A DNA stretch of 64,000 nucleotides from Romanomermis culicivorax (taxonomy: Eukaryota; Nematoda; Enoplea; Mermithida; Mermithidae): contig CAWUHX010000147.1 in NCBI GenBank assembly GCA_963922205.1, forward strand, positions 822,394 to 886,393, given 5' to 3'. Of the stretch, positions 1-64,000 are shown piece by piece (position 1 is the stretch's first letter; each line of letters starts with the position of its first letter). The position numbers and the translations under genes are program-made. The notes below the pieces were generated by a model that saw only the letters and a list, made by a program, of their open reading frames with translations, ran no database searches and was not told the origin of the DNA.

Positions 1-1030
1 GTTCTCTTTGTTGAGAACCACTTTGACAGCAGTGTGGTCAGTATGGACTATCACTTCTTGTTGAAACAAATAAGCCCTGAAGTACTTGACAAATTCGACA
101 ACTGCTAGGGCTTCTAGTTCAGTGATCGGATAATTTTTCTCAGCAGGTTTTAGCCCAGGGCTTGCAAAAGCAATGGGATGCTCAAGCATATCATCCCCAA
201 TTTGACTCAAAACAGCGCCTATACCAAGCAGAGAGGCGTCTGTTTGTAAAATGGAAGCTTTTGAGAAATCTGGATGAGCCAAAAGAGGGGCCAAAATGAG
301 GCAAGTTTTGAGTGTGTCAAAGGCTGCTTGTTGCTCTGTGCCCCAGGCGAAAGGGGTATCCTTTTTCAATAACCTTGTCAAAGGGCTGGCAAGCATAGAG
401 CAGCCCTTTATGAAATGTCGATAATACGATGGAAGACCCAAAAACGACTTGACTTCCCTAACATTAGTCGGGGCAGGAAGTTGGGAAATAGCTTCCACCT
501 TGCCAGGGTCTGGAGCTATTCCTTTCTCAGAGATTATGTGGCCCAGGTAGTGAACTTTGGTCTGCGAAAACTTACATTTTTCGAGCTTCAATTTTAAGCC
601 AGCGTTATCCATGCGGCTCAAAACGAGGTCTAGACGAGTCAACATTTCTGCATGGGTCCGTGTGAATACCAAAACATCGTCCAAATAAACAAGGCAATTC
701 GACCACTGTAACCTCGAAAGTAAAACATCCATCAAGCGTTGAAAGGTTGCAGGGGCATTGCAAAGCCCAAAAGGCAGGTAGTTGAAGTGATACTGCCCAG
801 ATGAGCAGTTGAACACCATTTTTTTCCGATCCTGGCCAGCAAGGTATGCTGTAGTATGCGTTTGTTTGATCTAAAGTCATAAAATATTGCATACCCCTCA
901 AAGCATCAAAAATATCATCAATGCGTGGATGGGGGTATGTATCCTTTTTGGTGACATTGTTCAGGCCTCGAAAATCAATGCAGAGGCGAAAACTGCCATC
1001 CTTCTTTTTAACCAGGACTGTATTTGTGCA
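1..1030 (-). pseudogene. pol: Reverse transcriptase core and RNase H of the gypsy element
   Basis: Minus-strand translation in more than one frame gives the RT palm: VKKKDG and a DFRGLN-type block near 1020-930, the motif A aspartate in TLDQTNAY near 875, LPFG near 775, and the catalytic YLDD box near 690-675. Connection and tether motifs follow, then the RNase H catalytic block TDAS near 245-235. The frame breaks near 810-830, just after motif A, so one continuous protein is not possible. The product would copy the element RNA into cDNA. The reading frame is also separated from the upstream protease/RT start by an in-frame TGA at about 1031-1033. The coding region runs off the left edge of the window. 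Confidence 0.85.
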
Positions 1031-2152
1031 TCAAGGGGAACTGCTCTTTGAGATTATCCCACTATTTTCCAGCTTTCTGATTTCTTCTTCAATCAAAGCC
1101 TTCTCTTTAGGGGCTGTTCGAAAAAAAGGTCTTTTCACTGGCGTGCTACCCTGTGTCTCAATTGAATGTTCGACAAGTGTTGTACGACCCACATCCCCAT
1201 TTGTCTTGGCGTACAAGTTTGGATATTTAGCCAGCAGATCCAAAAGAAGTTGCTTTTCAGTATCTGTAAGGTCAGAACCAGACAAATCTACAGTTTGGCT
1301 CAACCATTCTTTTATGGGTTTCTCCTTGACTGACCCATCTAGATTACCATTGTATGCTTCTTTTCTGGTTGCCATGTAACGGACCACAGAACCAATGCAC
1401 ATGTTCGGATACAGCATGACTTCTGAGTTCAAGGGGTTCATTACTGAAACCCGCAGGTTGTGGTCGATGACTGGACTCACAGTGGCAGCAAAACATACGT
1501 GTAGTTTTTCTGCCACATTTGGTTCAGGGGAGAATTGGACCATAGTCTCATTTCTATAAAGATTTGAAACAGGGACCGAAAATTCAGTCATACTTCTTGG
1601 GGTAAGAATGACCCGTTCATTTATGTAAATGCTGCCTTGGTGGCATAAGGAATGATATTTAACTCCTGTGCAGGGTACGATTTCGTTTTCCAATTTCACA
1701 TATGATTTCTCGTTGTTTATAGCCCACTGTTTGAAGCGAAACAAGAAATTTGACCCCAGCAAAAGGTCCGCAGCACAGTTTTCTTGAACGAGTGCTGTGA
1801 CCCTTTCATTGATAGCACCAACTTCAATTGTGAGATAAACTGCACCCAAAACATGAATGCTCATGTTGTTGGCAGTTATAGGGGTCATATTTGTGGGTTC
1901 AATTTTAATATCACCCAATTCATCAATGATTCGTTTGTCGACTAAGGTAAATGTAGCCCCGCAGTCTACCATAGCATTGGGGGTAAAGTTTTTGTTTACC
2001 CTAACCATAATATGGGGCATTCTTCGATTTTTGCCACTCACGTGGGTAGCATTATTCACCCATTCCATCAAAGGGGCACTAGGGGCCTGTGGATTTGGCA
2101 CCATAATGTATTTATTTTGGGTTTCCAAATTCCTCAGGCTGGCCAACTCCAA
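1031..2152 (-). pseudogene. pol: Retroelement aspartic protease plus N-terminal part of RT
   Basis: This is a 373-codon open stretch. Near residue 63 it has the retropepsin active-site pattern VDCGATFTLVD, with DCG where D-T-G or D-S-G is normal, and a later hydrophobic LLLGSNFL block equivalent to the retropepsin flap/ILG region. The last 60 residues (VEHSIETQG to ENSGIISKSSSP) are the standard start of a gypsy RT. The frame then meets TGA where RT normally continues, so this is a nonsense break. It follows the Env-like region without a recognisable gene boundary. I place the start arbitrarily at the first codon of the open stretch; the protein was probably released from a polyprotein. Confidence 0.8.
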
Positions 2153-2191
2153 GAGGGCCTGCCTAAGGGTAGAAGTAACCGGAGGAGCAAT

Positions 2192-3939
2192 TCAATTCCT
2201 CGGCTGCTCATACCTCGGCAATTGCCTGGGTCTTTTAGCACATCGAGAGACCCAGTAGCTAATATAGATAACTCCAACCACAAAAGCTTTCAGGACAGCC
2301 AAGTTTACCAACATCTGCAAGGGTCCTTTCAGCAAATTATTAAGTCCTTGGGTCATGCTTTGATGTGACCCAACAATCATGTGTTCAAGGGCTTGACCAG
2401 CCCCTGAAATGCTATTACCCATGGCTTCTCCAGACCCAGCCAGAAATTTGTACACTGCCCTGAGCGAAGGGACATTTCTGAGGTATAATTGACTAATCTT
2501 TTGACCACAAGTTCCAAATCATGGGTCCGAAACATATAGCTCTTCAAAAATGATAAGCTAGTTGAAACTGCTGCCAACTGGCCATGAAATATTGGCGGAG
2601 ATTTGAAGTTGAAGATCGAGAAGTTTCCCTGCCAAATGACTTCTAAGGGTACTTTACTGACGTGAATAGGACCCATTTCTGTTTGACAAGTTTGGTTGAT
2701 TTTGTAAGGGTGAATTGGCTGATGGTTGCAATCCACCCTTTGGCTAAAGGGTAGGAGATCCACACCTCCTGGGGAAACAAACATCAAGTCGTTTCCCAGT
2801 AAGACTGGCATGTGTTCATAGCAGGTGCCATTGACTTTATGATTCTTGTAAATTCGAGAGGCCTTCACTTGCCTGCATGGCCAAATTGTTATGGCCTCAC
2901 CTGTGAACTGGACAATAATGTCGGTTCGTTGGAGGAAGGCCCTTGCTCCTAGAGTGGGGTCTAAATGTAGAAATTGCTATACAAGATCCAAATGGCATTG
3001 GGCCGGCCTACATAGTTCACTCCACACGTTTCAAAAACTTTGCATTTCAAAATCAATCATTTTCAACGCCAAATAGTTTAGTTTGGCATTGATGGGGTCA
3101 GAATCTGTTAGATCAAATACAGGTAGAGAATTCTGACCCTCCATCTCTACAAGGGTTTGATTGATCTCAATCACAACACCTTGTTCGGTGAGTAGCCCAT
3201 TTGTGATTTTAGGGCAATTTTTGTGAGAAAAATTTGATCTTTTAACAAAAAACGCAGCTTGCAAGTCATTAATGATGATATGATGACCCGTTTGTTTCAC
3301 AATATAACTGTCTTTGTACTCAAAAAGGCATATAGATTCGAGGGTCGTTTCATTCCAAACAACCACTCCGTCTGACGCAACACAGTGGCCTGAACTGGGT
3401 TTACAGCCCCCAAGATCACCAAGGGTGCTTAGCAGATTCGAATTATCCCAGGAGGCAACTTCCCCTTCCTCAATGATTAAATTCTCAACAGAACTGCAAT
3501 GATCATTGCAACACCACTTATATTCGACACTAAGGGTATTTGCAGTTGACCAAAAGTTCGGAAGGGTCTCGTCCAAAGTTTGGCCCTTGTAAAGTTTCGA
3601 ATACCAAAAAGTTTTGCATTCAAAAGGGGTGAGTGTTGCAAGTTTCGTATCATCACCCACAATACCTTTGGAACCGAAAAATCCCGTATTTGTACAAATC
3701 GTTGGAGTTCTGATGCTACACTTGAATGCTGGAGATAGCTTAGGGTGCCCACGAGGTATGAAAAGCTCACCCATAGTTGTCAGGGGTTTCTCACCCACCA
3801 TGGGTCTAAGACACAAAACAGTTTTAGGAATTTTGATTGAGTGACCACTTTGAGAGGTTCCACAAATTTGAAGTGAAGAGACTTTATTTACGCCCATAAA
3901 AATGGTGAAAAAAATATACACGCATTTTAAAGAAAACAT
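2192..3939 (-). pseudogene. Env-like glycoprotein region lying between Gag and Pol
   Basis: An ATG at 3939 begins a hydrophobic signal-like segment (residues about 5-20) followed by a cysteine-rich ectodomain with several N-glycosylation sequons (NET, NFS, NQT, NYT). The open frame runs to 3031, continues from 2868 to 2377 after a break, and ends in another frame (2455-2192) with a hydrophobic membrane-spanning segment near residues 47-68 and a basic, proline-rich tail. A signal, glycosylated ectodomain, one C-terminal membrane segment and short tail are the layout of a membrane fusion/attachment protein. I do not recognise the fusogen class. It is in frame with the upstream Gag coding, with no stop between them. 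The copy is broken into at least three pieces. Confidence 0.6.
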
Positions 3940-3944
3940 ATGGG

Positions 3945-5241
3945 CGGTGGTGGCCTTTTCAATAGGGGCGTAGGCCCCAGTTCGGACAGTTTCCATGCAT
4001 TCTTTTCCCCTGGCCATGATTTTGGTTGTGGCCTTTTGTACGAGAAAAAAAGAACCCTGGCCCATTTTATCGACGGACCTGTTGAGGGCTTCTTGGGCTG
4101 GTGGATTGGTTTCCTTGGCCCATGTGGTTTTGGGTGGGGTTTTGACGTTTTCTTCTCCGGGCTGTCCGAGCCCACCTGCACCTTGGGCAGCAGCAATACC
4201 ACTGATTGCCGTTACACCCTGTAATGAAGAAAAAGCCCTTTCATGGGGCAGATAACTTTTTCGAGCTTCAAGCCTCTCACCAAGTCTGTCGAAGACAGGG
4301 GGCCTGTGGGATCCAGGGCGAACATTGGTTTGGCCCTTTTTCGGAATTTTATAGTCTTTGGGCAAGGTCGGTTTTTCAGCAGCTACCTGTTCGATCTCGC
4401 CCTCGTTTAACAAGCCTTCAGACATGGGATCGCTTGGTTCCGGCATTGGCGGAATGGACCCTGGCCATGCCTGATTTTCCGTCTCGTCGTTACTCCAGTT
4501 GGGGTCGTATGCTAGTGACATGACCGGACCTGTGACAGAACAATGATTTAAAGTGGTCATACCAGGGTCGTCACTATCCAGGAGTTTGATAGATAACCCA
4601 TTATTGTGATTCTGACCATACTTTTGGGGGCCATATTTTTCCAAATGCCGTTTGTGTTTACATTTCCTACATTCTATGGTAGGGCACTTATTGTGCTTAT
4701 GTTCCACTTTTTTACAAAAGCGACATTTTGATTTACACTCAGAGGCCACATGGCCTTCTCGACTACAAATAGAACATGAAGAAACCGTAGGGCAGTCAGA
4801 GGCTTTCTTGCAAGTATTAGCATAATGCGCCTTTTTCCCACATTTATAGCATGTGACACCGTGATCTGAACGCCTCTGTTTTTCATTTTTACCATGATTT
4901 TGAAGTTCATCCAAAATTTTGTCAAACTTTAGGCTCAGCTGGTCGACCTGATTTTTCAAAGGGTCCTCATGTTGGACTGCTAAAACTGGTTCCCTGACAA
5001 ACGAGGGATATGACATAGGACAGGGGACTTTGGCTTTGTCCCGCAACATTTGTCGTTCTATGAATACGGCTTCAGAAACGAGGGCAGCTAAATCAGGGTA
5101 CTGTTTGTACTTGATGACACTTTGAATATCACTCAACAGACCCTCACGGAAAACGGGTTCAATTAAATTTTCCCATGAAGCTAGTTCAAAATTAGGATAG
5201 GCGAGCCAGCCCAATTTTTTGACTTTGTTAAAGAAAGCCAT
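3945..5241 (-). pseudogene. gag: Gag: capsid C-terminal part, nucleocapsid zinc knuckles and linker
   Basis: After a capsid-like helical segment (FREGLLSDIQSVIKY to AALVSEAVFIER), the translation has three intact CX2CX4HX4C knuckles at residues of roughly 130-145, 154-167 and 172-185. A fourth has the first CX2C and H but has lost the last Cys. These bind RNA during packaging. A proline- and glycine-rich linker of about 200 residues then leads, in the same open frame, directly into the Env-like signal segment. The start at 5241 is only the first codon after an in-frame TGA. The upstream piece 5619-5254 is the N-terminal part of the same Gag. Confidence 0.85.
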
Positions 5242-5253
5242 TACTGTTTCAGT

Positions 5254-5619
5254 TCATTTTTGTTTTCGATCCCTCAAGATTTGATGATGAAACAGGGTGT
5301 CTTGAACAACAGGGAAGGCCTCCAGCAGAGCCCGTTTTAATTGATCGTACATCTCAGGAGAAGTAGGGGAGTTGGAAATATTTTCGAATTTTACCAAGGC
5401 GTCCCCATCCAAGTGGAATTCCAAAAATATAAGCTTGAGGGCATCATCATCAGCTTTGAGCCCCTTTAAAAGCATTTGTTTTTCAAGCTTCTTGGCCCAT
5501 TCTTCGAAATTTTCAGAGGGCCTACCAGTGAAATGTGGAAAATTGCGATTTTTTGTGGACATTTCGCTCCTAAGATGTCCAATTCTAAACTCATTCAGAC
5601 CGGCTTCAGTAGTGGACAC
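5254..5619 (-). pseudogene. gag: Gag N-terminal (matrix/capsid) segment
   Basis: The 121-codon segment has the retrotransposon Gag signature: a short N-terminus, then FPHFTGRPSENFEEWAKKLEKQM (the F-G-x-x-x-x-F-x-x-W pattern), and later YDQLKRALLEAF, typical of the Retrotrans_gag family. It stops at TGA near 5254. The same frame continues into the next Gag segment at 5241, so this is one gene interrupted by a nonsense codon. Structural coat of the retroelement particle. Confidence 0.8.
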
Positions 5620-5639
5620 TTTTCATGCAATTTGAGCTT

Positions 5640-6189
5640 CGAGCTCCCGCAGATGCCCATCCAAAACAGTGGCGAGAGTGTCCTGAACTACATGTCCCAA
5701 TGGGTCTATACTTTGGTTGTAATGAGGCATTTTTTTGTTAAGGGTTTGTTCCCTAGTTTCACGCTGGATGCGTTTAAAGACGTCACACAACATTTCTTTA
5801 GTTACAGTATACCGACCTGACTGTTTTGATGAAATTTTTGGAAAAGAAAAAAAAGAGATTTGACCAAGAATTATATAAATTTTTTTTGTTTGGATAAGGC
5901 TTAAAAAGTTTCTGGGTTCCCCTGTTATTAGGTCACCACGCTTATGTCAGGGTTACTGTAAGGGTTGATGTGTACCTAAGCAAGTTGGGTTTTTGACTTT
6001 ACTAATTTACAACTTACAACCTTCATACAAACGTTGGTTCGACACGAAATGTAAAATGGGTGCAAAAACGCAAACGTAAAACTCGGCACAAAAATGCACA
6101 AATGAAATAATGGTCAAGTCGCGGGACGATTCTCGTAAGGCAAAATTACTGACAGAATCCAGCAGGGGATTCAACTGCTGAGGTCGACG
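5640..6189 (-). other. Leader/5' side of the retroelement, no gene seen
   Basis: About 550 bases with no credible coding. It should hold the untranslated leader and the end of the 5' LTR of the minus-strand element. I could not identify LTR borders or a convincing primer-binding site. The hAT insertion begins at its right edge. Confidence 0.4.
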
Positions 6190-6272
6190 CAGGTTTTTTT
6201 TTCTGCTCCTAGCAGACTTTTTGACCTTTGAGCAGAAATTTTTTTGGCCATTTTCTGCTCAGAGCAGAAATG
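6190..6272 (+). repeat. Left inverted terminal repeat of hAT
   Basis: It begins CAGGTTTTTTTTTCTGCTCC and contains three CTGCTC/GAGCAG motifs, mirrored at 9855-9935. The subterminal motifs are likely transposase binding sites. Confidence 0.85.
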
Positions 6273-6871
6273 ATAAGAATCGAGTGTTCTACACTGGCGA
6301 AGCTCAACATCGTTCTTACAATAGAAGTAAAAAAAATTTATTCTCAATTGCGAGTGGAAACATAAAAATGATGGGTTGAGAGGCAAAACACGCAAAATTT
6401 GAATAAAGAAATCAATAAAATCAGACATTCATAATATTGATGCACATTTAAATATGGAATGTAGACAGGACAGGACATGTTACTATTTTTCACGTCAATA
6501 ATTCTTAGGATAGGTCGGGTCGGTTTGTTTAGTCTTATTTCTTTATAGACTAAATTATGTTATTTCGCAGTTATACTAAAGCACTCATTTTTTCAACATT
6601 TTCTGATAATTTTTTTTAGTTTCGAACAACTTTTCACTCAAGAAACTGTTGGCATTGTGATTGAATACTTGAGATGAATCACCTTATGATTGAATACTTG
6701 CGTTGAATCACTCATTAGACTTAGGCTATGTCTTCGATGCATAATCCTGGAATTGTATCTCTTCATAGTTATACTAAAACACCAGTTTATTCATTGTCAT
6801 GATTGCAGCAATATTATATATGTTTCATTAGCTACTTTTACTGAATATTTATTTTTAACCTCATTTTCAAG

Positions 6872-9733
6872 ATGTCACAGAAAGATATTTCAAATTTCTT
6901 CATCAAACCAAAGACAGCTACAACTAGTCAAGCTGCTATTCCGGAAGGTGATGATTCGAGTGACGAGAATTTGAGTGATGCTAGTTTGAACGATGTGAAT
7001 TCGAATGAAGAAGGTAGTGCCGCACAGTTGACAAGTCCCAACGAATCGGATTGTTCAGATGATGGAGCAACATTGAAATTAAACGACGAAGATAACGAAG
7101 GTCCTAAAGCCAAAATCGCCAAAAACACATTTGCTTTTCAAAGCAACTGGAAAAACACGTTTCCATGGTTAGAAGTGTTAGATCGCAAGGCAATGATGGT
7201 TGTATGTCGAATTTGTCGTGAAGCAAAAGAGAAAAATGCGTGGGCAAGTGGAAAATCGTTGAAAACTTGGCGTTCGACTTATATGAACGATCATAAAATG
7301 TCAAAGAGTCATAAAAACGCCGAAGATGCTGTGAAATTAGCCAAACAAGACGCTTTGGTGAAAAGTCAAAAGATATGCATTGAAAAATCATGTCAGGAAG
7401 TTATGGATAACATGATGAAAGTTCTATTCGATGTGCAACAAAATGGGCCAATCTATTTTTGTTCAAAAGTTCATGAAATGATCACTCATTTGTGTGACAA
7501 AAATGATCAGAAACGTCTTTTGCCGTCTCACCACTATTCGAATTTTTCAACTTACGAAATGCTAGCAGCACTCAACAAGGCCACCTACATGGAAGTGATC
7601 GGAAAAATTCGTCAGTCGAACGGCTTTACTCTTCATATAGATGAGTCCACCGATATTACGGAGCAAAAGCATCTGTTGATGTATGCTACATTTTTTGATT
7701 GTGATTCACAAATTCAAACCACAACTTACTTGGCATTGCTGGAAGTCAAAAAAGCTGACGCTCGTTCGTTGTGCAAACTCATCTATAAATTCATGTCGAC
7801 ATCGGAAATTCCTCTGACAAAAATTTTGAATTTCACAAGTGACGGAGCAAGCGTTATGTTAGGTGCCTATAATGGGGTGGCCGCGTTATTGAGGAATAAG
7901 TATAACCTGTCGCATTTGTTGGATTTCCATTGCGTTGCACATAGAGAGGCACTGGCGTTCAAGGACGTGCTTAATGTATGCGAAAATTTCCTTTTATCAA
8001 GATAAAAATCTGTGCATATTTTATGTTGACGAAATTCCACAATCGCATAATTCTTGAAATGATTATTTTAATAAAAGCTAGACTTCATATAAAAATATAC
8101 AAATTATGTTCTATGTAAGAGATAAAAAGTGAGACTTATAATTACTTTGAAATTTTTTTAAAGGCGCAAGAGGCACCATTTTTTTGGCGTTTGGAAACAA
8201 TCGTACGCGATTTAATTGCTTTTTTGTCACTGCAGTCAACGCGACACGATTTGAAAGAACTATGCGAAATTTTAGAACATCAATATGTATCAGTCGATCG
8301 CATCTTTGAAATACGGTAAATTATATTATACGAGTATGATTATATGAAGAAAAAACTAAAATTATACTGATTCATATTCACAGATGGTTATCTCGATTCA
8401 ACGTTGTCACAAAAATTTTGGCCATGCTCAAGCCAATTTTGGTTTTTTTGAATGCGAAGGAAACGAACGAGATGTCTAACCAGGCCAAAGTATACATAAA
8501 TGACTTTTTTGTGTTCATGGTTATTCACTATCCACTTATCAGACATTGTTTTAGAGGCTCAAGAAATGGTTTACCGACTACAAAAATGTTCTTGCCCTTA
8601 TATTACTCAAAGATATTTTGCAGCCATTGAATCGCCTAATGCTGCGTTTTCAAAGCGAAATCGTGCATCCTTTTTCAATAAACGTGATGACAATTCTTTA
8701 TTTTTATTAGTCGCACGAAAACATGAGAATGATATTTTAACTATAGGAAATGGTCGAATACGCGTTGTCCCTATTGAACGACAATTTTTTGAGTGAACGA
8801 TTCATCGGTGGCCAGGAATACGAAAAGTTCAAACTAAATATATCGGAATGGCAAGATTTATTGAATCCGATAACTATTAATGACGAAACTAGTGAATTCG
8901 TTGTTTCAAAGGCCAAGGGTAGTCTACATACATGTGTTTTTCTCGTACTATCATATACTAATTAACTGTCAAAAAATACACTTTCAAAAAACTTTTAGCT
9001 CTTGTGCAAAAACTTTGCGAGGCTTTAAAGTTGCGTCTACAAACTAGAAACGAAATTTTGAGCCGCTTTTTGGTTTTTGATCCCAATTCTACAATGCATT
9101 CGTTCAACGCTGCACAACGGCAAGAATTTGGCGTTGAAGATTTGAGAAAATTAGCCGAGCATTACGATAACTTCCAGTTGAACATCGATAATTTGCAGGA
9201 TGAATGGCAGGAATTCAAGGTTAGGTAGTAGAACCTCTGAAAAGCTGGGTCGACCTTTACCCTAGTTTTAAAATTTTTTATTCAGGAGGCTTGTACTTTT
9301 CAAATCTATCAAAAAGTCGTGGAAAGAAGTGGCTTTGATTTGTTGCAAAAACGAAAACTATTATTCTAACTTGACCAAACTCGCCAATTGTTTGCTCACA
9401 TTCAACGTTCAAAACGCGCTGGTTGAGCGCGGATTTAGGTAAAAAAATTAGTCGATATTAATTTTCAGGGTAAATGAACTAGCCGTTCATTTAAGCACCA
9501 TACACGCTATAAAAAGCAAGCAACGATCAAAGCTGCAGATTCCTACATTGAATTGCTTGACTCGATTGAAATTATGCACCAAAGATTACAAAAAATTCGA
9601 CTACAGTGCAGCGGCTCAACAGTGGGTCAACGCCCGCAACCGCTACAATGTGGCCGGCATGTGCGCAAAGGAAAATGAAGATAAGCCATGGTTGGCTGAT
9701 TCTAGCGATTTTAAAGACTACATGTTTGGATGA
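6872..9733 (+). pseudogene. hAT transposase (ZNF862-like), six exons, frameshifted
   Basis: Cut-and-paste transposase. Exons read 6872-7975, 8164-8314, 8384 to about 8915, 8999-9219, 9286-9438 and 9469-9733, with good GT..AG ends and matching phases at the first junctions. Exon 1 has an acidic N-terminus, a KTWRSTYMNDHKMSKSHKNA zinc-finger-like block, then the RNase H-fold aspartates in HIDESTDIT and FTSDGASVMLG and the C/H block FHCVAHREAL. The hAT dimerisation end is in exon 5 (LANCLLTFNVQNALVERGF). Frameshifts near 8520-8550 and 8740 and stops in exon 5 break the protein. The start ATG at 6872 gives the typical MSQKDISNFF opening. Confidence 0.85.
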
Positions 9734-9854
9734 TAAATGTTGAGTAATGAATGAGTCATATGTGTTGTTTTCGTGCAATAAACTTTAACGAATTATTTGA
9801 GTTTTAGGCAACTTATTCCGTGTAAACATCATTAACAGATGATATCTTTAGTGC

Positions 9855-9935
9855 AGAATTTTTTGTGCTGAGCAGAAATTTTTCGATGCTATTTCTGCTC
9901 CGAGCAGACGGCGTGGAGCAGAAAAAAAAACCCTG
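9855..9935 (-). repeat. Right inverted terminal repeat of hAT
   Basis: The reverse complement begins CAGGGTTTTTTTTTCTGCTCC, matching the left end, followed by further GAGCAG motifs. It is directly followed by the 8-bp duplication at 9936-9943. Confidence 0.85.
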
Positions 9936-9974
9936 GGTCGACGTAAGAACCAAAGACTCATGTAAAAAAAAATA

Positions 9975-10022
9975 ACAGATGGAATCCGGCGCAGGATTCA
10001 ACTATTCGGATCGATGCGAAAA
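9975..10022 (-). repeat. tRNA-3'-half-like motif, second copy of one at 6145-6189
   Basis: On the minus strand it reads like a tRNA T-arm and acceptor (GTTGAATCC core, then a GC stem and CCA) followed by a T run. A diverged copy lies at about 6145-6189, originally adjacent before the hAT insertion. It could be a SINE head, a pseudo-tRNA, or on the other strand a primer-binding site. Not resolved. Confidence 0.3.
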
Positions 10023-10196
10023 ACCAAGACTGGTCATCTTCCCAAAAACAGGGTCTTCTTCTTCGTCTCAGACCCACTCGACCCACATTTCAGACATGAA
10101 AAACACCCACAGTGATCGGCATGGACCATACTTGAGTTACTGTAGGTTCTGAAATCTACACGGCGCCACAATTAGCTCTGTTATGCAAATGTCCGT

Positions 10197-10313
10197 GATT
10201 AGTGTTTTGAGATGTCGCCACTGTTTCCGTTGAAGTGTGCATAATTACGCGAGAGTTCCTAATTAGTGTTTTTGAGTTGTCACCACCATTCCCGTTGAAG
10301 TGTGCATAATTAC
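10197..10313. repeat. Two-copy tandem repeat, period about 62 bp
   Basis: The segments 10197-10248 and 10260-10313 share attagtgttt...gttgaagtgtgcataattac with a few changes. An octamer ATGCAAAT lies just upstream at about 10183. Possibly a regulatory or LTR-derived duplication. Confidence 0.7.
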
Positions 10314-10557
10314 AATAAAAAGTGCTCGAGTGCATAAAACTCGTAATTATAAGGAACGAAAAATAGCTGTACAAAAACAGGTTTTAACCGGAATTTTTTG
10401 GTGGAAAAACATGGTAGAATTTGCAGAAAATATACAGTACATAATTTTTCATAACTTTACATTTTTGTCACTCCTCGTGACAATAGAAAAAAAACTGAAA
10501 AGATTCAATCAAAAAAGGCAGAAAAAAACGGAAAATCTTTCATGAGGAAAAAAGAGG

Positions 10558-10593
10558 TATAAATAGGAAAAATGGAAGAAAAATCATTTTTCA
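10558..10593 (+). promoter_or_regulatory. TATA box plus initiator, arthropod-type core promoter
   Basis: TATAAATA at 10558-10565 is followed, 33 bases from its first T, by TCATTC (initiator consensus TCAKTY) with the A at 10593. The spacing is canonical. An ATG follows at 10618. Confidence 0.55.
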
Positions 10594-10617
10594 TTCTTGC
10601 TCAATGACAACAAAGAA

Positions 10618-10674
10618 ATGGAAACAATCTGCATCGTGTTCATCACTGCTCTGAGGGCGACTTATGAGGTGTAT
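10618..10674 (+). CDS. Candidate first coding exon with signal-peptide start
   Basis: Directly downstream of the TATA/initiator pair, an ATG opens about 17-19 codons (METICIVFITALRATYE...) with a short hydrophobic core. A possible donor (GTGTAT or GTATGG) lies at its end, before an in-frame stop. A short first exon carrying part of a signal peptide is common in arthropod cuticular and secreted-protein genes. I could not place the second exon with confidence, so the product is unknown and the exon end approximate. Confidence 0.3.
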
Positions 10675-10679
10675 GGTGG

Positions 10680-11798
10680 GTAGATATTAGATATAAATTT
10701 AAAATTTAAATTAATAGGGATATAATTTGAACATTGAAAAATATTATCATTAATTTAGCACCATTTTTGACTGCAATCAATGTCAACATGCTAGTGTCAA
10801 GATTTTGGGAGTAGGCATTGATCGACTTTAAGTTGTGGTGGAAAAGCCAGCACAGGGAGTTGTACCTGTCTATATTTAGATTTGCTGTCTTCTATAGTGT
10901 TTTTCTGTAGGTCTTAGGACGAAAAGGATAAAAAGGTATGAGATAATTACAAAGAGTACTGTAGAAAGGAAAACCAGCTATAATCTGTCGTTCCATAAAG
11001 GCAAAACTGTAAATTTTGAGGAACTACACAGTATGGTCTTTCAATATTGCTTAAGACACAATAGAGTTGTTAAAACTTTGCTTGAGAAGCAGATCCTTTG
11101 TTATTAAGAATGGAAAGTGTAGACAGAGCAATGCAAAAAAGATTATAAAATTGTTTACAGCAATTATGTACTTTCTGCTGTCTTTACAACTGTTCCATAC
11201 AGTTTTAAAAATGGTTTAGAATAAAACAAAAAGGCTGTGGATAAGCCTTTAAAAATTTTAGTTTCAGCAGGACTGGGTAAAGCAGAAATTTGGCTGACAT
11301 TTAAATGAAAGAAATCGTATAATCAAAATTTTTTGGCACTAGGCACTGAACAGTTAATCTAGCCAGACTTTCAATTTCTCACCCAAAATTCAAGAAATTC
11401 AATTTTAAAAGTCAGGAACCGATGTGAATTGAATGTAATTCTTAATCATTTTTCTGTTGAAATTAAGAGAATTTATCAAGTTAAATTAATTGGTGCAACC
11501 ACCGTCTTGTGCAAAAAGAAATTGATCATTGATTTGAATAATTAATGGTCTAATTTATGAGCCTTATTATTCTGTGTGTGATTAAGAATGTATTCAAAAT
11601 GATTGATCTGTTTATGTGGGCTTCGACTGTAATTTTGAATAGTGTTTTGACTAAATTTGTTGGAAAAATCATCGCTTCTACTACCACATTTGTTCACAAA
11701 CTTTTTAGTTTTGGCCTGTTGAAATTCCTATTGGCCTGTCAAATGTTGACCTTGGGAGCCAAATGGCTTGTTGAGAAAAAAACTAAGAAAAAACCCTA
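10680..11798. other. No recognised gene
   Basis: AT-rich sequence. An open stretch at 11557-11829 (plus) would encode 90 hydrophobic residues with no recognisable domain. I do not call it. Confidence 0.4.
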
Positions 11799-13135
11799 TC
11801 ATGAACAAATGTTATCAAAAATTTTATGACTCTCAGTATTAGTACTTTCTGGATAAATAATTTCTGGTTTATCAGTGATCAATTCATAAATGTATTCTAG
11901 CATAGCTTTCGAATTTTCTATAGTGTTACCATTTGTGTCTCTTAGATTGTGGATGGCTTTCTTATTATAGTTTCTTCTCTCTAGGTTTAGAAAGTACTTT
12001 GAAGGTTTTTCTCCTTGTAAGTTCCATCTAATTTTTGTTTTTTCCATAGAGAATGCTTTTTTCTGTTCTATTCTTGTCATGATTTCTGCTAGCAGTTCAC
12101 TGTTTTTGGCCCTTTTTTCAGCATTTTCCAATTTATCTGAACTTGTTTCTAAATCTTGTAACTGCTCTCTGAGTTGCTCTTCGTGCTTTCTTTTCTTTTT
12201 TGCAATATTCTTGCAGTAGCTTATTGTTACACTTCGTATTTTGTATTTAACATATTCCCAGGTTGTAGCAGCATCAAAGTTGGTACATTTACTTTCTTTC
12301 AGTGATATTTCTATGGTATCTTTCAGTAGAAATTTGTACTTTTCATGGTTGATAAGCGAGTTGTTAAAAATCCGAAAACCTGGTCCTCTCCTTTTGTGTA
12401 GCCTTCCAGTTATTTTGAAACAAATTCCATTGTGATCTGAAGATAATCCAGAGATTACATCACATTTAGTTTTTTCATTTATCAGTTCTTCTGATATGGA
12501 AAAATAATCTAATCTGCACTTAATTGATTTATCATGGTTAGACCATGTACTTCTACCAGCTGTCTGTTGGGATACTGGTGCCTGAATGAGTCGATCAGAT
12601 CATGCTTGCTTAGTAAATTTATAAGTTTTTGTATAGATCTATTTTTATTTTTATGTTGACCACCACCATTCTTGTCTATTGTTTGATTCAGTGTAACATT
12701 GAAATCTCCTCCTAGAATTACGGGGTATTTATTTTCTGCACAAGTTTCTAACTGGTCGCAGAGTTCATCCCAAAATATAAGCTGTTCTTTCTCTGTCACT
12801 GGTGCATAAACATTTGCTATGATAAAGATAGAATCATCCGTCTTAAGTTTCATAAGAATATATTTACCTTCTTTATCAGTCTTAACTGTCTCCACTTTGT
12901 ATGTGAATGAGTTATTTAATAGGATCATGACTCCTCTAGAATTTGACAAGCTATTAGAATATACAGTGCTACTTGGCCCACAGCCCCATTCGTTTCTAAC
13001 GTGGTTCTCAGACAATAATGTAAGGTGAGTTTCCTGAAGAAAAATTATATCATATTTATTGTCTCTACAGAATTGAAAAATATGTTTCCTTTTCTTTTCA
13101 ATATTAATTGTTATTTAATTTGTGATACTTTTCAT
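11799..13135 (-). pseudogene. LINE ORF2: AP-endonuclease and linker, no RT
   Basis: The likely start is the ATG at 13135, with an early in-frame stop. Endonuclease motifs are FLQETHL near 13040, NVYAPVTEKE near 12800, GGDFNVTLN near 12715, a degraded ...RLDYFxIS near 12500 and SDHNG near 12435. The linker has RRGPGFRIFNNSL near 12390 and the classic IRWNLQGEKPSKYFLNLERR block near 12020 that precedes RT in the L1/Tx1 group. It ends at a stop at 11799. Several frame changes occur, for example around 12510-12560. It would nick target DNA for target-primed reverse transcription. Confidence 0.85.
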
Positions 13136-13184
13136 ATTTTCGTGTTACCATATTTCACCAAGATTCATAGGAATAAAGCATAGT

Positions 13185-13505
13185 TCTAGATAAGATCTAG
13201 TGTGTGCCCTCAGTAGGGCACAACTACATAAATCTTACTGTAAAACCATGAAATCATCAAGATAACATCGAGTTAAGACATAGAGTTAGTGCCCATAGAA
13301 GGGCTGAACTTCAGACATCTTATTGCAAACCATGAAATCATCAAGATAAACATCGAGTTAAGACATCAAGTTAGTGCCCAATGTAGGGCTGAACTTCATC
13401 CTTTTCATCATAAACCATAAAATCATCAAGTTATATAACATCTAGATAAAACATCGTGATTGTGCTTATTTTAGAGCTGAACTTACATCCTGTTGTTGCA
13501 ATTTC
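13185..13505. repeat. About four tandem repeats of 85-90 bp between LINE ORF1 and ORF2
   Basis: The units share 'accatgaaatcatcaagata..acatcgagttaagacat' and 'agtgccca..tagggctgaacttca'. Copies begin near 13185, 13265, 13350 and 13440, with increasing divergence at the right end. Confidence 0.8.
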
Positions 13506-13657
13506 AAAAAGATGATCAAGACCATGTCGACAAAGGTGACCCTTTAGGGGGCCCTGTCAAACCATTTACTGGTATAAGTATAACACATTAACAATAACGA
13601 ACAATGAAAAAAGGATAAAGCCCAAAAGTTAGTTGTCAAAAAGAAAAAAGATGATGA

Positions 13658-14199
13658 TCACTTTTTCATTTTATAATTTAATATAATATATAATTTGTCT
13701 TTTTTCTGTTTCTTGTCGGCAAGATTCTTTTTTTGTTGCTTGGGTTGCTCTTTTGTCAGATCGTCTGTCCAAATCGTGGGAGGCCTTCTGGCTTGATTGA
13801 ATGTCTTCAAGTTTTTCAAAAAGCCAGCAATTTTTACCTTGGCTTCCACCATTTCGAAATCAATTTTTACCATAGGCAGTGCTTTTTCACCAAATTTTTT
13901 GTTCAGGTAACATTTTGACCAGCTGATAGAAGCACCATCTGCCATATCTTGTGGCATTGCCATTCCTTGTTTGAAAAATTTCTTGATTTGTGTTGCCTGA
14001 ACCACTGCGTTAAAAAATCCTATGGAGAAATGTCCGTAGGAAAATTATAAATCCATATCCCGGTTTTTCAAACTATATGATCAATAATCTCCACTGGATT
14101 TTCTAACTTTTTGAAACGTTTTTCAAGATTTTCTTGATCATCTCCAAGTTTTTTGGTATCATCTTGATCTAATCTTTTTTTCAAACTTGTGGGCTCCAT
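13658..14199 (-). pseudogene. LINE ORF1 RNA-binding protein
   Basis: An ATG at 14199 opens a short coiled-coil-like stretch (KKLGDDQENLEKRFKKLE). After a frame break near 14000-14060, the segment 14005-13658 gives a basic RRM-like region (LPMVKIDFEMVEAKVKIAGFLKNL) and the DDLTKEQPKQQKKN motif seen at the end of many LINE ORF1 proteins. The tail is lysine-rich. Coat/chaperone for LINE RNA. The family assignment is by motif only. Confidence 0.55.
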
Positions 14200-14511
14200 A
14201 ATCGAATTTAAATCATAACTTTTCTAACAAATGTTATATAATATAGTGTAAATTTAGAGATGGAAAAAAGTCTGCCCAATATGCAATTTACAGGCAAACA
14301 ATGACTAAAAACATGCAAATTATTATAGAAAAAGGAGGGATAAACGACGGACCAACAACCAACTTTGACTAAAAAAAATAAGCTCATTACAAGTACGGCA
14401 CAACAAACAGCAAAAAATGTAGACAAACGAAATATTTTTTTAGTCTTGATTTTTCGAAATCTCTCAACAAAAATGACATAACAAACAACAGGATTAGATG
14501 CAAAACTCAGC

Positions 14512-14635
14512 TTAAAAATCGTCATTGCTGAACATGGTCTCATCCCATTGTTGGTTACTGGACGGTTCTGCATCACTCTTTTTCTTCACTGGATTCTTGG
14601 AATTTGGTTTTGTAGGCATAAAACGTTTAGTGTCT
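14512..14635 (-). CDS. Candidate terminal exon of an unidentified gene
   Basis: On the minus strand a pyrimidine-rich tract ends ...CCATTAG before 14635. The exon then encodes about 41 residues (beginning DTKRFMPTKPNSKNPVKKK and ending ETMFSNDDF) and stops at TAA 14514-14512. Charged, low-complexity, C-terminal-looking. Upstream exons were not found and the gene is not recognised. Confidence 0.35.
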
Positions 14636-14639
14636 CTAA

Positions 14640-16320
14640 TGGATAGAAGAAAATAATGATGCTGAAAAATTAAAGGCATATATAAGTTTGTGCCTTCAAA
14701 AAAGGCGTATACAGTTCATTGCTGCATGCAAACTCTCAATTTCTTGCTCACAAAACACGCCACAAGATTGAAACATTTGGATAATTCTGGAACATGATTA
14801 GTAAACGTGTGAAATTTAGCAGTTGTTGTTCAGTCTGGGTAGTCTTTGGCCTTCATCTCTTTGAGACAGCTGTAATATTTTTCTAAATTGGTGAGGTCTT
14901 GGTTGGTAAGATAGGTAGTTTTGGTTGTCAATTTGAAAATTCTCTCAAGCATGATGAGGGTGTCATATGACAATCACTAGTTCTAGTGTTGGCTTTCCTG
15001 GGATTTCATCAACAATTTCCATCCATCAATCTTGTCCGTGTTATTAAGCATCTTAAGTTTAACTTCTCTTGATTGAAAGAGGCAGCAATCCATAGAGAAA
15101 ATTGGAAAATGATCAAAAAGTACTCTGATACCCGGAATACTGTTTTCAAAAACAGGGCACCAACTGTGAAAAAATTGGCCTCAGTATTTCTGAAAATTTT
15201 GACATGGGAGAAATGGAATGAGAAATGGCCATTCCCATCAATGATTTAAGCAATTCCATACCACCCAAAGACTGCAATTTTGAAAAGGTTTATCAATACA
15301 CATTATCATGAATAAAGAGGGTATCTTACAAGGTTCAGTCAAAACCCATAATTTTGATACATGGTCATCCTAAAGTTAAGGCTCAATTAAAATTCAACTC
15401 AGAAACAATGTTCTTCAAATTTGTCTGAGCAGTCTAACAGTGTACTAATGTGGCTTCTGATCCTGAATCACAATTTACTCCATTAACCAATAAAAAATTG
15501 GGGTTAAATGGAGGTGAGCAATTTGAGAAAATGTAAAATACTAAAAAAAGGCATCTCCATTCCACAAGAAATCAACTACACAATTGAAATCAGAAATGAC
15601 TGAAACTGAAGTTGATAATGCTCTAGAAACAGCACTTAAAAGTATGGCTGATTTCTCATTTTAACAGATAGGGTGACTAGAGATGAAACTAGACAAGAGG
15701 TAAATGAAAATGTGAATGAAGCAAAATGTTAAAAATTATGGTTTTAATGGCATGTTTGCATACCTCTAACATATTTTTCTGAAATAGTTGAAGCAGCACT
15801 AATCAAGCAGGTGAGATGATACCTGATACTATAATGCCTTGCTCCTACTCTAAAATGAAATATTATCAATATCCTTGATTTTCTCTTCAATTCCTGTTTG
15901 TCATTGTATGCAAACAAATCCTTTCTGTAAATTTGCACTTTTTCAATTTATATTCAGGAACCTAAATATACATAATAAATAAAAAATATATTCTAGTTAT
16001 TAAATCTCAAAATCTAATTGATTCCACAAATTTGAAAGGCAAATCACAAATTTCCAGCTTTATGCTATTCTGAAGTCAAGATTAACTGATTTCATTCATT
16101 TGAGGGCTTTTTTTAACAAAAAAAAACATGTTTTTTTGTGTAATCAGCTAATTCAATTTTACTCGCTGTATGAGGCAATTGATCGAAAGTGCTTGAGATT
16201 TAATTCCTTGCTTTTCTGGCAATCTTTAAACAAAATCACATGAATTATTTCTTTAACATAAACAGCTGTGATTTGTTCTGCAATTACTTGTATTCCCACT
16301 ATCTTCTTTTTTAGTGGTAA
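14640..16320. other. No recognised gene
   Basis: AT-rich sequence with only short random frames on both strands. Confidence 0.4.
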
Positions 16321-16325
16321 ACTGC

Positions 16326-16538
16326 TTATATATTGTCAGATGTTTCCCCTGCAAATTTTCTCTGACATCCCATACTGTGATGTTTTCTGGATATCTGGTA
16401 TTTTGTGTTCATTGCACTCCGCCATTTCTTCAACATCTGGGGACACCGTGGAGTAATCCCACACTCTGTTAGCAAAAGAAAAACTTGAGTCCAAATTTCT
16501 GAAAAAAAGTGTAATTTTCCAAGAGGCATCTCAATCAA
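16326..16538 (-). pseudogene. Myb/SANT-like DNA-binding fragment
   Basis: A 70-codon stretch with LLTECGITPRCPQMLKKWRS followed by AMNTKY resembles the third helix of a Myb/SANT-like trihelix domain as found with Harbinger-type and other transposons. Isolated, no catalytic partner nearby. Weak call. Confidence 0.3.
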
Positions 16539-16539
16539 A

Positions 16540-18310
16540 AAACAAGATGGATTTTGTCATGCTCCCTGCAAAGGCACCATGGTCAAGGAGCAGGATCAGA
16601 TTCTCACTTTTTATGGACTGTGGTCAAATCGAAAGTTTAGAATATGAGGTTGAAATTCACTTGAGACTGATGCTTATGAAATTATGTCTTTTTGGATCAT
16701 TTTTTGTGGCTCTGACTGTGAAGCAGTGTTAGCCCCAAAGGGCAATGACATGATATAAATAACACACAATATGTTATTAGAAATCTACGATGCTAGGAAA
16801 ATTGAATCATATGTAAAATAGCTAACAAGATTGCCAAAACATCTTCATTTTTATTCAGTGAACTGCAGTGTTTTTTTGCCAGAGGCAAATGAAAAGTTTT
16901 GTGGGCAAATGAAATTGGGGTAGTCTTAAGATTCTTAATTCTTTTTGATTCCTAGATTAGGCTTAAGAAAAGATGGATTCTGATCTGAACTGACCTGTTA
17001 GAACTAATTCCTTGGCTAAGCCTTGCAACAGTCTGGTTCCCCAGACCTGGCAACAACAAAGATAAACTTACCTTAAATACAGGGACACAGAGCCCTTGTA
17101 GTCTCCTAGAAGAGAAAAGGAATCCCCTCTGGGATAGACTTACCTGCAGGATCCCTTGACAGGTTTTCCTGGGCTTGCAGTCAGCAAGCAGCTGCCTGGG
17201 CCTTTGACTCTTCGCTCCACATGGTCAGTTTAGTCTAGATAATAAACAATATATTGAACAATAATGTCCCAGGAATATCAAAACAAATGTGGGTACACCA
17301 CTAAAGTATTTATGTAAATTTAATAACAAAATGCTGGGCTAAAGTTTCTTGAACCCAGCCATATTTATGGAAAAATATAATGAAAAACTATGATAGTGGA
17401 GAAATGATTTTTCATTATAACTTTTGGTCTTTCTGTGGTGCTCCATTTCTATGCAAATGTCTGGGCCGCTGGTTGTCCAATTCCTGGATTTGCACGGCGA
17501 TTTCCCAACCCAACTTGCCATCAACAGGGTGCCCAACATATTTAGGGAAGAACATTTTGGGGATTGGATACAGAAAATATTTATTTTTGTGCATTTTACA
17601 GGTCCATAATCTAGGTAACAGAGGACGATGATCATTAAAGTTATAACCACTCAAGAATTTTGAGAATTGATCCTTCGAAATTCACCAGAATGCATCTTTT
17701 TTAATCAATCTCCAAAATTTTTTTGCTCCAAATGGGAAGAGAAAATTGGGAAAACAGCGTTTTGAATATAAAAAACTGGCTGAACTTTTTCACTAAATGG
17801 CAAAAAATATTGGTAGTTAGAACTCAAAAAGCTGCCTCTTTGTGCACTTTGGACGTTCAAAACATAAATATTATCCAGTGCCAATAATAATTACTATCAT
17901 GGATCTTTTTGCTTTAATGCAGGTGAGGCGTGACTCAGCATGTCCACATTACTCAATAGTTAGCATTTAATAGTTGGTGCCATCTAGAATTAAAAAAATC
18001 TTTTTGTGGTCTTTCATATATTTTTTGAATTTTGTGAACATATACTGTGCATTTGGAAAATGATCAAAACATCTTTGTAAGGGACAAGTGACTGAAGTTT
18101 TTGTAACTTAAAAGACTTCAGTGAGTTAGGAGGTAAACCCAAATTTGTGTGTATGGCTTCACCTGAATCTTGGGGTCTTCAAGAAGTAAAAAAGGCACAA
18201 AAATCAGAAAAATTTTGTCAAAAAAGCCAAAAAACTATTTTCTGCCCTATTGTCCGAGTTGAGGATATAGTTCCAACATTTGGGCACTAGATCTGACCAA
18301 TCAGGATCCA
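16540..18310. other. Mostly non-coding; GC-richer patch 17000-17230; odd ORF 17415-17654
   Basis: The segment at 17000-17230 is distinctly richer in G+C than its flanks. The minus ORF 17654-17415 encodes a non-repetitive sequence ([19 protein letters not shown]...) that looks protein-like but matches no family I know. It may be an old exon. Confidence 0.3.
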
Positions 18311-18319
18311 ACCAATCAA

Positions 18320-18760
18320 TCCTTGGGCAGCACCATTGTTCATGATCAAGAAAAAGGATGGACCATAGCGTCTAGTTGTAGATTTTTGTGGCCTAAATGC
18401 TGTCACAAGAAATGATATCTATCCTGTGCCAAGGATTGATATCTTGATGCATTTGCAAATGCACAATATTTTTCTACATTTGACTTAAAATCAGGTTACT
18501 GTCAAACAGGTATGATTCCTGCGAGTCAGGAAAAAACTGCTTTTGTATGCCAAGACAGACACTTCGAATTTTGTGTCATGCCTTTTGGACTAAAAAACGC
18601 CCCAGCCAATTTTCAATTGCTGATGGAGCTAACACTTCGTCCATTGAACTGGAAGGTCTGCAGGTGTAACTTCACTGATTCAGCAGGTTGTCTTACAGGA
18701 GTTTGCCTATGGACCACATTGAGGCAGTTACATATCCCATAGGGTCTATTTATACTTATT
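18320..18760 (+). pseudogene. pol: Gypsy reverse transcriptase fragment
   Basis: Plus-strand frames give KKKDG, VVDFCGLNAVTRNDIYPVPRID, then FSTFDLKSGY with the motif A aspartate, and HFEFCVMPFGLKNAPANFQ (fingers/palm of Ty3/gypsy RT). It ends before YLDD. There is a stop after KKKDG and a frame change near 18470. It differs in sequence from the element at 1-6189, so it is a separate, older insertion. Confidence 0.8.
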
Positions 18761-18779
18761 GCAGCGCTTAGCTTCCTGT

Positions 18780-20320
18780 AGAAAACACACCTGAACATGC
18801 CCAGATCTTTGTACTAAAAAGCTATGCAAGTATTTCAAAAATGCAAATTCTCAAATGATTCTGAAAATAAATTTCAGGAGAATAAATCAAAAAAGAAACA
18901 GTTTTATTATTTTTCCTTAGCTTTTTCTCGAAAGATTAATCAATTCCCACAGGGTGTACAGTTTTTACATTTCAGCAGTCAAATTTTGAACAATTTTGTT
19001 GGCATTTATGGTGAACTTAGGCCACAGAGCACATCAATGATCTAAACCTAAACATTGGGCGAGGAAAGGAGATTTTTTCCAATTAGACAAATAGAGAGGA
19101 TCCTCCACCTGATGAGGATCAACTTAGACCAGAAAGTTGAGTCAATTCAATAGAATAATCTATTATTAGTTGTTTGAAAGCTATCTAAAAATTATAAGAA
19201 GAGAAACTTGAGGATAAATCCCTAAAATTTCATAAGCCTTAGGGCAATATTCACCAACGATTCTCATAGATCTGCAAGGGGAACAATATTTAGGACTATA
19301 GCCTACAATGTGCCCAAAATCCAATACCCTAATCCTATAATAATTAATTCTCTAACTTCATCCTAGCTCAAAAGTCAGCTGAACACAAATTCTCAATGAA
19401 TCACATAGAAATCAGTTGCATCGCCAATAGTTGTTCTCAGAGTATTTTTTGACATGTCTGAAATAATGATCACATGACAAAAAGACTGAATCTTTACCAA
19501 ATACTTACTTGCCCCCAAGGATTCATAATATTAGATTGACAATCATTGTGATTTCACAGTTCTTGAACAATTATTCTTGAATTCATTCACAATGTGTTTC
19601 AACTTCGAGGTCAACATTTGAGTCATGTCAACTCAATGAATATTATAAGTACTGTAGAAACTTGTGATGCTCTATTAGTGCCACCTTGTTTACCAGCCTC
19701 ACACTGGGCAGCCTAGTTATTTTTTGCTTTGTTTTTGTTGGGATCAGCTCATGATATTCTGTATTTATGGCCTTGAGTTCCAAATGAGAACAATAATGGG
19801 TAACAAGCGAGATTGATGTTGGAATGGAAATATGGTATCTCTGTCATTCCACAAATTTTTCTGCTGAGCTCAATCCAGAAAATGTTTGGTGGCTCTCAAT
19901 TGATGCTGTGCCAAATAATGACAACTTGTCTGCTCATTGGTAAATCCATCCTGTATTTATGTATTTCACCAGTAGCAACCTGCAAGTCATGTACTTCATG
20001 ATTTGTAAATAAAATGACGTTCGAGGGAAGTTCACTTCCATAAAGGATTATATATTTGACAACTTTATGTTTGTGCAGTTCAGATGCAGAACAATACAGT
20101 TTGGCCAAGACATTGTTGGTTCAAACTATATGCTCCAGAACTAACATTAGTTTTTTGTCCAGGCTTTTATTTTCATAATCTTTTACATGGTCTTTCAATG
20201 CACCTATCAGTTTGATTGCATAATATTGGCCTAATTTCTGTTTTTCATCATCTTTGGCAAATAATTCTATCTGGCTGTAGCTGATTTCGCTGTTGCATTG
20301 TATTTTTGGGCGCCCTCCAT
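18780..20320. other. No clear gene
   Basis: AT-rich. The minus ORF 20108-19896 could be distal coding of the SGNH gene described next, but no motif supports this. Confidence 0.3.
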
Positions 20321-20329
20321 GAATTTCGA

Positions 20330-21610
20330 GCAGTTGATAACTAAATTAATGTTGAAAATAAAAAACAAAATTTTGCACCAATTTGGTTCAAATGAACACC
20401 ACCGGCGTCGAAAAATTTGTCATTGTTTAAGGCCTCAAATGCATGGAAAATATTTATGTCCTTTGTCGAGATTTTCGTCTGCTCAATGACACTTTGATTG
20501 ACAAACATTATTTTTCTATAAAAATAAACTACATCCCTGTAGAGTCAGTTGACTACCAAATGCACTAGTACAAAACATTGCTTCCAGGTTTTGAATTCAA
20601 ACAGACCAAAGTTTTTCTCATAATCTTTACTACAATTTTTACACATCCCTGAATGTCCTCTGCTCTGAATTCTAATGGTCATTCATGCTCAAGATCAGAG
20701 ATACTTTTTCTAGATGTGCAAATTTCAATTATCAGGTTTTAAAATTTAAAAATTGCAATGCTCTGAAATTTCCCTCAGATAATGAGTTACAAGAATAATT
20801 TTACAACAAATTGATGGAAAATGATTATTGTAGTGCATTTGTTACAAGCTATAATTAACAGATCCTATGTAATCAACCAAATCGTTGATTAACAAATGTA
20901 TGACTAAGCACAGTTTGGATAAAATGCTCAAAATGTGAGCAAACTTTCTCATAGTCTTTAGAATACAGCCTGGAATGGATAACATCGTTACATTGTCAAT
21001 TTCTACTTGGTGTACTATGCTGTCTCTGAATAAGACATATTTGGGGTACTGTGACAATTTGATGTTCTGCCAAATTCGGCCCAATACATTTCAGCCTTCC
21101 CCTTTTTGGCCAGAAAAAAGAAGCAAGATTCAATGTACAATTTAATATAGAGCATGAGTTATAGTAGTTACCAACGCCCCAGAATCCATGCTCCATCAAC
21201 TCGACAATAAACTTTTCACAAGTTGGATGTAAGGAATTTTGTACATCACCATTTTGAATATACTGTCAAAAAAGTAGTACTTATAATGTTTTCATAGACC
21301 ACAAAACTCATTTTCAGCTTACCTTATGTTTGTCCAAAGCAAAGATGGTCCAGAACTCATCAGCACCCCTCTTTGTGTCTTTCATCATGCTCGCACATTA
21401 CTTCATTGTCAGAGGTTCTATTTTGTTCATTATCTCTGAGATTAGAATTTTTCAAAAACTCGTCTAGAATTGACTAATAATGGTATACCTTTGGCGATTT
21501 CCTGCTGATTTGAGAACGTCACCTCCTGGGATTGGTACACCTGTTCATCACTTGAATATGGTTGTGAGTGTGTCAATCCAGAATGTGGTTGTGAGTGTGT
21601 CAATCGCAAC
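20330..21610 (-). pseudogene. Spliced SGNH/GDSL-hydrolase-like ORF, probably transposon-borne
   Basis: Minus strand. Exon-like pieces: about 21610-21485 (two tandem LTHSQP units, then SSDEQVYQSQEVTFSNQQ), about 21410-21322 ending at a GTAAGC donor, and about 21255 onward after a TTTTTTGACAG acceptor (YIQNGDVQNSLHPTCEKFIVELMEHGFW). After frame shifts comes an SGNH block I equivalent (RDSIVHQVEID), a block III-like LINDLVDYIGS, and near 20420-20380 the block V Asp/His motif FFDAGGVHLNQIG. SGNH domains of this kind occur in LINE ORF1 (CR1/L2) and other metazoan elements. G of the GDS motif and G-T of GTND are changed, so activity is doubtful. Confidence 0.55.
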
Positions 21611-22394
21611 TATCAATCCAAATCGACACATTCCAAAAATGTGATAAAATTCTATTTTCTGGCATTTCAGAAGCTAAAAACCATAAAGCCCTGTTTGCAA
21701 CGTGGTTGTGAGGCTGGAAAAAAATTTTTGACATTGCAAAAACTGTGAAATACTGAAATCATAATACCTGCAAAGTAAGGTCTTATCAGTAAATGATCTC
21801 CATGTGTTATATGTGCATTGAATGAAGCACCACTAGAAAATAATTCATGCCAACGTTACTCTCTCCATTAAAGTTTTCAGTCCAAAAATTGCTAAACCTA
21901 TAATCAGTACACTCACAACCATCAATCCTGTCAAATGTTGCTTATCGAAAAATCACCAAATGTGAAATACTTTACAAACATTTGAAAAAAGAGACTGTAG
22001 ACTCAGATTTGAATTCATTTTCTTAGCCTAAAAAAATTATTCCATCATTATTACAGTACTTTTTTGCATCCAAATCAACATTTTACACTATAAATTTACA
22101 CCCTTTATAAATCTATAGCATATATTGCATTGATTGTACTTGCATCTATTTCCATTCATTTCTCCATTCACAAATTCAATAGAGCCATTCTTTGAGCATT
22201 CTTTCCATCATTTATTGGGAAAACGCAAATTTTTAATGTCAAACAGGTTTCAAAAATTACTTATTTCAATTTTTTCACTTTCTATATATTTCATGGTGTA
22301 AAAATTTCAAAAACTAATAAAACTCACTACTTTTACTATTTTCTTCGATTCATGCTCATCTTAACCAAGAGACATTCTCAAATTCAGTCCAAAC

Positions 22395-23170
22395 ACCTGT
22401 TAGATCATAGTCTTGCAGGTGTCAATTTTTCAGTATTAAGCTTTACGTTTCAATAAAGCCATATGTTGAGTGAGCAACCAAATCTCTGACACTCGTTCCA
22501 ATCCTTTTTGCTTTTTTGTCACCAAATTTCCCCACTACAAATTATTTTACCTGATTCAAATTCGAAAAAACATAGATTGGTTGCTGACATCAATTTCAAA
22601 AAACAAAATATGCATTGAAAAAATTTCTTTCTATAAAGTCATCCCAATTCACTTTTATTTTGAATCCTAGATGAGAAAAGGCTCTTTTGAATTGATATCC
22701 ACTGAATAAATCATTCATTTGCAGGCGTCCCCTATCCATATGAATCCAATTCAACACTCAAATATTCACCAAATACGTAAAATTTGCAACAAAAAATGCA
22801 AGCAGAAAAATTATGTACATCACAGCAATAGAATTCAAACATTCATTAATTTAGACAAGCTGGGCCATTGTGGCTCTGGTGTTTACATTCCAAAATGCAC
22901 TGAACTTTTCCAAAATTTTGACTGTTAGATCATAGTCTTGCTGACTCCATTTTTCCAATTTCAAGGTTCACATTTTAATACAACCATTTACATTGTTGAG
23001 TGAGCAACCAAATCTCTGATACTTAATTGGATCCCTTTTGTTCTTCTTTGTCCTCAAATTTCCCTACTACAAATTTTCATTCAGATTTAAATTCAGAAAA
23101 ATGTCAATGGATTCTGGACCTCACATTCAAAAATATAAATGAGCATCGAAAAAATTTTTCTGTTGAAAAC
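22395..23170. repeat. Diverged direct duplication, about 250 bp units 525 bp apart
   Basis: 22395-22640 and 22920-23170 share 'ctgttagatcatagtcttg', 'ttgagtgagcaaccaaatct', 'caaatttcccnactacaaat' and 'gcatcgaaaaaattt'-type blocks in the same order. No coding. Confidence 0.75.
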
Positions 23171-23174
23171 ATTT

Positions 23175-24340
23175 TCTGTTTTTTCTTTATTCTGGTTCAG
23201 TTTTGTTTTATGTGGAAGACTAGAAAACTCTAAGGAAAAAATATTTTGAGTTACAGCATTTGTGTGTGAAATTTTCAATTTGGCCATAACTTAATATTGA
23301 TATTTTGAAAATTGAAGTATTTTATCGAAAATAATTCTCCAAAAAATTTTTCATTTCAATATTTAAAAATTATTAAAAAATCAGCAAAAATTGGGTTAGA
23401 AAGTACCTAAAACAGGTATTGAAAAAATGCTAAAAAATATCAAAAATTCTTGCGTTTTTCGACATAATTGACGAAGGGCTTCACTATTTGTAATTAGTTG
23501 TATTTGTGGAATATTTTTTTGGAAAAATGGCTGGTTTTTTAAAACATAATTCGAATTATCGGCCATTAAAAATTGACAAAGTGGTGTGAAAAAAGGTAAA
23601 AGGGCTATTGAAAAAATGTGAGAAAATGTTGAAAAATTTCAGGTTTTTCAGGTTTCAGGAAAAAATGTGGAAAAATTAGGGGTTGTTTCACATAATTACT
23701 GGAGTGTGTCACTCATTATTACATATTCATCTAAACATTAAAAAATCTTTTTTCGATGAAGACGTGTCCCAACAGCAATTTCTAGATGGCGCCCTGGCCA
23801 CGCCTTTATGGACAAGAATGATTAGCTGATATAGAAATCATGTAGGTCATGCATGAAATGGATAAGATGTTTTTCCCTGTAGGATTCCTTGCCCTTCTGG
23901 TTCTCCATTTCTATTTATATTATAGATAATCACAAGAGATTGGTGGGGAAAAAAAGAAAAAGAGATATTTGGGACAGGAAGAATGAAAGAAAAGTGCAGT
24001 GCATAAACAAAACAATAATTGTAAATTCCTATGGATTTTGCAGTCCTGAAACCTCTTCATGTCTCTAATCATCAAATTTTCTTGATCGGTCATTGGAGCA
24101 ACAGTCCTCAAAATGTTGTCATCAAAATCGTTTACGTAAGCTTTTACCACAAAATTTCTCACTCCCAAAATTGTTGAAGGTCAGGTCAGTATGCTGTCAA
24201 ATTTTCAGTCCCATATGGTATACTGTTTGTTAGAAAATTATGAAAATGTGAACTACGACTTGCTTTCTCTTTTAATCATTCAGGAGCATTTCAAGAAAAA
24301 CTGACTTATACAGGGTGAGCCATAAAAAAGGCCATGGGTA
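23175..24340. other. AT-rich, no recognised gene
   Basis: Runs of A and T with scattered simple sequence, and no supported feature. Confidence 0.4.
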
Positions 24341-24346
24341 CTAGCT

Positions 24347-25801
24347 TTAATAGCTGTCAGAGGGATGAAGCGTTTTTAATGCGATTTCTTGTCTCAATAG
24401 ATTAAACAAGTGGCATAAAAACTGCAGTTTCAGCCTTTTTTTCTCAAATATTGCCCAACAAGAATCAAAAATTCTAAACATGGGTTTTTCCCAAATAAGT
24501 TTTGAAAAATTTACACAAATTGACAAAGTCAACACGTTTTACAACAGAGAAGTAGAGAAGATTCAATCCTGTAAAGTGATTCTGCTCTTGTTGCCATCTA
24601 AGCTGGCATTGGGATCTCACATCCTTCCTTTGTGATCCATGATCCAGCTGCTTTGAACAGTTTTCCAATATTGTTTCCTGCTGAATCTTGTGGGCCCAAT
24701 CCTGTAGCATGGCATTCATTAAGAAGTCATGATTGATATCCCTTCCCTTCCCAGTGGTTCCTTACAGACTGCATGGGAGTGCTAACTGAGTTCATGCGTT
24801 GCCTAAGAACCAGCTTCAGAGGTGCCCATTAGGCATTCCATCTGGGTCTTGCCAATTGTCTGGCACTTGCCAAATGAGTAGTCGGGTCTAGGTCTAGTAA
24901 GGCCTACTCTAGATCTAGATGAGCGAAGCAAGTCTCTCAGTGAAAATCTGTACCTTTTGGTGATTCTCCTTCCTCCAATGCTGGGAGGTTGCTTGTGATT
25001 TATCAAGTACCATACATTGAATGGCTAATGCTGCACTGTACACAGCACAGTTTAGTTTTTTCAACTTTGGGTTTCTCCAGACAATCTCACTAATGGTCAG
25101 CTCACAATATTGGAGGTATTTCTGTCATATACGAATATCCTGAATGACCTTCAATGGTGCTTGCTTCTTGATGGTCTTGGCTTCATTGAAAGCTTTTCCA
25201 AACTCTGTCCACAAAGTTTCAGCTTGTGCTGCATTTACATTATCTGGTATGAGTTCCACTTCAATTGAAGCAATTTCCACTAGGCATTCTGGTTGGGCGA
25301 ATTCAACTGATGGCATTTCTTTTTCCTATTGGATTTCCCTCGCACCAACTCCTTCTTCGAATACTTGCCTCTCTGCATGAGCTTCCTCTGCCACAGGCTA
25401 GGTGACTACTTCCTGTGTCGGATTTCGTTTCCTCTCCAGCTCTCTGTTTTGGCTAAAAAGACAGTTGTGAATCTGGTAGTACTGGGCAACCTCTTACTTG
25501 CAATCAGGTCATTCCAGCAGCTTTGCAGCTATTTATAGTCTTTTTTCCTATTTTCTTCATTCCTCAATGAGATTACTAGGGCTAACAGGACTTGGCAATC
25601 CGCCTCTGTCCAGTTGACAGCTTTGCCTCTCTTAGGCTCTATTCCATGTGGTCCACCAGGGGCCTGGCTACTGCATATTTTCTGTTCTTGGCTTCTAGAG
25701 CCCTTAAGCATAGAAATACTGCCTTCACTATTGCTGGCTTGGGTAGCTCCCCAAAAGTGAGCACTGATTACATGGTGGCTGTTTAATCCACTATTCTGCA
25801 T
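24347..25801 (-). pseudogene. R2/NeSL-like LINE relic (N-terminal region)
   Basis: Minus-strand pieces in changing frames: VNWTEADCQVLLALV (Myb-like helix) near 25610, NAAQAETLWTEFGKAFNEA near 25220, then KLKKLNCAVYSAALAIQ and QHWRKENHQKVQIFTERLASL near 25060-24930. This layout, a Myb-like motif then an 'LN..VY.AA..' block and a W-R charged helix, is typical of the region before RT in R2/NeSL-type retrotransposons of invertebrates. Numerous stops. RT motifs were not found. A short piece near 24700-24590 may be the continuation. Confidence 0.4.
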
Positions 25802-25804
25802 CAG

Positions 25805-28060
25805 GGTGTGAACATAGAAGTTAACAGCATTAATGCTTTTTCATCTTCTCATGGATTCAATAGAGAAGTGGCCAGCTTTGTCCTACTAAAGATAAGCAGT
25901 AGTTGATCATCTACTGTTTTTTTCCAGGAACCTTGTTCCACAAATGCAAAAAGGGGTCAAATTTATTTTCCACATGTGGGAAAAAAATTTTTTGTCTTAA
26001 AATCCTCGTTTTCTAGCTTGAAAATTCTCACAGATTCTTTATTTAAGTGTTTTTGAGCTTTTTAAAGCATTCTGATAATCATTCTGATCATATACTTCAA
26101 AAATTAGATTTAAATTTTGTGTTCATAAATCGTAATTTCTAGAAATATATCATTCAAAAAAATTTTAAATCATTTATTTGTTTGTAACCTTTTATAAATT
26201 TGACTGAAAAGCAATCAGTCAGAAGCATAGAACTTTTTCAAAAATACATCCTTGAAGCTTTTGAATTGAATTTACGTTAAAAAAAAGAACAGATGCTTCA
26301 AAAAGTTGAGAAAGTTAATGTGTTGATTTTTCTAAAAAAATTTATGAAGGAAAAAATGTGGATCTTCATAAAATATAATGATGTAATATTCAAGATCAGA
26401 AACCAAACACGAAGTAATATGTTTGAGATGATGAAAACTATTAAAAATTGAATGGCAAATGAAGATAGACATGCAAAAAGCTGCACCTGAGCTTGGTAAT
26501 AAGTAATGATGATTATCAAAGTTATAACTGGCGGGATGCACCTGAAAATTTTGAGATTTGGACCTCCTAAAATGCACCATAATGCATCTTTTGGATATGA
26601 AAACCCCAAATTTTTCCTCCACATTCGTGGAGAGACCTCAAAAATTTTTTCCACATTGTGCAAATATGGAAGAAACATTGGATCACACTATCCAGCAGGA
26701 CTGGCTGTTGCCCAGGTTGAACTGTCAATTTCATAGTGCCTGAGAAGGACATTATAGTGTACTATCCAGCAGACTCTGGCTGGCAGGTACACTGGTGAAA
26801 AAGTCAATTCCATTGCAACTAACTTTTACATCAGTCACTATCTGCAAGCCAACTGGAACAGTTGGGCAGATTAGCTTGCCATTCAAACAATCATTTCCAT
26901 AGTGACTGACAGAGGCGTTATCAGTCACTATAATGTACTATCTAGCAGAGTCGAGCTAGAAGGTACACCAGTACATCCATGGATTCCATAGTAACCAGCC
27001 AACCTACATCTGTCAGTCACTGTCTCTCTGCTGTCGATTCCATAGTGAGCAAATTGAGCACAAGAGGCTTGCCTCTCCGCCAGGAGAGGACTCTGTACTC
27101 CATTCACACATTACTGGGACTTCCAGCATTCAACACTTTTGATTGCTGGAGGACCAGGCCCAGTGGTCAGCAGCATTGACCTGTCCTACATTGTAAATAT
27201 TGGAGAATTGATCACAGCCATTTGATTCTTTGAGTTCCAGTTTTCAACATGGAAATCATTTTGCTATACTAAAAAGGCCATTCACTTGATGTAGATTGCA
27301 AAATGACCATTTCAAATGTTTCCTTCTCAAAAAATTTCTACCTTGCTGTGTTAATGAAACCTGGAGCTGTTTTATTACAACACAATTAAAATAATTTGAA
27401 ATAAAAAGACAAAAGTCTTTCTGTTCAGTAGTCCAGCAATTTTCTATGACAAACTTGGAAGTTTGCTGATGGCATTTTCTTCCTTAAAACATTGGGCAGG
27501 ATTACAGAAGGCTGAATAGTGGCCAGAAAATAGATATTCCATCAATAAAATTATCCTATAATTTTGAGTGATATAACAGAGGGCTGCATAACTCATTTTG
27601 TGTATAAAATTTGATCTATATATTCCGGTGTTTTATATATAGGCCCTTTTGCATAAAACGTTTTCATATGTAATAGGTTATGGATTCATATGCTAAAAGC
27701 CTAAATTCTGTTGCATAAAGCAATAATAATAAGTAAAAATTCATAATTGGATTTTCATAAGTGATTTTCACATTATGTTGCATAAAACTTATAAACTCAT
27801 AAATTATTAGTCCGTTAACATATGGAAAATTGTCAAAATCTTAATAACATCACATGATGTATGAGCACTGTCTTAAGTGGTGTTTTTCTATTTGTTGAAC
27901 GGCTTGTTCTGGGACATTTGATTCATCAAGTGTTGATGATGATCTGAATATTGTTGCCCATCTGTGATGCCATGTATTCAGACCAAGAATTAATGCTGAC
28001 AGAAATTTTGATTAGATTACTTCTAAGTTCTATTTAACTGATGAACATGCAGCAATGGTG
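25805..28060. other. No recognised gene; hairpin near 26897-26932
   Basis: AT-rich. Between 26690 and 27040 the motif 'actat[c/t][c/t]agcag' and 'cagtcactat' recur in both orientations. One pair (catagtgactga ... tcagtcactata) forms a hairpin at 26897-26932. Probably a MITE cluster. Confidence 0.35.
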
Positions 28061-28232
28061 ATTGAGAGTTTGTAAGATTTTATTTAGCATCCATCTTGTC
28101 CGAATTCCTCTTCGTCCCCAGAACAACAGATCCTTGCAGTATTCAGCCACAAATGGAAATTTCAGTCTGATTGACGATCCTCATGGCTTACATAAATCAA
28201 CCGTTTGTCTCACATTACTAAAGTTTACTTCC

Positions 28233-28421
28233 CTAATTTGGACTGCAAATCGTCATATGCACTTTTCCATTCTGTATAAGACCATAAGATGTGGACAGGG
28301 GCAGGATCAATCGTTTCTTGAGAATATTCAACCATTTTTTAACCAATTCTGTCTTTCCAGATTTGGTTGGGGCTGATACAATGCAATTAAATGGATGTTT
28401 CCAGGCTAATTCCATATTCAT
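28233..28421 (-). pseudogene. Polinton/Maverick packaging-ATPase fragment
   Basis: The ATG at 28421 opens about 60 residues with HPFNCIVSAPTKSGKTELVKKWL, the N-terminal strand and Walker A loop of the FtsK/HerA-type genome-packaging ATPase of Polintons and adintoviruses (normally G-P-T-G-S-G-K-T). The next segment (SYGLIQNGKVHM) fits the following strand. It then stops, and downstream minus frames to 28062 give no clear Walker B. A possible TATA (TATAAATATAG) lies at 28476-28466. About 30 kb from the virion-gene module at 58.4-64 kb, so a separate, older copy. Confidence 0.6.
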
Positions 28422-28429
28422 CACTCACT

Positions 28430-30760
28430 CTCATATATTAAAATGATGACAAACACATATGCATTCTATATTTATAGAAAAAACAACATAAAACTTCAAA
28501 ATTTCCAACCATAAGGCACAGAGCTTTTCAATGTTGAGACGATTAAAAACCTATTTGAGATCCACCACAAGTGATCAAAAGTGTACATCGTTGGTGATAC
28601 TGAATATTCACAGAAACGATAATCAATCCAATGAACAAATTTTTGATTTATCTTGCACTAAAAACCATCGATTAGATTTTTAAAATAAATAGATTTGATG
28701 CTATACCTTTGCTTTCAGGCAACCACCAGTATGAAATATTTCACTTTTTTATGAACACACAAAATGAATGATTGATTGTTATTCAAAATGTCGTCCTGAT
28801 GTGATAATTTTAATGATGATATATTGAATGAAAAGTTAGTCACAAGCATGCAAGAAGCAGAAAGAGCATTGCTAATAATTGTTTTAATTCTAATGAAATT
28901 TCAGTTTAGACCTCTACCACTCAAAATCCCGCGTATGCGCCTGATCCCTGACTGCCAATCCGACGACCCAGATTCAATCCCTCTAGTGCCAGATTTTTTC
29001 TGTCAGTGGAACTGAGCGAGACATGATGTCAACAGTCACGCCACCATGGGTAGTCAGTCATCTGACTACGCTTGACTTGAAAAAGTGGATGACGTCAAAA
29101 AACGCCCAGTTCCATGAGCTTTACTACTCATGGGCATGAGTGCATAGTTAAGAGAGAAAGAAAAAGAAACCTGAAAGCAGAAGGATACATAAACAAGAAT
29201 ACAGTATGGCCTAAGAAGATATTTGCATAAGCTGATAGGATACTTATTGACTAATTGCATGGTGGACAGTAACACCAATCAGATGAAAAAATGATATTAA
29301 TAAGAATGAGGGATGATTACCCATTCTACGCCTAGGAGAAGTTGCAAAAATTTGGCAAACTTATAAGACAATTTTCAGTCTGAAGAATAATTAGTGTTTG
29401 AGAATTTTGTGGCCAAGGAAAGGTTCAAAAATAATGGGCAAACAGAAAAGATACAGAAAGCAAAGAAAATTGTCAATTTCTAAAGTCCAGACAAAGACCT
29501 AAAAATTTAATGAACAGGAAAGTTACAGTATATTTCATGAGTTTTGTCCTGGTCAGAATTTTGTCATTATGAAGCAATATGTATAGTAGAACATGTATTA
29601 TCAGAACATAACATTTTCACAGATATAATAGTTTATTCCTTAAACTTCTGAACAAAGTATTACAAACACAGTAAACATTCAAAAATCTTATAGATCATTC
29701 CATGTTACCCTGGATGATCACAAAAACCTATTCAACTCTCAATATATATTTTCATATGATTTTATTTCCATACTTGAAGGAATAATAGCAGTTTTTTTCT
29801 GTCTTACATGCCACCCAGAATACTCTTTACACTATCGACTATAATACACCCATTCCATATTTCCTAGATAACTTCTGTCTGTATGCTGCTGAATAGATAT
29901 TCTGGAATGTAAAATGAATTGGGGCATTATTTCCACATGCAGCAGAAATTATTGACTTGAACTTCAGCTGTTTCCATGCTCCACCTACCTTAGGGTATTC
30001 AGCTCAGGCCAATTAAATATATTTTGTTTTTTAAAGAATTTAAAGACTTTGTGAAGACTTTAAGGAATTGGAACATTTCAGTCAACTCCAAGAAATCTCT
30101 CATCAAACTGAACAAAGACTAGTCTCATGCAATAAAAAGTGCCTTGAATGACTACTTTAGTGTCCTATAGAGACCAACAGGTGATGTTTTAGAAGGATAA
30201 ATCAAATGCAGCAATATAAAATGGTAAAAAATTAGTTGACCCTGATAGAGAGAATTTGGATTCATAGTTTTTTCCAATGCATTCATTTTGATGGAACTCT
30301 TGACATATTTCCCTATAGATATAGAGTTGCCAAGTGAAATATTTTGTAGAGTATGTTACATACCTATTTACTGGAATGTTTCTTCAGTATAGTAGTTTTT
30401 TTAATTATTTCATTCACGGCTCAATGACAAGATTTATAAACTATTAGTTGCAAGAACCAGTTTTGATTGAAGTTGAAAATCAAAACTATCAACTTCAACC
30501 TATTCCTTATTGACTATACTGATTATTTTGAAAAATAATTTGTAAATTTTGATAAATCTTGTATTCATCTTGGCATCAGGCAAAAATCTGTTGAGGGATA
30601 ACCAGTGGCCAGCTGGGTAATATCACTGAAGCCCAGCTGAGTTTCATAGGGTTTGACCCATTGTTTTAAATTTATTGATTCGACTGGGGCTAGCATGTTT
30701 ATTTGTTAACCATAATCATATCAAATTGTCCACATTATCAAAACTGTCAAACTCTGTAGT
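28430..30760. other. No gene; GC-rich island 28910-29110
   Basis: Most is AT-rich and non-coding. The 200-bp island at 28910-29110 has CpG and ATGACGTCA, a CRE-like site at about 29090. It could be an old promoter or transposon end. Confidence 0.35.
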
Positions 30761-30764
30761 GAGC

Positions 30765-30935
30765 ATACCTGTAATTGGGGATGGAGGGTTGGAGGGGGAC
30801 CCCCTAACTTAGTCTAACCCTATACCCACATGTTGGCAGCCCTCAAACCTATATCCAACTTTCCCCCCTCCCCAACCAATCTGTGTTTACTATCCTCCTC
30901 CCCCAACCCAAGGATGCATGCACAGGTTGCTCCCT
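30765..30935. repeat. G/C-run MITE, family 'ACCTGTAATTGGGG', decayed copy
   Basis: Starts CATACCTGTAATTGGGG and is followed by runs of G then C with 'ttggcagccctcaaacc' resembling the 'aatgttggtacccacc' core of the copies at 44.2 and 46.7 kb. Confidence 0.55.
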
Positions 30936-31878
30936 TTCCTAATTTACTTCATGCACACATGGTGTACTGTATTTTTCATAGCAGAATGCCATGCCAGTTT
31001 TCTCCCAGCTTTGTGTAATTGTGTGCAGAAGCACTGTTTTTTTTTGGTGGAAGATTTCTCCACATGCCCATAATTTTTTTGCTCATCATTTCCAAATTTT
31101 TCTGCCCAAAAGAATACCCTATTTGAAAAAAATGGTGCTTTTGTCGGAGTGTGTTGTGTTGTAAGTTGTTGACTGTGCATTACTGCAGCATTTTCTGCTG
31201 GGAGTGTTTTTTTATTGTGCCAATGTGATTTTTGGCACAAAAAATTTTGAGCATTAGTTCCAATTGGCAAATAGTTTCTGCCTGAGTATCTGACACCAAA
31301 TTTTCTTTATTTCTAGACATTCTAGGCTCAGAAAACACTACTTTGTCGGGGCTTCACGCCTAGTATAGAGATTGAATGAATAGAAGATTCATTAGTTTTA
31401 CACACTTACTCATGTTTAGAAAGTCTAGTAATAACTTTCCTGGAAATAAATTGAATAAGTGAACGATTTCTCTGGCAACATGAGTTAGCTAGCTAATATT
31501 CAGTATTCCAACAAAAATTAAGATTTTTCATTTCCATCAATTTTTTCTCTCAAGTCTTGAAATTTTTGACCATTTTTCAGGGAAAATCTTGCATCATTCT
31601 GGTCAAAAACACCATCAAATCAAATAATGGTCTCTCTCCTCCCCCTCCCCCCTTCTGGCTGGCGCCTAATCAACCAGGCTAGGCTAGGCTCATTAGCTAA
31701 TTTACAATTTTTAATCATAGGAAGACATTAAAGTCAGCAACCAAAAATAAATAATTTTGTCCAAAAACCAATCAAAGGCTAGTTTTCTTGTATTTCATTC
31801 ATTCATGTCAGTTTTAGGCTTTAAATCCAATTTTTTATATTTGGAAGGAAAATAAAAAGATTGGTAAATGGTATGCAT

Positions 31879-32327
31879 CATACATGTAACGGAGCTCCGA
31901 GGTCTGGGTGGGGGGGGGGGGGGGTTGGAGCACTTTTTTCGGGCTGGGGGTCAGTAATTCCCAAAATTTTGGGGGAGGGGTCCCTGAAGAAAAAAAAATT
32001 CGATTTTTTCATGAAAAACGTCCGAAAAACGATTCAAAAAGTAGTAATTTTGTCTAGAAAATGATAAAATATGTACTTATGGTGCGAAGCACCGACAAAA
32101 TTGACGTTTTTGACAATTTTATTGTTCAAAAATTGACATTTCTCATGAAAAAATGTCATTTTTCAGCATTTTTCCGACTAAAACTATGGGGGTTTCTAGG
32201 GCTTCCATATGGCTAGCCATTGGATTGGAAAATCCTGGGGGGGGGTCGCCCAATGGCTAGCCATATGGTCGATGACTTCTGGGAGGGGGGTTCCCATAGC
32301 ACTTCCCCCCCCCCCAATTACATGTAT
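31879..32327. mobile_element. 449-bp G-rich MITE with 9-bp target duplication
   Basis: The inverted ends (c)atacatgtaa(c)... and ...aattacatgtat bracket long G and C runs. The same 9 bases, ggtatgcat, flank both sides (31870-31878 and 32328-32336). An 8-9 bp duplication suggests mobilisation by a Mutator-type or related transposase. Non-coding. Confidence 0.8.
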
Positions 32328-32509
32328 GGTATGCATAAATTTTTCTGGAATTAGATTTTCTAGAATCCTGGGAAATGAAACTTTTGAGTTTTAATTTCTT
32401 AGACAGGAAGATTTAATTTTACAATTATCGAATTTAATGAATTTTCAGCAGGGTTAGTGTAGAATTCAAAAACTAAGGAAGTAATCAAGAATTTAGATTT
32501 ACAACATGC

Positions 32510-34300
32510 AAGAATTTCTGCTTAGGCTACAACCGTTTTTATCACACAATATCCAAAAAATTCACAAAAAGTTTTTAGGAAAACAACTGGGAAAAATAGT
32601 GCCTTCAAGTGTGACAACAAAAGAGAATTTTCCCATTTTTTCCACTAAATTTTTCTGTTGTTCCAAGAAATTTTTTAATTCTGTGAACATAATTCGGCTG
32701 TATTTGACAAATGATTGCATCATTATGAGAACAGAGATTGTTACTGGTTGAAAAACTCAAATTTTTGGTTGCTCAGCTGATTTTTCAGTTTCAGTTGTAT
32801 GCTTTCAATATGATTTTTTGCATTTTGTCTGGCTGCGAAAAATCCTTGGATTACATAGCTGCAAAAAAATTTAAACACTTGCCCACAAAATATGTTAAAT
32901 TGAAAAGATTAATTTTCCATTGTAGTGTATCATTTTAGTGCACAGCTCACCACTGAGAAGTTTATTTCTAAATTTTGCTGTTCCATCTAAATTGATGAAA
33001 CCCTTATAGAAATTTGAGCTGGTTAGCTGATTGAAAACGTTGAGGCATTTTTTTAGCCTGGGCATCATTAGACTGGGAGAATCAATAATAGAAAATCATG
33101 TTGAAAAAGATGATCAAAAAATTTTTCCATTTGTTATTCAGACATAGGAAGAGTGGGGGAAAAATGTAATAGATTTCTACATGTTTGATGATGATAAATG
33201 AAACATATTCTAATTCTTTGTTTTACTTTCTCAGATAATTTTTCATTATTGCCTTAACAATAAGTATGCTGTGCAGAAGTAGCTATTATCAAAATTTAAA
33301 AAAGTAAGATGTGGAAATTATTATGGTCACCTACGTTACATTTTGTTGTATTTAAATCCCTAAAAATGAATATTATGCATGCTTTAGTTTTGTTTTTTTC
33401 AAATTCTAAAACCAGGGTTAATTTATGTTACTGTAAGCTGATCACTATTTATGCTACACTTGTAGTGAGTCTAGTTTATGGCTGGAAGCCAATTGTATGG
33501 ACAACCATGCTACCTGCTACCATGCCTTTTGGCCTGGTCCTAGTAAGTTCATTAAAATTTTTGAATAGATCTGAGAATTTCAGTAGAACAAAAATAAAAA
33601 AATCAATTTTGGATCCAACCATTCAAGACATTTTCTACCAAACAGATTCTGATGTAATACAGGTTATCAGTTTATTAATTGTCGGTATCATTCTGGCATT
33701 TTGTTGGGTACCCATTGTTTCTATCATTGGGTACTCATTGTTTCTATCATATCATACTAATAAAGTATTGTGTTCCTCTGTTAAATGTATGTATGTAGGG
33801 TTGTGCTGGTTATTACTCACACTATACTACTTACTGTAGCTGGACTTAACCTATGTAGTCACATGCTCCTGAAGCTAATAATAGTGATTAACTATATTAT
33901 CGCTACCAATTAATTAATATACTTGTTTCTAACCTAATGCTTCTTGCAGCATAGTTTTTGCCTTATTGCTGGTGGGTATAGCAGTGTGGCAGTTGTATGG
34001 ATGGTTTGTGTGGCATGTTCCTGCTCATTCCATTCACATGATGGCTCTCATGTTGCTCGCCTTGAGGCCAGCAAATCCTGATCTGCGGCAACCTCCAATG
34101 CAGGCACAAATTATTTTGAATTTGGATCAAACATTCGAATTTTTATGTTATGTTGAGTCACTTGGAATAAATTTTGGTTTGTGTTTAATGCATTACTGCA
34201 AGTACTAACTCAAATTTGCATGCATTAATGACCAAAATTTGCATTAACCACCCAACAAACTCATTGATAGTGTGGTGTCATTTATCAGAAAATGCCAATA
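32510..34300 (+). other. Hydrophobic ORFs 33309-33839 and 33966-34208, not assigned
   Basis: 33309-33839 would encode 176 residues with several hydrophobic segments (for example VISLLIVGIILAFCWVPIVSIIGYSLF). 33966-34208 would encode 80. No family resemblance, and AT-rich sequence makes such frames by chance. Reported only so that the region is described. Confidence 0.15.
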
Positions 34301-34676
34301 TAAGGACAATAAAAGTAAAAATCATAGACATTAGTATATTTTCAAAAGACTAAAAAGGTTACACCAGCTTCTTTTTCAAGAAGTATATCACTCTCCAAAC
34401 ACAGACCTCATCAACATGCTTGAAGGCAGACATTCATATGAAACTTGAATATTGTTTTAGTGATGTTCTTTAAGCATTGTCAATCTTCTGTTGTCAATGT
34501 CTGATCTCAGGAAATATCTTCACTTGCAGCAATTTAATAAAATCTAAATGAAAAGCAGACTATAAATGGAGAGTGTATATAGTAGTTGCGCTCCCACACA
34601 ATTCTACCATTAGATTCTGAGCACTCTCAGTGAGTTTATACATTTTCATGCTAAAATAGCTAAAGGTTATAAGTAC

Positions 34677-35067
34677 CTTGTACAATTGTCTTCAGAATTG
34701 GCATACAAATTACTATAAAATTCTGCATCCTTGATATTAAAATATTCAGTTGTGGCTTTGCGGTATGAATTGTAGGCTGGATGACTGTAATACTTCAAGT
34801 ATTTCTTGCTGATCAGATATTCACCAGGTGACAGATTGCCAGTTACCTGGCAGACTATGTCTCTAATAAAAAATGATCAATAATTAGCACAATTACATAA
34901 TAAAAGTAAACAATATTGCATTTTACAGCTTACCCACATCTAATACACTCTCCATCATGCTGAAAGAAGCACTTCTTATTATCAGTGATAGGGGATTCAT
35001 CCACTGCATTTTCTATATTGCTGCATAGGTCAACAATTACAAACCAGATAAAATGCATGGTTTTCAT
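34677..35067 (-). CDS. Small secreted cysteine-containing protein, two exons seen
   Basis: Exon 1 (35067-34934) starts at ATG with a signal peptide (MKTMHFIWFVIVDLC...), then acidic residues and CFFQHDGECIRC. A GTAAGC donor, a 71-bp intron and a TTTTTTATTAG acceptor join it in phase to exon 2 (34862-34677). Exon 2 adds about 62 residues rich in Tyr, Asn and Ser (GEYLISKKYLKYYSHPAYN...) and ends in DNCTR at a GTACTT donor. At least one more exon should lie below 34677 and was not located. Extracellular; family not recognised. Host gene rather than transposon, because splice phases and frame are intact. Confidence 0.6.
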
Positions 35068-35069
35068 CT

Positions 35070-36226
35070 TAAAAGTACAAAAAGTAGTCACATTGAGAAA
35101 ATAGCCAGAGGAGGAGGCATCAATACCTGACTTGCAGTGAATAGTGATCTCACTGCTGAACTATGCTTTTGGAGCCTTTCTTGCCATTGATGTTATGGGC
35201 TAGTTGTTCTGTGATAAATTCGAATGATGACTACCCTTTTGAATTTTTGTGGGTGTAACAATTGATGTTGCATGACTACTAGCTTTCTTATCATTGATAG
35301 AATCTGCCCTAGTTGGTCTCTCATGTTTCTTTGCTGAACTGCCAACTTTAAGGACTATGCAACATTGGTCCCTCATGCTGAGCTTGGCATATGTGAATGT
35401 TTCCCTGTGTTACTTGTTCCATTCATAGAATAATCACATCTTTTGTCTTCAGTCCTTTCTTCAACATTTTCTATGATTCATAGTATAAGAAAAAATGCTT
35501 TATAGCATAAACATTGTTGGAGACAAACATCAGTTCCTGTTGCCTTCATTATTGGTCTTAGCACTTCAAACATAATATCAGAATTAAGCACAAATAAGTT
35601 AAAAATTAGTGTAATGTAGCATTCAGAGAAACGAGAGTAACCCAAATGTTCACCCCTGTTCATTTAGTGCACTTTCCCCCACCACAAATTCCACAGATGT
35701 ATAAATTGTGTCACAATACCTGAATCAAAACTTGAACATCTTACTGATTACACAATAGATTACATATAGAGCCTAAATGCTGCAGTGCATTCCCAAGATC
35801 CAACAACTTATGCAGCAATCTTCCAGTAAAACTGCTGTCGTTTGAATTTCGTTTGAGGCATTGATTGTATAAAAGATGATGTTCGAACATCTGAAAATTT
35901 CGGATTTATGTTTTACTGCATAGAATGAGAGTCTACATTGTGAAACTGTTCAAACACACTTGATTAATATACGCTCTAAATCTGTAGAGATTCTCATAAT
36001 TTTGTGCATCTAATTTTCCTCAGGAGTCACCTGGATTTTGAGTCCCTGCCTGAACCAAAAACATGGAATAAATAAAACATCATTTTCCAAGGGCCCTTTG
36101 AAAATTTTCAAGTGGGTTAGGAGCCTGTGACTAATTGTAAAATTTCCCCTAGAAGCTATTTTTGGCTGTTTAAATAAGGACATATAGAGATGAGGACCAT
36201 GTGGCTATTAGTAAAAACTACACACA
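35070..36226. other. No recognised gene
   Basis: Non-coding AT-rich sequence, possibly the promoter side of the 35067 gene on its left part. Confidence 0.4.
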
Positions 36227-38792
36227 CAGGCCCGTAGCCAGGATTTTTTTTTGGGGGGGGGGGCAAGTAATTTTTAAAGCCTTTTTTTCAGCCAATATTT
36301 TGAGTTGATGAAATCTGAAGGCAGTTTTGGACGTATCTCACTTAGCTCTATCAGATGAAGCAAAAAGTAACAATATTTAACAAAAAAAATTTTCACTTGA
36401 ATTTTTCATTTTTTTTGAACTTAAAAAACATTTTTTTTCATCAAATTTTATTCATCAAGCAACTGGCAACGTTTATTTTCACTTTAACGAAATACGTCTA
36501 TTTTTCTCATCAAAAAGATCCACAACATTTTCCATATCAATCGTCTTCATTTCTGCTCGATGAGTAGATAGAATGGCCAATGAAGATAAACAATCCGTAG
36601 ACATAGAGCTTCTCAATTCTGTCAAAATTCGTCTCAAAGTTGAAAACGACCTTTTTGATGAAGCTGTTGTTACTGGCAATGTAACCAGAATTTTCAAAGC
36701 AGTAAAAACGTTTGGATAAAATTCTTTCAAGCATGCTTCTTTAGAGAATCGTTGCAAAACGTTGACTGCCATTTCATCAATTGGAATAGTTTTGCATCTT
36801 ATTTTCCAACGATCAATTTCAGTTGAAAGGCTAATTTCAGTTACTTCACTGAAATACGCATCATATTGAGCCAGAGCTTTTGAAACTTCTTGGTAACTTA
36901 AATTTTCAACAAATTTTGGCAAAAATAATTGGAATGTAAAAGCAGTTTGCTGACGTTCAGCAAATCGTAATTGAATTTGATCAATTAGACCTTGAAAGTA
37001 CTTCAAGTAAAGATTGTTGTGATAAAAGTTTTTAACGGCTGAAGAACTTTTGTCGGATGATTTTCCACGTTTTCTCTGTTCGGCTAATGGCAAAGATTCT
37101 GTAGCACCAATATCATGGCCAATTTTGACTGCTTCTTCATACAGTATATTGAATTTTGCTTCATTGACTAGGAAATTCTCTAAGGCTTCTTTAGTAATTT
37201 GAATTTCTTGATAGGCGGCGATCAAATCAATATTTTTTTGTTGAAGTAATGTGGCCAGATGCTCCAAAATTTGTGCTGCAGCAGTTACTGTAGTCAAACC
37301 AATTATTGATTCAAATGTACAAATTCCATTGAGCAGATCTTCAGCAGTTCTGTCTGATTCCGTTTCTGAAATCTTTTGCAGTGCCATAGTGATTGGCAAA
37401 AATAACTGCTTGAAGGAAAGTAAGTTTTTGTGACATTCAACCCATCGAGTGGGACAAATTTGTTGCACTTTGAATCGACGACTTTCTGGCATAATTTTGT
37501 TTACAATTTCTTTCAAAATTTCGGCCCTTTTTGCACTTCCCCTGAGGAAGACAATAACATCTTGAATTCTTGATAACAAACGTGAAACCATGGGCATTAA
37601 TGCTCCATCTGTTGCAGCCAGATTTACCTTATGGCTGGCACAATGAAAATAGTCGGCCATTGGGTATAATTGCTTAATTCGAGCTTGAACACACTTGACT
37701 TTTCCAGACATATTGGATGCCCCATCATAACCTCGAGCCACTAGACCAGCCAAATTTATTCCTATTTCTTTCAATCGTTCAATCATAGCATTACTAACAG
37801 TTTCACCAGATGTTTCAGGAATTTTTTGAAAGCCAATGAACACTTCTTTAAGTTCCAAATTTTCATTCAAGTATTGCAAAACAATGGTTAAAAATTCTTT
37901 TGCAAATGATGATGTTTCATCGGCCAGCAATGTGAACATTTTTGCTTTATTAACAGACTCCACAATTTTTCTAAGGACGCAATCTGAGAAACAGCCTAAG
38001 AGCTCATTTTGAATCATCGGGCTACAGTAATTGGCATTTCCAGGACTCTTCAACACCATTGCTATATCTTCGTCACCTGACTTTGCCAATAATCGCATAA
38101 TTCCACGGAAAATCCCATCATTTTGTTCAGGTTCTTCTAGGGTCAACTGCCCTGCATCCATTGTTGCTCGCAAAGGCAACTCGTAACGGGCAATGAATGA
38201 GATGACATTTAGAAGACCTGTGAAATGATGAATGAATAGGATAAAATGCAATGGCACAGATGCACAGTATAATTTACCTTTGATCATTTTTCGATTTCTT
38301 TTCACAGTTTCTGAATAATTTTCATTTAGTTGATGAACAATGGTTGTTCCTTAAACAAATTAGTTAAAATGAAATAACATTTAAGCATGATTCAGTATCC
38401 AAAATGTCAAAGTTACCTTTTTCATGATTTTTCAAAAAGTTTTCGTATGCTTCCATAGTGAATTTATGATATTGTGAATTTATGTGACCTTTCCAATCTT
38501 CCTGAAATATTAAGGAAAGTAAAAAATAATCTGTTGTGCCCCTATTAAAGAGTTTGACCCACTAGAAAATCCTTAAATCTTCGATAAGGTTCTGTAACAA
38601 AACGGCCTGCAGCTTGGTGGTGACCCTTTCCAACCAAAGGTTTGTGAAATAAAACACATTATGTGCGAAAAAATCCATGTTCAACATGGGTGAACGCCAA
38701 TAACTGATTCTTTTCCAGCCAAATTCGTTGAACATATCTCGGACGGCCAGATTGCACTACTGGAGAAAATTTATATCCATCGGGTGGCACAT

Positions 38793-39178
38793 CCCAGGGC
38801 TTTGAGAACTCATAAGAGGACATACCTTTAACATAACGAGGGGCATAGGACATAAGAGGACATAACATGTAACATAAGACAGGTTATTTCTTATACCCTT
38901 GTATGTCCTATGATCCAATTTATGTCCTCTTATGTCCTCAGAGTGAGACATAGTCACATAATTGACTGCAGTATGAGTTGAGGACTTTTGAGGACATAAC
39001 ATGGAACGTAAGAGTCATAATGCCTTATGTCCTCTTATGTCCTACAATCCACCGTATAACCTCTTATGACCTAAAATGTTATGATCTGTCTTGTTACCTT
39101 GTATGCCCTCTGTACTCTTTTTCTTATGTCCTCTTGATCTCAACCTTGTAACCCATGGTATAACCTCTTATGTCACAA
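38793..39178 (+). repeat. Left terminal inverted repeat and subterminal array
   Basis: The terminus at 38793 is followed by about nine copies of ATAAGAGGACAT or its complement TTATGTCCTCTT. These are likely transposase/accessory-protein binding sites, as the subterminal 12-mers of plant CACTA elements are. Confidence 0.85.
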
Positions 39179-39318
39179 TTTTTTTTTATTGAAAAATTGA
39201 TGAAAAGTGCTAGAAAACATTGTCTTCTTCTCTTTTCAAGAATTCGGCATGTGATAAATTCAAAATGAAGGAAGACAAGAGAAAATTGGCAACACTTGAA
39301 AGACGTTTTTACTGTATT

Positions 39319-42300
39319 TTAGTTATGTTCAAATCCAGTGTCTGCTTCACAGGCAAACAAATTCAAATTACAATCTGAAATTAAAATACAACGAAAATTA
39401 AATGGATACACAGGAACTAATTTGATGAGGGCAGTGGGTGTAACTACAAAATGAAAATTTCCATAAAGGGAATCATTGTACAGTTCGTGCAACATAACAT
39501 TGTTTGGAACATCAATAAATCTATTCAAACGATTTTGAATGCTGTATTGACTTATTGCAGCAAATAGTTCACCAGATTGTTCATTAAGTAGATAATATTG
39601 AACGGAGCCAAACTGTTTACCATTTTCATTATAAGAAATAAATGAACTATTTCGTTTTCCTCTCTTCCAGGCAGTGGAATGATAAATAAGGCCACTGATA
39701 CGAACGCGGTAATATTTGAGGGCACAACTCGATGGAAAATGTTTTCTCCATTGTGCATTTTCTAAAAAAATTTAAATAAATGGTGGGCTCATACAGAATT
39801 CTCCACATATTACAGATTACAGATACAGATTACATCCTGTAATGTCGAGACAGTGACCAAAAGGTTAGCAAAAATAAAGTTTAATAACCAAAAAAAATAT
39901 AGATACAAAAAAAGATTTAACCTGACAGCTTTGGTATACGTTTGGAATTCATAAACGTGATTGGCGCCATAATAAATGAGTACAAGTAAAATGAATTAAA
40001 ACGCGAATGAACAGATATAAAAATAAAGAAAAAAAACAATATTCTACGGTGTTCAGTATGCGAGATCCAATCGAGAGAATCCAAATGAGCTAACAAATGC
40101 GGGTTTATAAGGAGTTTGGAAAGTTGTTTATGAGTTTTAGGCCAACTGATAAGTTGATAAAGTTGTCTGGGTTTTATTGCATGATTTTTCTGTGGAAGGT
40201 TTGTGTCGGTATGTTTTGGTAATGATATTGTTTAGCTTATTGTAAGTTCATGTTTGTTTTGACTAAAGTTGGTAATTTGGTACTTGGATGAGCCTGGCAT
40301 AGAAAGTTACATAAATAAAACTAATAAACATAAAAGTTACAAAAGAGTAAATAAACAAAATCGTATTGAAATGGGGGTTTTCCTGACAATCCGCAGGATG
40401 AAGGATGCAGGAAGGGTGGAAGCCATTTTTTCAGTCTTTTTTTCGGCTACTCTGAAAAAATTGGCTAAAAATTTTCCTTCATGTACTATGCATCAAAATA
40501 TTTCCAAACCTAAACTTCTGAGGAGGTCCTGCTCGCTTGTCCGCGTGTGTCTCTCACCCAAGGTCAATATATCAATATTTTTCACTCACCAATTTGACAG
40601 AATGTCGAGTCACCAACAGGTGCCACTCGTGCATAGGGGACTGAGTCCCACCATTTTGTTAATGTTGCTTTATAGTCCAAAAATCGTCGCATGATGACTG
40701 CTAATGTATTAGTTGATCCTGTTCGAAGCATTTTCAACCAACCGAGCCATGACTCAAATACACTGGCATTAATGCTCCATGTGCATCCAAATTGTCGTAA
40801 CTGGTCTGGTAGCTGAACTAGAGTATGCATGTTAAATGTAAAGGCATTCATGTCCAAGAAACTTGGCACTAATTTAAACCAAGTTTCCAGTAAGTGTTCA
40901 GCGATTTTCAAGTTTTCTTCAGTAACAATGGGCATATTAAGCAAATGAACAAATTCAATAATAACTAAAATAAAATGATAGGCATCGGAATTGTTGAATG
41001 CACCCATTGTGCAAATCGGCATTGCAAAGTAAAATAAATTTTTGTATTCTGAAGCTTTGAAGTACTTAAGAAGATGAAGCTGACGCACTGTTCATTGGAA
41101 ATCATGTGGCCACTAAAGGTAAAATACTACAGTTATAGATGTCATGAGAGAGTCAGAATATGCAAATAAACACATCTAATATAACATCCCATCAAATCAG
41201 TCAAGGGATGGAAATTGAACTGCTAAAAGAGCTGAGGGGTGTGACAAGGCAGATGCAAGCGTTGGGTCAAAAATGGCCTAGAAACTTGAGTACACTGTTT
41301 TCCAACCCTTTTCTCGACTATCTCGCAACATTTAAAACAAAAGGTGGTAGAAGATCAAGATATCATCTGTTCATTAGTGCTTCACACTTTGAAATTTGAA
41401 AATAATAGGACCTGGGTATCCAGATTTTAGGAAACCCGGACACTATGTGTGAGTGCTTCTTACACATAATAGATATGAGTCTTTTACCTACATAAGATTT
41501 TATTAAACACTGGGGTAACCGGTCTACTCATGTGCCTGGGTAGCACTCAGGTTTCATTCATGAAATTGACCCAAGTACCTGCGTCTATGGGTGTATACCC
41601 AGATACCCAGAATACCTGGGTACCTGGTGTAAAGTACTAGTGTGCATAGTTGCCTTTGCAGGCACATAAGCCTAACTATCATGAAATAAGGAAAATGTAA
41701 CAATTTATCAGAGGTGATTTTAAGAAATATGAACATTTAAAAGATTTTTTATTGGTATACCTGAATATTGTCCAAAACAGCCTGCGCACGTTGCATTTTG
41801 TCACCAATAAAGCAATGACACTTCTTTAGCGATGCAGGTTGATCGCTGAGAAATAAGCGCTTGCAAATGTAGCTAGCAACACCTTCATAGATGATATGAA
41901 ATGTATCGAGCACATCAACATCAGCAATATGGCCAAATTTTGATAAAATTGGTTTTTCTTTGACCTGGTAGAAAGATGTAAATTTATGAATCTTTATCAT
42001 GTTTGAATGGTACTCACATATGTGCAAAAACGAACGAGGACAATGTTTCCCAACCCTTTAAGTAATTCAGTGTGGAGAATTGCAAAAACGTCATTTTTTC
42101 TAAAAACAGTATGGTGATTTGGTTGGCCATTTGTAGTGTCCATCCAGGATCCTGATTCTGGTCCCGATCCCAGTTGAGATTGGCCAATAAAGATCCCAAC
42201 ATCAAGAAAACCCTTGGTACTCATTTGGGATTTTATATGTCAAGTGTGTGCACTATCATATAATAGTCATAGTTCATAATAGTGTAAGTCGCAACCCAGT

Positions 42301-44070
42301 CCCAGTCAAGGTCCAGATCAGCATTTGAGTTAATCCTGATTCTGATTCCAAAAAACGTGTGCTTCCCAAATGCTAACCATTTATACATTATACTACATTT
42401 ATCTATGTTACTCCTAAATAAGGCTCCTTATTTCCAATCATTTGAAGCTCCTGTCGAACTTTGTAGGCATCATCATAAAATGACTTGTCCTTCAGCACAT
42501 GATCCTCATCACAAGGAACATAAATTTGCTGCCGTCCAGCCCCAACCACTGATCCAGGGATGCCCGAATTCATGCACTTTGTGCATCCAAATTTGCCTGG
42601 AAAATTATCAATATTTAATTCCAGGAAATGAATTCAACAGGAAAAATTTTTGCATAATTCTTTACCATTGAACTGATTAACTGACCATATAGATGCTCGT
42701 GCAACACTATCAAAAACTGTTGCAAAAATTCTAACTTTAAATTTCACATCTACTCCAGTGTTCACTTTTATATAATCAATTTCATTCAGCTGAAAATCAT
42801 GATTTTAATGTATTAAAGCTGTAGAACACCTGGAAAATCATACTGAATTTAACATGTGAAGCACTGGGGACTAAAATGTGGACCATTCAGGCTTCTGGCC
42901 GAGCCACATTCCAAATATTAAACAATTTTGTAAAGAATTGCGCAATTTTGGTGGCAATTCGACAATTGTAGCTTGCAAAGGCCACAATGAATTATTGTTA
43001 GCCTAAAGTACATAAGACATTAATCTGAGCAGAAAATGAAAATTGAACTATAATAATGGAATCAAAAATTCACTTGTTGGTTAACAGGCGCACCATCAGA
43101 GGAAAATATTGAATTTAGCCAAAATACACCTGCATCGTCAGGATTTTCTCCATAATGTTTGTAGTTCATACCTGTCACACAATCACCATATACATCCTGA
43201 TCAGGCCAACTTGATGCAGCTTTGGCCATGTAATTGACCATATCAGCATAGTGATTAGTGATAATTTGCTTCAACTGTGGTAAGACTGAGAAGTGGCCAT
43301 ATTGATTGGTTGCACTGCTATTACATTCACCACAAAGTGGGTTCACTGGAAAAAATTATTTTATGCACAAAATGTCAGCTAATGTATGTATTATGCACTG
43401 GTTTATCTTTTATGTTACCTAAGGAACTCTGGCATGAGGTGCAGAAATATTTCACAATAACTGGCGAATTTGACAAGTCCTCATTAGCATACATGAGGCC
43501 ACGTAGAGTTGTTAGATTACGAGGCATGTTGTTGTGCCTTGGAAGAACTTTTTGAAATATGCTACATAAATTATCCATTTGCAAATCAGAAGCTTTATGA
43601 GCTATTTGAAATTGGACTAAAAGCTTGGCTGTATCAGTTGTACTTAGACTGCACTTTTCACCGTGACAGGTCCACAGTGCGGCTTCTGCTTCGCAATTTG
43701 TGTATGTTTCATCAAACTCATCATTTTGTTGATCTTTAGGTTCTGGGGATACTGAAAGTGCCTGGAAAATTTGGGAATTGGATATAATGTGGACTACAGA
43801 GCTCATGTAACATGGAAAATCTAATGTTTTTCTTACATCAAGTTGATTCAAGAACTCTTCTACTGAATTTGAATCATTATTAGATAGGCTATCATTTAGT
43901 TGTGAGAGTCCGCCATCATCTGAGTTGGATGATAATAATGATCCTGATGGCAACGGTTCAGCATTATCATTGCATAATGGTGAGTCAGGCACAACTTTTT
44001 TTCGCTTTCTTGGGTGCAACGATATTCTGCGCGTCAGTGCATGCTTAAACTTTATTGTTTTTGGTGGCAT
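39319..44070 (-). CDS. TNP2-type transposase, eight exons recognised
   Basis: Exons: 44070-43837, 43761-43419, 43345-43074, 42789-42666, 42596-42412, 41964-41761, 41087-40590, 39761-39319. All phases match except exon 6 to 7. Exon 1 has a basic nuclear-type stretch (HPRKRKKV). Exon 2 has a CSxxC-type segment and ends in CTSC; with CGEC of exon 3 this makes a zinc motif. Catalytic-type aspartates are FSSDGAPV (exon 3) and VFDSVARASIW (exon 4). Exons 4-5 give NGKFGCTKCMN, exon 6 has DVLDTFHIIYEGV, and exon 7 has the DUF4218-like SVFESWLGWLKMLRTGSTNT. Exon 8 is the terminal domain, stop at 39319. No internal stop was seen in these exons. A short exon is probably missing between 41760 and 41088. 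Confidence 0.8.
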
Positions 44071-44239
44071 TTTGTATTAGCTAAAGAACAAACTGATGAA
44101 TAAATAATGACAGGGAATTGGATCATACCATCAGCAGGATTCCAAATCACGTAGGAGAGAATATGCTACCTGGCTTTGCAAAATATTTTTGGATGATGGG
44201 ACATGATTTTTTTGATTTGTAATATAAGAGTTCGAGTTC

Positions 44240-45065
44240 GGGGGATGCACACCTGTAATTGGGGGGGATTGAGAGGGACCCTACCCCCCAACCGGATTGA
44301 ACCCAGTAGGCAAATGTTGGTAACCCACCCCCAACCTCCCCCAACTCGAAAAATTGGTTGGCGGAAAATTTTCGAAATGGGAAAATTTTCGAAATTTTTC
44401 GAAAAATTGGCCTCTTTTTCGACTTTTTTTACCCCCCCCCCCCTCCCCCTAAGGACTTTTGGACAAATTGGGACCCATAACCCCCACAGTGAATTTTGTA
44501 TTTACCCTACCCCCCAACGGATCTGAGGTCTTACAGGTCTCGGTCTGGGAGGGGGGTAGGTGGGGAAGGGGTAACCAGAGGTTGGGGTGAGGGGTACCAC
44601 CAACATCTAATATGTTCAATCCGGTTGAGGGGTGAGGTCCATACTTGAGCGTGGGGGTCCTCTGGGGGTCCCTGGGGGACCCCCAGAATTATTTTGAGGA
44701 CCCCCTGGGGACCCCCAGAATTTCAATTTTATGCATCTGGATGAGCAAGGTGCAGATTCTATCATTTGTACCTTAGTATTCTTGAGGAAAAAGAAAAAGA
44801 TCAATGATAAATTTTTGTGTAATTGTTGAACAATAAAAAATGAGCAAGCATTTTTCCATAATTTCTGAAAGAAAGCTTGAAAATTTAATAAAACGTATGC
44901 AAATTTTTTTGTCGTTTTTTGGCATACACAGAAAAACAAACAAAAAAAAACTATTTTTTATACCTTAGAAAAAAAATTTTTTTTGGGGGACCCCCAAAAT
45001 TTAGGCGCCGCACAGGTATGGTGGGGTCCCCTCCAACCCCACGACAATTACAGGTATGACTGCAT
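44240..45065. repeat. G-rich MITE copies nested in the transposon
   Basis: Begins acacctgtaattggggggg at 44248, with 'cccagtaggcaaatgttggtaaccc', and contains a head-to-head partner 'accaacatctaatatg'. Ends ...gacaattacaggtatg at about 45059. No matching target duplication, so it is probably two or more overlapping insertions. Confidence 0.6.
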
Positions 45066-45069
45066 GCAT

Positions 45070-46470
45070 CATGTTGCAACCACCGTTTTTTTTCCTCACA
45101 CATTTTTTCCACATGGATGTGAACCGTACCCAAAAATTTTTTCCTCACTTTTCAAAATTTTCCACATTTACTCGCATTTTCATTGGATCCCCATGAAATT
45201 TTTTCTTCAATGAGAACCAAGCCCAAAATTTCTTCCCTCACTTCAAAATTTTCTCTCCTCAAAAGGCCATTTTGAGGAAAAAACGGTGTGTGAAACACTA
45301 TCTAAAATCCAACTAGCAATGTGATCAATAAAATCGATAATCAAACAACAGTAAACAGTCAACACACTTGATGTTGAAGCAGTAACCTTTGCATTGTTTA
45401 CTATCATCCGTGCTTCTATGACATCTAGTACCGTGCTTTCACAGCAGTGCTTGCAGCGCAAGCCAGTGGAATATTATAATTGATTATTGAAAATCAAAGA
45501 AAGAAAAGCAGGCTTGTATTTTGTTTATTGTACTTACCAGTAAGCAATAGACCTTATTACAGTACAATGTGAAAACAATCAATATTCCATCTTTGAATTT
45601 TGACTCCTAGCTTGATAGGAATCAAATTTCCATTATTTATATTTTACAATCACCATTTTTTTCCTCAAAATGGCCTTTTGAGGAAAGAAAATTTTGAAAT
45701 GAGGAAAGAAATTTTGGACATGGTTCTCACTGAGGAAAAAAATTTTTTGGGAAGTCCAGTCACTGTTTTTTTCCCCAAAACGGGGTTTTTGGGGAAAAAA
45801 ATTTTGGAAATGGGAAAAAAATTTTGGCTTTTTTCCCCATTTGGGGAGAGGGTCCGTGGGAAAAAAAACAGTGAGTCCAGTGCTGGAAATGCGTTTTTAG
45901 ACGCCCAGCCAGAAGCATAAAATCATGAAAAATTTTCGGCGCTCCGCGCCGATAATCAATTTTATACTATTTTTATTACTTTGTCATGGCCGCCCGACTG
46001 GAACCGACTTTATTTCTTTCATTCAACGTTTACAATTTTGTGACATCATCAATTCACCTCTCACCAAAACGGACTAAAAAGTGGGGACTTTTTGCCCAAA
46101 TGACATTCTTACTATCATTGCCGCATGGTATTTTAATGATTGAGTTCGGTGTATGTGGTGCAATGCTCAACCTGTTTTCCATTTTGTTAATTTTATATAA
46201 AAATTCACAGATCAATAAGTGTAATGCACACTATGCTACATCGATCACTATATGATATGATTGCTACAAGCTTACACATATCAGCTCAATTGGGTCTGGG
46301 GAGGGATGGTTATTTTTTCAACATCATTTATGCCAAAAGAATGTTAAATTTAAGAAGTCTCGACTTCTCAAGTTTTTCAAAACTGTCACAAATTGTACCC
46401 AAAAGACAAAGTTTTGCAGATTTTGGTAAGAAACTCATAAGAATGGGCAGTATTGGCGCGGAGCACCGAA
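45070..46470. other. Repetitive non-coding: 'cctcaaaatggccttttgagg' palindromes
   Basis: Several short palindromic blocks made of 'tcctcaaaa..ccttttgagga' and 'tccccaaaacgg..ttttgggga' occur at 45250-45290, 45650-45790 and nearby. A CG-rich palindrome lies at 45936-45955. No gene. Confidence 0.4.
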
Positions 46471-46486
46471 AAATCTTGATATTTTT

Positions 46487-46813
46487 ACTAATTTTGACCT
46501 GTAAGACGTCAGGTCAGTTGGGGGGGTAAATCCGAAATTCGGGGGGGGGGGGGGGTCCCAACTTTTCCAAAATCCTGGGGGGTCAAAAACCGTCGAAAAA
46601 AAGGCCAATTTTTCGAAAATTTTCCGAAAAATTCCGAAAATTTTCCAAAAAAATGCCCAAAAAAGGCCATTTTTTGGGAAATTTTTCGAGTTGGGGGGGA
46701 GGGGTTGGGGGGTACCCGAGGCTGGGGGGGGGGGGTACCAACATTTGCCTACTGGATCCGGTCCGGCTGGAGGGGTCCCCCCCCCAACCCCCCCCAATTA
46801 CAGGTATGATTTT
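46487..46813. repeat. G-rich MITE, third copy
   Basis: 'gacctgtaag' at 46497 to '...ccaattacaggtatg' at 46809 with long G runs and 'ggtaccaacatttgcctactgga' (the complement of the 44.3-kb copy). The 7 bases attttga occur immediately left and right of it, a probable target duplication. Confidence 0.6.
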
Positions 46814-47097
46814 GAGCCAAAATTGATTTTTTTGGTGAAAATTTTGACATTTTACTGAGGAAATTGTCAGCCTGAGAGAGGCTTCGAATCCTAGCCATAT
46901 GGCTAACCCTTTGGTTGGGGTCGGCATCTTGAGCACAAAATTACGATTGGCGATCTTTTTTTGTCTTTTTGTTTAAATTGTTGAGCATGTGATCAGGTCA
47001 TTGTAATGTAACACAATTCAGTTGCAACTTGGTGCTTTACTGTTCACCAAATTGTTTATTTAGGAAATTTGACCGTTATAATAATTGGGAAGCAAAG

Positions 47098-50000
47098 ATG
47101 ACGCCACCCAAGAAATCTAATAGGATAGAGAATAAAAAGCAGAAGATAATGGAAGGAGAGGGTAAAGACGTACATAATTAATATTAATTAAATTGAGCAA
47201 AGATTATTTTGCTAATGCAGGCTTTGAACATTTCTGTAACAGGTCAGACAGTCTGAACGAACGGAGGAGGTATATAGTACACTGAAAAAAATTTGGTGCA
47301 ATGATAATTTTGGGCACAAATGCCTGACAGGCACATCTTGTTAAATTTACAGAGCTGGGGGTGACGTTAGGCGTGCAGCAAGGTGGAGGTAGTTGTGTGG
47401 GTGGGTTATGGTGTGCCCCCTGTGAAAATTTTCAGGTGAAAAATTTTGCTTTCATTTACCAAAATTATGAATTGGTAGACGTTCTGGAGAAAATAAAATC
47501 TCAGTTTTATGGGAAATCCCGGTGAGAGTATGGGTGATGCCCCGCCCCTTGAGTTTCAATGCTGAATACACTTTTGCACATTTAGAATTGGAAATTTCGT
47601 CGAAACGTTATATGATATGTCTTGGTCGCAAGGACAAAAAAGCTTTTTGGTTGGAAACTACGGACAAAAGAGCTTTCCCAGCATCTGAGGAACATTTGCT
47701 GTCAACATTAAGTGAACGGTATCAACTTTCGACTGGGTCAAAAATTAGTTTATATTGGGCATCTGATTTGAAAGGCAAGCCAGAGTTGGTCACTGCCGTA
47801 TTTTTTAAATATGGTAAGGCAACCCACGTCTCAAGCTTTCATTTCAGTGGTTTTTTAGCATGTTTTGCATTTGCACTTTAATTGTACTATTGGATCAATT
47901 TCTTGGACATTTTCCAGCAGAATCAAAGGAGCGTGCTCAACGGTTTGTTGACAGGCTCGCTTTCAGACTTGATCAGTTTGATGCGCAAAGTACAAGTTTA
48001 AGTGCAGACACTGCATCAATCCTCAAAGCGTGTGATCAATATATATTGGATACTGATCAAGTAACATCTGATCAAGAATTGAGTGATTCCGAGGACAGTG
48101 ATGGAGAAAATGATGAGCAAAATGAACACCAATTTAAAAAGGCCAAAAGTGTAGTGTCCAGTCGCAAGAGTGATGCCAATATTTTTGCGGGAGATTGCCA
48201 ATCATAGTCGATCTGCCACACCTTTAACAGAAGATCGGCTTATTGCAATATTAAATCAATTCAAGCTCTAATTTAAGCAAGAGCTGATATCGGATCCACT
48301 TGGTGCACTCAATTCTGATAAGAGCAGAGCAGAAGGTGGTCAAGTGGCTCAATTGTCCAAAGTTTTTGATGAAAAGTGCAGTGGCATGATGAAAAGTTTG
48401 TCGAAAGATTTCAAAAAGCTTAATGAATTACTTGATGTAAGGGTCTTTATAGAAGTGCCTTTTTGGTCAGGTTAGGGCAGAATGTTTTCCCACTAGCTCT
48501 GAATTTAGCCATAGTTGTTGTACAATTTTCTGGTACCTCCGTCCTAGAGAATTTTAGTTTGCATGTGTGTGTTTGTGTGTGTTGGATATTTAGTTGCAAA
48601 TTCTTCCTATTTCAGCCATCCAAATTGACGTTGGATATTGTTAAACAAAAATCGTGCTTATACAATGGTAGTACTGAAATTTTGCCTGAATGGACAACAA
48701 AAAAGACGCGTATAACAGCCGAAGTGAATCGTATGTACGCCAAATTTGGTGAAAAACCAAACAAGTTTTTCACAGAAATCGTTCGTCAAATGTACGGGGA
48801 CTTGTTGTGCAACTTCAAAATGGAAATTCAACGATTGTATGATGATTCCCATCGAACCACTCGTCGACCATTGGATAAGTTTGATGTCACAGGCTTTAAT
48901 GTTATTAATCGTAAGATTTTTATTGGAATTATCTCATAATGATTATATTCTAATAATTCCTTTCGTAACATCTGATTCCCATCAGATCTTCCCACACTGT
49001 ACACACGTTCATATGCCTGGACTCCACCAGACCAAATTCTGACCTGCCCTATCACCCAAAATTCATGACTAAGCCCCCTGCAAACTTGTTATTTTCATCT
49101 GTTTTTGATCAAATTTAACAAAACATTTTTTTAAGTATGCCTCCTCCTTCCACATTTCACTTAGATCACACACTGCAAAATTATATTGCAGATATTATCG
49201 ATCAGTATTATGAAAGGCACGCCGATGAAATCATTGAGAATAAAGAGAAGCGCAATCTGTCCCGGGACGAATTTCGATCTGTGACCCTCAAAGTTATCGA
49301 CATGTGGGGGACCAAAGCTTATTGCAAATGCGGCCGAAAGTAAGTAACTTGTATTAAGTTCTGTGTGGTAATTGATGAGATTTTTGCCATCATTAGCACA
49401 TTCCAATAGGTCGTGCTAAAAAAACAAGTTGTTAAAAATGTAAACATTTAAACTGATGATTCAAAAAATACATCAAAACTTTAAAATTGCCGAATATAGA
49501 GAGCAAATTTAACCAATTTCAGCATAAAGTGCATCACATCGACCATTTTTAGCTAAAATTAAACCCACACATGTGCAAAAAAATGACTATTAGTCAGTGT
49601 TTTTTTTTAGCGCGGCGCTAAAATTTTTTGGGCTGTGCTAACGAAAAATGGTGGTCATTATCGCACGCGCTAATGAATTTTTGGCACGCTACATGAAAAA
49701 GATATAGCAAATTTTTAGCACGCTAATGAAATTTTTGGTACTTTTAGCGCAGCACTAATGGGGTCGCGCTAAAAAAAACACTGCTATTAGTTTAAGGTTT
49801 CACATTTTTAAAAGTTCAAAATTTGGGGATTTCCTGCCAACGTAAATGAGTGCAGGAAATGGAGTGCGTCGGATTTCCCCTCACTGGCCCTAAAGTCAAT
49901 CCTTTCCACTCAGCAGAAAAATGTGGAAAAACTTTTTTGGGTTAGCCCCCATGTTTTTATCATGACGCCAAAATTCTTGGGGCTGCACTAACAAAAAATG

Positions 50001-52022
50001 TTGCTTATTAGCGCACGCGCTCACGAATTTCAGGCATGCTACACAAAAAAGATACAGCAATAGTGCGGAGCTAATGAGGTTGCCACTAAAAAAATGCTGG
50101 TAAAAACTGATATTTTTTGGTAAAAGAAATTATTTTTTCACGAAAATTCAAAATTTCCAGTTGATGAGGCACAACTGATTGGTATACTTTTTCTCTGAAC
50201 AATGATTAAGTACACTTCGAATGACCCCTTCCCTGGTGGAAAATTATTCCCATGCATTTCTCCTTTTTTTTGTTTTTTAAGCATAGACATTCTAGGGCAG
50301 TCGTGGTCGTGAGTTTGTACCATATACAGAAGGGACGTTTCTTAGTACCCTTGTACCACCATTCCAGCATGGCCACTTCGGCTCCAGCCAGTTCATTGCC
50401 GACTAAATTAAGATAAGAAGATATAGAAAAAGGAAGAAATGTAAAAAAATGAAAAAATACAAAAAATAAAACAGCAAGGTAAACAGCAAGAGAATGAAGG
50501 AAAAGAAAGAGTAAAGCAGAAAATAACAAAGCAAACAGAAGAAAAATAAATAAAAATGAATGGGAAATAGTGAAAGGGGAAGATAGACGAAAGACGAGAA
50601 AAAATACAGAACAAAATAATGAAAGATAAAAAAGGGAAGAAGAAACAATAGAGAGAAAATAATTGAAGAGAGCAGAAAGAAGGCTAGAAAAAAACATGTG
50701 CGAGTAAACAACAAAGTGAGAAAGTGAATGAAAAAAAGAGAAAAATGAAAATTAAGGATAAAATAATAAAAAATTAATTGAAAAATGAAGAAAACAGCAG
50801 GAAAAAGGACAGGAGACAAAGAGAAAACGGGAAAAGGGAAAGACAAAACACCAAAAGAAACAGAAATTGAAAATTACTATCTGACGTTGAAATACAGTCA
50901 TGTGCATGATGGGTGCGGTGACAAAATGGCGGCACTGAACTGTCCCAGACGGAGCAAAATGGAGTAACCTTGAGCAATTTGGCCTGAAAGTTTTTACCTA
51001 CACTCATTGCAAAAAAAATTGAGCATCGAGTTTTTGGCGGTAAAGTTTGCTGAAGATTTTTGGGGGTGATTTTTCATAAAGTTAGTGTAACGTTGAATAA
51101 GTATCGCAAAAGCACAAACATTTAAAACTGTGAACTAATAAGTTAGCTTAGTGTAAACTGAAGAAATAGAAATGTTATGATAGAGGCAGTGAAAATGTGG
51201 TAACATTTTAAGGGAAAGAACATGTGGATGCAACTTTAAAATTCGGGCATCCCCTTTCTGTTAATTTTTTTTTGTTTTTTTTTCAATCACTTTTCCTTTC
51301 TTATTTTTTGTTTTCCCTTTCAATTCTCTATCTACTCGTGCATAGCTATCTTCTGCATCTTTTTCCAGTCTATGTTTCTAGCATTTAATCTTTCTTTCAT
51401 TTCTTTGTATTTATATATTTATATCGTTATTTCCTATTTCCTTTTTTCTCTTTTCGATCTTGATTTGCTTTTCGTTTTCTCGTTTCAACTTCCTGTCTCG
51501 AATTAAGTTATGGTTTTATGTCCGGGTGTCTTCCCAATGGTAGTATGTACAATTCATAAGTCTGGTTCATGGTTTTTGCATTAAATCTTACTCAAAGTTT
51601 TTTTATTTTATTGTAGCAAAGCCAACATTGACTGTCTACTATTGGGTTATCTTCGGGATGGCGTCAAGATTCAGGAAGAAGATGATGATGACAGTATTGA
51701 AGAGGTAAATGTTTTAGCATTTCTTACATACTAACTTGTACCATATAATCAGTTCTTGCTTTATTTTTTAGGCTTTGAAAATGTACGAAAAATTGAGAAC
51801 TCGGCCGGAGCTTACAGATAAAAAGAAGTCAAAAACGGGTGTCACGTTGAGCAAGAATGCACAAAAAACTGGTGGTGGTAAGTCAAACATCATTATAATT
51901 CATGTATCACGTTTGTTTATGGGTTGCTCAATTCAGAATCTCCGTTGAATGGATCTTTGGACCAATCGAATGGATTATTGGACCGAATGGATGAATCTCT
52001 GTATGATGAAATGGACTCGTAG
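47098..52022 (+). CDS. Accessory gene of the 13.7-kb transposon, multi-exon, function unknown
   Basis: Divergent from the transposase. Supported exons: 47098-47161 (MTPPKKSNRIENKK..., basic), 47221-47268, about 47480-47813 (start unsure), 47918-48432, 48616-48910, 49136-49339, 51617-51704, 51772-51877 and 51937-52022 (ends DESLYDEMDS, stop). Donors/acceptors are good and most phases agree. Residues encoded at 47590-47813 form a compact globular-looking segment (RYMICLGRKDKKAFWLETTDKRAFP). An acidic stretch follows (SDSEDSDGENDEQNE), then helical regions and a small CKCG-containing exon. No family recognised. A role like plant TNPA (binding the subterminal repeats) is inference. A frameshift near 48175, a TAA at about 48271 and uncertain junctions before 47480 and 49136 suggest decay. 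Confidence 0.55.
49595..49783. mobile_element. 189-bp hAT MITE with 8-bp target duplication
   Basis: Inverted ends CAGTGTTTTTTTTAGCGCG / CGCGCTAAAAAAAACACTG, flanked by ctattagt on both sides (49587-49594, 49784-49791). The interior repeats AGCGC/GCACGCGCTAA. It sits in an intron of the accessory gene. A diverged second copy lies at about 49925-50110. Confidence 0.92.
49925..50112. repeat. Diverged copy of the 49595 hAT MITE
   Basis: Shares 'ttggggctg.actaac.aaaaatg..g...attagcgcacgcgct.acgaattt' and ends gccactaaaaaaatgctgg. The ends are too worn to define a target duplication. Confidence 0.65.
50405..51530. repeat. Purine tract (50405-50880) and pyrimidine tract (51240-51530)
   Basis: The first segment is almost pure A/G on the plus strand, the second almost pure T/C, about 360 bp apart, so the two can pair as a large imperfect hairpin in the transcript. 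AAAATGGCGGC (YY1-like) sits between them at about 50924. Inside the large intron 49340-51616 of the accessory gene. Confidence 0.7.
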
Positions 52023-52199
52023 CAAGTTGTATTTTGAAAAATTTTTTTTTGTGACCAAATCTCATTTAAATTCTCATTATCGCGGCCGGTGCATTGTTAT
52101 GGAGCTTAAACTCATGTCGTATGATGTATTTTGTTTTATAGATGAAAATTTTATTTGTGCCAATAAAATCATGATTATTGAGGAAATTGCAGATCATAA

Positions 52200-52474
52200 A
52201 AAGTTCATAAGAGGAATCCCTGGGAACGTAATATGTGCCATAAGAGGATGAAAAAAGGAGGTAAATTAGGCTATAAAAGGAGTCTAGAGGCTATAATTTT
52301 TGATCATAAGAGGACTTTGAGGCAATAATGTAGGTAATAAGAGGACTTAAAAGGACATAAATTGTGACATAATGAGGATGAAAAAGGACATAAAATTCCC
52401 ATTCTAATTATGTCCTTTTATGTTACAAATTATCCCCTTTTTTATGACCTCTTATATTCCCTCAAAGTCCTGGG
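52200..52474 (-). repeat. Right terminal inverted repeat and subterminal array
   Basis: About seven ATAAGAGGA(C)/TATGTCC(T) motifs in both orientations end at CCTGGG 52474. They mirror the left end. Confidence 0.85.
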
Positions 52475-52839
52475 ATAAATGTTCTTTGCAAATTCGTAAA
52501 TTTCATTATCACTAAATTTTTTATCAACTGCCAAAGCAATATCGAATTTGGAAAGTGCTTCAGCTTTCATATGCTTTGGAAGTGGAACTGGTTTTGTCAA
52601 AAATTCAGCTTTTTCCAGATTGACTGGTATGATTCTGAAAAGAAGAAAAAATCATGCTTTTTGCTTTATTTGCATTTTACTATCATGACTTACTCTTCAG
52701 TTTCCATTTCATTGACTTCTGAAGGTGCAGTCGATGGTGAATCTATAGATTCTAAATTAGTCAAATCGGAATCATTTTGGGATCGAATTTCTTGCCTTTT
52801 TGCAGCTACGGGTGCAAAAAATGACGTGATTCCTTTCAT

Positions 52840-54660
52840 TATAAATGTTTAATAATTTTATAATAATAATTTTAACGGGTTGTGGTAGCTGTGCATGATT
52901 GACCAACTATATGGTCAATGATGATCATATGCCAAAGATAGGATAAAAATTAATAATATGGAAAAATTTGTAAAGTTACAAGATGAATCACCTAAACAGT
53001 AAACCAAAAACTTTTTCATTAGTGACTATTATTACTACATTAATGGCGCACAACACATATCATAATTACACATTATTTTGAAAAAAGTTTGTAACATTTC
53101 AGGTGGGGGGGTATACCCCTCCCCTTATGGAGAGATGACAAAATATCAGTGGGCGGAGCTTGGTGAAACACCAACATGAGAGGCTATATAAAAATGCATA
53201 GATGAAAAAGTATAACCAGAAAAACCTGATCCACTTCCCAGCATTCTGTTGGTGGTCACTCTGCTTACATGATTGTTTTGCAAGATCCTTTCACAGAATA
53301 ATGAATGATCACTATTTTGTAATATTTTTTCAAAAATGTCCTTTTACAAAAGGATGGTCATCAATTTCTGCTCAGCAATCAGGGAATTTGCTTTACCCCA
53401 TGTAAGACTTTCACAAAATCTTGAACATCTGAAAAGGTCAAACTACTTCTTATCATCCTACTGTGATAGCATGGTGAAACAGTTTATTAAAACATCAATC
53501 ATTGAGCTGAAACACTGTACTGTAGATGCCCCATAATTGACAAATATATTTACATGCTGCCTTCACTTATATTGGGAGAGATTTTTACCTTATTCCCTCA
53601 TATTCCTCATACCCCTACTCACCATTCTACTTTCTAACTGCTATGATGTCATGAACCCCACACCAATTTTGATTAATTTTCAATGAAGTGACTCACTCTA
53701 CCTAATTATAATGCTTACCAGCACATTCTTATCATTGGAATCTGAATCTCCACATATCTGCTAGAACCAGCAATACATACAACAGAAAAGTCAAACAGCA
53801 TGAGATCACCTTAAATAGTCCTATTTATTTTCTTTTACTAACACTTGTGAATGCATGGAGCAAGGAAAAGAATTCTGAAAACAAATTTTCTAGAGGTTCA
53901 TTGTGATTAAGCTGTGTTCAATCAATTATATGAATGTGTAGAAATTATGAATTTGTAAATTTGGTATTAACATCCTCCCATTCTGTACTCATTCCATGTA
54001 ATCAGTTCCATATGAGAAAAATGATGATGCCAAGGAATAGTCTTTGATGTAGTACATCTCCTCCAACATTCAAATATATGTTCTCGCAACCTGTTTTATG
54101 CCTCACTTTCTAAAGATATTTTAAGTTTTATGGTTTTAAATTGTTTGGTCAGGAATGTCACCCAAAGAATTCTCTGCAGCTACTGAGATTTAAAGACATT
54201 CATGATGAAAAACACAAGCACTCAAATCTTTTTTGGACTGCATGGCTGATTTAGAGTTCCATGCCATTGGTTTGCTGCGACCTGGAGGCACAGTAAATAT
54301 TTATCAAGTCAGACAAGTTGCCATGAGGAATGTCTAAATTGTGAAGTCAGTTTTGAATTTCCTGGCCATGACACATATCTTTTTGCATACCAGCTTTAAA
54401 ATTCTTTCTTCATTGATCGATCACCTACATCGATAGTAGAAGACTTGACAGTCACCCCTCTACATTGGTAGTTCCTTGTGTTCTGTTTCTATGAGATACA
54501 TGCATATGTTAAAGTAGTATTTGAATTCAATTTAATCCTAATTTTGAATCCTTCAGTTTTCATCTCCATTTGTGATGTGGTAGATACCCAAATTTTAACT
54601 GGTATAAAAACTTTGGAACATTTCTCACAAATTGTTGAAGTTTCAGAATGCACAGGAACA
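52840..54660. other. No recognised gene
   Basis: AT-rich. A G/C-run patch at 53100-53130 could be a worn MITE. The expected second terminus of the hAT element was looked for here and not found. Confidence 0.35.
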
Positions 54661-54664
54661 ACAT

Positions 54665-54778
54665 AAAATGTGTTTCCTGTAAAGCTAGAATATCTTTATC
54701 TTTTGTTTGCTCATGAATTTTGCTGAGTTTCAAATCATTCCTCAACAAACCTGCACAATTCAGAGTTGCTACTCTGAG
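54665..54778 (-). pseudogene. LINE endonuclease N-terminal scrap
   Basis: 38 codons starting LRVATLNCAGLLRNDLK and ending DILALQETHF, the first two motifs of an AP-endonuclease domain. Flanks in the same frame are unrelated. It is not a piece of the 13-kb LINE, which begins its endonuclease differently. Confidence 0.7.
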
Positions 54779-55074
54779 CATATTACCTTGCAGGGCCATT
54801 GTAGTAAGAAATAAAACATGGCTGAGCCAACATGTTTTGATCATTGCAGCAGGGTTAGAAAATTCTGACAAGAAATCTTAGATTGTAGGCTGCTTACTAT
54901 CTTTTATATCAGGTGACAAAACTTACCAGCCCTTTTTAACTTGCCCATTCAAAAAACGAGTTGATTGCTCTGCTTATTTTTGAAATTCCACATTCTGATC
55001 CCATAACTTCATCAAAACTTACTTAAATTGTTTGGTTCCCAATTATTGCAATTGTTAATACAAGTACCCTCTAT

Positions 55075-56244
55075 TCAAACACCAATACCCATATATAGAT
55101 CAAATGGGTTTGTTGTGACTAATTCATAATCGAGCATATTAAATAACGCACAACATGAATGCTTCAACTGGGAACACTCATACCAATTAGCCTCATATTC
55201 CATCAAAGCTGTTGTCTGGTTGCTCCAATCGAATTGTCCACCAAGTCGCTTTGCTAGGGCTGCATTATCACAATATATAATTTGATTTTCTTTCTCTGGA
55301 AGATTCATCGTACTGGCCCTGTGGGCAAATAAGTAGTGTTTTGTACTCCCATGGGTTTGACCATGAACAGTAAATTTACATGGAAAATGGTTCAACAAAA
55401 TGCATTTCTAAGTATAAAATGGTATATTGCCCCATTTTTTTGAAATTAATGTAAATATATAGAGATTGTGGTAATTATTTATCAACTGGTTTTTTTTTTC
55501 TATCACATTGATTCTTGGAATTGATAAGTCCCAGTCTATACTTGCTGCTGATGAATACTCTGAAGGCATTGATTTACAACTTATGTTGATTTTACTTTCA
55601 CAGTAACACATGGCCCAGCTGCATATATTTTCAGCAATAAGTCTCCATGCCATAAAGCCAAAGTTGTAATTTAATATGCTTAATCATTGGGTGAACATAA
55701 AACCAAACAATACCAGGGATTTTAATTTTCAGTGTGATCTCAGTTTTAATAGTTCGAACATTGGAATGAATCAGTTTGCAATTTTCCATTGGCAAAAATT
55801 CCATATTATTATTGTCAGCAATTTTGAGGCCAGGGAATTTAATCATTAGCCAATTATCTACTCCAGAATGTTTAACATATACCAGTTATACATATACAAT
55901 TCCAGGTAAACATGGCTTGATAACTTCCACTTTTAAGTTTAATATATGATATTTCATCATTATGGCTTGATCACCCTTCTCTCTTGTCTCGAAATGGAGT
56001 TTTTATGTGTTGTTATTCGAAGCCAACATAGGCAAAACATTATCAGCATTTTTGGTTTTGAGTTTGATGAAAATATTGATGTCTTTTTCATAAAAATTCC
56101 ATTATTCATGGATACAAAACCAATTTTACTGCTTTTGAACTTGTAGATTTCTCGTGTGGTCAGCATACCATTATCACCCTGACCAATTTCGTCTAAACAC
56201 ATCAGGGCTTGTTCCCCTTCCTCTTGGTCCCTGTTGTCAGCCAT
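55075..56244 (-). pseudogene. Unassigned coding-like relic, several frames
   Basis: Minus strand. ATG 56244 opens MADNRDQEEGEQALMCLDEIGQGDNG followed by about 60 more plausible codons. Further protein-like segments occur at 55846-55631, 55650-55480 and 55398-55075, the last ending DLYMGIGV then stop. The even composition and the succession of non-repetitive frames suggest one former gene of about 350 codons with frame damage or introns. I do not recognise it. A viral structural protein is one speculative option. Confidence 0.3.
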
Positions 56245-56249
56245 TCAGT

Positions 56250-58380
56250 ATAAATCTGAAAAGTATGTAGTTTAAGAAAAACAATCATTTGATTCAATAA
56301 TGATTTTTCTAATTCATTTAATTCAAAGTTGATGCCACAAGTAGCTGTTGAACAAGATTAAATTCAATGAGAAGATAAAAATCTTGCAAAGAAAGTATTT
56401 TTTGTATTGTTTGGTAGTCAATATTCACTCATTTATAGAGTTGACAGAAAATCAGAATATATATCAAGAATGTGAAAAAATGATGAATACCTGATCATTG
56501 ATGATATTTCTGTGTACTGATTCTCATGATTTTTTTATTGAATGAGTGTTGTGATATACCTTCATTTCTCTCTGATACAATAATGCAAACTTTTAATTCA
56601 AAATGCTATATCAGAAGCCCCAAAAATTTCTTTTCCAAGTTTGTGGAATGCTGGTAAATTTTTTTCCATTTTCTGAAAAAAATCACCGCAGCTTCAGGTT
56701 CGACAGGCAGGTTATTCTGACTACTATTTGTGGAGCACTTGTTTTTTGATCTTTAGGTCAGTGGCCATCCTCATCGCTTCCACTCAATAAAAATTTATAA
56801 GGTGAGTATTGATGGATGATACCATGGGAGCTCCTATGGAAAAGAAGGAAAAGTTACCATAAATCCTAAATTTGAAAGCATCCAGACTTTACAGTTACAA
56901 GGTTTAATACAATTTCTATATGAAAATCTCAGCCAAAGTTTCAGTTAAAAAAATGTACCTAGGTTCCACCATTTCATGCTTTGACTAACATGACACATTT
57001 CATGGCTCTATGAAACAAACGTGTATATGTTGCTGGGAGCATTCACAGGTGATTCATGAACCAAGTTTTCTGTGAAGTTTGAATTAAGATTTCAAAATGA
57101 GTGAACATCTTTGCACCTATATTAGCTAATAATAAAAATTGAGTTTGTAGCAAACAGGCTGCTTTCTTTGGCTGTAATCAATGTTGTCTACATGATAACA
57201 TCCTTATTGACTTCATTTTGTAAGCACATAAATCAGTTACAGGTGAGCTAGAATCAAATTTTGTTATTGTAACTGTAGTAACTCACAAACTTATGACTAA
57301 TGATTCTAAGTTTCAAAAAAAGTTCACCAATCCTATGACAGCTGGAGTAGATGATATATTCTTCATGAAAGTGAGCTGTTGCTAAATATAAGTGTTTTTA
57401 AGGTGAGAAAAATTACACATTAAAGAACTGACAGTCTATGCCCCAGCAGTGACAGGGACAGGTGAGTGGCCAATGTGGCTTCACAGGTGCATTACTAATG
57501 ATGGTTTTATTTTTTGGTTTGTCTTTACCTCCTCTCAAACACATAGGTCAAAAAGGTAATTGATCCCTTTATGACAAAAGATGACGTCAAAAGAATACTG
57601 AAAGACTCTGCTTATGATTTTATGTGAGACAACAGAATATTAAAAAATTATGCTAAGGTTGGTGGTGAGCAAAACAGAGAAGAATCAGAAAAATGACAAA
57701 CAGCCAGAATATGAGAATATGGGCGAAGAAAATGAATCACATCACAAAGAAAGTTCTGACGTCTTAGTTATTAGGTGGTCAAATAGAAAGAAGAGCCAGA
57801 ATGGCTAAAAATGATGAATATTATTGATTCATAAAATTCAAATTTGCTTTTGAATTTATTTGATTGATAAAATCATAATCATGTTGTTTTGAAAGTGATG
57901 GTTTCTAAATAATAAGTCTTTTCATGGTTTCATATTACGACACTAGTCTCAAAATATAGCTAATGTAAACAGAATACTTCATATTAAACTCCATGAAAAA
58001 AATTTGATGCTTATAACTGTGACTACTATGAATCAGCTTCCAGTGCCTTTTCATTGGTTGATATGGAACTGAATGCCGGTTGATTTAGTTTATTATATTC
58101 CTGTTTTCCTACCTTACCCAACCTTATTCTCTACTCCATCTTCTACTATTCATTTATGTGATATTTGAAATAATCCATAGAGAATCAGAAAGTGTCCAGT
58201 ACTTCTTTTGTCAGGTAGAGGCACCCATGCAGTCTGCCCATATCACTACAGATTTCAGCTAGGGAGTCTGGTTCTTCTATGAACAAAATGGTATCATAGG
58301 TGTTAAAATTGATTACTTATTCAGCTGAAAAATCTTATGCAACAAGGCTTGGTGGAATGAACTTGGTTCTACTGAAGTAG
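56250..58380. other. No recognised gene
   Basis: AT-rich flank between the relic and the Polinton. Only short chance frames. Confidence 0.4.
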
Positions 58381-58384
58381 TAGT

Positions 58385-59030
58385 ATAGAGAGACCCCCCC
58401 CCCTCAAGCGCAAAAAGCTCCCCGGCCCATGCAAAAGATAGGCGTTGGACTTAGAAAAAAAATCACAACCTCCCCGACACACAAAACATAGCCGACCTTC
58501 CGCCGATTATTATGACGTCATTTTTCCGGCTGGAAAAAAGCATGACGTCACACCTAGGCTAGAAAGAAAAAAAGTTGCCGAAACTTGGCCCACCCACATC
58601 TCCGTCAAAACTCGAAATAATGTAACATATATGGTACTTTTCGGAATCAGCTCAATGAGATCTATCGATTGGTACCCAACATGACCCATTTAGGACGAAA
58701 GCCTAAATTAAGTGCGGGACTCTACTGTTTGTGCTCTTATTTATTACACACCGCTGCCGCCCACTGCTGCCACCGCCGCCGCCGCGCCTGTTGGGGGGAG
58801 GGAAGTTCGCCTAGCTAATAAAGCTGAAGCTGCCGCTTCAAGCTTTATATAGCTAGCCTAAATGGAATAGACAATCGATATGAGCAATAAATGATGTGAT
58901 ATATCAACAGAAATTGTGTACTCATTCGCACTGATCACAGGCGCCATTCACACTGATCACCAGCGCCAGCCGCGGGGAGGCTAGTACAAGTGTGGCGCCA
59001 GTACTTTCATAGAAAGTACCCATAATAAAT
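58385..59030. repeat. Probable terminal repeat region of the Polinton
   Basis: GC-rich, CpG-containing 640 bp between AT-rich flank and the last gene, beginning near 'agtatagagagaccccccc' (Polinton ends begin with AG). It includes a (cgc/gcc) run at 58750-58790, a 50-nt hairpin at 58809-58858 and a direct repeat 'cactgatcac..gcgcc' at 58928-58967. Only the distal copy could confirm that it is a terminal inverted repeat. Confidence 0.45.
58809..58858. terminator. Strong hairpin downstream of the virion gene cluster
   Basis: Arms gcctagctaataaagctgaagc and gcttcaagctttatatagctagcc around a tgcc loop. It includes AATAAA at 58818, on the plus strand. It may act as transcription/3'-end boundary or be part of the terminal repeat. 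Confidence 0.4.
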
Positions 59031-59036
59031 GTTGTT

Positions 59037-59216
59037 TTACTTTTTTCTAGTATAGTTGTGATCCCAGGTCGATTCTTTCTTCATCAGCCTTTTCATTCTT
59101 TTAATTGGTGAAGGATCAGCACCCAATTCTCTATATCTTCCAGCTTGAACATATCTACACACAGCATAATGCACAGAATGCATAGGAATTTTCCCACATA
59201 AGTTGCAAGGCTCCAT
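59037..59216 (-). CDS. Small zinc-binding basic protein
   Basis: 59 residues from ATG 59216. The N-terminus has CNLCGKIPMHSVHYAVC, a C-x2-C...H...H...C cluster able to bind one zinc, followed by a basic tail (KRMKRLMKK...HNYTRKK). A TATAAATAT box lies 43 nt upstream, so it is its own transcription unit, the last before the element end. The open frame upstream to 59237 uses GTG and is less likely. Perhaps a DNA/RNA-binding regulator; no family recognised. Confidence 0.65.
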   Translation of the reverse strand: MEPCNLCGKIPMHSVHYAVCRYVQAGRYRELGADPSPIKRMKRLMKKESTWDHNYTRKK

Positions 59217-59250
59217 TTTAGAGAATGAATGTTTCACCTATTGACTTGAT

Positions 59251-59261
59251 ATATTTATACC
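59251..59261 (-). promoter_or_regulatory. TATA box of the zinc-protein gene
   Basis: GGTATAAATAT on the minus strand, 43 nt before the ATG at 59216. A variant of the motif shared by the other units (lacks AAGTTG). Confidence 0.6.
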
Positions 59262-59302
59262 AGTGGGTAGTACTGTAACTGAATCATACTAGTTCTTACT
59301 CA

Positions 59303-59821
59303 TCAACTTTGAAAACTGACAAGTAACTCTTTGAAGTTCTTCTGCAGTTCACCGTAGGTCTTGGCACCCGTGATAATAATTTTACCTTTGTGAAAAATCA
59401 ATGCACATAAGCCCTGCTTGTTAATTGTATATTTCAGTGCAGGAAATAATTCAGGAGAATAATCACACTGACCCCTATGAGTGTTATAGAATTCCTCAAC
59501 ATTGATACAGTGATCTAGGGCGTATGACCCAACAACATTGCACATTCTAAATTTCCTGGGTCTTGGTCGATAGCCGAGTTTGAGCAGTATTTCTGCAGCA
59601 TAATCTATACTTTTCACAGCCTGCTGAGTTGCCTTAATGCCCACACATATGAGCTTGCCATTTTCATACAATAGTAGACAACATTTTGGATCATTAAGAT
59701 GCCAAATTAGCGACCGAAATTTTCCCATTGTCAGTTTAGAGCCATCCAATTTTTTAGCAAGTGAGTCTAAATTGAGTCGACAGCCAAGTTCAGCTGTGAC
59801 AGTAATGTTTTGTACCTGCAT
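59303..59821 (-). CDS. TATA-box-binding protein (TBP) homologue
   Basis: 172 residues, exactly a TBP core with both direct repeats. Repeat 1: NITVTAELGCRLNLDSLAKKL, GKFRSLIWHLNDPK, LYENGKLICVGIKA and the helix AVKSIDYAAEILLKLGY. Repeat 2: FRMCNVVGSY, EFYNTHRG, YSPELFPALKY and LIFHKGKIIITGAKT. Of the four DNA-kinking phenylalanines, F35, F126 and F143 are present and the fourth is Y52. No N-terminal extension. It starts at ATG 59821, 2 nt after the penton stop, so both share one transcript from the TATA at 60645. It should bind TATA DNA in the nucleus and recruit TFIIB-type factors. Open and undamaged. Diverged well beyond a host TBP copy, and intronless. Confidence 0.9.
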   Translation of the reverse strand: MQVQNITVTAELGCRLNLDSLAKKLDGSKLTMGKFRSLIWHLNDPKCCLLLYENGKLICVGIKATQQAVKSIDYAAEILLKLGYRPRPRKFRMCNVVGSYALDHCINVEEFYNTHRGQCDYSPELFPALKYTINKQGLCALIFHKGKIIITGAKTYGELQKNFKELLVSFQS

Positions 59822-59823
59822 TT

Positions 59824-60606
59824 TTAGAATAAACTTCGCTTTCTAAAGTGTAACTTCACAATTGTTTTACCAGTGACAAATTTTATAGGTTTGTCTTGAT
59901 CTGTTCTAATTGAAATTTCGATAGAATCGATATCTTTTACGAGTACAGGCAAGTAGTGAGGAGCTATATATATCTTATCTATAATGTCACCAAAAGCTCC
60001 CTCTATATTAACAATACGGAGGAGGGGGGCTAAAATATCACCAGCAATCTGTTGTTCAATGATGTTACAATAAACATACATAGTTTCGAGACCAGCCTTC
60101 ATATCAGCAGGGTGTGCAGCAGCAATTTTCAATTTTTCAGATGAAGTTGTTTCTAGTTGTGATTTCTCAAAGCCCAACAGGTAGGGTGAAGGATCACTTA
60201 ATTTTATGCTCTTGATTCTAGTCAAGTTCACTTTCAGGACAACTGCTCTGGCTAATCTCCTGTATGAAAATTCGATAAACTCATTATATGGAACTTTTTC
60301 CTGTTCACTCAACAACCTGATGGATTGTTGAATAGCTTCAATTAAATCTATTATAGATTCATACCTTGTAGAAGGTACTTTTAGTAATTGCCTAGTATTG
60401 GTCTGAAGATCATAAAATTTTATTACACTATCACTAGGTGTTATATTGAACCATGTATTTGGGTAGATGAATTCACAAAGTGCACATTCCCATTCACCTT
60501 GCAAAATCAATCTATGAGGCAACCTGATACTAAAATTTGAAGCGGAGTTACTCGAATCACTCTGAGCATTGCTCGGTAATGTTACATAAAACTGTGAAAA
60601 ATCCAT
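59824..60606 (-). CDS. Penton-like minor capsid protein
   Basis: 260 residues from ATG 60606, open and intact. The N-terminus (MDFSQFYVTLPSNAQSDSSN, then FSIRLPHRLILQGEWECALCEFIYPNTWFNI) is the conserved opening of the penton/minor capsid proteins of Polintons and adintoviruses. The rest is beta-rich, consistent with a single jelly roll. It would form the vertices of the icosahedral particle beside the double-jelly-roll major capsid protein. Preceded by AATATAAAAGTTAG 39 nt upstream and followed 2 nt later by the TBP homologue. Confidence 0.8.
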   Translation of the reverse strand: MDFSQFYVTLPSNAQSDSSNSASNFSIRLPHRLILQGEWECALCEFIYPNTWFNITPSDSVIKFYDLQTNTRQLLKVPSTRYESIIDLIEAIQQSIRLLSEQEKVPYNEFIEFSYRRLARAVVLKVNLTRIKSIKLSDPSPYLLGFEKSQLETTSSEKLKIAAAHPADMKAGLETMYVYCNIIEQQIAGDILAPLLRIVNIEGAFGDIIDKIYIAPHYLPVLVKDIDSIEISIRTDQDKPIKFVTGKTIVKLHFRKRSLF

Positions 60607-60633
60607 TTTTTCAATATGTCATTATGGTAGAAA

Positions 60634-60647
60634 CTAACTTTTATATT
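60634..60647 (-). promoter_or_regulatory. TATAAAAGTT box of the penton-TBP unit
   Basis: AATATAAAAGTTAG on the minus strand. The first T of TATA is at 60645, 39 nt before the ATG at 60606. It overlaps the protease 3' end (stop at 60641). Confidence 0.75.
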
Positions 60648-61135
60648 CTGTTGAGCTGTTCAAATAAAAATGCATCATCATATATGGGAGTATTTGTTAT
60701 AAAGAGACTGTTGATGAAGCCAGTAACGAATTCATCAGCATAGCTTTGTTCCAAACTAGCAGCAATATCCCTCATTCTTATCCATCTGACTATCCACACG
60801 AGAAAGTATACACATAACTGACCACATGTAGCAGTCAGGTACTGTTGAACACATTTGGTATTCCACTTGTAAGAAGTAGATATAGTCTTGATGTAATTCC
60901 TAAGCTGTTGAGGTGGTTCCAGGCCGTAACTGTCAAAATAACAACATGCATGTTTTTTATCAACAAACAGAGCTACCCAGTGTGAACCAGGTTCATCCTG
61001 CTTGTCCAGATTTACAACCAATGCTGCGGGTACAGTGTCAAGAGGTGGTAAACAGTCTATAGGAAATACCCCATTGAAGATTTGCCTGAGAGCTTGATCT
61101 CTATTGATCAAGATGTAGATTTAAGAGGTATTCAT
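60641..61135 (-). pseudogene. Adenain-like cysteine protease (family C5), premature stop
   Basis: Counting from the open stretch at 61111, the catalytic set is GSHWVALF (H44), CYFDSYG (D60), Q90 and TCGQLC (C96), in the order and spacing of adenovirus protease. It would cleave virion precursor proteins during maturation. The natural start is the ATG at 61135, which overlaps the major-capsid stop as ATGA. Codon 5 of that frame is TAA (61123-61121), so full-length protein cannot be made from it. The rest of the frame is open. Only non-ATG or internal starts remain. Co-transcribed with the capsid gene. Confidence 0.9.
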
Positions 61136-62414
61136 GCAGTATAGTCATTAAAGACGTGTCTATTTTTATCGATCATAATCAAATTGTCAAATTCTGCATA
61201 AACAATAACTTCTATACCTGCATCAGGTATCCTATCAGCAAATGTCAATTCGATACTTGTGGAACCATATCTAATCAAGTCCCAATGTCCACTATCATCT
61301 TCGTCAGGTGTAAAATCGAAGGCAAAGTAGCACTGTCCATTTTTAAAATTAAGTCTGCTAATTCCATTCCCTTTGTTATCTTTAGCCATGTCTAGAGTTT
61401 CAAAGAGCTGATCATACGCTCGAATATATTTGTTGTTGGTGTCGCTGGAAAAGCTTGACCACCAGAGACGACCTTGACTTCACTTATACTGTAACATTTA
61501 AAATTGAATGGAGATTTTTTTATTTCTCCACGATATGCATCTGCATCGACACATGCTATAATCATCCTACGTGGCAACTGACCAGTGAATAGAGTATTCA
61601 GAGGTGTAGATTGTGTTGTACTAGCAATATGAAGATTCACCATTTGGACTCGTCTAATTGGGTACTTGACTGATGTCTTTAACATTGCTTTTTCCAGAGC
61701 CAATCCAACACTGTCCAGAACTTCAACTTTCCTGATGAAGAGTTTCATCTGGGAAACTTCCAATTTTGCATTTTCTGCATCACCAGCTGGACACAGTAAT
61801 ACAAATGGATTACTATTGCGAATCAATTCGAGTTTGAGCTCAGTATTGCTGAGTAAATATCGATCTTGCATTAGAAGATCAATATGAAGAGGAGCTGTTA
61901 TTTCAACTGTATGACCATTTTCAAACTGCTTTACCCTGTCTTTAAAACCCTGGCAATCAGCAGTATCTATTTTAGGACCAGCTTCCATAGTATACAAAGA
62001 AGACTGTAAGTGACTATTTTTAGCATCAAAACCAAAATTTAAATCAGTTTCAAAGAATGCTCTGTAGGCATACTTATCCCCACTATCATGAATAAAACGA
62101 CCATTCAGGAAGAGCTTCACTTGTCTGAAAAATGCTTTACCAATCAGATTGATAGGTGCAATTACTGGTGCAGCTCCACCAGCAGGAACAGTGTAAGTAA
62201 TTTTCAAGGTCATGTACAGATAATTTTTGCTAAGCTGAATCATGTGAGGATCTGGAGGTATACGAAATTCGTATGGACCATCATTTGTGATAGGATTTAC
62301 GGGGTTGACTTCATCCCAGTAGCCTCGTTTAATTACTACTTGTGTGGGAGGTACAGTGAAAAAGTCCAATTCAGACTTTGTACTAATACTAGAAATTGTA
62401 TCAATTAGAGCCAT
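61132..62414 (-). pseudogene. Major capsid protein (double jelly roll, F54H12.2-type), frameshifted
   Basis: The start ATG at 62414 (MALIDTISSISTKSELDFF) has the family opening and is preceded by a TATAAAAGTTG box. The frame runs to TAG at 61392, and the last 85 codons (61389-61132) continue in a shifted frame with the conserved C-terminus (GHWDLIRYG...VYAEFDNLIMIDKNRHVFNDYTA). The shift lies shortly before 61430. Total about 425 residues, normal for the Polinton/adintovirus hexon. Conserved blocks: QVVIKRGYWDEVNP, GPYEFRIPPDPHMIQLSKNYLYM and FLNGRFIHDSGDKYAYRAFFETDLNF. It would build the capsid facets. One indel separates this copy from an open gene. Confidence 0.92.
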
Positions 62415-62827
62415 GTTTCCTTCTCTTTTTCTTTGAGAATATATCATTTTCTCAACTTTTATACCTTTTGGTCTAGTCCCCAAGCCTCTTCCAGTCTGCA
62501 AGGCCTCTCCCGCACTGTGGGCCAACTTGGAGAGTGCTGCTCGGCCATGTTCTTCTAGAGACTCTTCTCTTTAATAGATCGACCTTCGGCTAAATCTCCA
62601 GCAATATGTGCACCTGTAGATAGCGCTTGCTTACCAATATGGCCAGCAGCTGACTTAATAACAGGAATGGCCATTCTGAATAATGATCTAAAGAAGCTTC
62701 CTAGACCTCCTCCCCGTTGATAGGGAGTGCCTTTGAAGCCTTTGAAACCATAGCCAGTTTGTTCAGCTTGTTCAGTATAGTACTGAAGCCAAGTTGCATA
62801 ATCTTCTGGATTGAAGTATTGTCTCAT
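62415..62827 (-). pseudogene. Small virion protein p90 (GG-motif, amphipathic), frameshifted tail
   Basis: ATG 62827 opens 90 codons: an aromatic N-terminus, then YQRGGGLGSFFRSLFRMAIPVIKSAAGHIGKQALSTGAHIAGDL. The GGG followed by an amphipathic helix resembles adenovirus pVI/pX-type precursor proteins cut by adenain, and the same protein type recurs next to Polinton capsid genes. The frame ends at TAG 62555. The next frame (HGRAALSKLAHSAGEAL...GLGTRPKG) looks like its continuation, so an indel near 62565-62575 broke it. That tail frame reads into the capsid ATG without a stop. Confidence 0.7.
62453..62465 (-). promoter_or_regulatory. TATAAAAGTTG box of the capsid-protease unit
   Basis: GGTATAAAAGTTG on the minus strand, first T of TATA 49 nt before ATG 62414. 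It lies inside the coding tail of the preceding small gene. Confidence 0.75.
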
Positions 62828-62857
62828 CTTTATAAATTTACAAAATGCTGTAAATTA

Positions 62858-62869
62858 CAACTTTTATGC
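62858..62869 (-). promoter_or_regulatory. CATAAAAGTTG box of p90
   Basis: GCATAAAAGTTG on the minus strand, 41 nt before ATG 62827. One base from the TATAAAAGTTG of the other units. It overlaps the stop codon of p242. Confidence 0.65.
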
Positions 62870-63592
62870 TTTTCCAAATTCTAACCATCTAGACCTTTGT
62901 GTAATGCTTTTGGGTGCCTTAATTTTTTTACCATCTACTGGTCCACTCGGGGAAGCAAATGTTTCATCACTTTCACTTCCAACATTTAGCCTGGACTTAT
63001 TTACAAAAAGATCTCGAGGCACATTCTCCTTTAAGAGGTTCTTTACAAACAATTCTGACCCTATTGCTTGCTGGCGCCTAGGACCAACTCTCGCCACATC
63101 AGAAATCAAATCAACAATGTTGGTTCCACTTATTTTGGTGCCTTTCAGAATCATTTCTCCTTTATCTGACCACTCCATGTGTGGATTATCTTTAGCATAA
63201 TCATATAACATTTTAGCTTGACTATGCCACTTTTTTGGTACAATTTTCATAGTTTTTTCATACAGCACATCTTTTCTCGGGGTAACATCAACAGTGCTTT
63301 CAGCAGTGTCTGGCTTTTTTTGCTTCGGTGTTATTTCTTCCAGATCAGGAATAGGGTGTTCTGCAACAGATTCACTAACAGTCAACTCATAAGGTCTGGT
63401 TTGATCCTGCGTAGCCTGCCTATATCTGTGCAACACTTGATTGTATAAGATTATCTTTCTGTCGGAGGGCAATGACTTATTAGTTAAAATGTCATTCATT
63501 TCTTTATCCAAAGCAGTCATTACATTAGCTGCTATATCTTCCCTATGACCAATGTCATGCGGTACAAGAATCATTTTATTTGTATGCATCAT
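62864..63592 (-). CDS. Conserved Polinton protein p242, function unknown
   Basis: 242 residues, open. The N-terminal third is helical, the middle is acidic/proline-containing, and the conserved C-terminal half carries KTMKIVPKKWHSQAKMLYDYA, WSDKGEMILKGTKISGTNIVDLISDVAR and a basic tail. The same C-terminal block is, as I recall, encoded beside F54H12.2-type capsid genes in other animals. The start ATG at 63592 overlaps the p114 stop as ATGA. Likely a core or scaffolding component, by position only. Confidence 0.7.
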   Translation of the reverse strand: MMHTNKMILVPHDIGHREDIAANVMTALDKEMNDILTNKSLPSDRKIILYNQVLHRYRQATQDQTRPYELTVSESVAEHPIPDLEEITPKQKKPDTAESTVDVTPRKDVLYEKTMKIVPKKWHSQAKMLYDYAKDNPHMEWSDKGEMILKGTKISGTNIVDLISDVARVGPRRQQAIGSELFVKNLLKENVPRDLFVNKSRLNVGSESDETFASPSGPVDGKKIKAPKSITQRSRWLEFGKA

Positions 63593-63933
63593 CTTTTTAT
63601 AATTGCATCAGCTAGTAATTGTCCAGCTATTCCTAAGATTGGTGCCAACAATACAGGCAAAAATCCACCTTTTTGTTCTAGAATGTCTCGTCTTTTGCTG
63701 AGACTTGTTTTCTCATCTGCTAATACTCGTAAATGTCCCTTGTGGGAACTTAATTTATTCAAGGTATTTTTGTCAACTTTTATATTGCCTTCAAGGAAGT
63801 TGAGTATACATTCACACAAACAAAGTATCAGTTCAGGATCAGCGGTGCTAATAATAGCTTTACGTTGCTTGGGTTTAGCCTTAGCTAGTACCCTGATGTA
63901 ATCAATATTATGTCTAAGACGATCACAAGGCAT
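63589..63933 (-). CDS. Conserved small virion-type protein p114
   Basis: 114 residues from ATG 63933, open. Helical basic N-terminus (AKAKPKQRKAIISTADPELILCLCECILNFL), KRRDILEQKGGF, then a hydrophobic segment PVLLAPILGIAGQLLADAI and a basic end. The double glycine before a membrane-active-looking helix suggests a precursor cut by the element protease. First gene of the p114-p242 unit, with GTATAAAAGTTG 36 nt upstream. Homologous small proteins accompany adintovirus capsid genes; precise role unknown. Confidence 0.7.
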   Translation of the reverse strand: MPCDRLRHNIDYIRVLAKAKPKQRKAIISTADPELILCLCECILNFLEGNIKVDKNTLNKLSSHKGHLRVLADEKTSLSKRRDILEQKGGFLPVLLAPILGIAGQLLADAIIKR

Positions 63934-63958
63934 TTTGACTATACAACTGAAAAATAGA

Positions 63959-63970
63959 CAACTTTTATAC
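63959..63970 (-). promoter_or_regulatory. TATAAAAGTTG box of the p114-p242 unit
   Basis: GTATAAAAGTTG on the minus strand, first T of TATA at 63969, 36 nt before ATG 63933. Confidence 0.75.
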
Positions 63971-64000
63971 TTTTAGTACTCTGCGTTGATACCACTGCTT

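Follow-up and report, generated by a model that had tools for sequence, protein, structure and literature searches.

The window analysed here, a stretch of 64,000 nucleotides, carries on its right side an element that extends from about position 58379 to the last position of the window, where the contig too comes to its end. One end of the element could be placed, the contig stopping short of the other: the terminus on the side of the TATA-binding protein (TBP) gene lies at approximately 58379-58389, with AGTAGTATAGA reading inward, as judged by eye, and the ends of the BLAST matches at this terminus are scattered over 58376-58429. A search for inverted repeats in 57000-64000 returned only four short imperfect pairs. 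Positions 63975-64000 at the contig end read as what we take to be the reverse complement of a common amplification primer, so that adapter sequence was probably left untrimmed here. At the opposite edge of the window (1-5820) retrotransposon-like polymerase, protease and zinc-knuckle genes were recognized by eye from the translations.

The genes of the element lie on the minus strand, in the order three small virion genes, capsid, protease, penton-type gene, TBP and a Cys/His-rich ORF of 59 residues. The first gene (63589-63933, 114 aa) overlaps the second (62864-63592, 242 aa) by 4 nt and is followed also by a smaller one (62555-62827); all three are recognized by their conservation as members of the virion cluster. 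The major capsid protein gene (61132-62414) has a broken frame here, consisting of two overlapping ORFs, and is unbroken in some other copies. An adenain-type cysteine protease (Pfam C5; PF00770, 25.7 bits versus a cut-off of 21.3) occupies a stop-to-stop frame at 60641-61120 that has no starting ATG in this copy. The penton-type gene (59824-60606, 260 aa) has no Pfam match and is named by position and conservation only. The TBP gene (59303-59821) comes next, and beyond it the 59-residue ORF (59037-59216), which recurs in 18 fetched loci of the same element type (lineage A, below), its pieces being 54-100% identical, frameshifted stretches aside. This ORF, which is preceded 43 nt upstream by TATAAA in locus L014, matches no PHROG or Pfam family and is possibly a small zinc protein.

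The likeness of the element to Polintons/Mavericks lies in the adenain protease and in a capsid gene whose relatives weakly match the double jelly-roll family (PF21738 scores of 24-26 bits for three database proteins, short of the cut-off of 27 bits; the capsid protein of locus L011 itself has no PF21738 match, and profile A3 no PDB match), as well as in genes found in related copies. These are ATPase-like ORFs upstream in related lineage A copies (weak IVa2, FtsK and A32 matches in L035 and L031, all under cut-off), integrase-like ORFs in L035 (a chromodomain above cut-off and an rve core below cut-off, in two separate ORFs), and a family B polymerase (PF03175), which is above cut-off in lineages B and C, has BLAST kin in lineage D, and was not seen in the parts of lineage A examined. 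The segment 58376-63974 is 99.8% identical over 5.6 kb to the copy at L014 (contig C526), with different flanks, and the capsid matches of the two copies break at the same place, suggesting that a copy which was already damaged has recently moved or been duplicated. Beside the lineage A copy at L016 the opposite strand carries another capsid-gene match (233-830), a diverged one of 39-43% identity.

The plus-strand frame of 59303-59821 contains several stops, and the ORF of 172 residues that had been described there as carrying both TBP repeats is on the minus strand. The Pfam TBP profile matches it in two stretches (PF00352, E = 2.8e-37, 126.9 bits versus a cut-off of 22.9), and human TBP is its best relative of solved structure (residues 2-166, E = 2.2e-28, phmmer against PDB sequences); NCBIfam TBP models also match, with scores below the models' own cut-offs. 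The other details of the preliminary description were borne out as well: the PELFP motif is present, three of the four intercalating phenylalanines (human numbering) are kept, namely F197, F288 and F305, the fourth, F214, being a tyrosine, and 2 nt separate the stop of the penton-type gene from the start of the TBP gene on the same strand. Both saddle asparagines are also retained, and the gene is intronless. We conclude that the ORF encodes a two-repeat TBP, which is predicted to bind and bend DNA.

A single-sequence search of the protein collection with this TBP found no relatives. A search with an alignment gave 388 matches, the best 120 of which were examined; among the matches listed, the closest TBPs and capsid proteins are metagenome proteins. 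Scans of viral contigs with P0001, P0002, P0003, the alignments A1, A2 and A3, and the L011 capsid protein found no relatives, and the phage records include three haloarchaeal virus records with a TBP at 22-24% identity.

Recurrence and element types

A PF00352 profile search of the 359-Mb genome (438 candidates) yielded at least 150 scored domain matches, of which 133 of 150 are stop-free (counted by hand). These merge into at least 110 TBP-like loci, one of them the host's own gene; some may be pieces of one gene, such as two loci on contig C307 that lie some 14 kb from each other. The sequences fetched first were those of the host locus and of seven chosen TBP loci; 20 more were taken unselected (of the 110 loci ordered by contig, the final 21, minus the one on C526, already in the set). 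All 20 unselected loci stand beside Polinton genes, and 19 of them beside a penton-type gene, the exception being a fragment (L023) that adjoins another lineage C gene. The reverse search, in which 97 of 1621 capsid-gene candidates were scored, produced at least 99 matches. A TBP follows on the same strand within 6 kb downstream in 61 of the 99 matches listed, and in 44 of the 56 listed that are at least 1200 nt long, with gaps of 1016-1678 nt; the number of capsid-TBP pairs expected by chance is 0.09. The other 12 of the 56 have no TBP among the TBP matches listed. The TBP is a standing gene of the virion module in a Polinton family of this (probably animal) genome. A chance ORF was considered and rejected, given at least 110 TBP-like loci, repeatedly in the same position beside capsid or penton genes.

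The elements that bear these genes fall into at least four diverged lineages. Lineage A comprises the window type together with L011 and L028, to whose TBPs that of the window is 61% and 70% identical; its identity to the TBPs of the other lineages is 33% (B), 34% (C) and 29% (D). Lineage B (L030, L015, L021) has the gene order of lineage A, and in L015 and L030 a 176-aa gene and the family B polymerase come after the virion-cluster genes. Lineage C (L012, L024 and L034, with parts in L010 and L023) has the TBP, a 121-aa gene and the penton-type gene, with the polymerase on the other strand. In lineage D (L013) the TBP gene is divergent from a 280-aa gene and the polymerase, and lies apart from any penton gene in the stretch examined.

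The TBP copies are under purifying selection: the pooled dN/dS is 0.22 for the TBP (90 near pairs) and 0.16 for the penton-type gene (26 near pairs), calculated excluding copies with in-frame stops (2 of 18 and 3 of 13, respectively) and pairs with dS ≤0.02. Some of the change in near pairs is decay after insertion. For the window against L011 dN/dS is 0.10, but at a dS of 2.6, which is saturated.

Origin of the TBP genes

The host TBP is a separate gene on contig C95, with introns as judged from a reading of its ORFs, and it groups with the TBPs of two nematodes (support 99/95). The canonical nematode spliced leader has no exact match in the genome. Since the element TBP recurs beside capsid genes in many diverged copies, and the host has its own intron-bearing gene elsewhere, the TBP of the window is not a chance retrocopy. 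Neither of the outcomes that would have told against the preliminary description, a missing TBP match in profile searches or such a retrocopy, was thus obtained.

The Polinton TBPs form two supported clades, one of lineages A and B with the metagenome protein P0003 (98/97), the other of lineages C and D with the metagenome protein P0002 (100/99); the data do not reject a single clade for all Polinton lineages (p-AU = 0.327). Of the 120 database proteins listed, 35 and 31 were included in the trees, whose rows contain no identified giant-virus or mirusvirus TBP. Five rows (a haloarchaeal virus, P0109, P0069, P0014 and P0099) are omitted from the final tree; in an earlier tree of 44 rows P0109 joined the A/B clade on a long branch. 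P0002 and P0003 are encoded on two short environmental contigs, and their grouping with C/D and A/B, respectively, indicates that these TBP types exist outside this genome.

As to a separation from the host TBP, which the preliminary description had proposed to examine by phylogeny, the tests reject a grouping of the host and nematode TBPs with all lineages together (p-AU = 0.018) or with A/B (p-AU = 0.027), but not with C/D alone (p-AU = 0.28). These values bear on the possibility that the host TBP was recently retrocopied into a Polinton and then amplified along with the element. The intronless gene and the C/D result would be compatible with such an event; the rejected groupings, the low identity of the window TBP to those of lineages B, C and D, and the 455 of 1303 positions that match human TBP over eight representatives all speak against it. 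We regard a recent retrocopy as most improbable, the trees arguing against a recent host copy, if not decisively for the two types C and D. That the gene was captured long ago, in one event or two, from a host or from a virus of another kind (for example a giant virus or mirusvirus), has in our view an about even chance, and is compatible with the explanation that we prefer below. The two clades may represent separate captures, one common clade being also acceptable to the data; against this origin count the long branches and the composition of the trees, among whose rows there is no identified giant-virus or mirusvirus TBP.

TATA boxes and the surfaces of the TBP

In the window, TATAAAAG boxes stand on the minus strand 36 nt before the first virion gene (63962-63969), before the capsid gene (62456-62463) and before the penton/TBP pair (60638-60645), and CATAAAAG is found 41 nt before the start at 62827 (62861-62868). 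We scanned the 90 nt upstream of gene starts for TATAAAAG in all lineages, placing the starts by alignment to the window proteins. In lineages A and B the boxes stand 35-65 nt before virion-gene starts. They precede the first virion gene in 13/13 copies of A and 2/2 of B, the capsid gene in 14/14 of A, 2/2 (L011 and L028) and 2/2 of B, and the penton gene in the same numbers (14/14, 2/2 and 2/2), the aligned start in B not being an ATG. Before the gene that starts at 62827 the box occurs in 6/13 copies of A (most others having CATAAAAG), 1/1 (L011) and 3/3 of B. Within the same 90 nt there is no TATAAAAG before the overlapping gene that starts at 63592 (0/12 in A, 0/3 in B), before the lineage C penton (0/3), or before the TBP gene (0/26, all lineages combined); in the stretches of lineages C and D that were scanned the box is absent. 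Lineages B and D have a TATAAATA ahead of the TBP gene.

The coding strand of four representative modules contains 4, 3, 2 and 4 occurrences of TATAAAAG, versus means of 0.19-0.23 after shuffling; the observed counts were reached in 0, 2, 11 and 0 of 500 shuffles, respectively, and the opposite strand of these modules has none. Positions 1-58000 of the window contain five occurrences, both strands together, and one lineage A box lies inside the first virion gene. On our reading the virion cluster would consist of four units, with the TBP of lineage A as the second gene of the penton unit. The earlier suggestion that the TBP serves late genes gains support from these data: boxes do precede the virion genes of A and B, but in lineage B they are also found upstream of the 176-aa and polymerase genes (L030 4423, L015 5023), so that the box is not confined to virion genes. 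Moreover, TATAAAAG should suit an ordinary host TBP as well, and the boxes are therefore no proof of a need for the viral one.

The residues of the protein were compared in 24 Polinton or related rows, in human numbering. F288, F305 and N257 are kept in all 24 rows, and F197, E286 and L287 in 23. F214 is kept in 8 rows (Phe in B, C and D), the 16 rows of A having Tyr. Only 4 rows (C, D and P0002) retain E284, which is Ser, Thr, Val or Met in A and B, and R235 is replaced by Asp or Glu in 21 rows and by Ser in 2, with Arg in 1; the metagenome relative P0002 keeps both R231 and R235. L287 is presumably a TFIIB-side residue, and the DNA-facing positions, like part of the regulator-surface list, are putative assignments. 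PMC7221094 names R235, R239, E284 and E286, with E286 on the TFIIB side.

Over eight representatives, identity to human TBP is 120/192 at DNA-facing positions, 455/1303 at all positions and 8/79 on the regulator surface; the corresponding values for nine cellular TBPs are 210/216, 1168/1485 and 77/90. Judged from these alignments, the DNA face is better kept, and the predicted surface for TFIIA, TAF1, Mot1/BTAF1 and BRF1 is mostly lost. Fast divergence alone would likewise erode the regulator surface.

Proposed function and relation to known systems

The reading that we favour, and consider somewhat better than evenly supported, is that of a dedicated initiation factor: the element TBP would mark the TATA promoters of the element for host TFIIB and RNA polymerase II. 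In lineage A, where 2 nt separate the TBP start from the penton stop and the TBP gene lacks a separate TATAAAAG box, the protein is probably made from the penton message by reinitiation. The element TBP would then bind the TATAAAAG boxes that precede the virion genes and recruit host TFIIB and RNA polymerase II. With the surface for TFIIA, TAF1, Mot1/BTAF1 and BRF1 mostly lost, it should act apart from TFIID and from the host factors that remove TBP from DNA, while the loss of the TFIIB contact E284 in lineages A and B would weaken the TFIIB step there. DNA binding, TFIIB recruitment, reinitiation and timing are steps that we infer, as is the redirection of host Pol II put forward in the preliminary description. 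A profile search for TFIIB, in which all 8 candidates were scored and a very diverged TFIIB could be missed, yielded three genomic matches, all of them on contigs other than those of the listed TBP loci. A more specific version, in which Polintons would have a promoter-recognition system of their own, with a TBP freed from TFIID, TFIIA and Mot1 marking TATAAAAG promoters for host TFIIB and Pol II without a TFIIB of its own, is put forward tentatively, as somewhat short of an even chance. If true, a small integrating virus would possess half of a viral TBP system, coupled to the machinery of the host at the TFIIB step.

The same features of the protein can be read in other ways. Instead of serving the promoters of the element, the TBP could act as a competitor, occupying host TATA boxes or titrating TFIIB and lowering host transcription. 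The lost regulator surface could let it escape removal by host factors, and the change of E284 in lineages A and B could give a dead-end complex; yet in each of the four types seen the gene is accompanied by genes of the element itself, and the conserved TATA boxes of the A and B element genes would be hit too, so that we consider this function unlikely. The best-kept class of residues, the DNA-facing ones, and the place of the gene directly after the penton gene in lineage A would also suit a DNA-bending protein made together with the penton for packaging or for the virion, and not a transcription factor. Such a structural role appears quite unlikely in view of the TFIIB-side residues E286 and L287, each kept in 23 of 24 rows, and of lineage D, in which the TBP is away from the penton in the stretch examined and has a TATAAATA box upstream.

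As for the initiation factor that we prefer, it can be compared with viral TBPs already on record. Among viruses, TBP was known before in giant viruses, mirusviruses, poxviruses and some archaeal viruses, the majority of which come with further transcription machinery of their own. The TBPs of dsDNA viruses described in PMC7221094 have two lobes and show the same pattern as the Polinton TBP, preserving the DNA face but not the regulator signature. According to that source, TFIIB is found in almost all TBP-bearing dsDNA viruses, poxviruses excepted, and forms with TBP an orthogonal viral system; by comparison, the Polinton TBP is without a TFIIB on the listed TBP contigs. Chrysochromulina parva virus BQ1, for which PMC12085832 proposes that TBP redirects host Pol II, also differs from the Polinton in encoding two TFIIB proteins alongside its giant-virus TBP. 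UL87 of HCMV is called a viral TBP equivalent in PMC12333995, where it is needed at two tested late-type promoters and is one of six proteins acting together on TATT. The Polinton TBP resembles UL87 as a virus-coded TBP-like factor; unlike UL87, as described there, its homology to TBP is evident from the sequence, and the boxes concerned are TATAAAAG.

TBP is present in 59% of mirusvirus genomes (PMC10132985), and in an alga TBP genes were found in mirusvirus-like and not in Polinton-like elements (PMC10675990). The carrier here, unlike giant viruses and mirusviruses, is a Polinton in a eukaryote genome. In agreement with the preliminary description, which knew of no TBP as cargo of Polintons or adintoviruses, no report of a Polinton, Maverick or adintovirus with a TBP was found in searches of an open literature library, whose coverage of the key papers is incomplete. 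This family differs from known Polintons/Mavericks in that its virion module recurrently includes a TBP gene, which here belongs to small integrating elements that depend on a host nucleus. With the strong TATA signals at the shell genes next to it, this suggests that Polintons bring part of their own gene-switching machinery and hints at how they may control their virion genes; the TBP may also be used as a sequence marker for the group. A natural TBP that retains its DNA face but has shed its regulator surface, as these sequences predict, would offer a direct test of the role of that surface.
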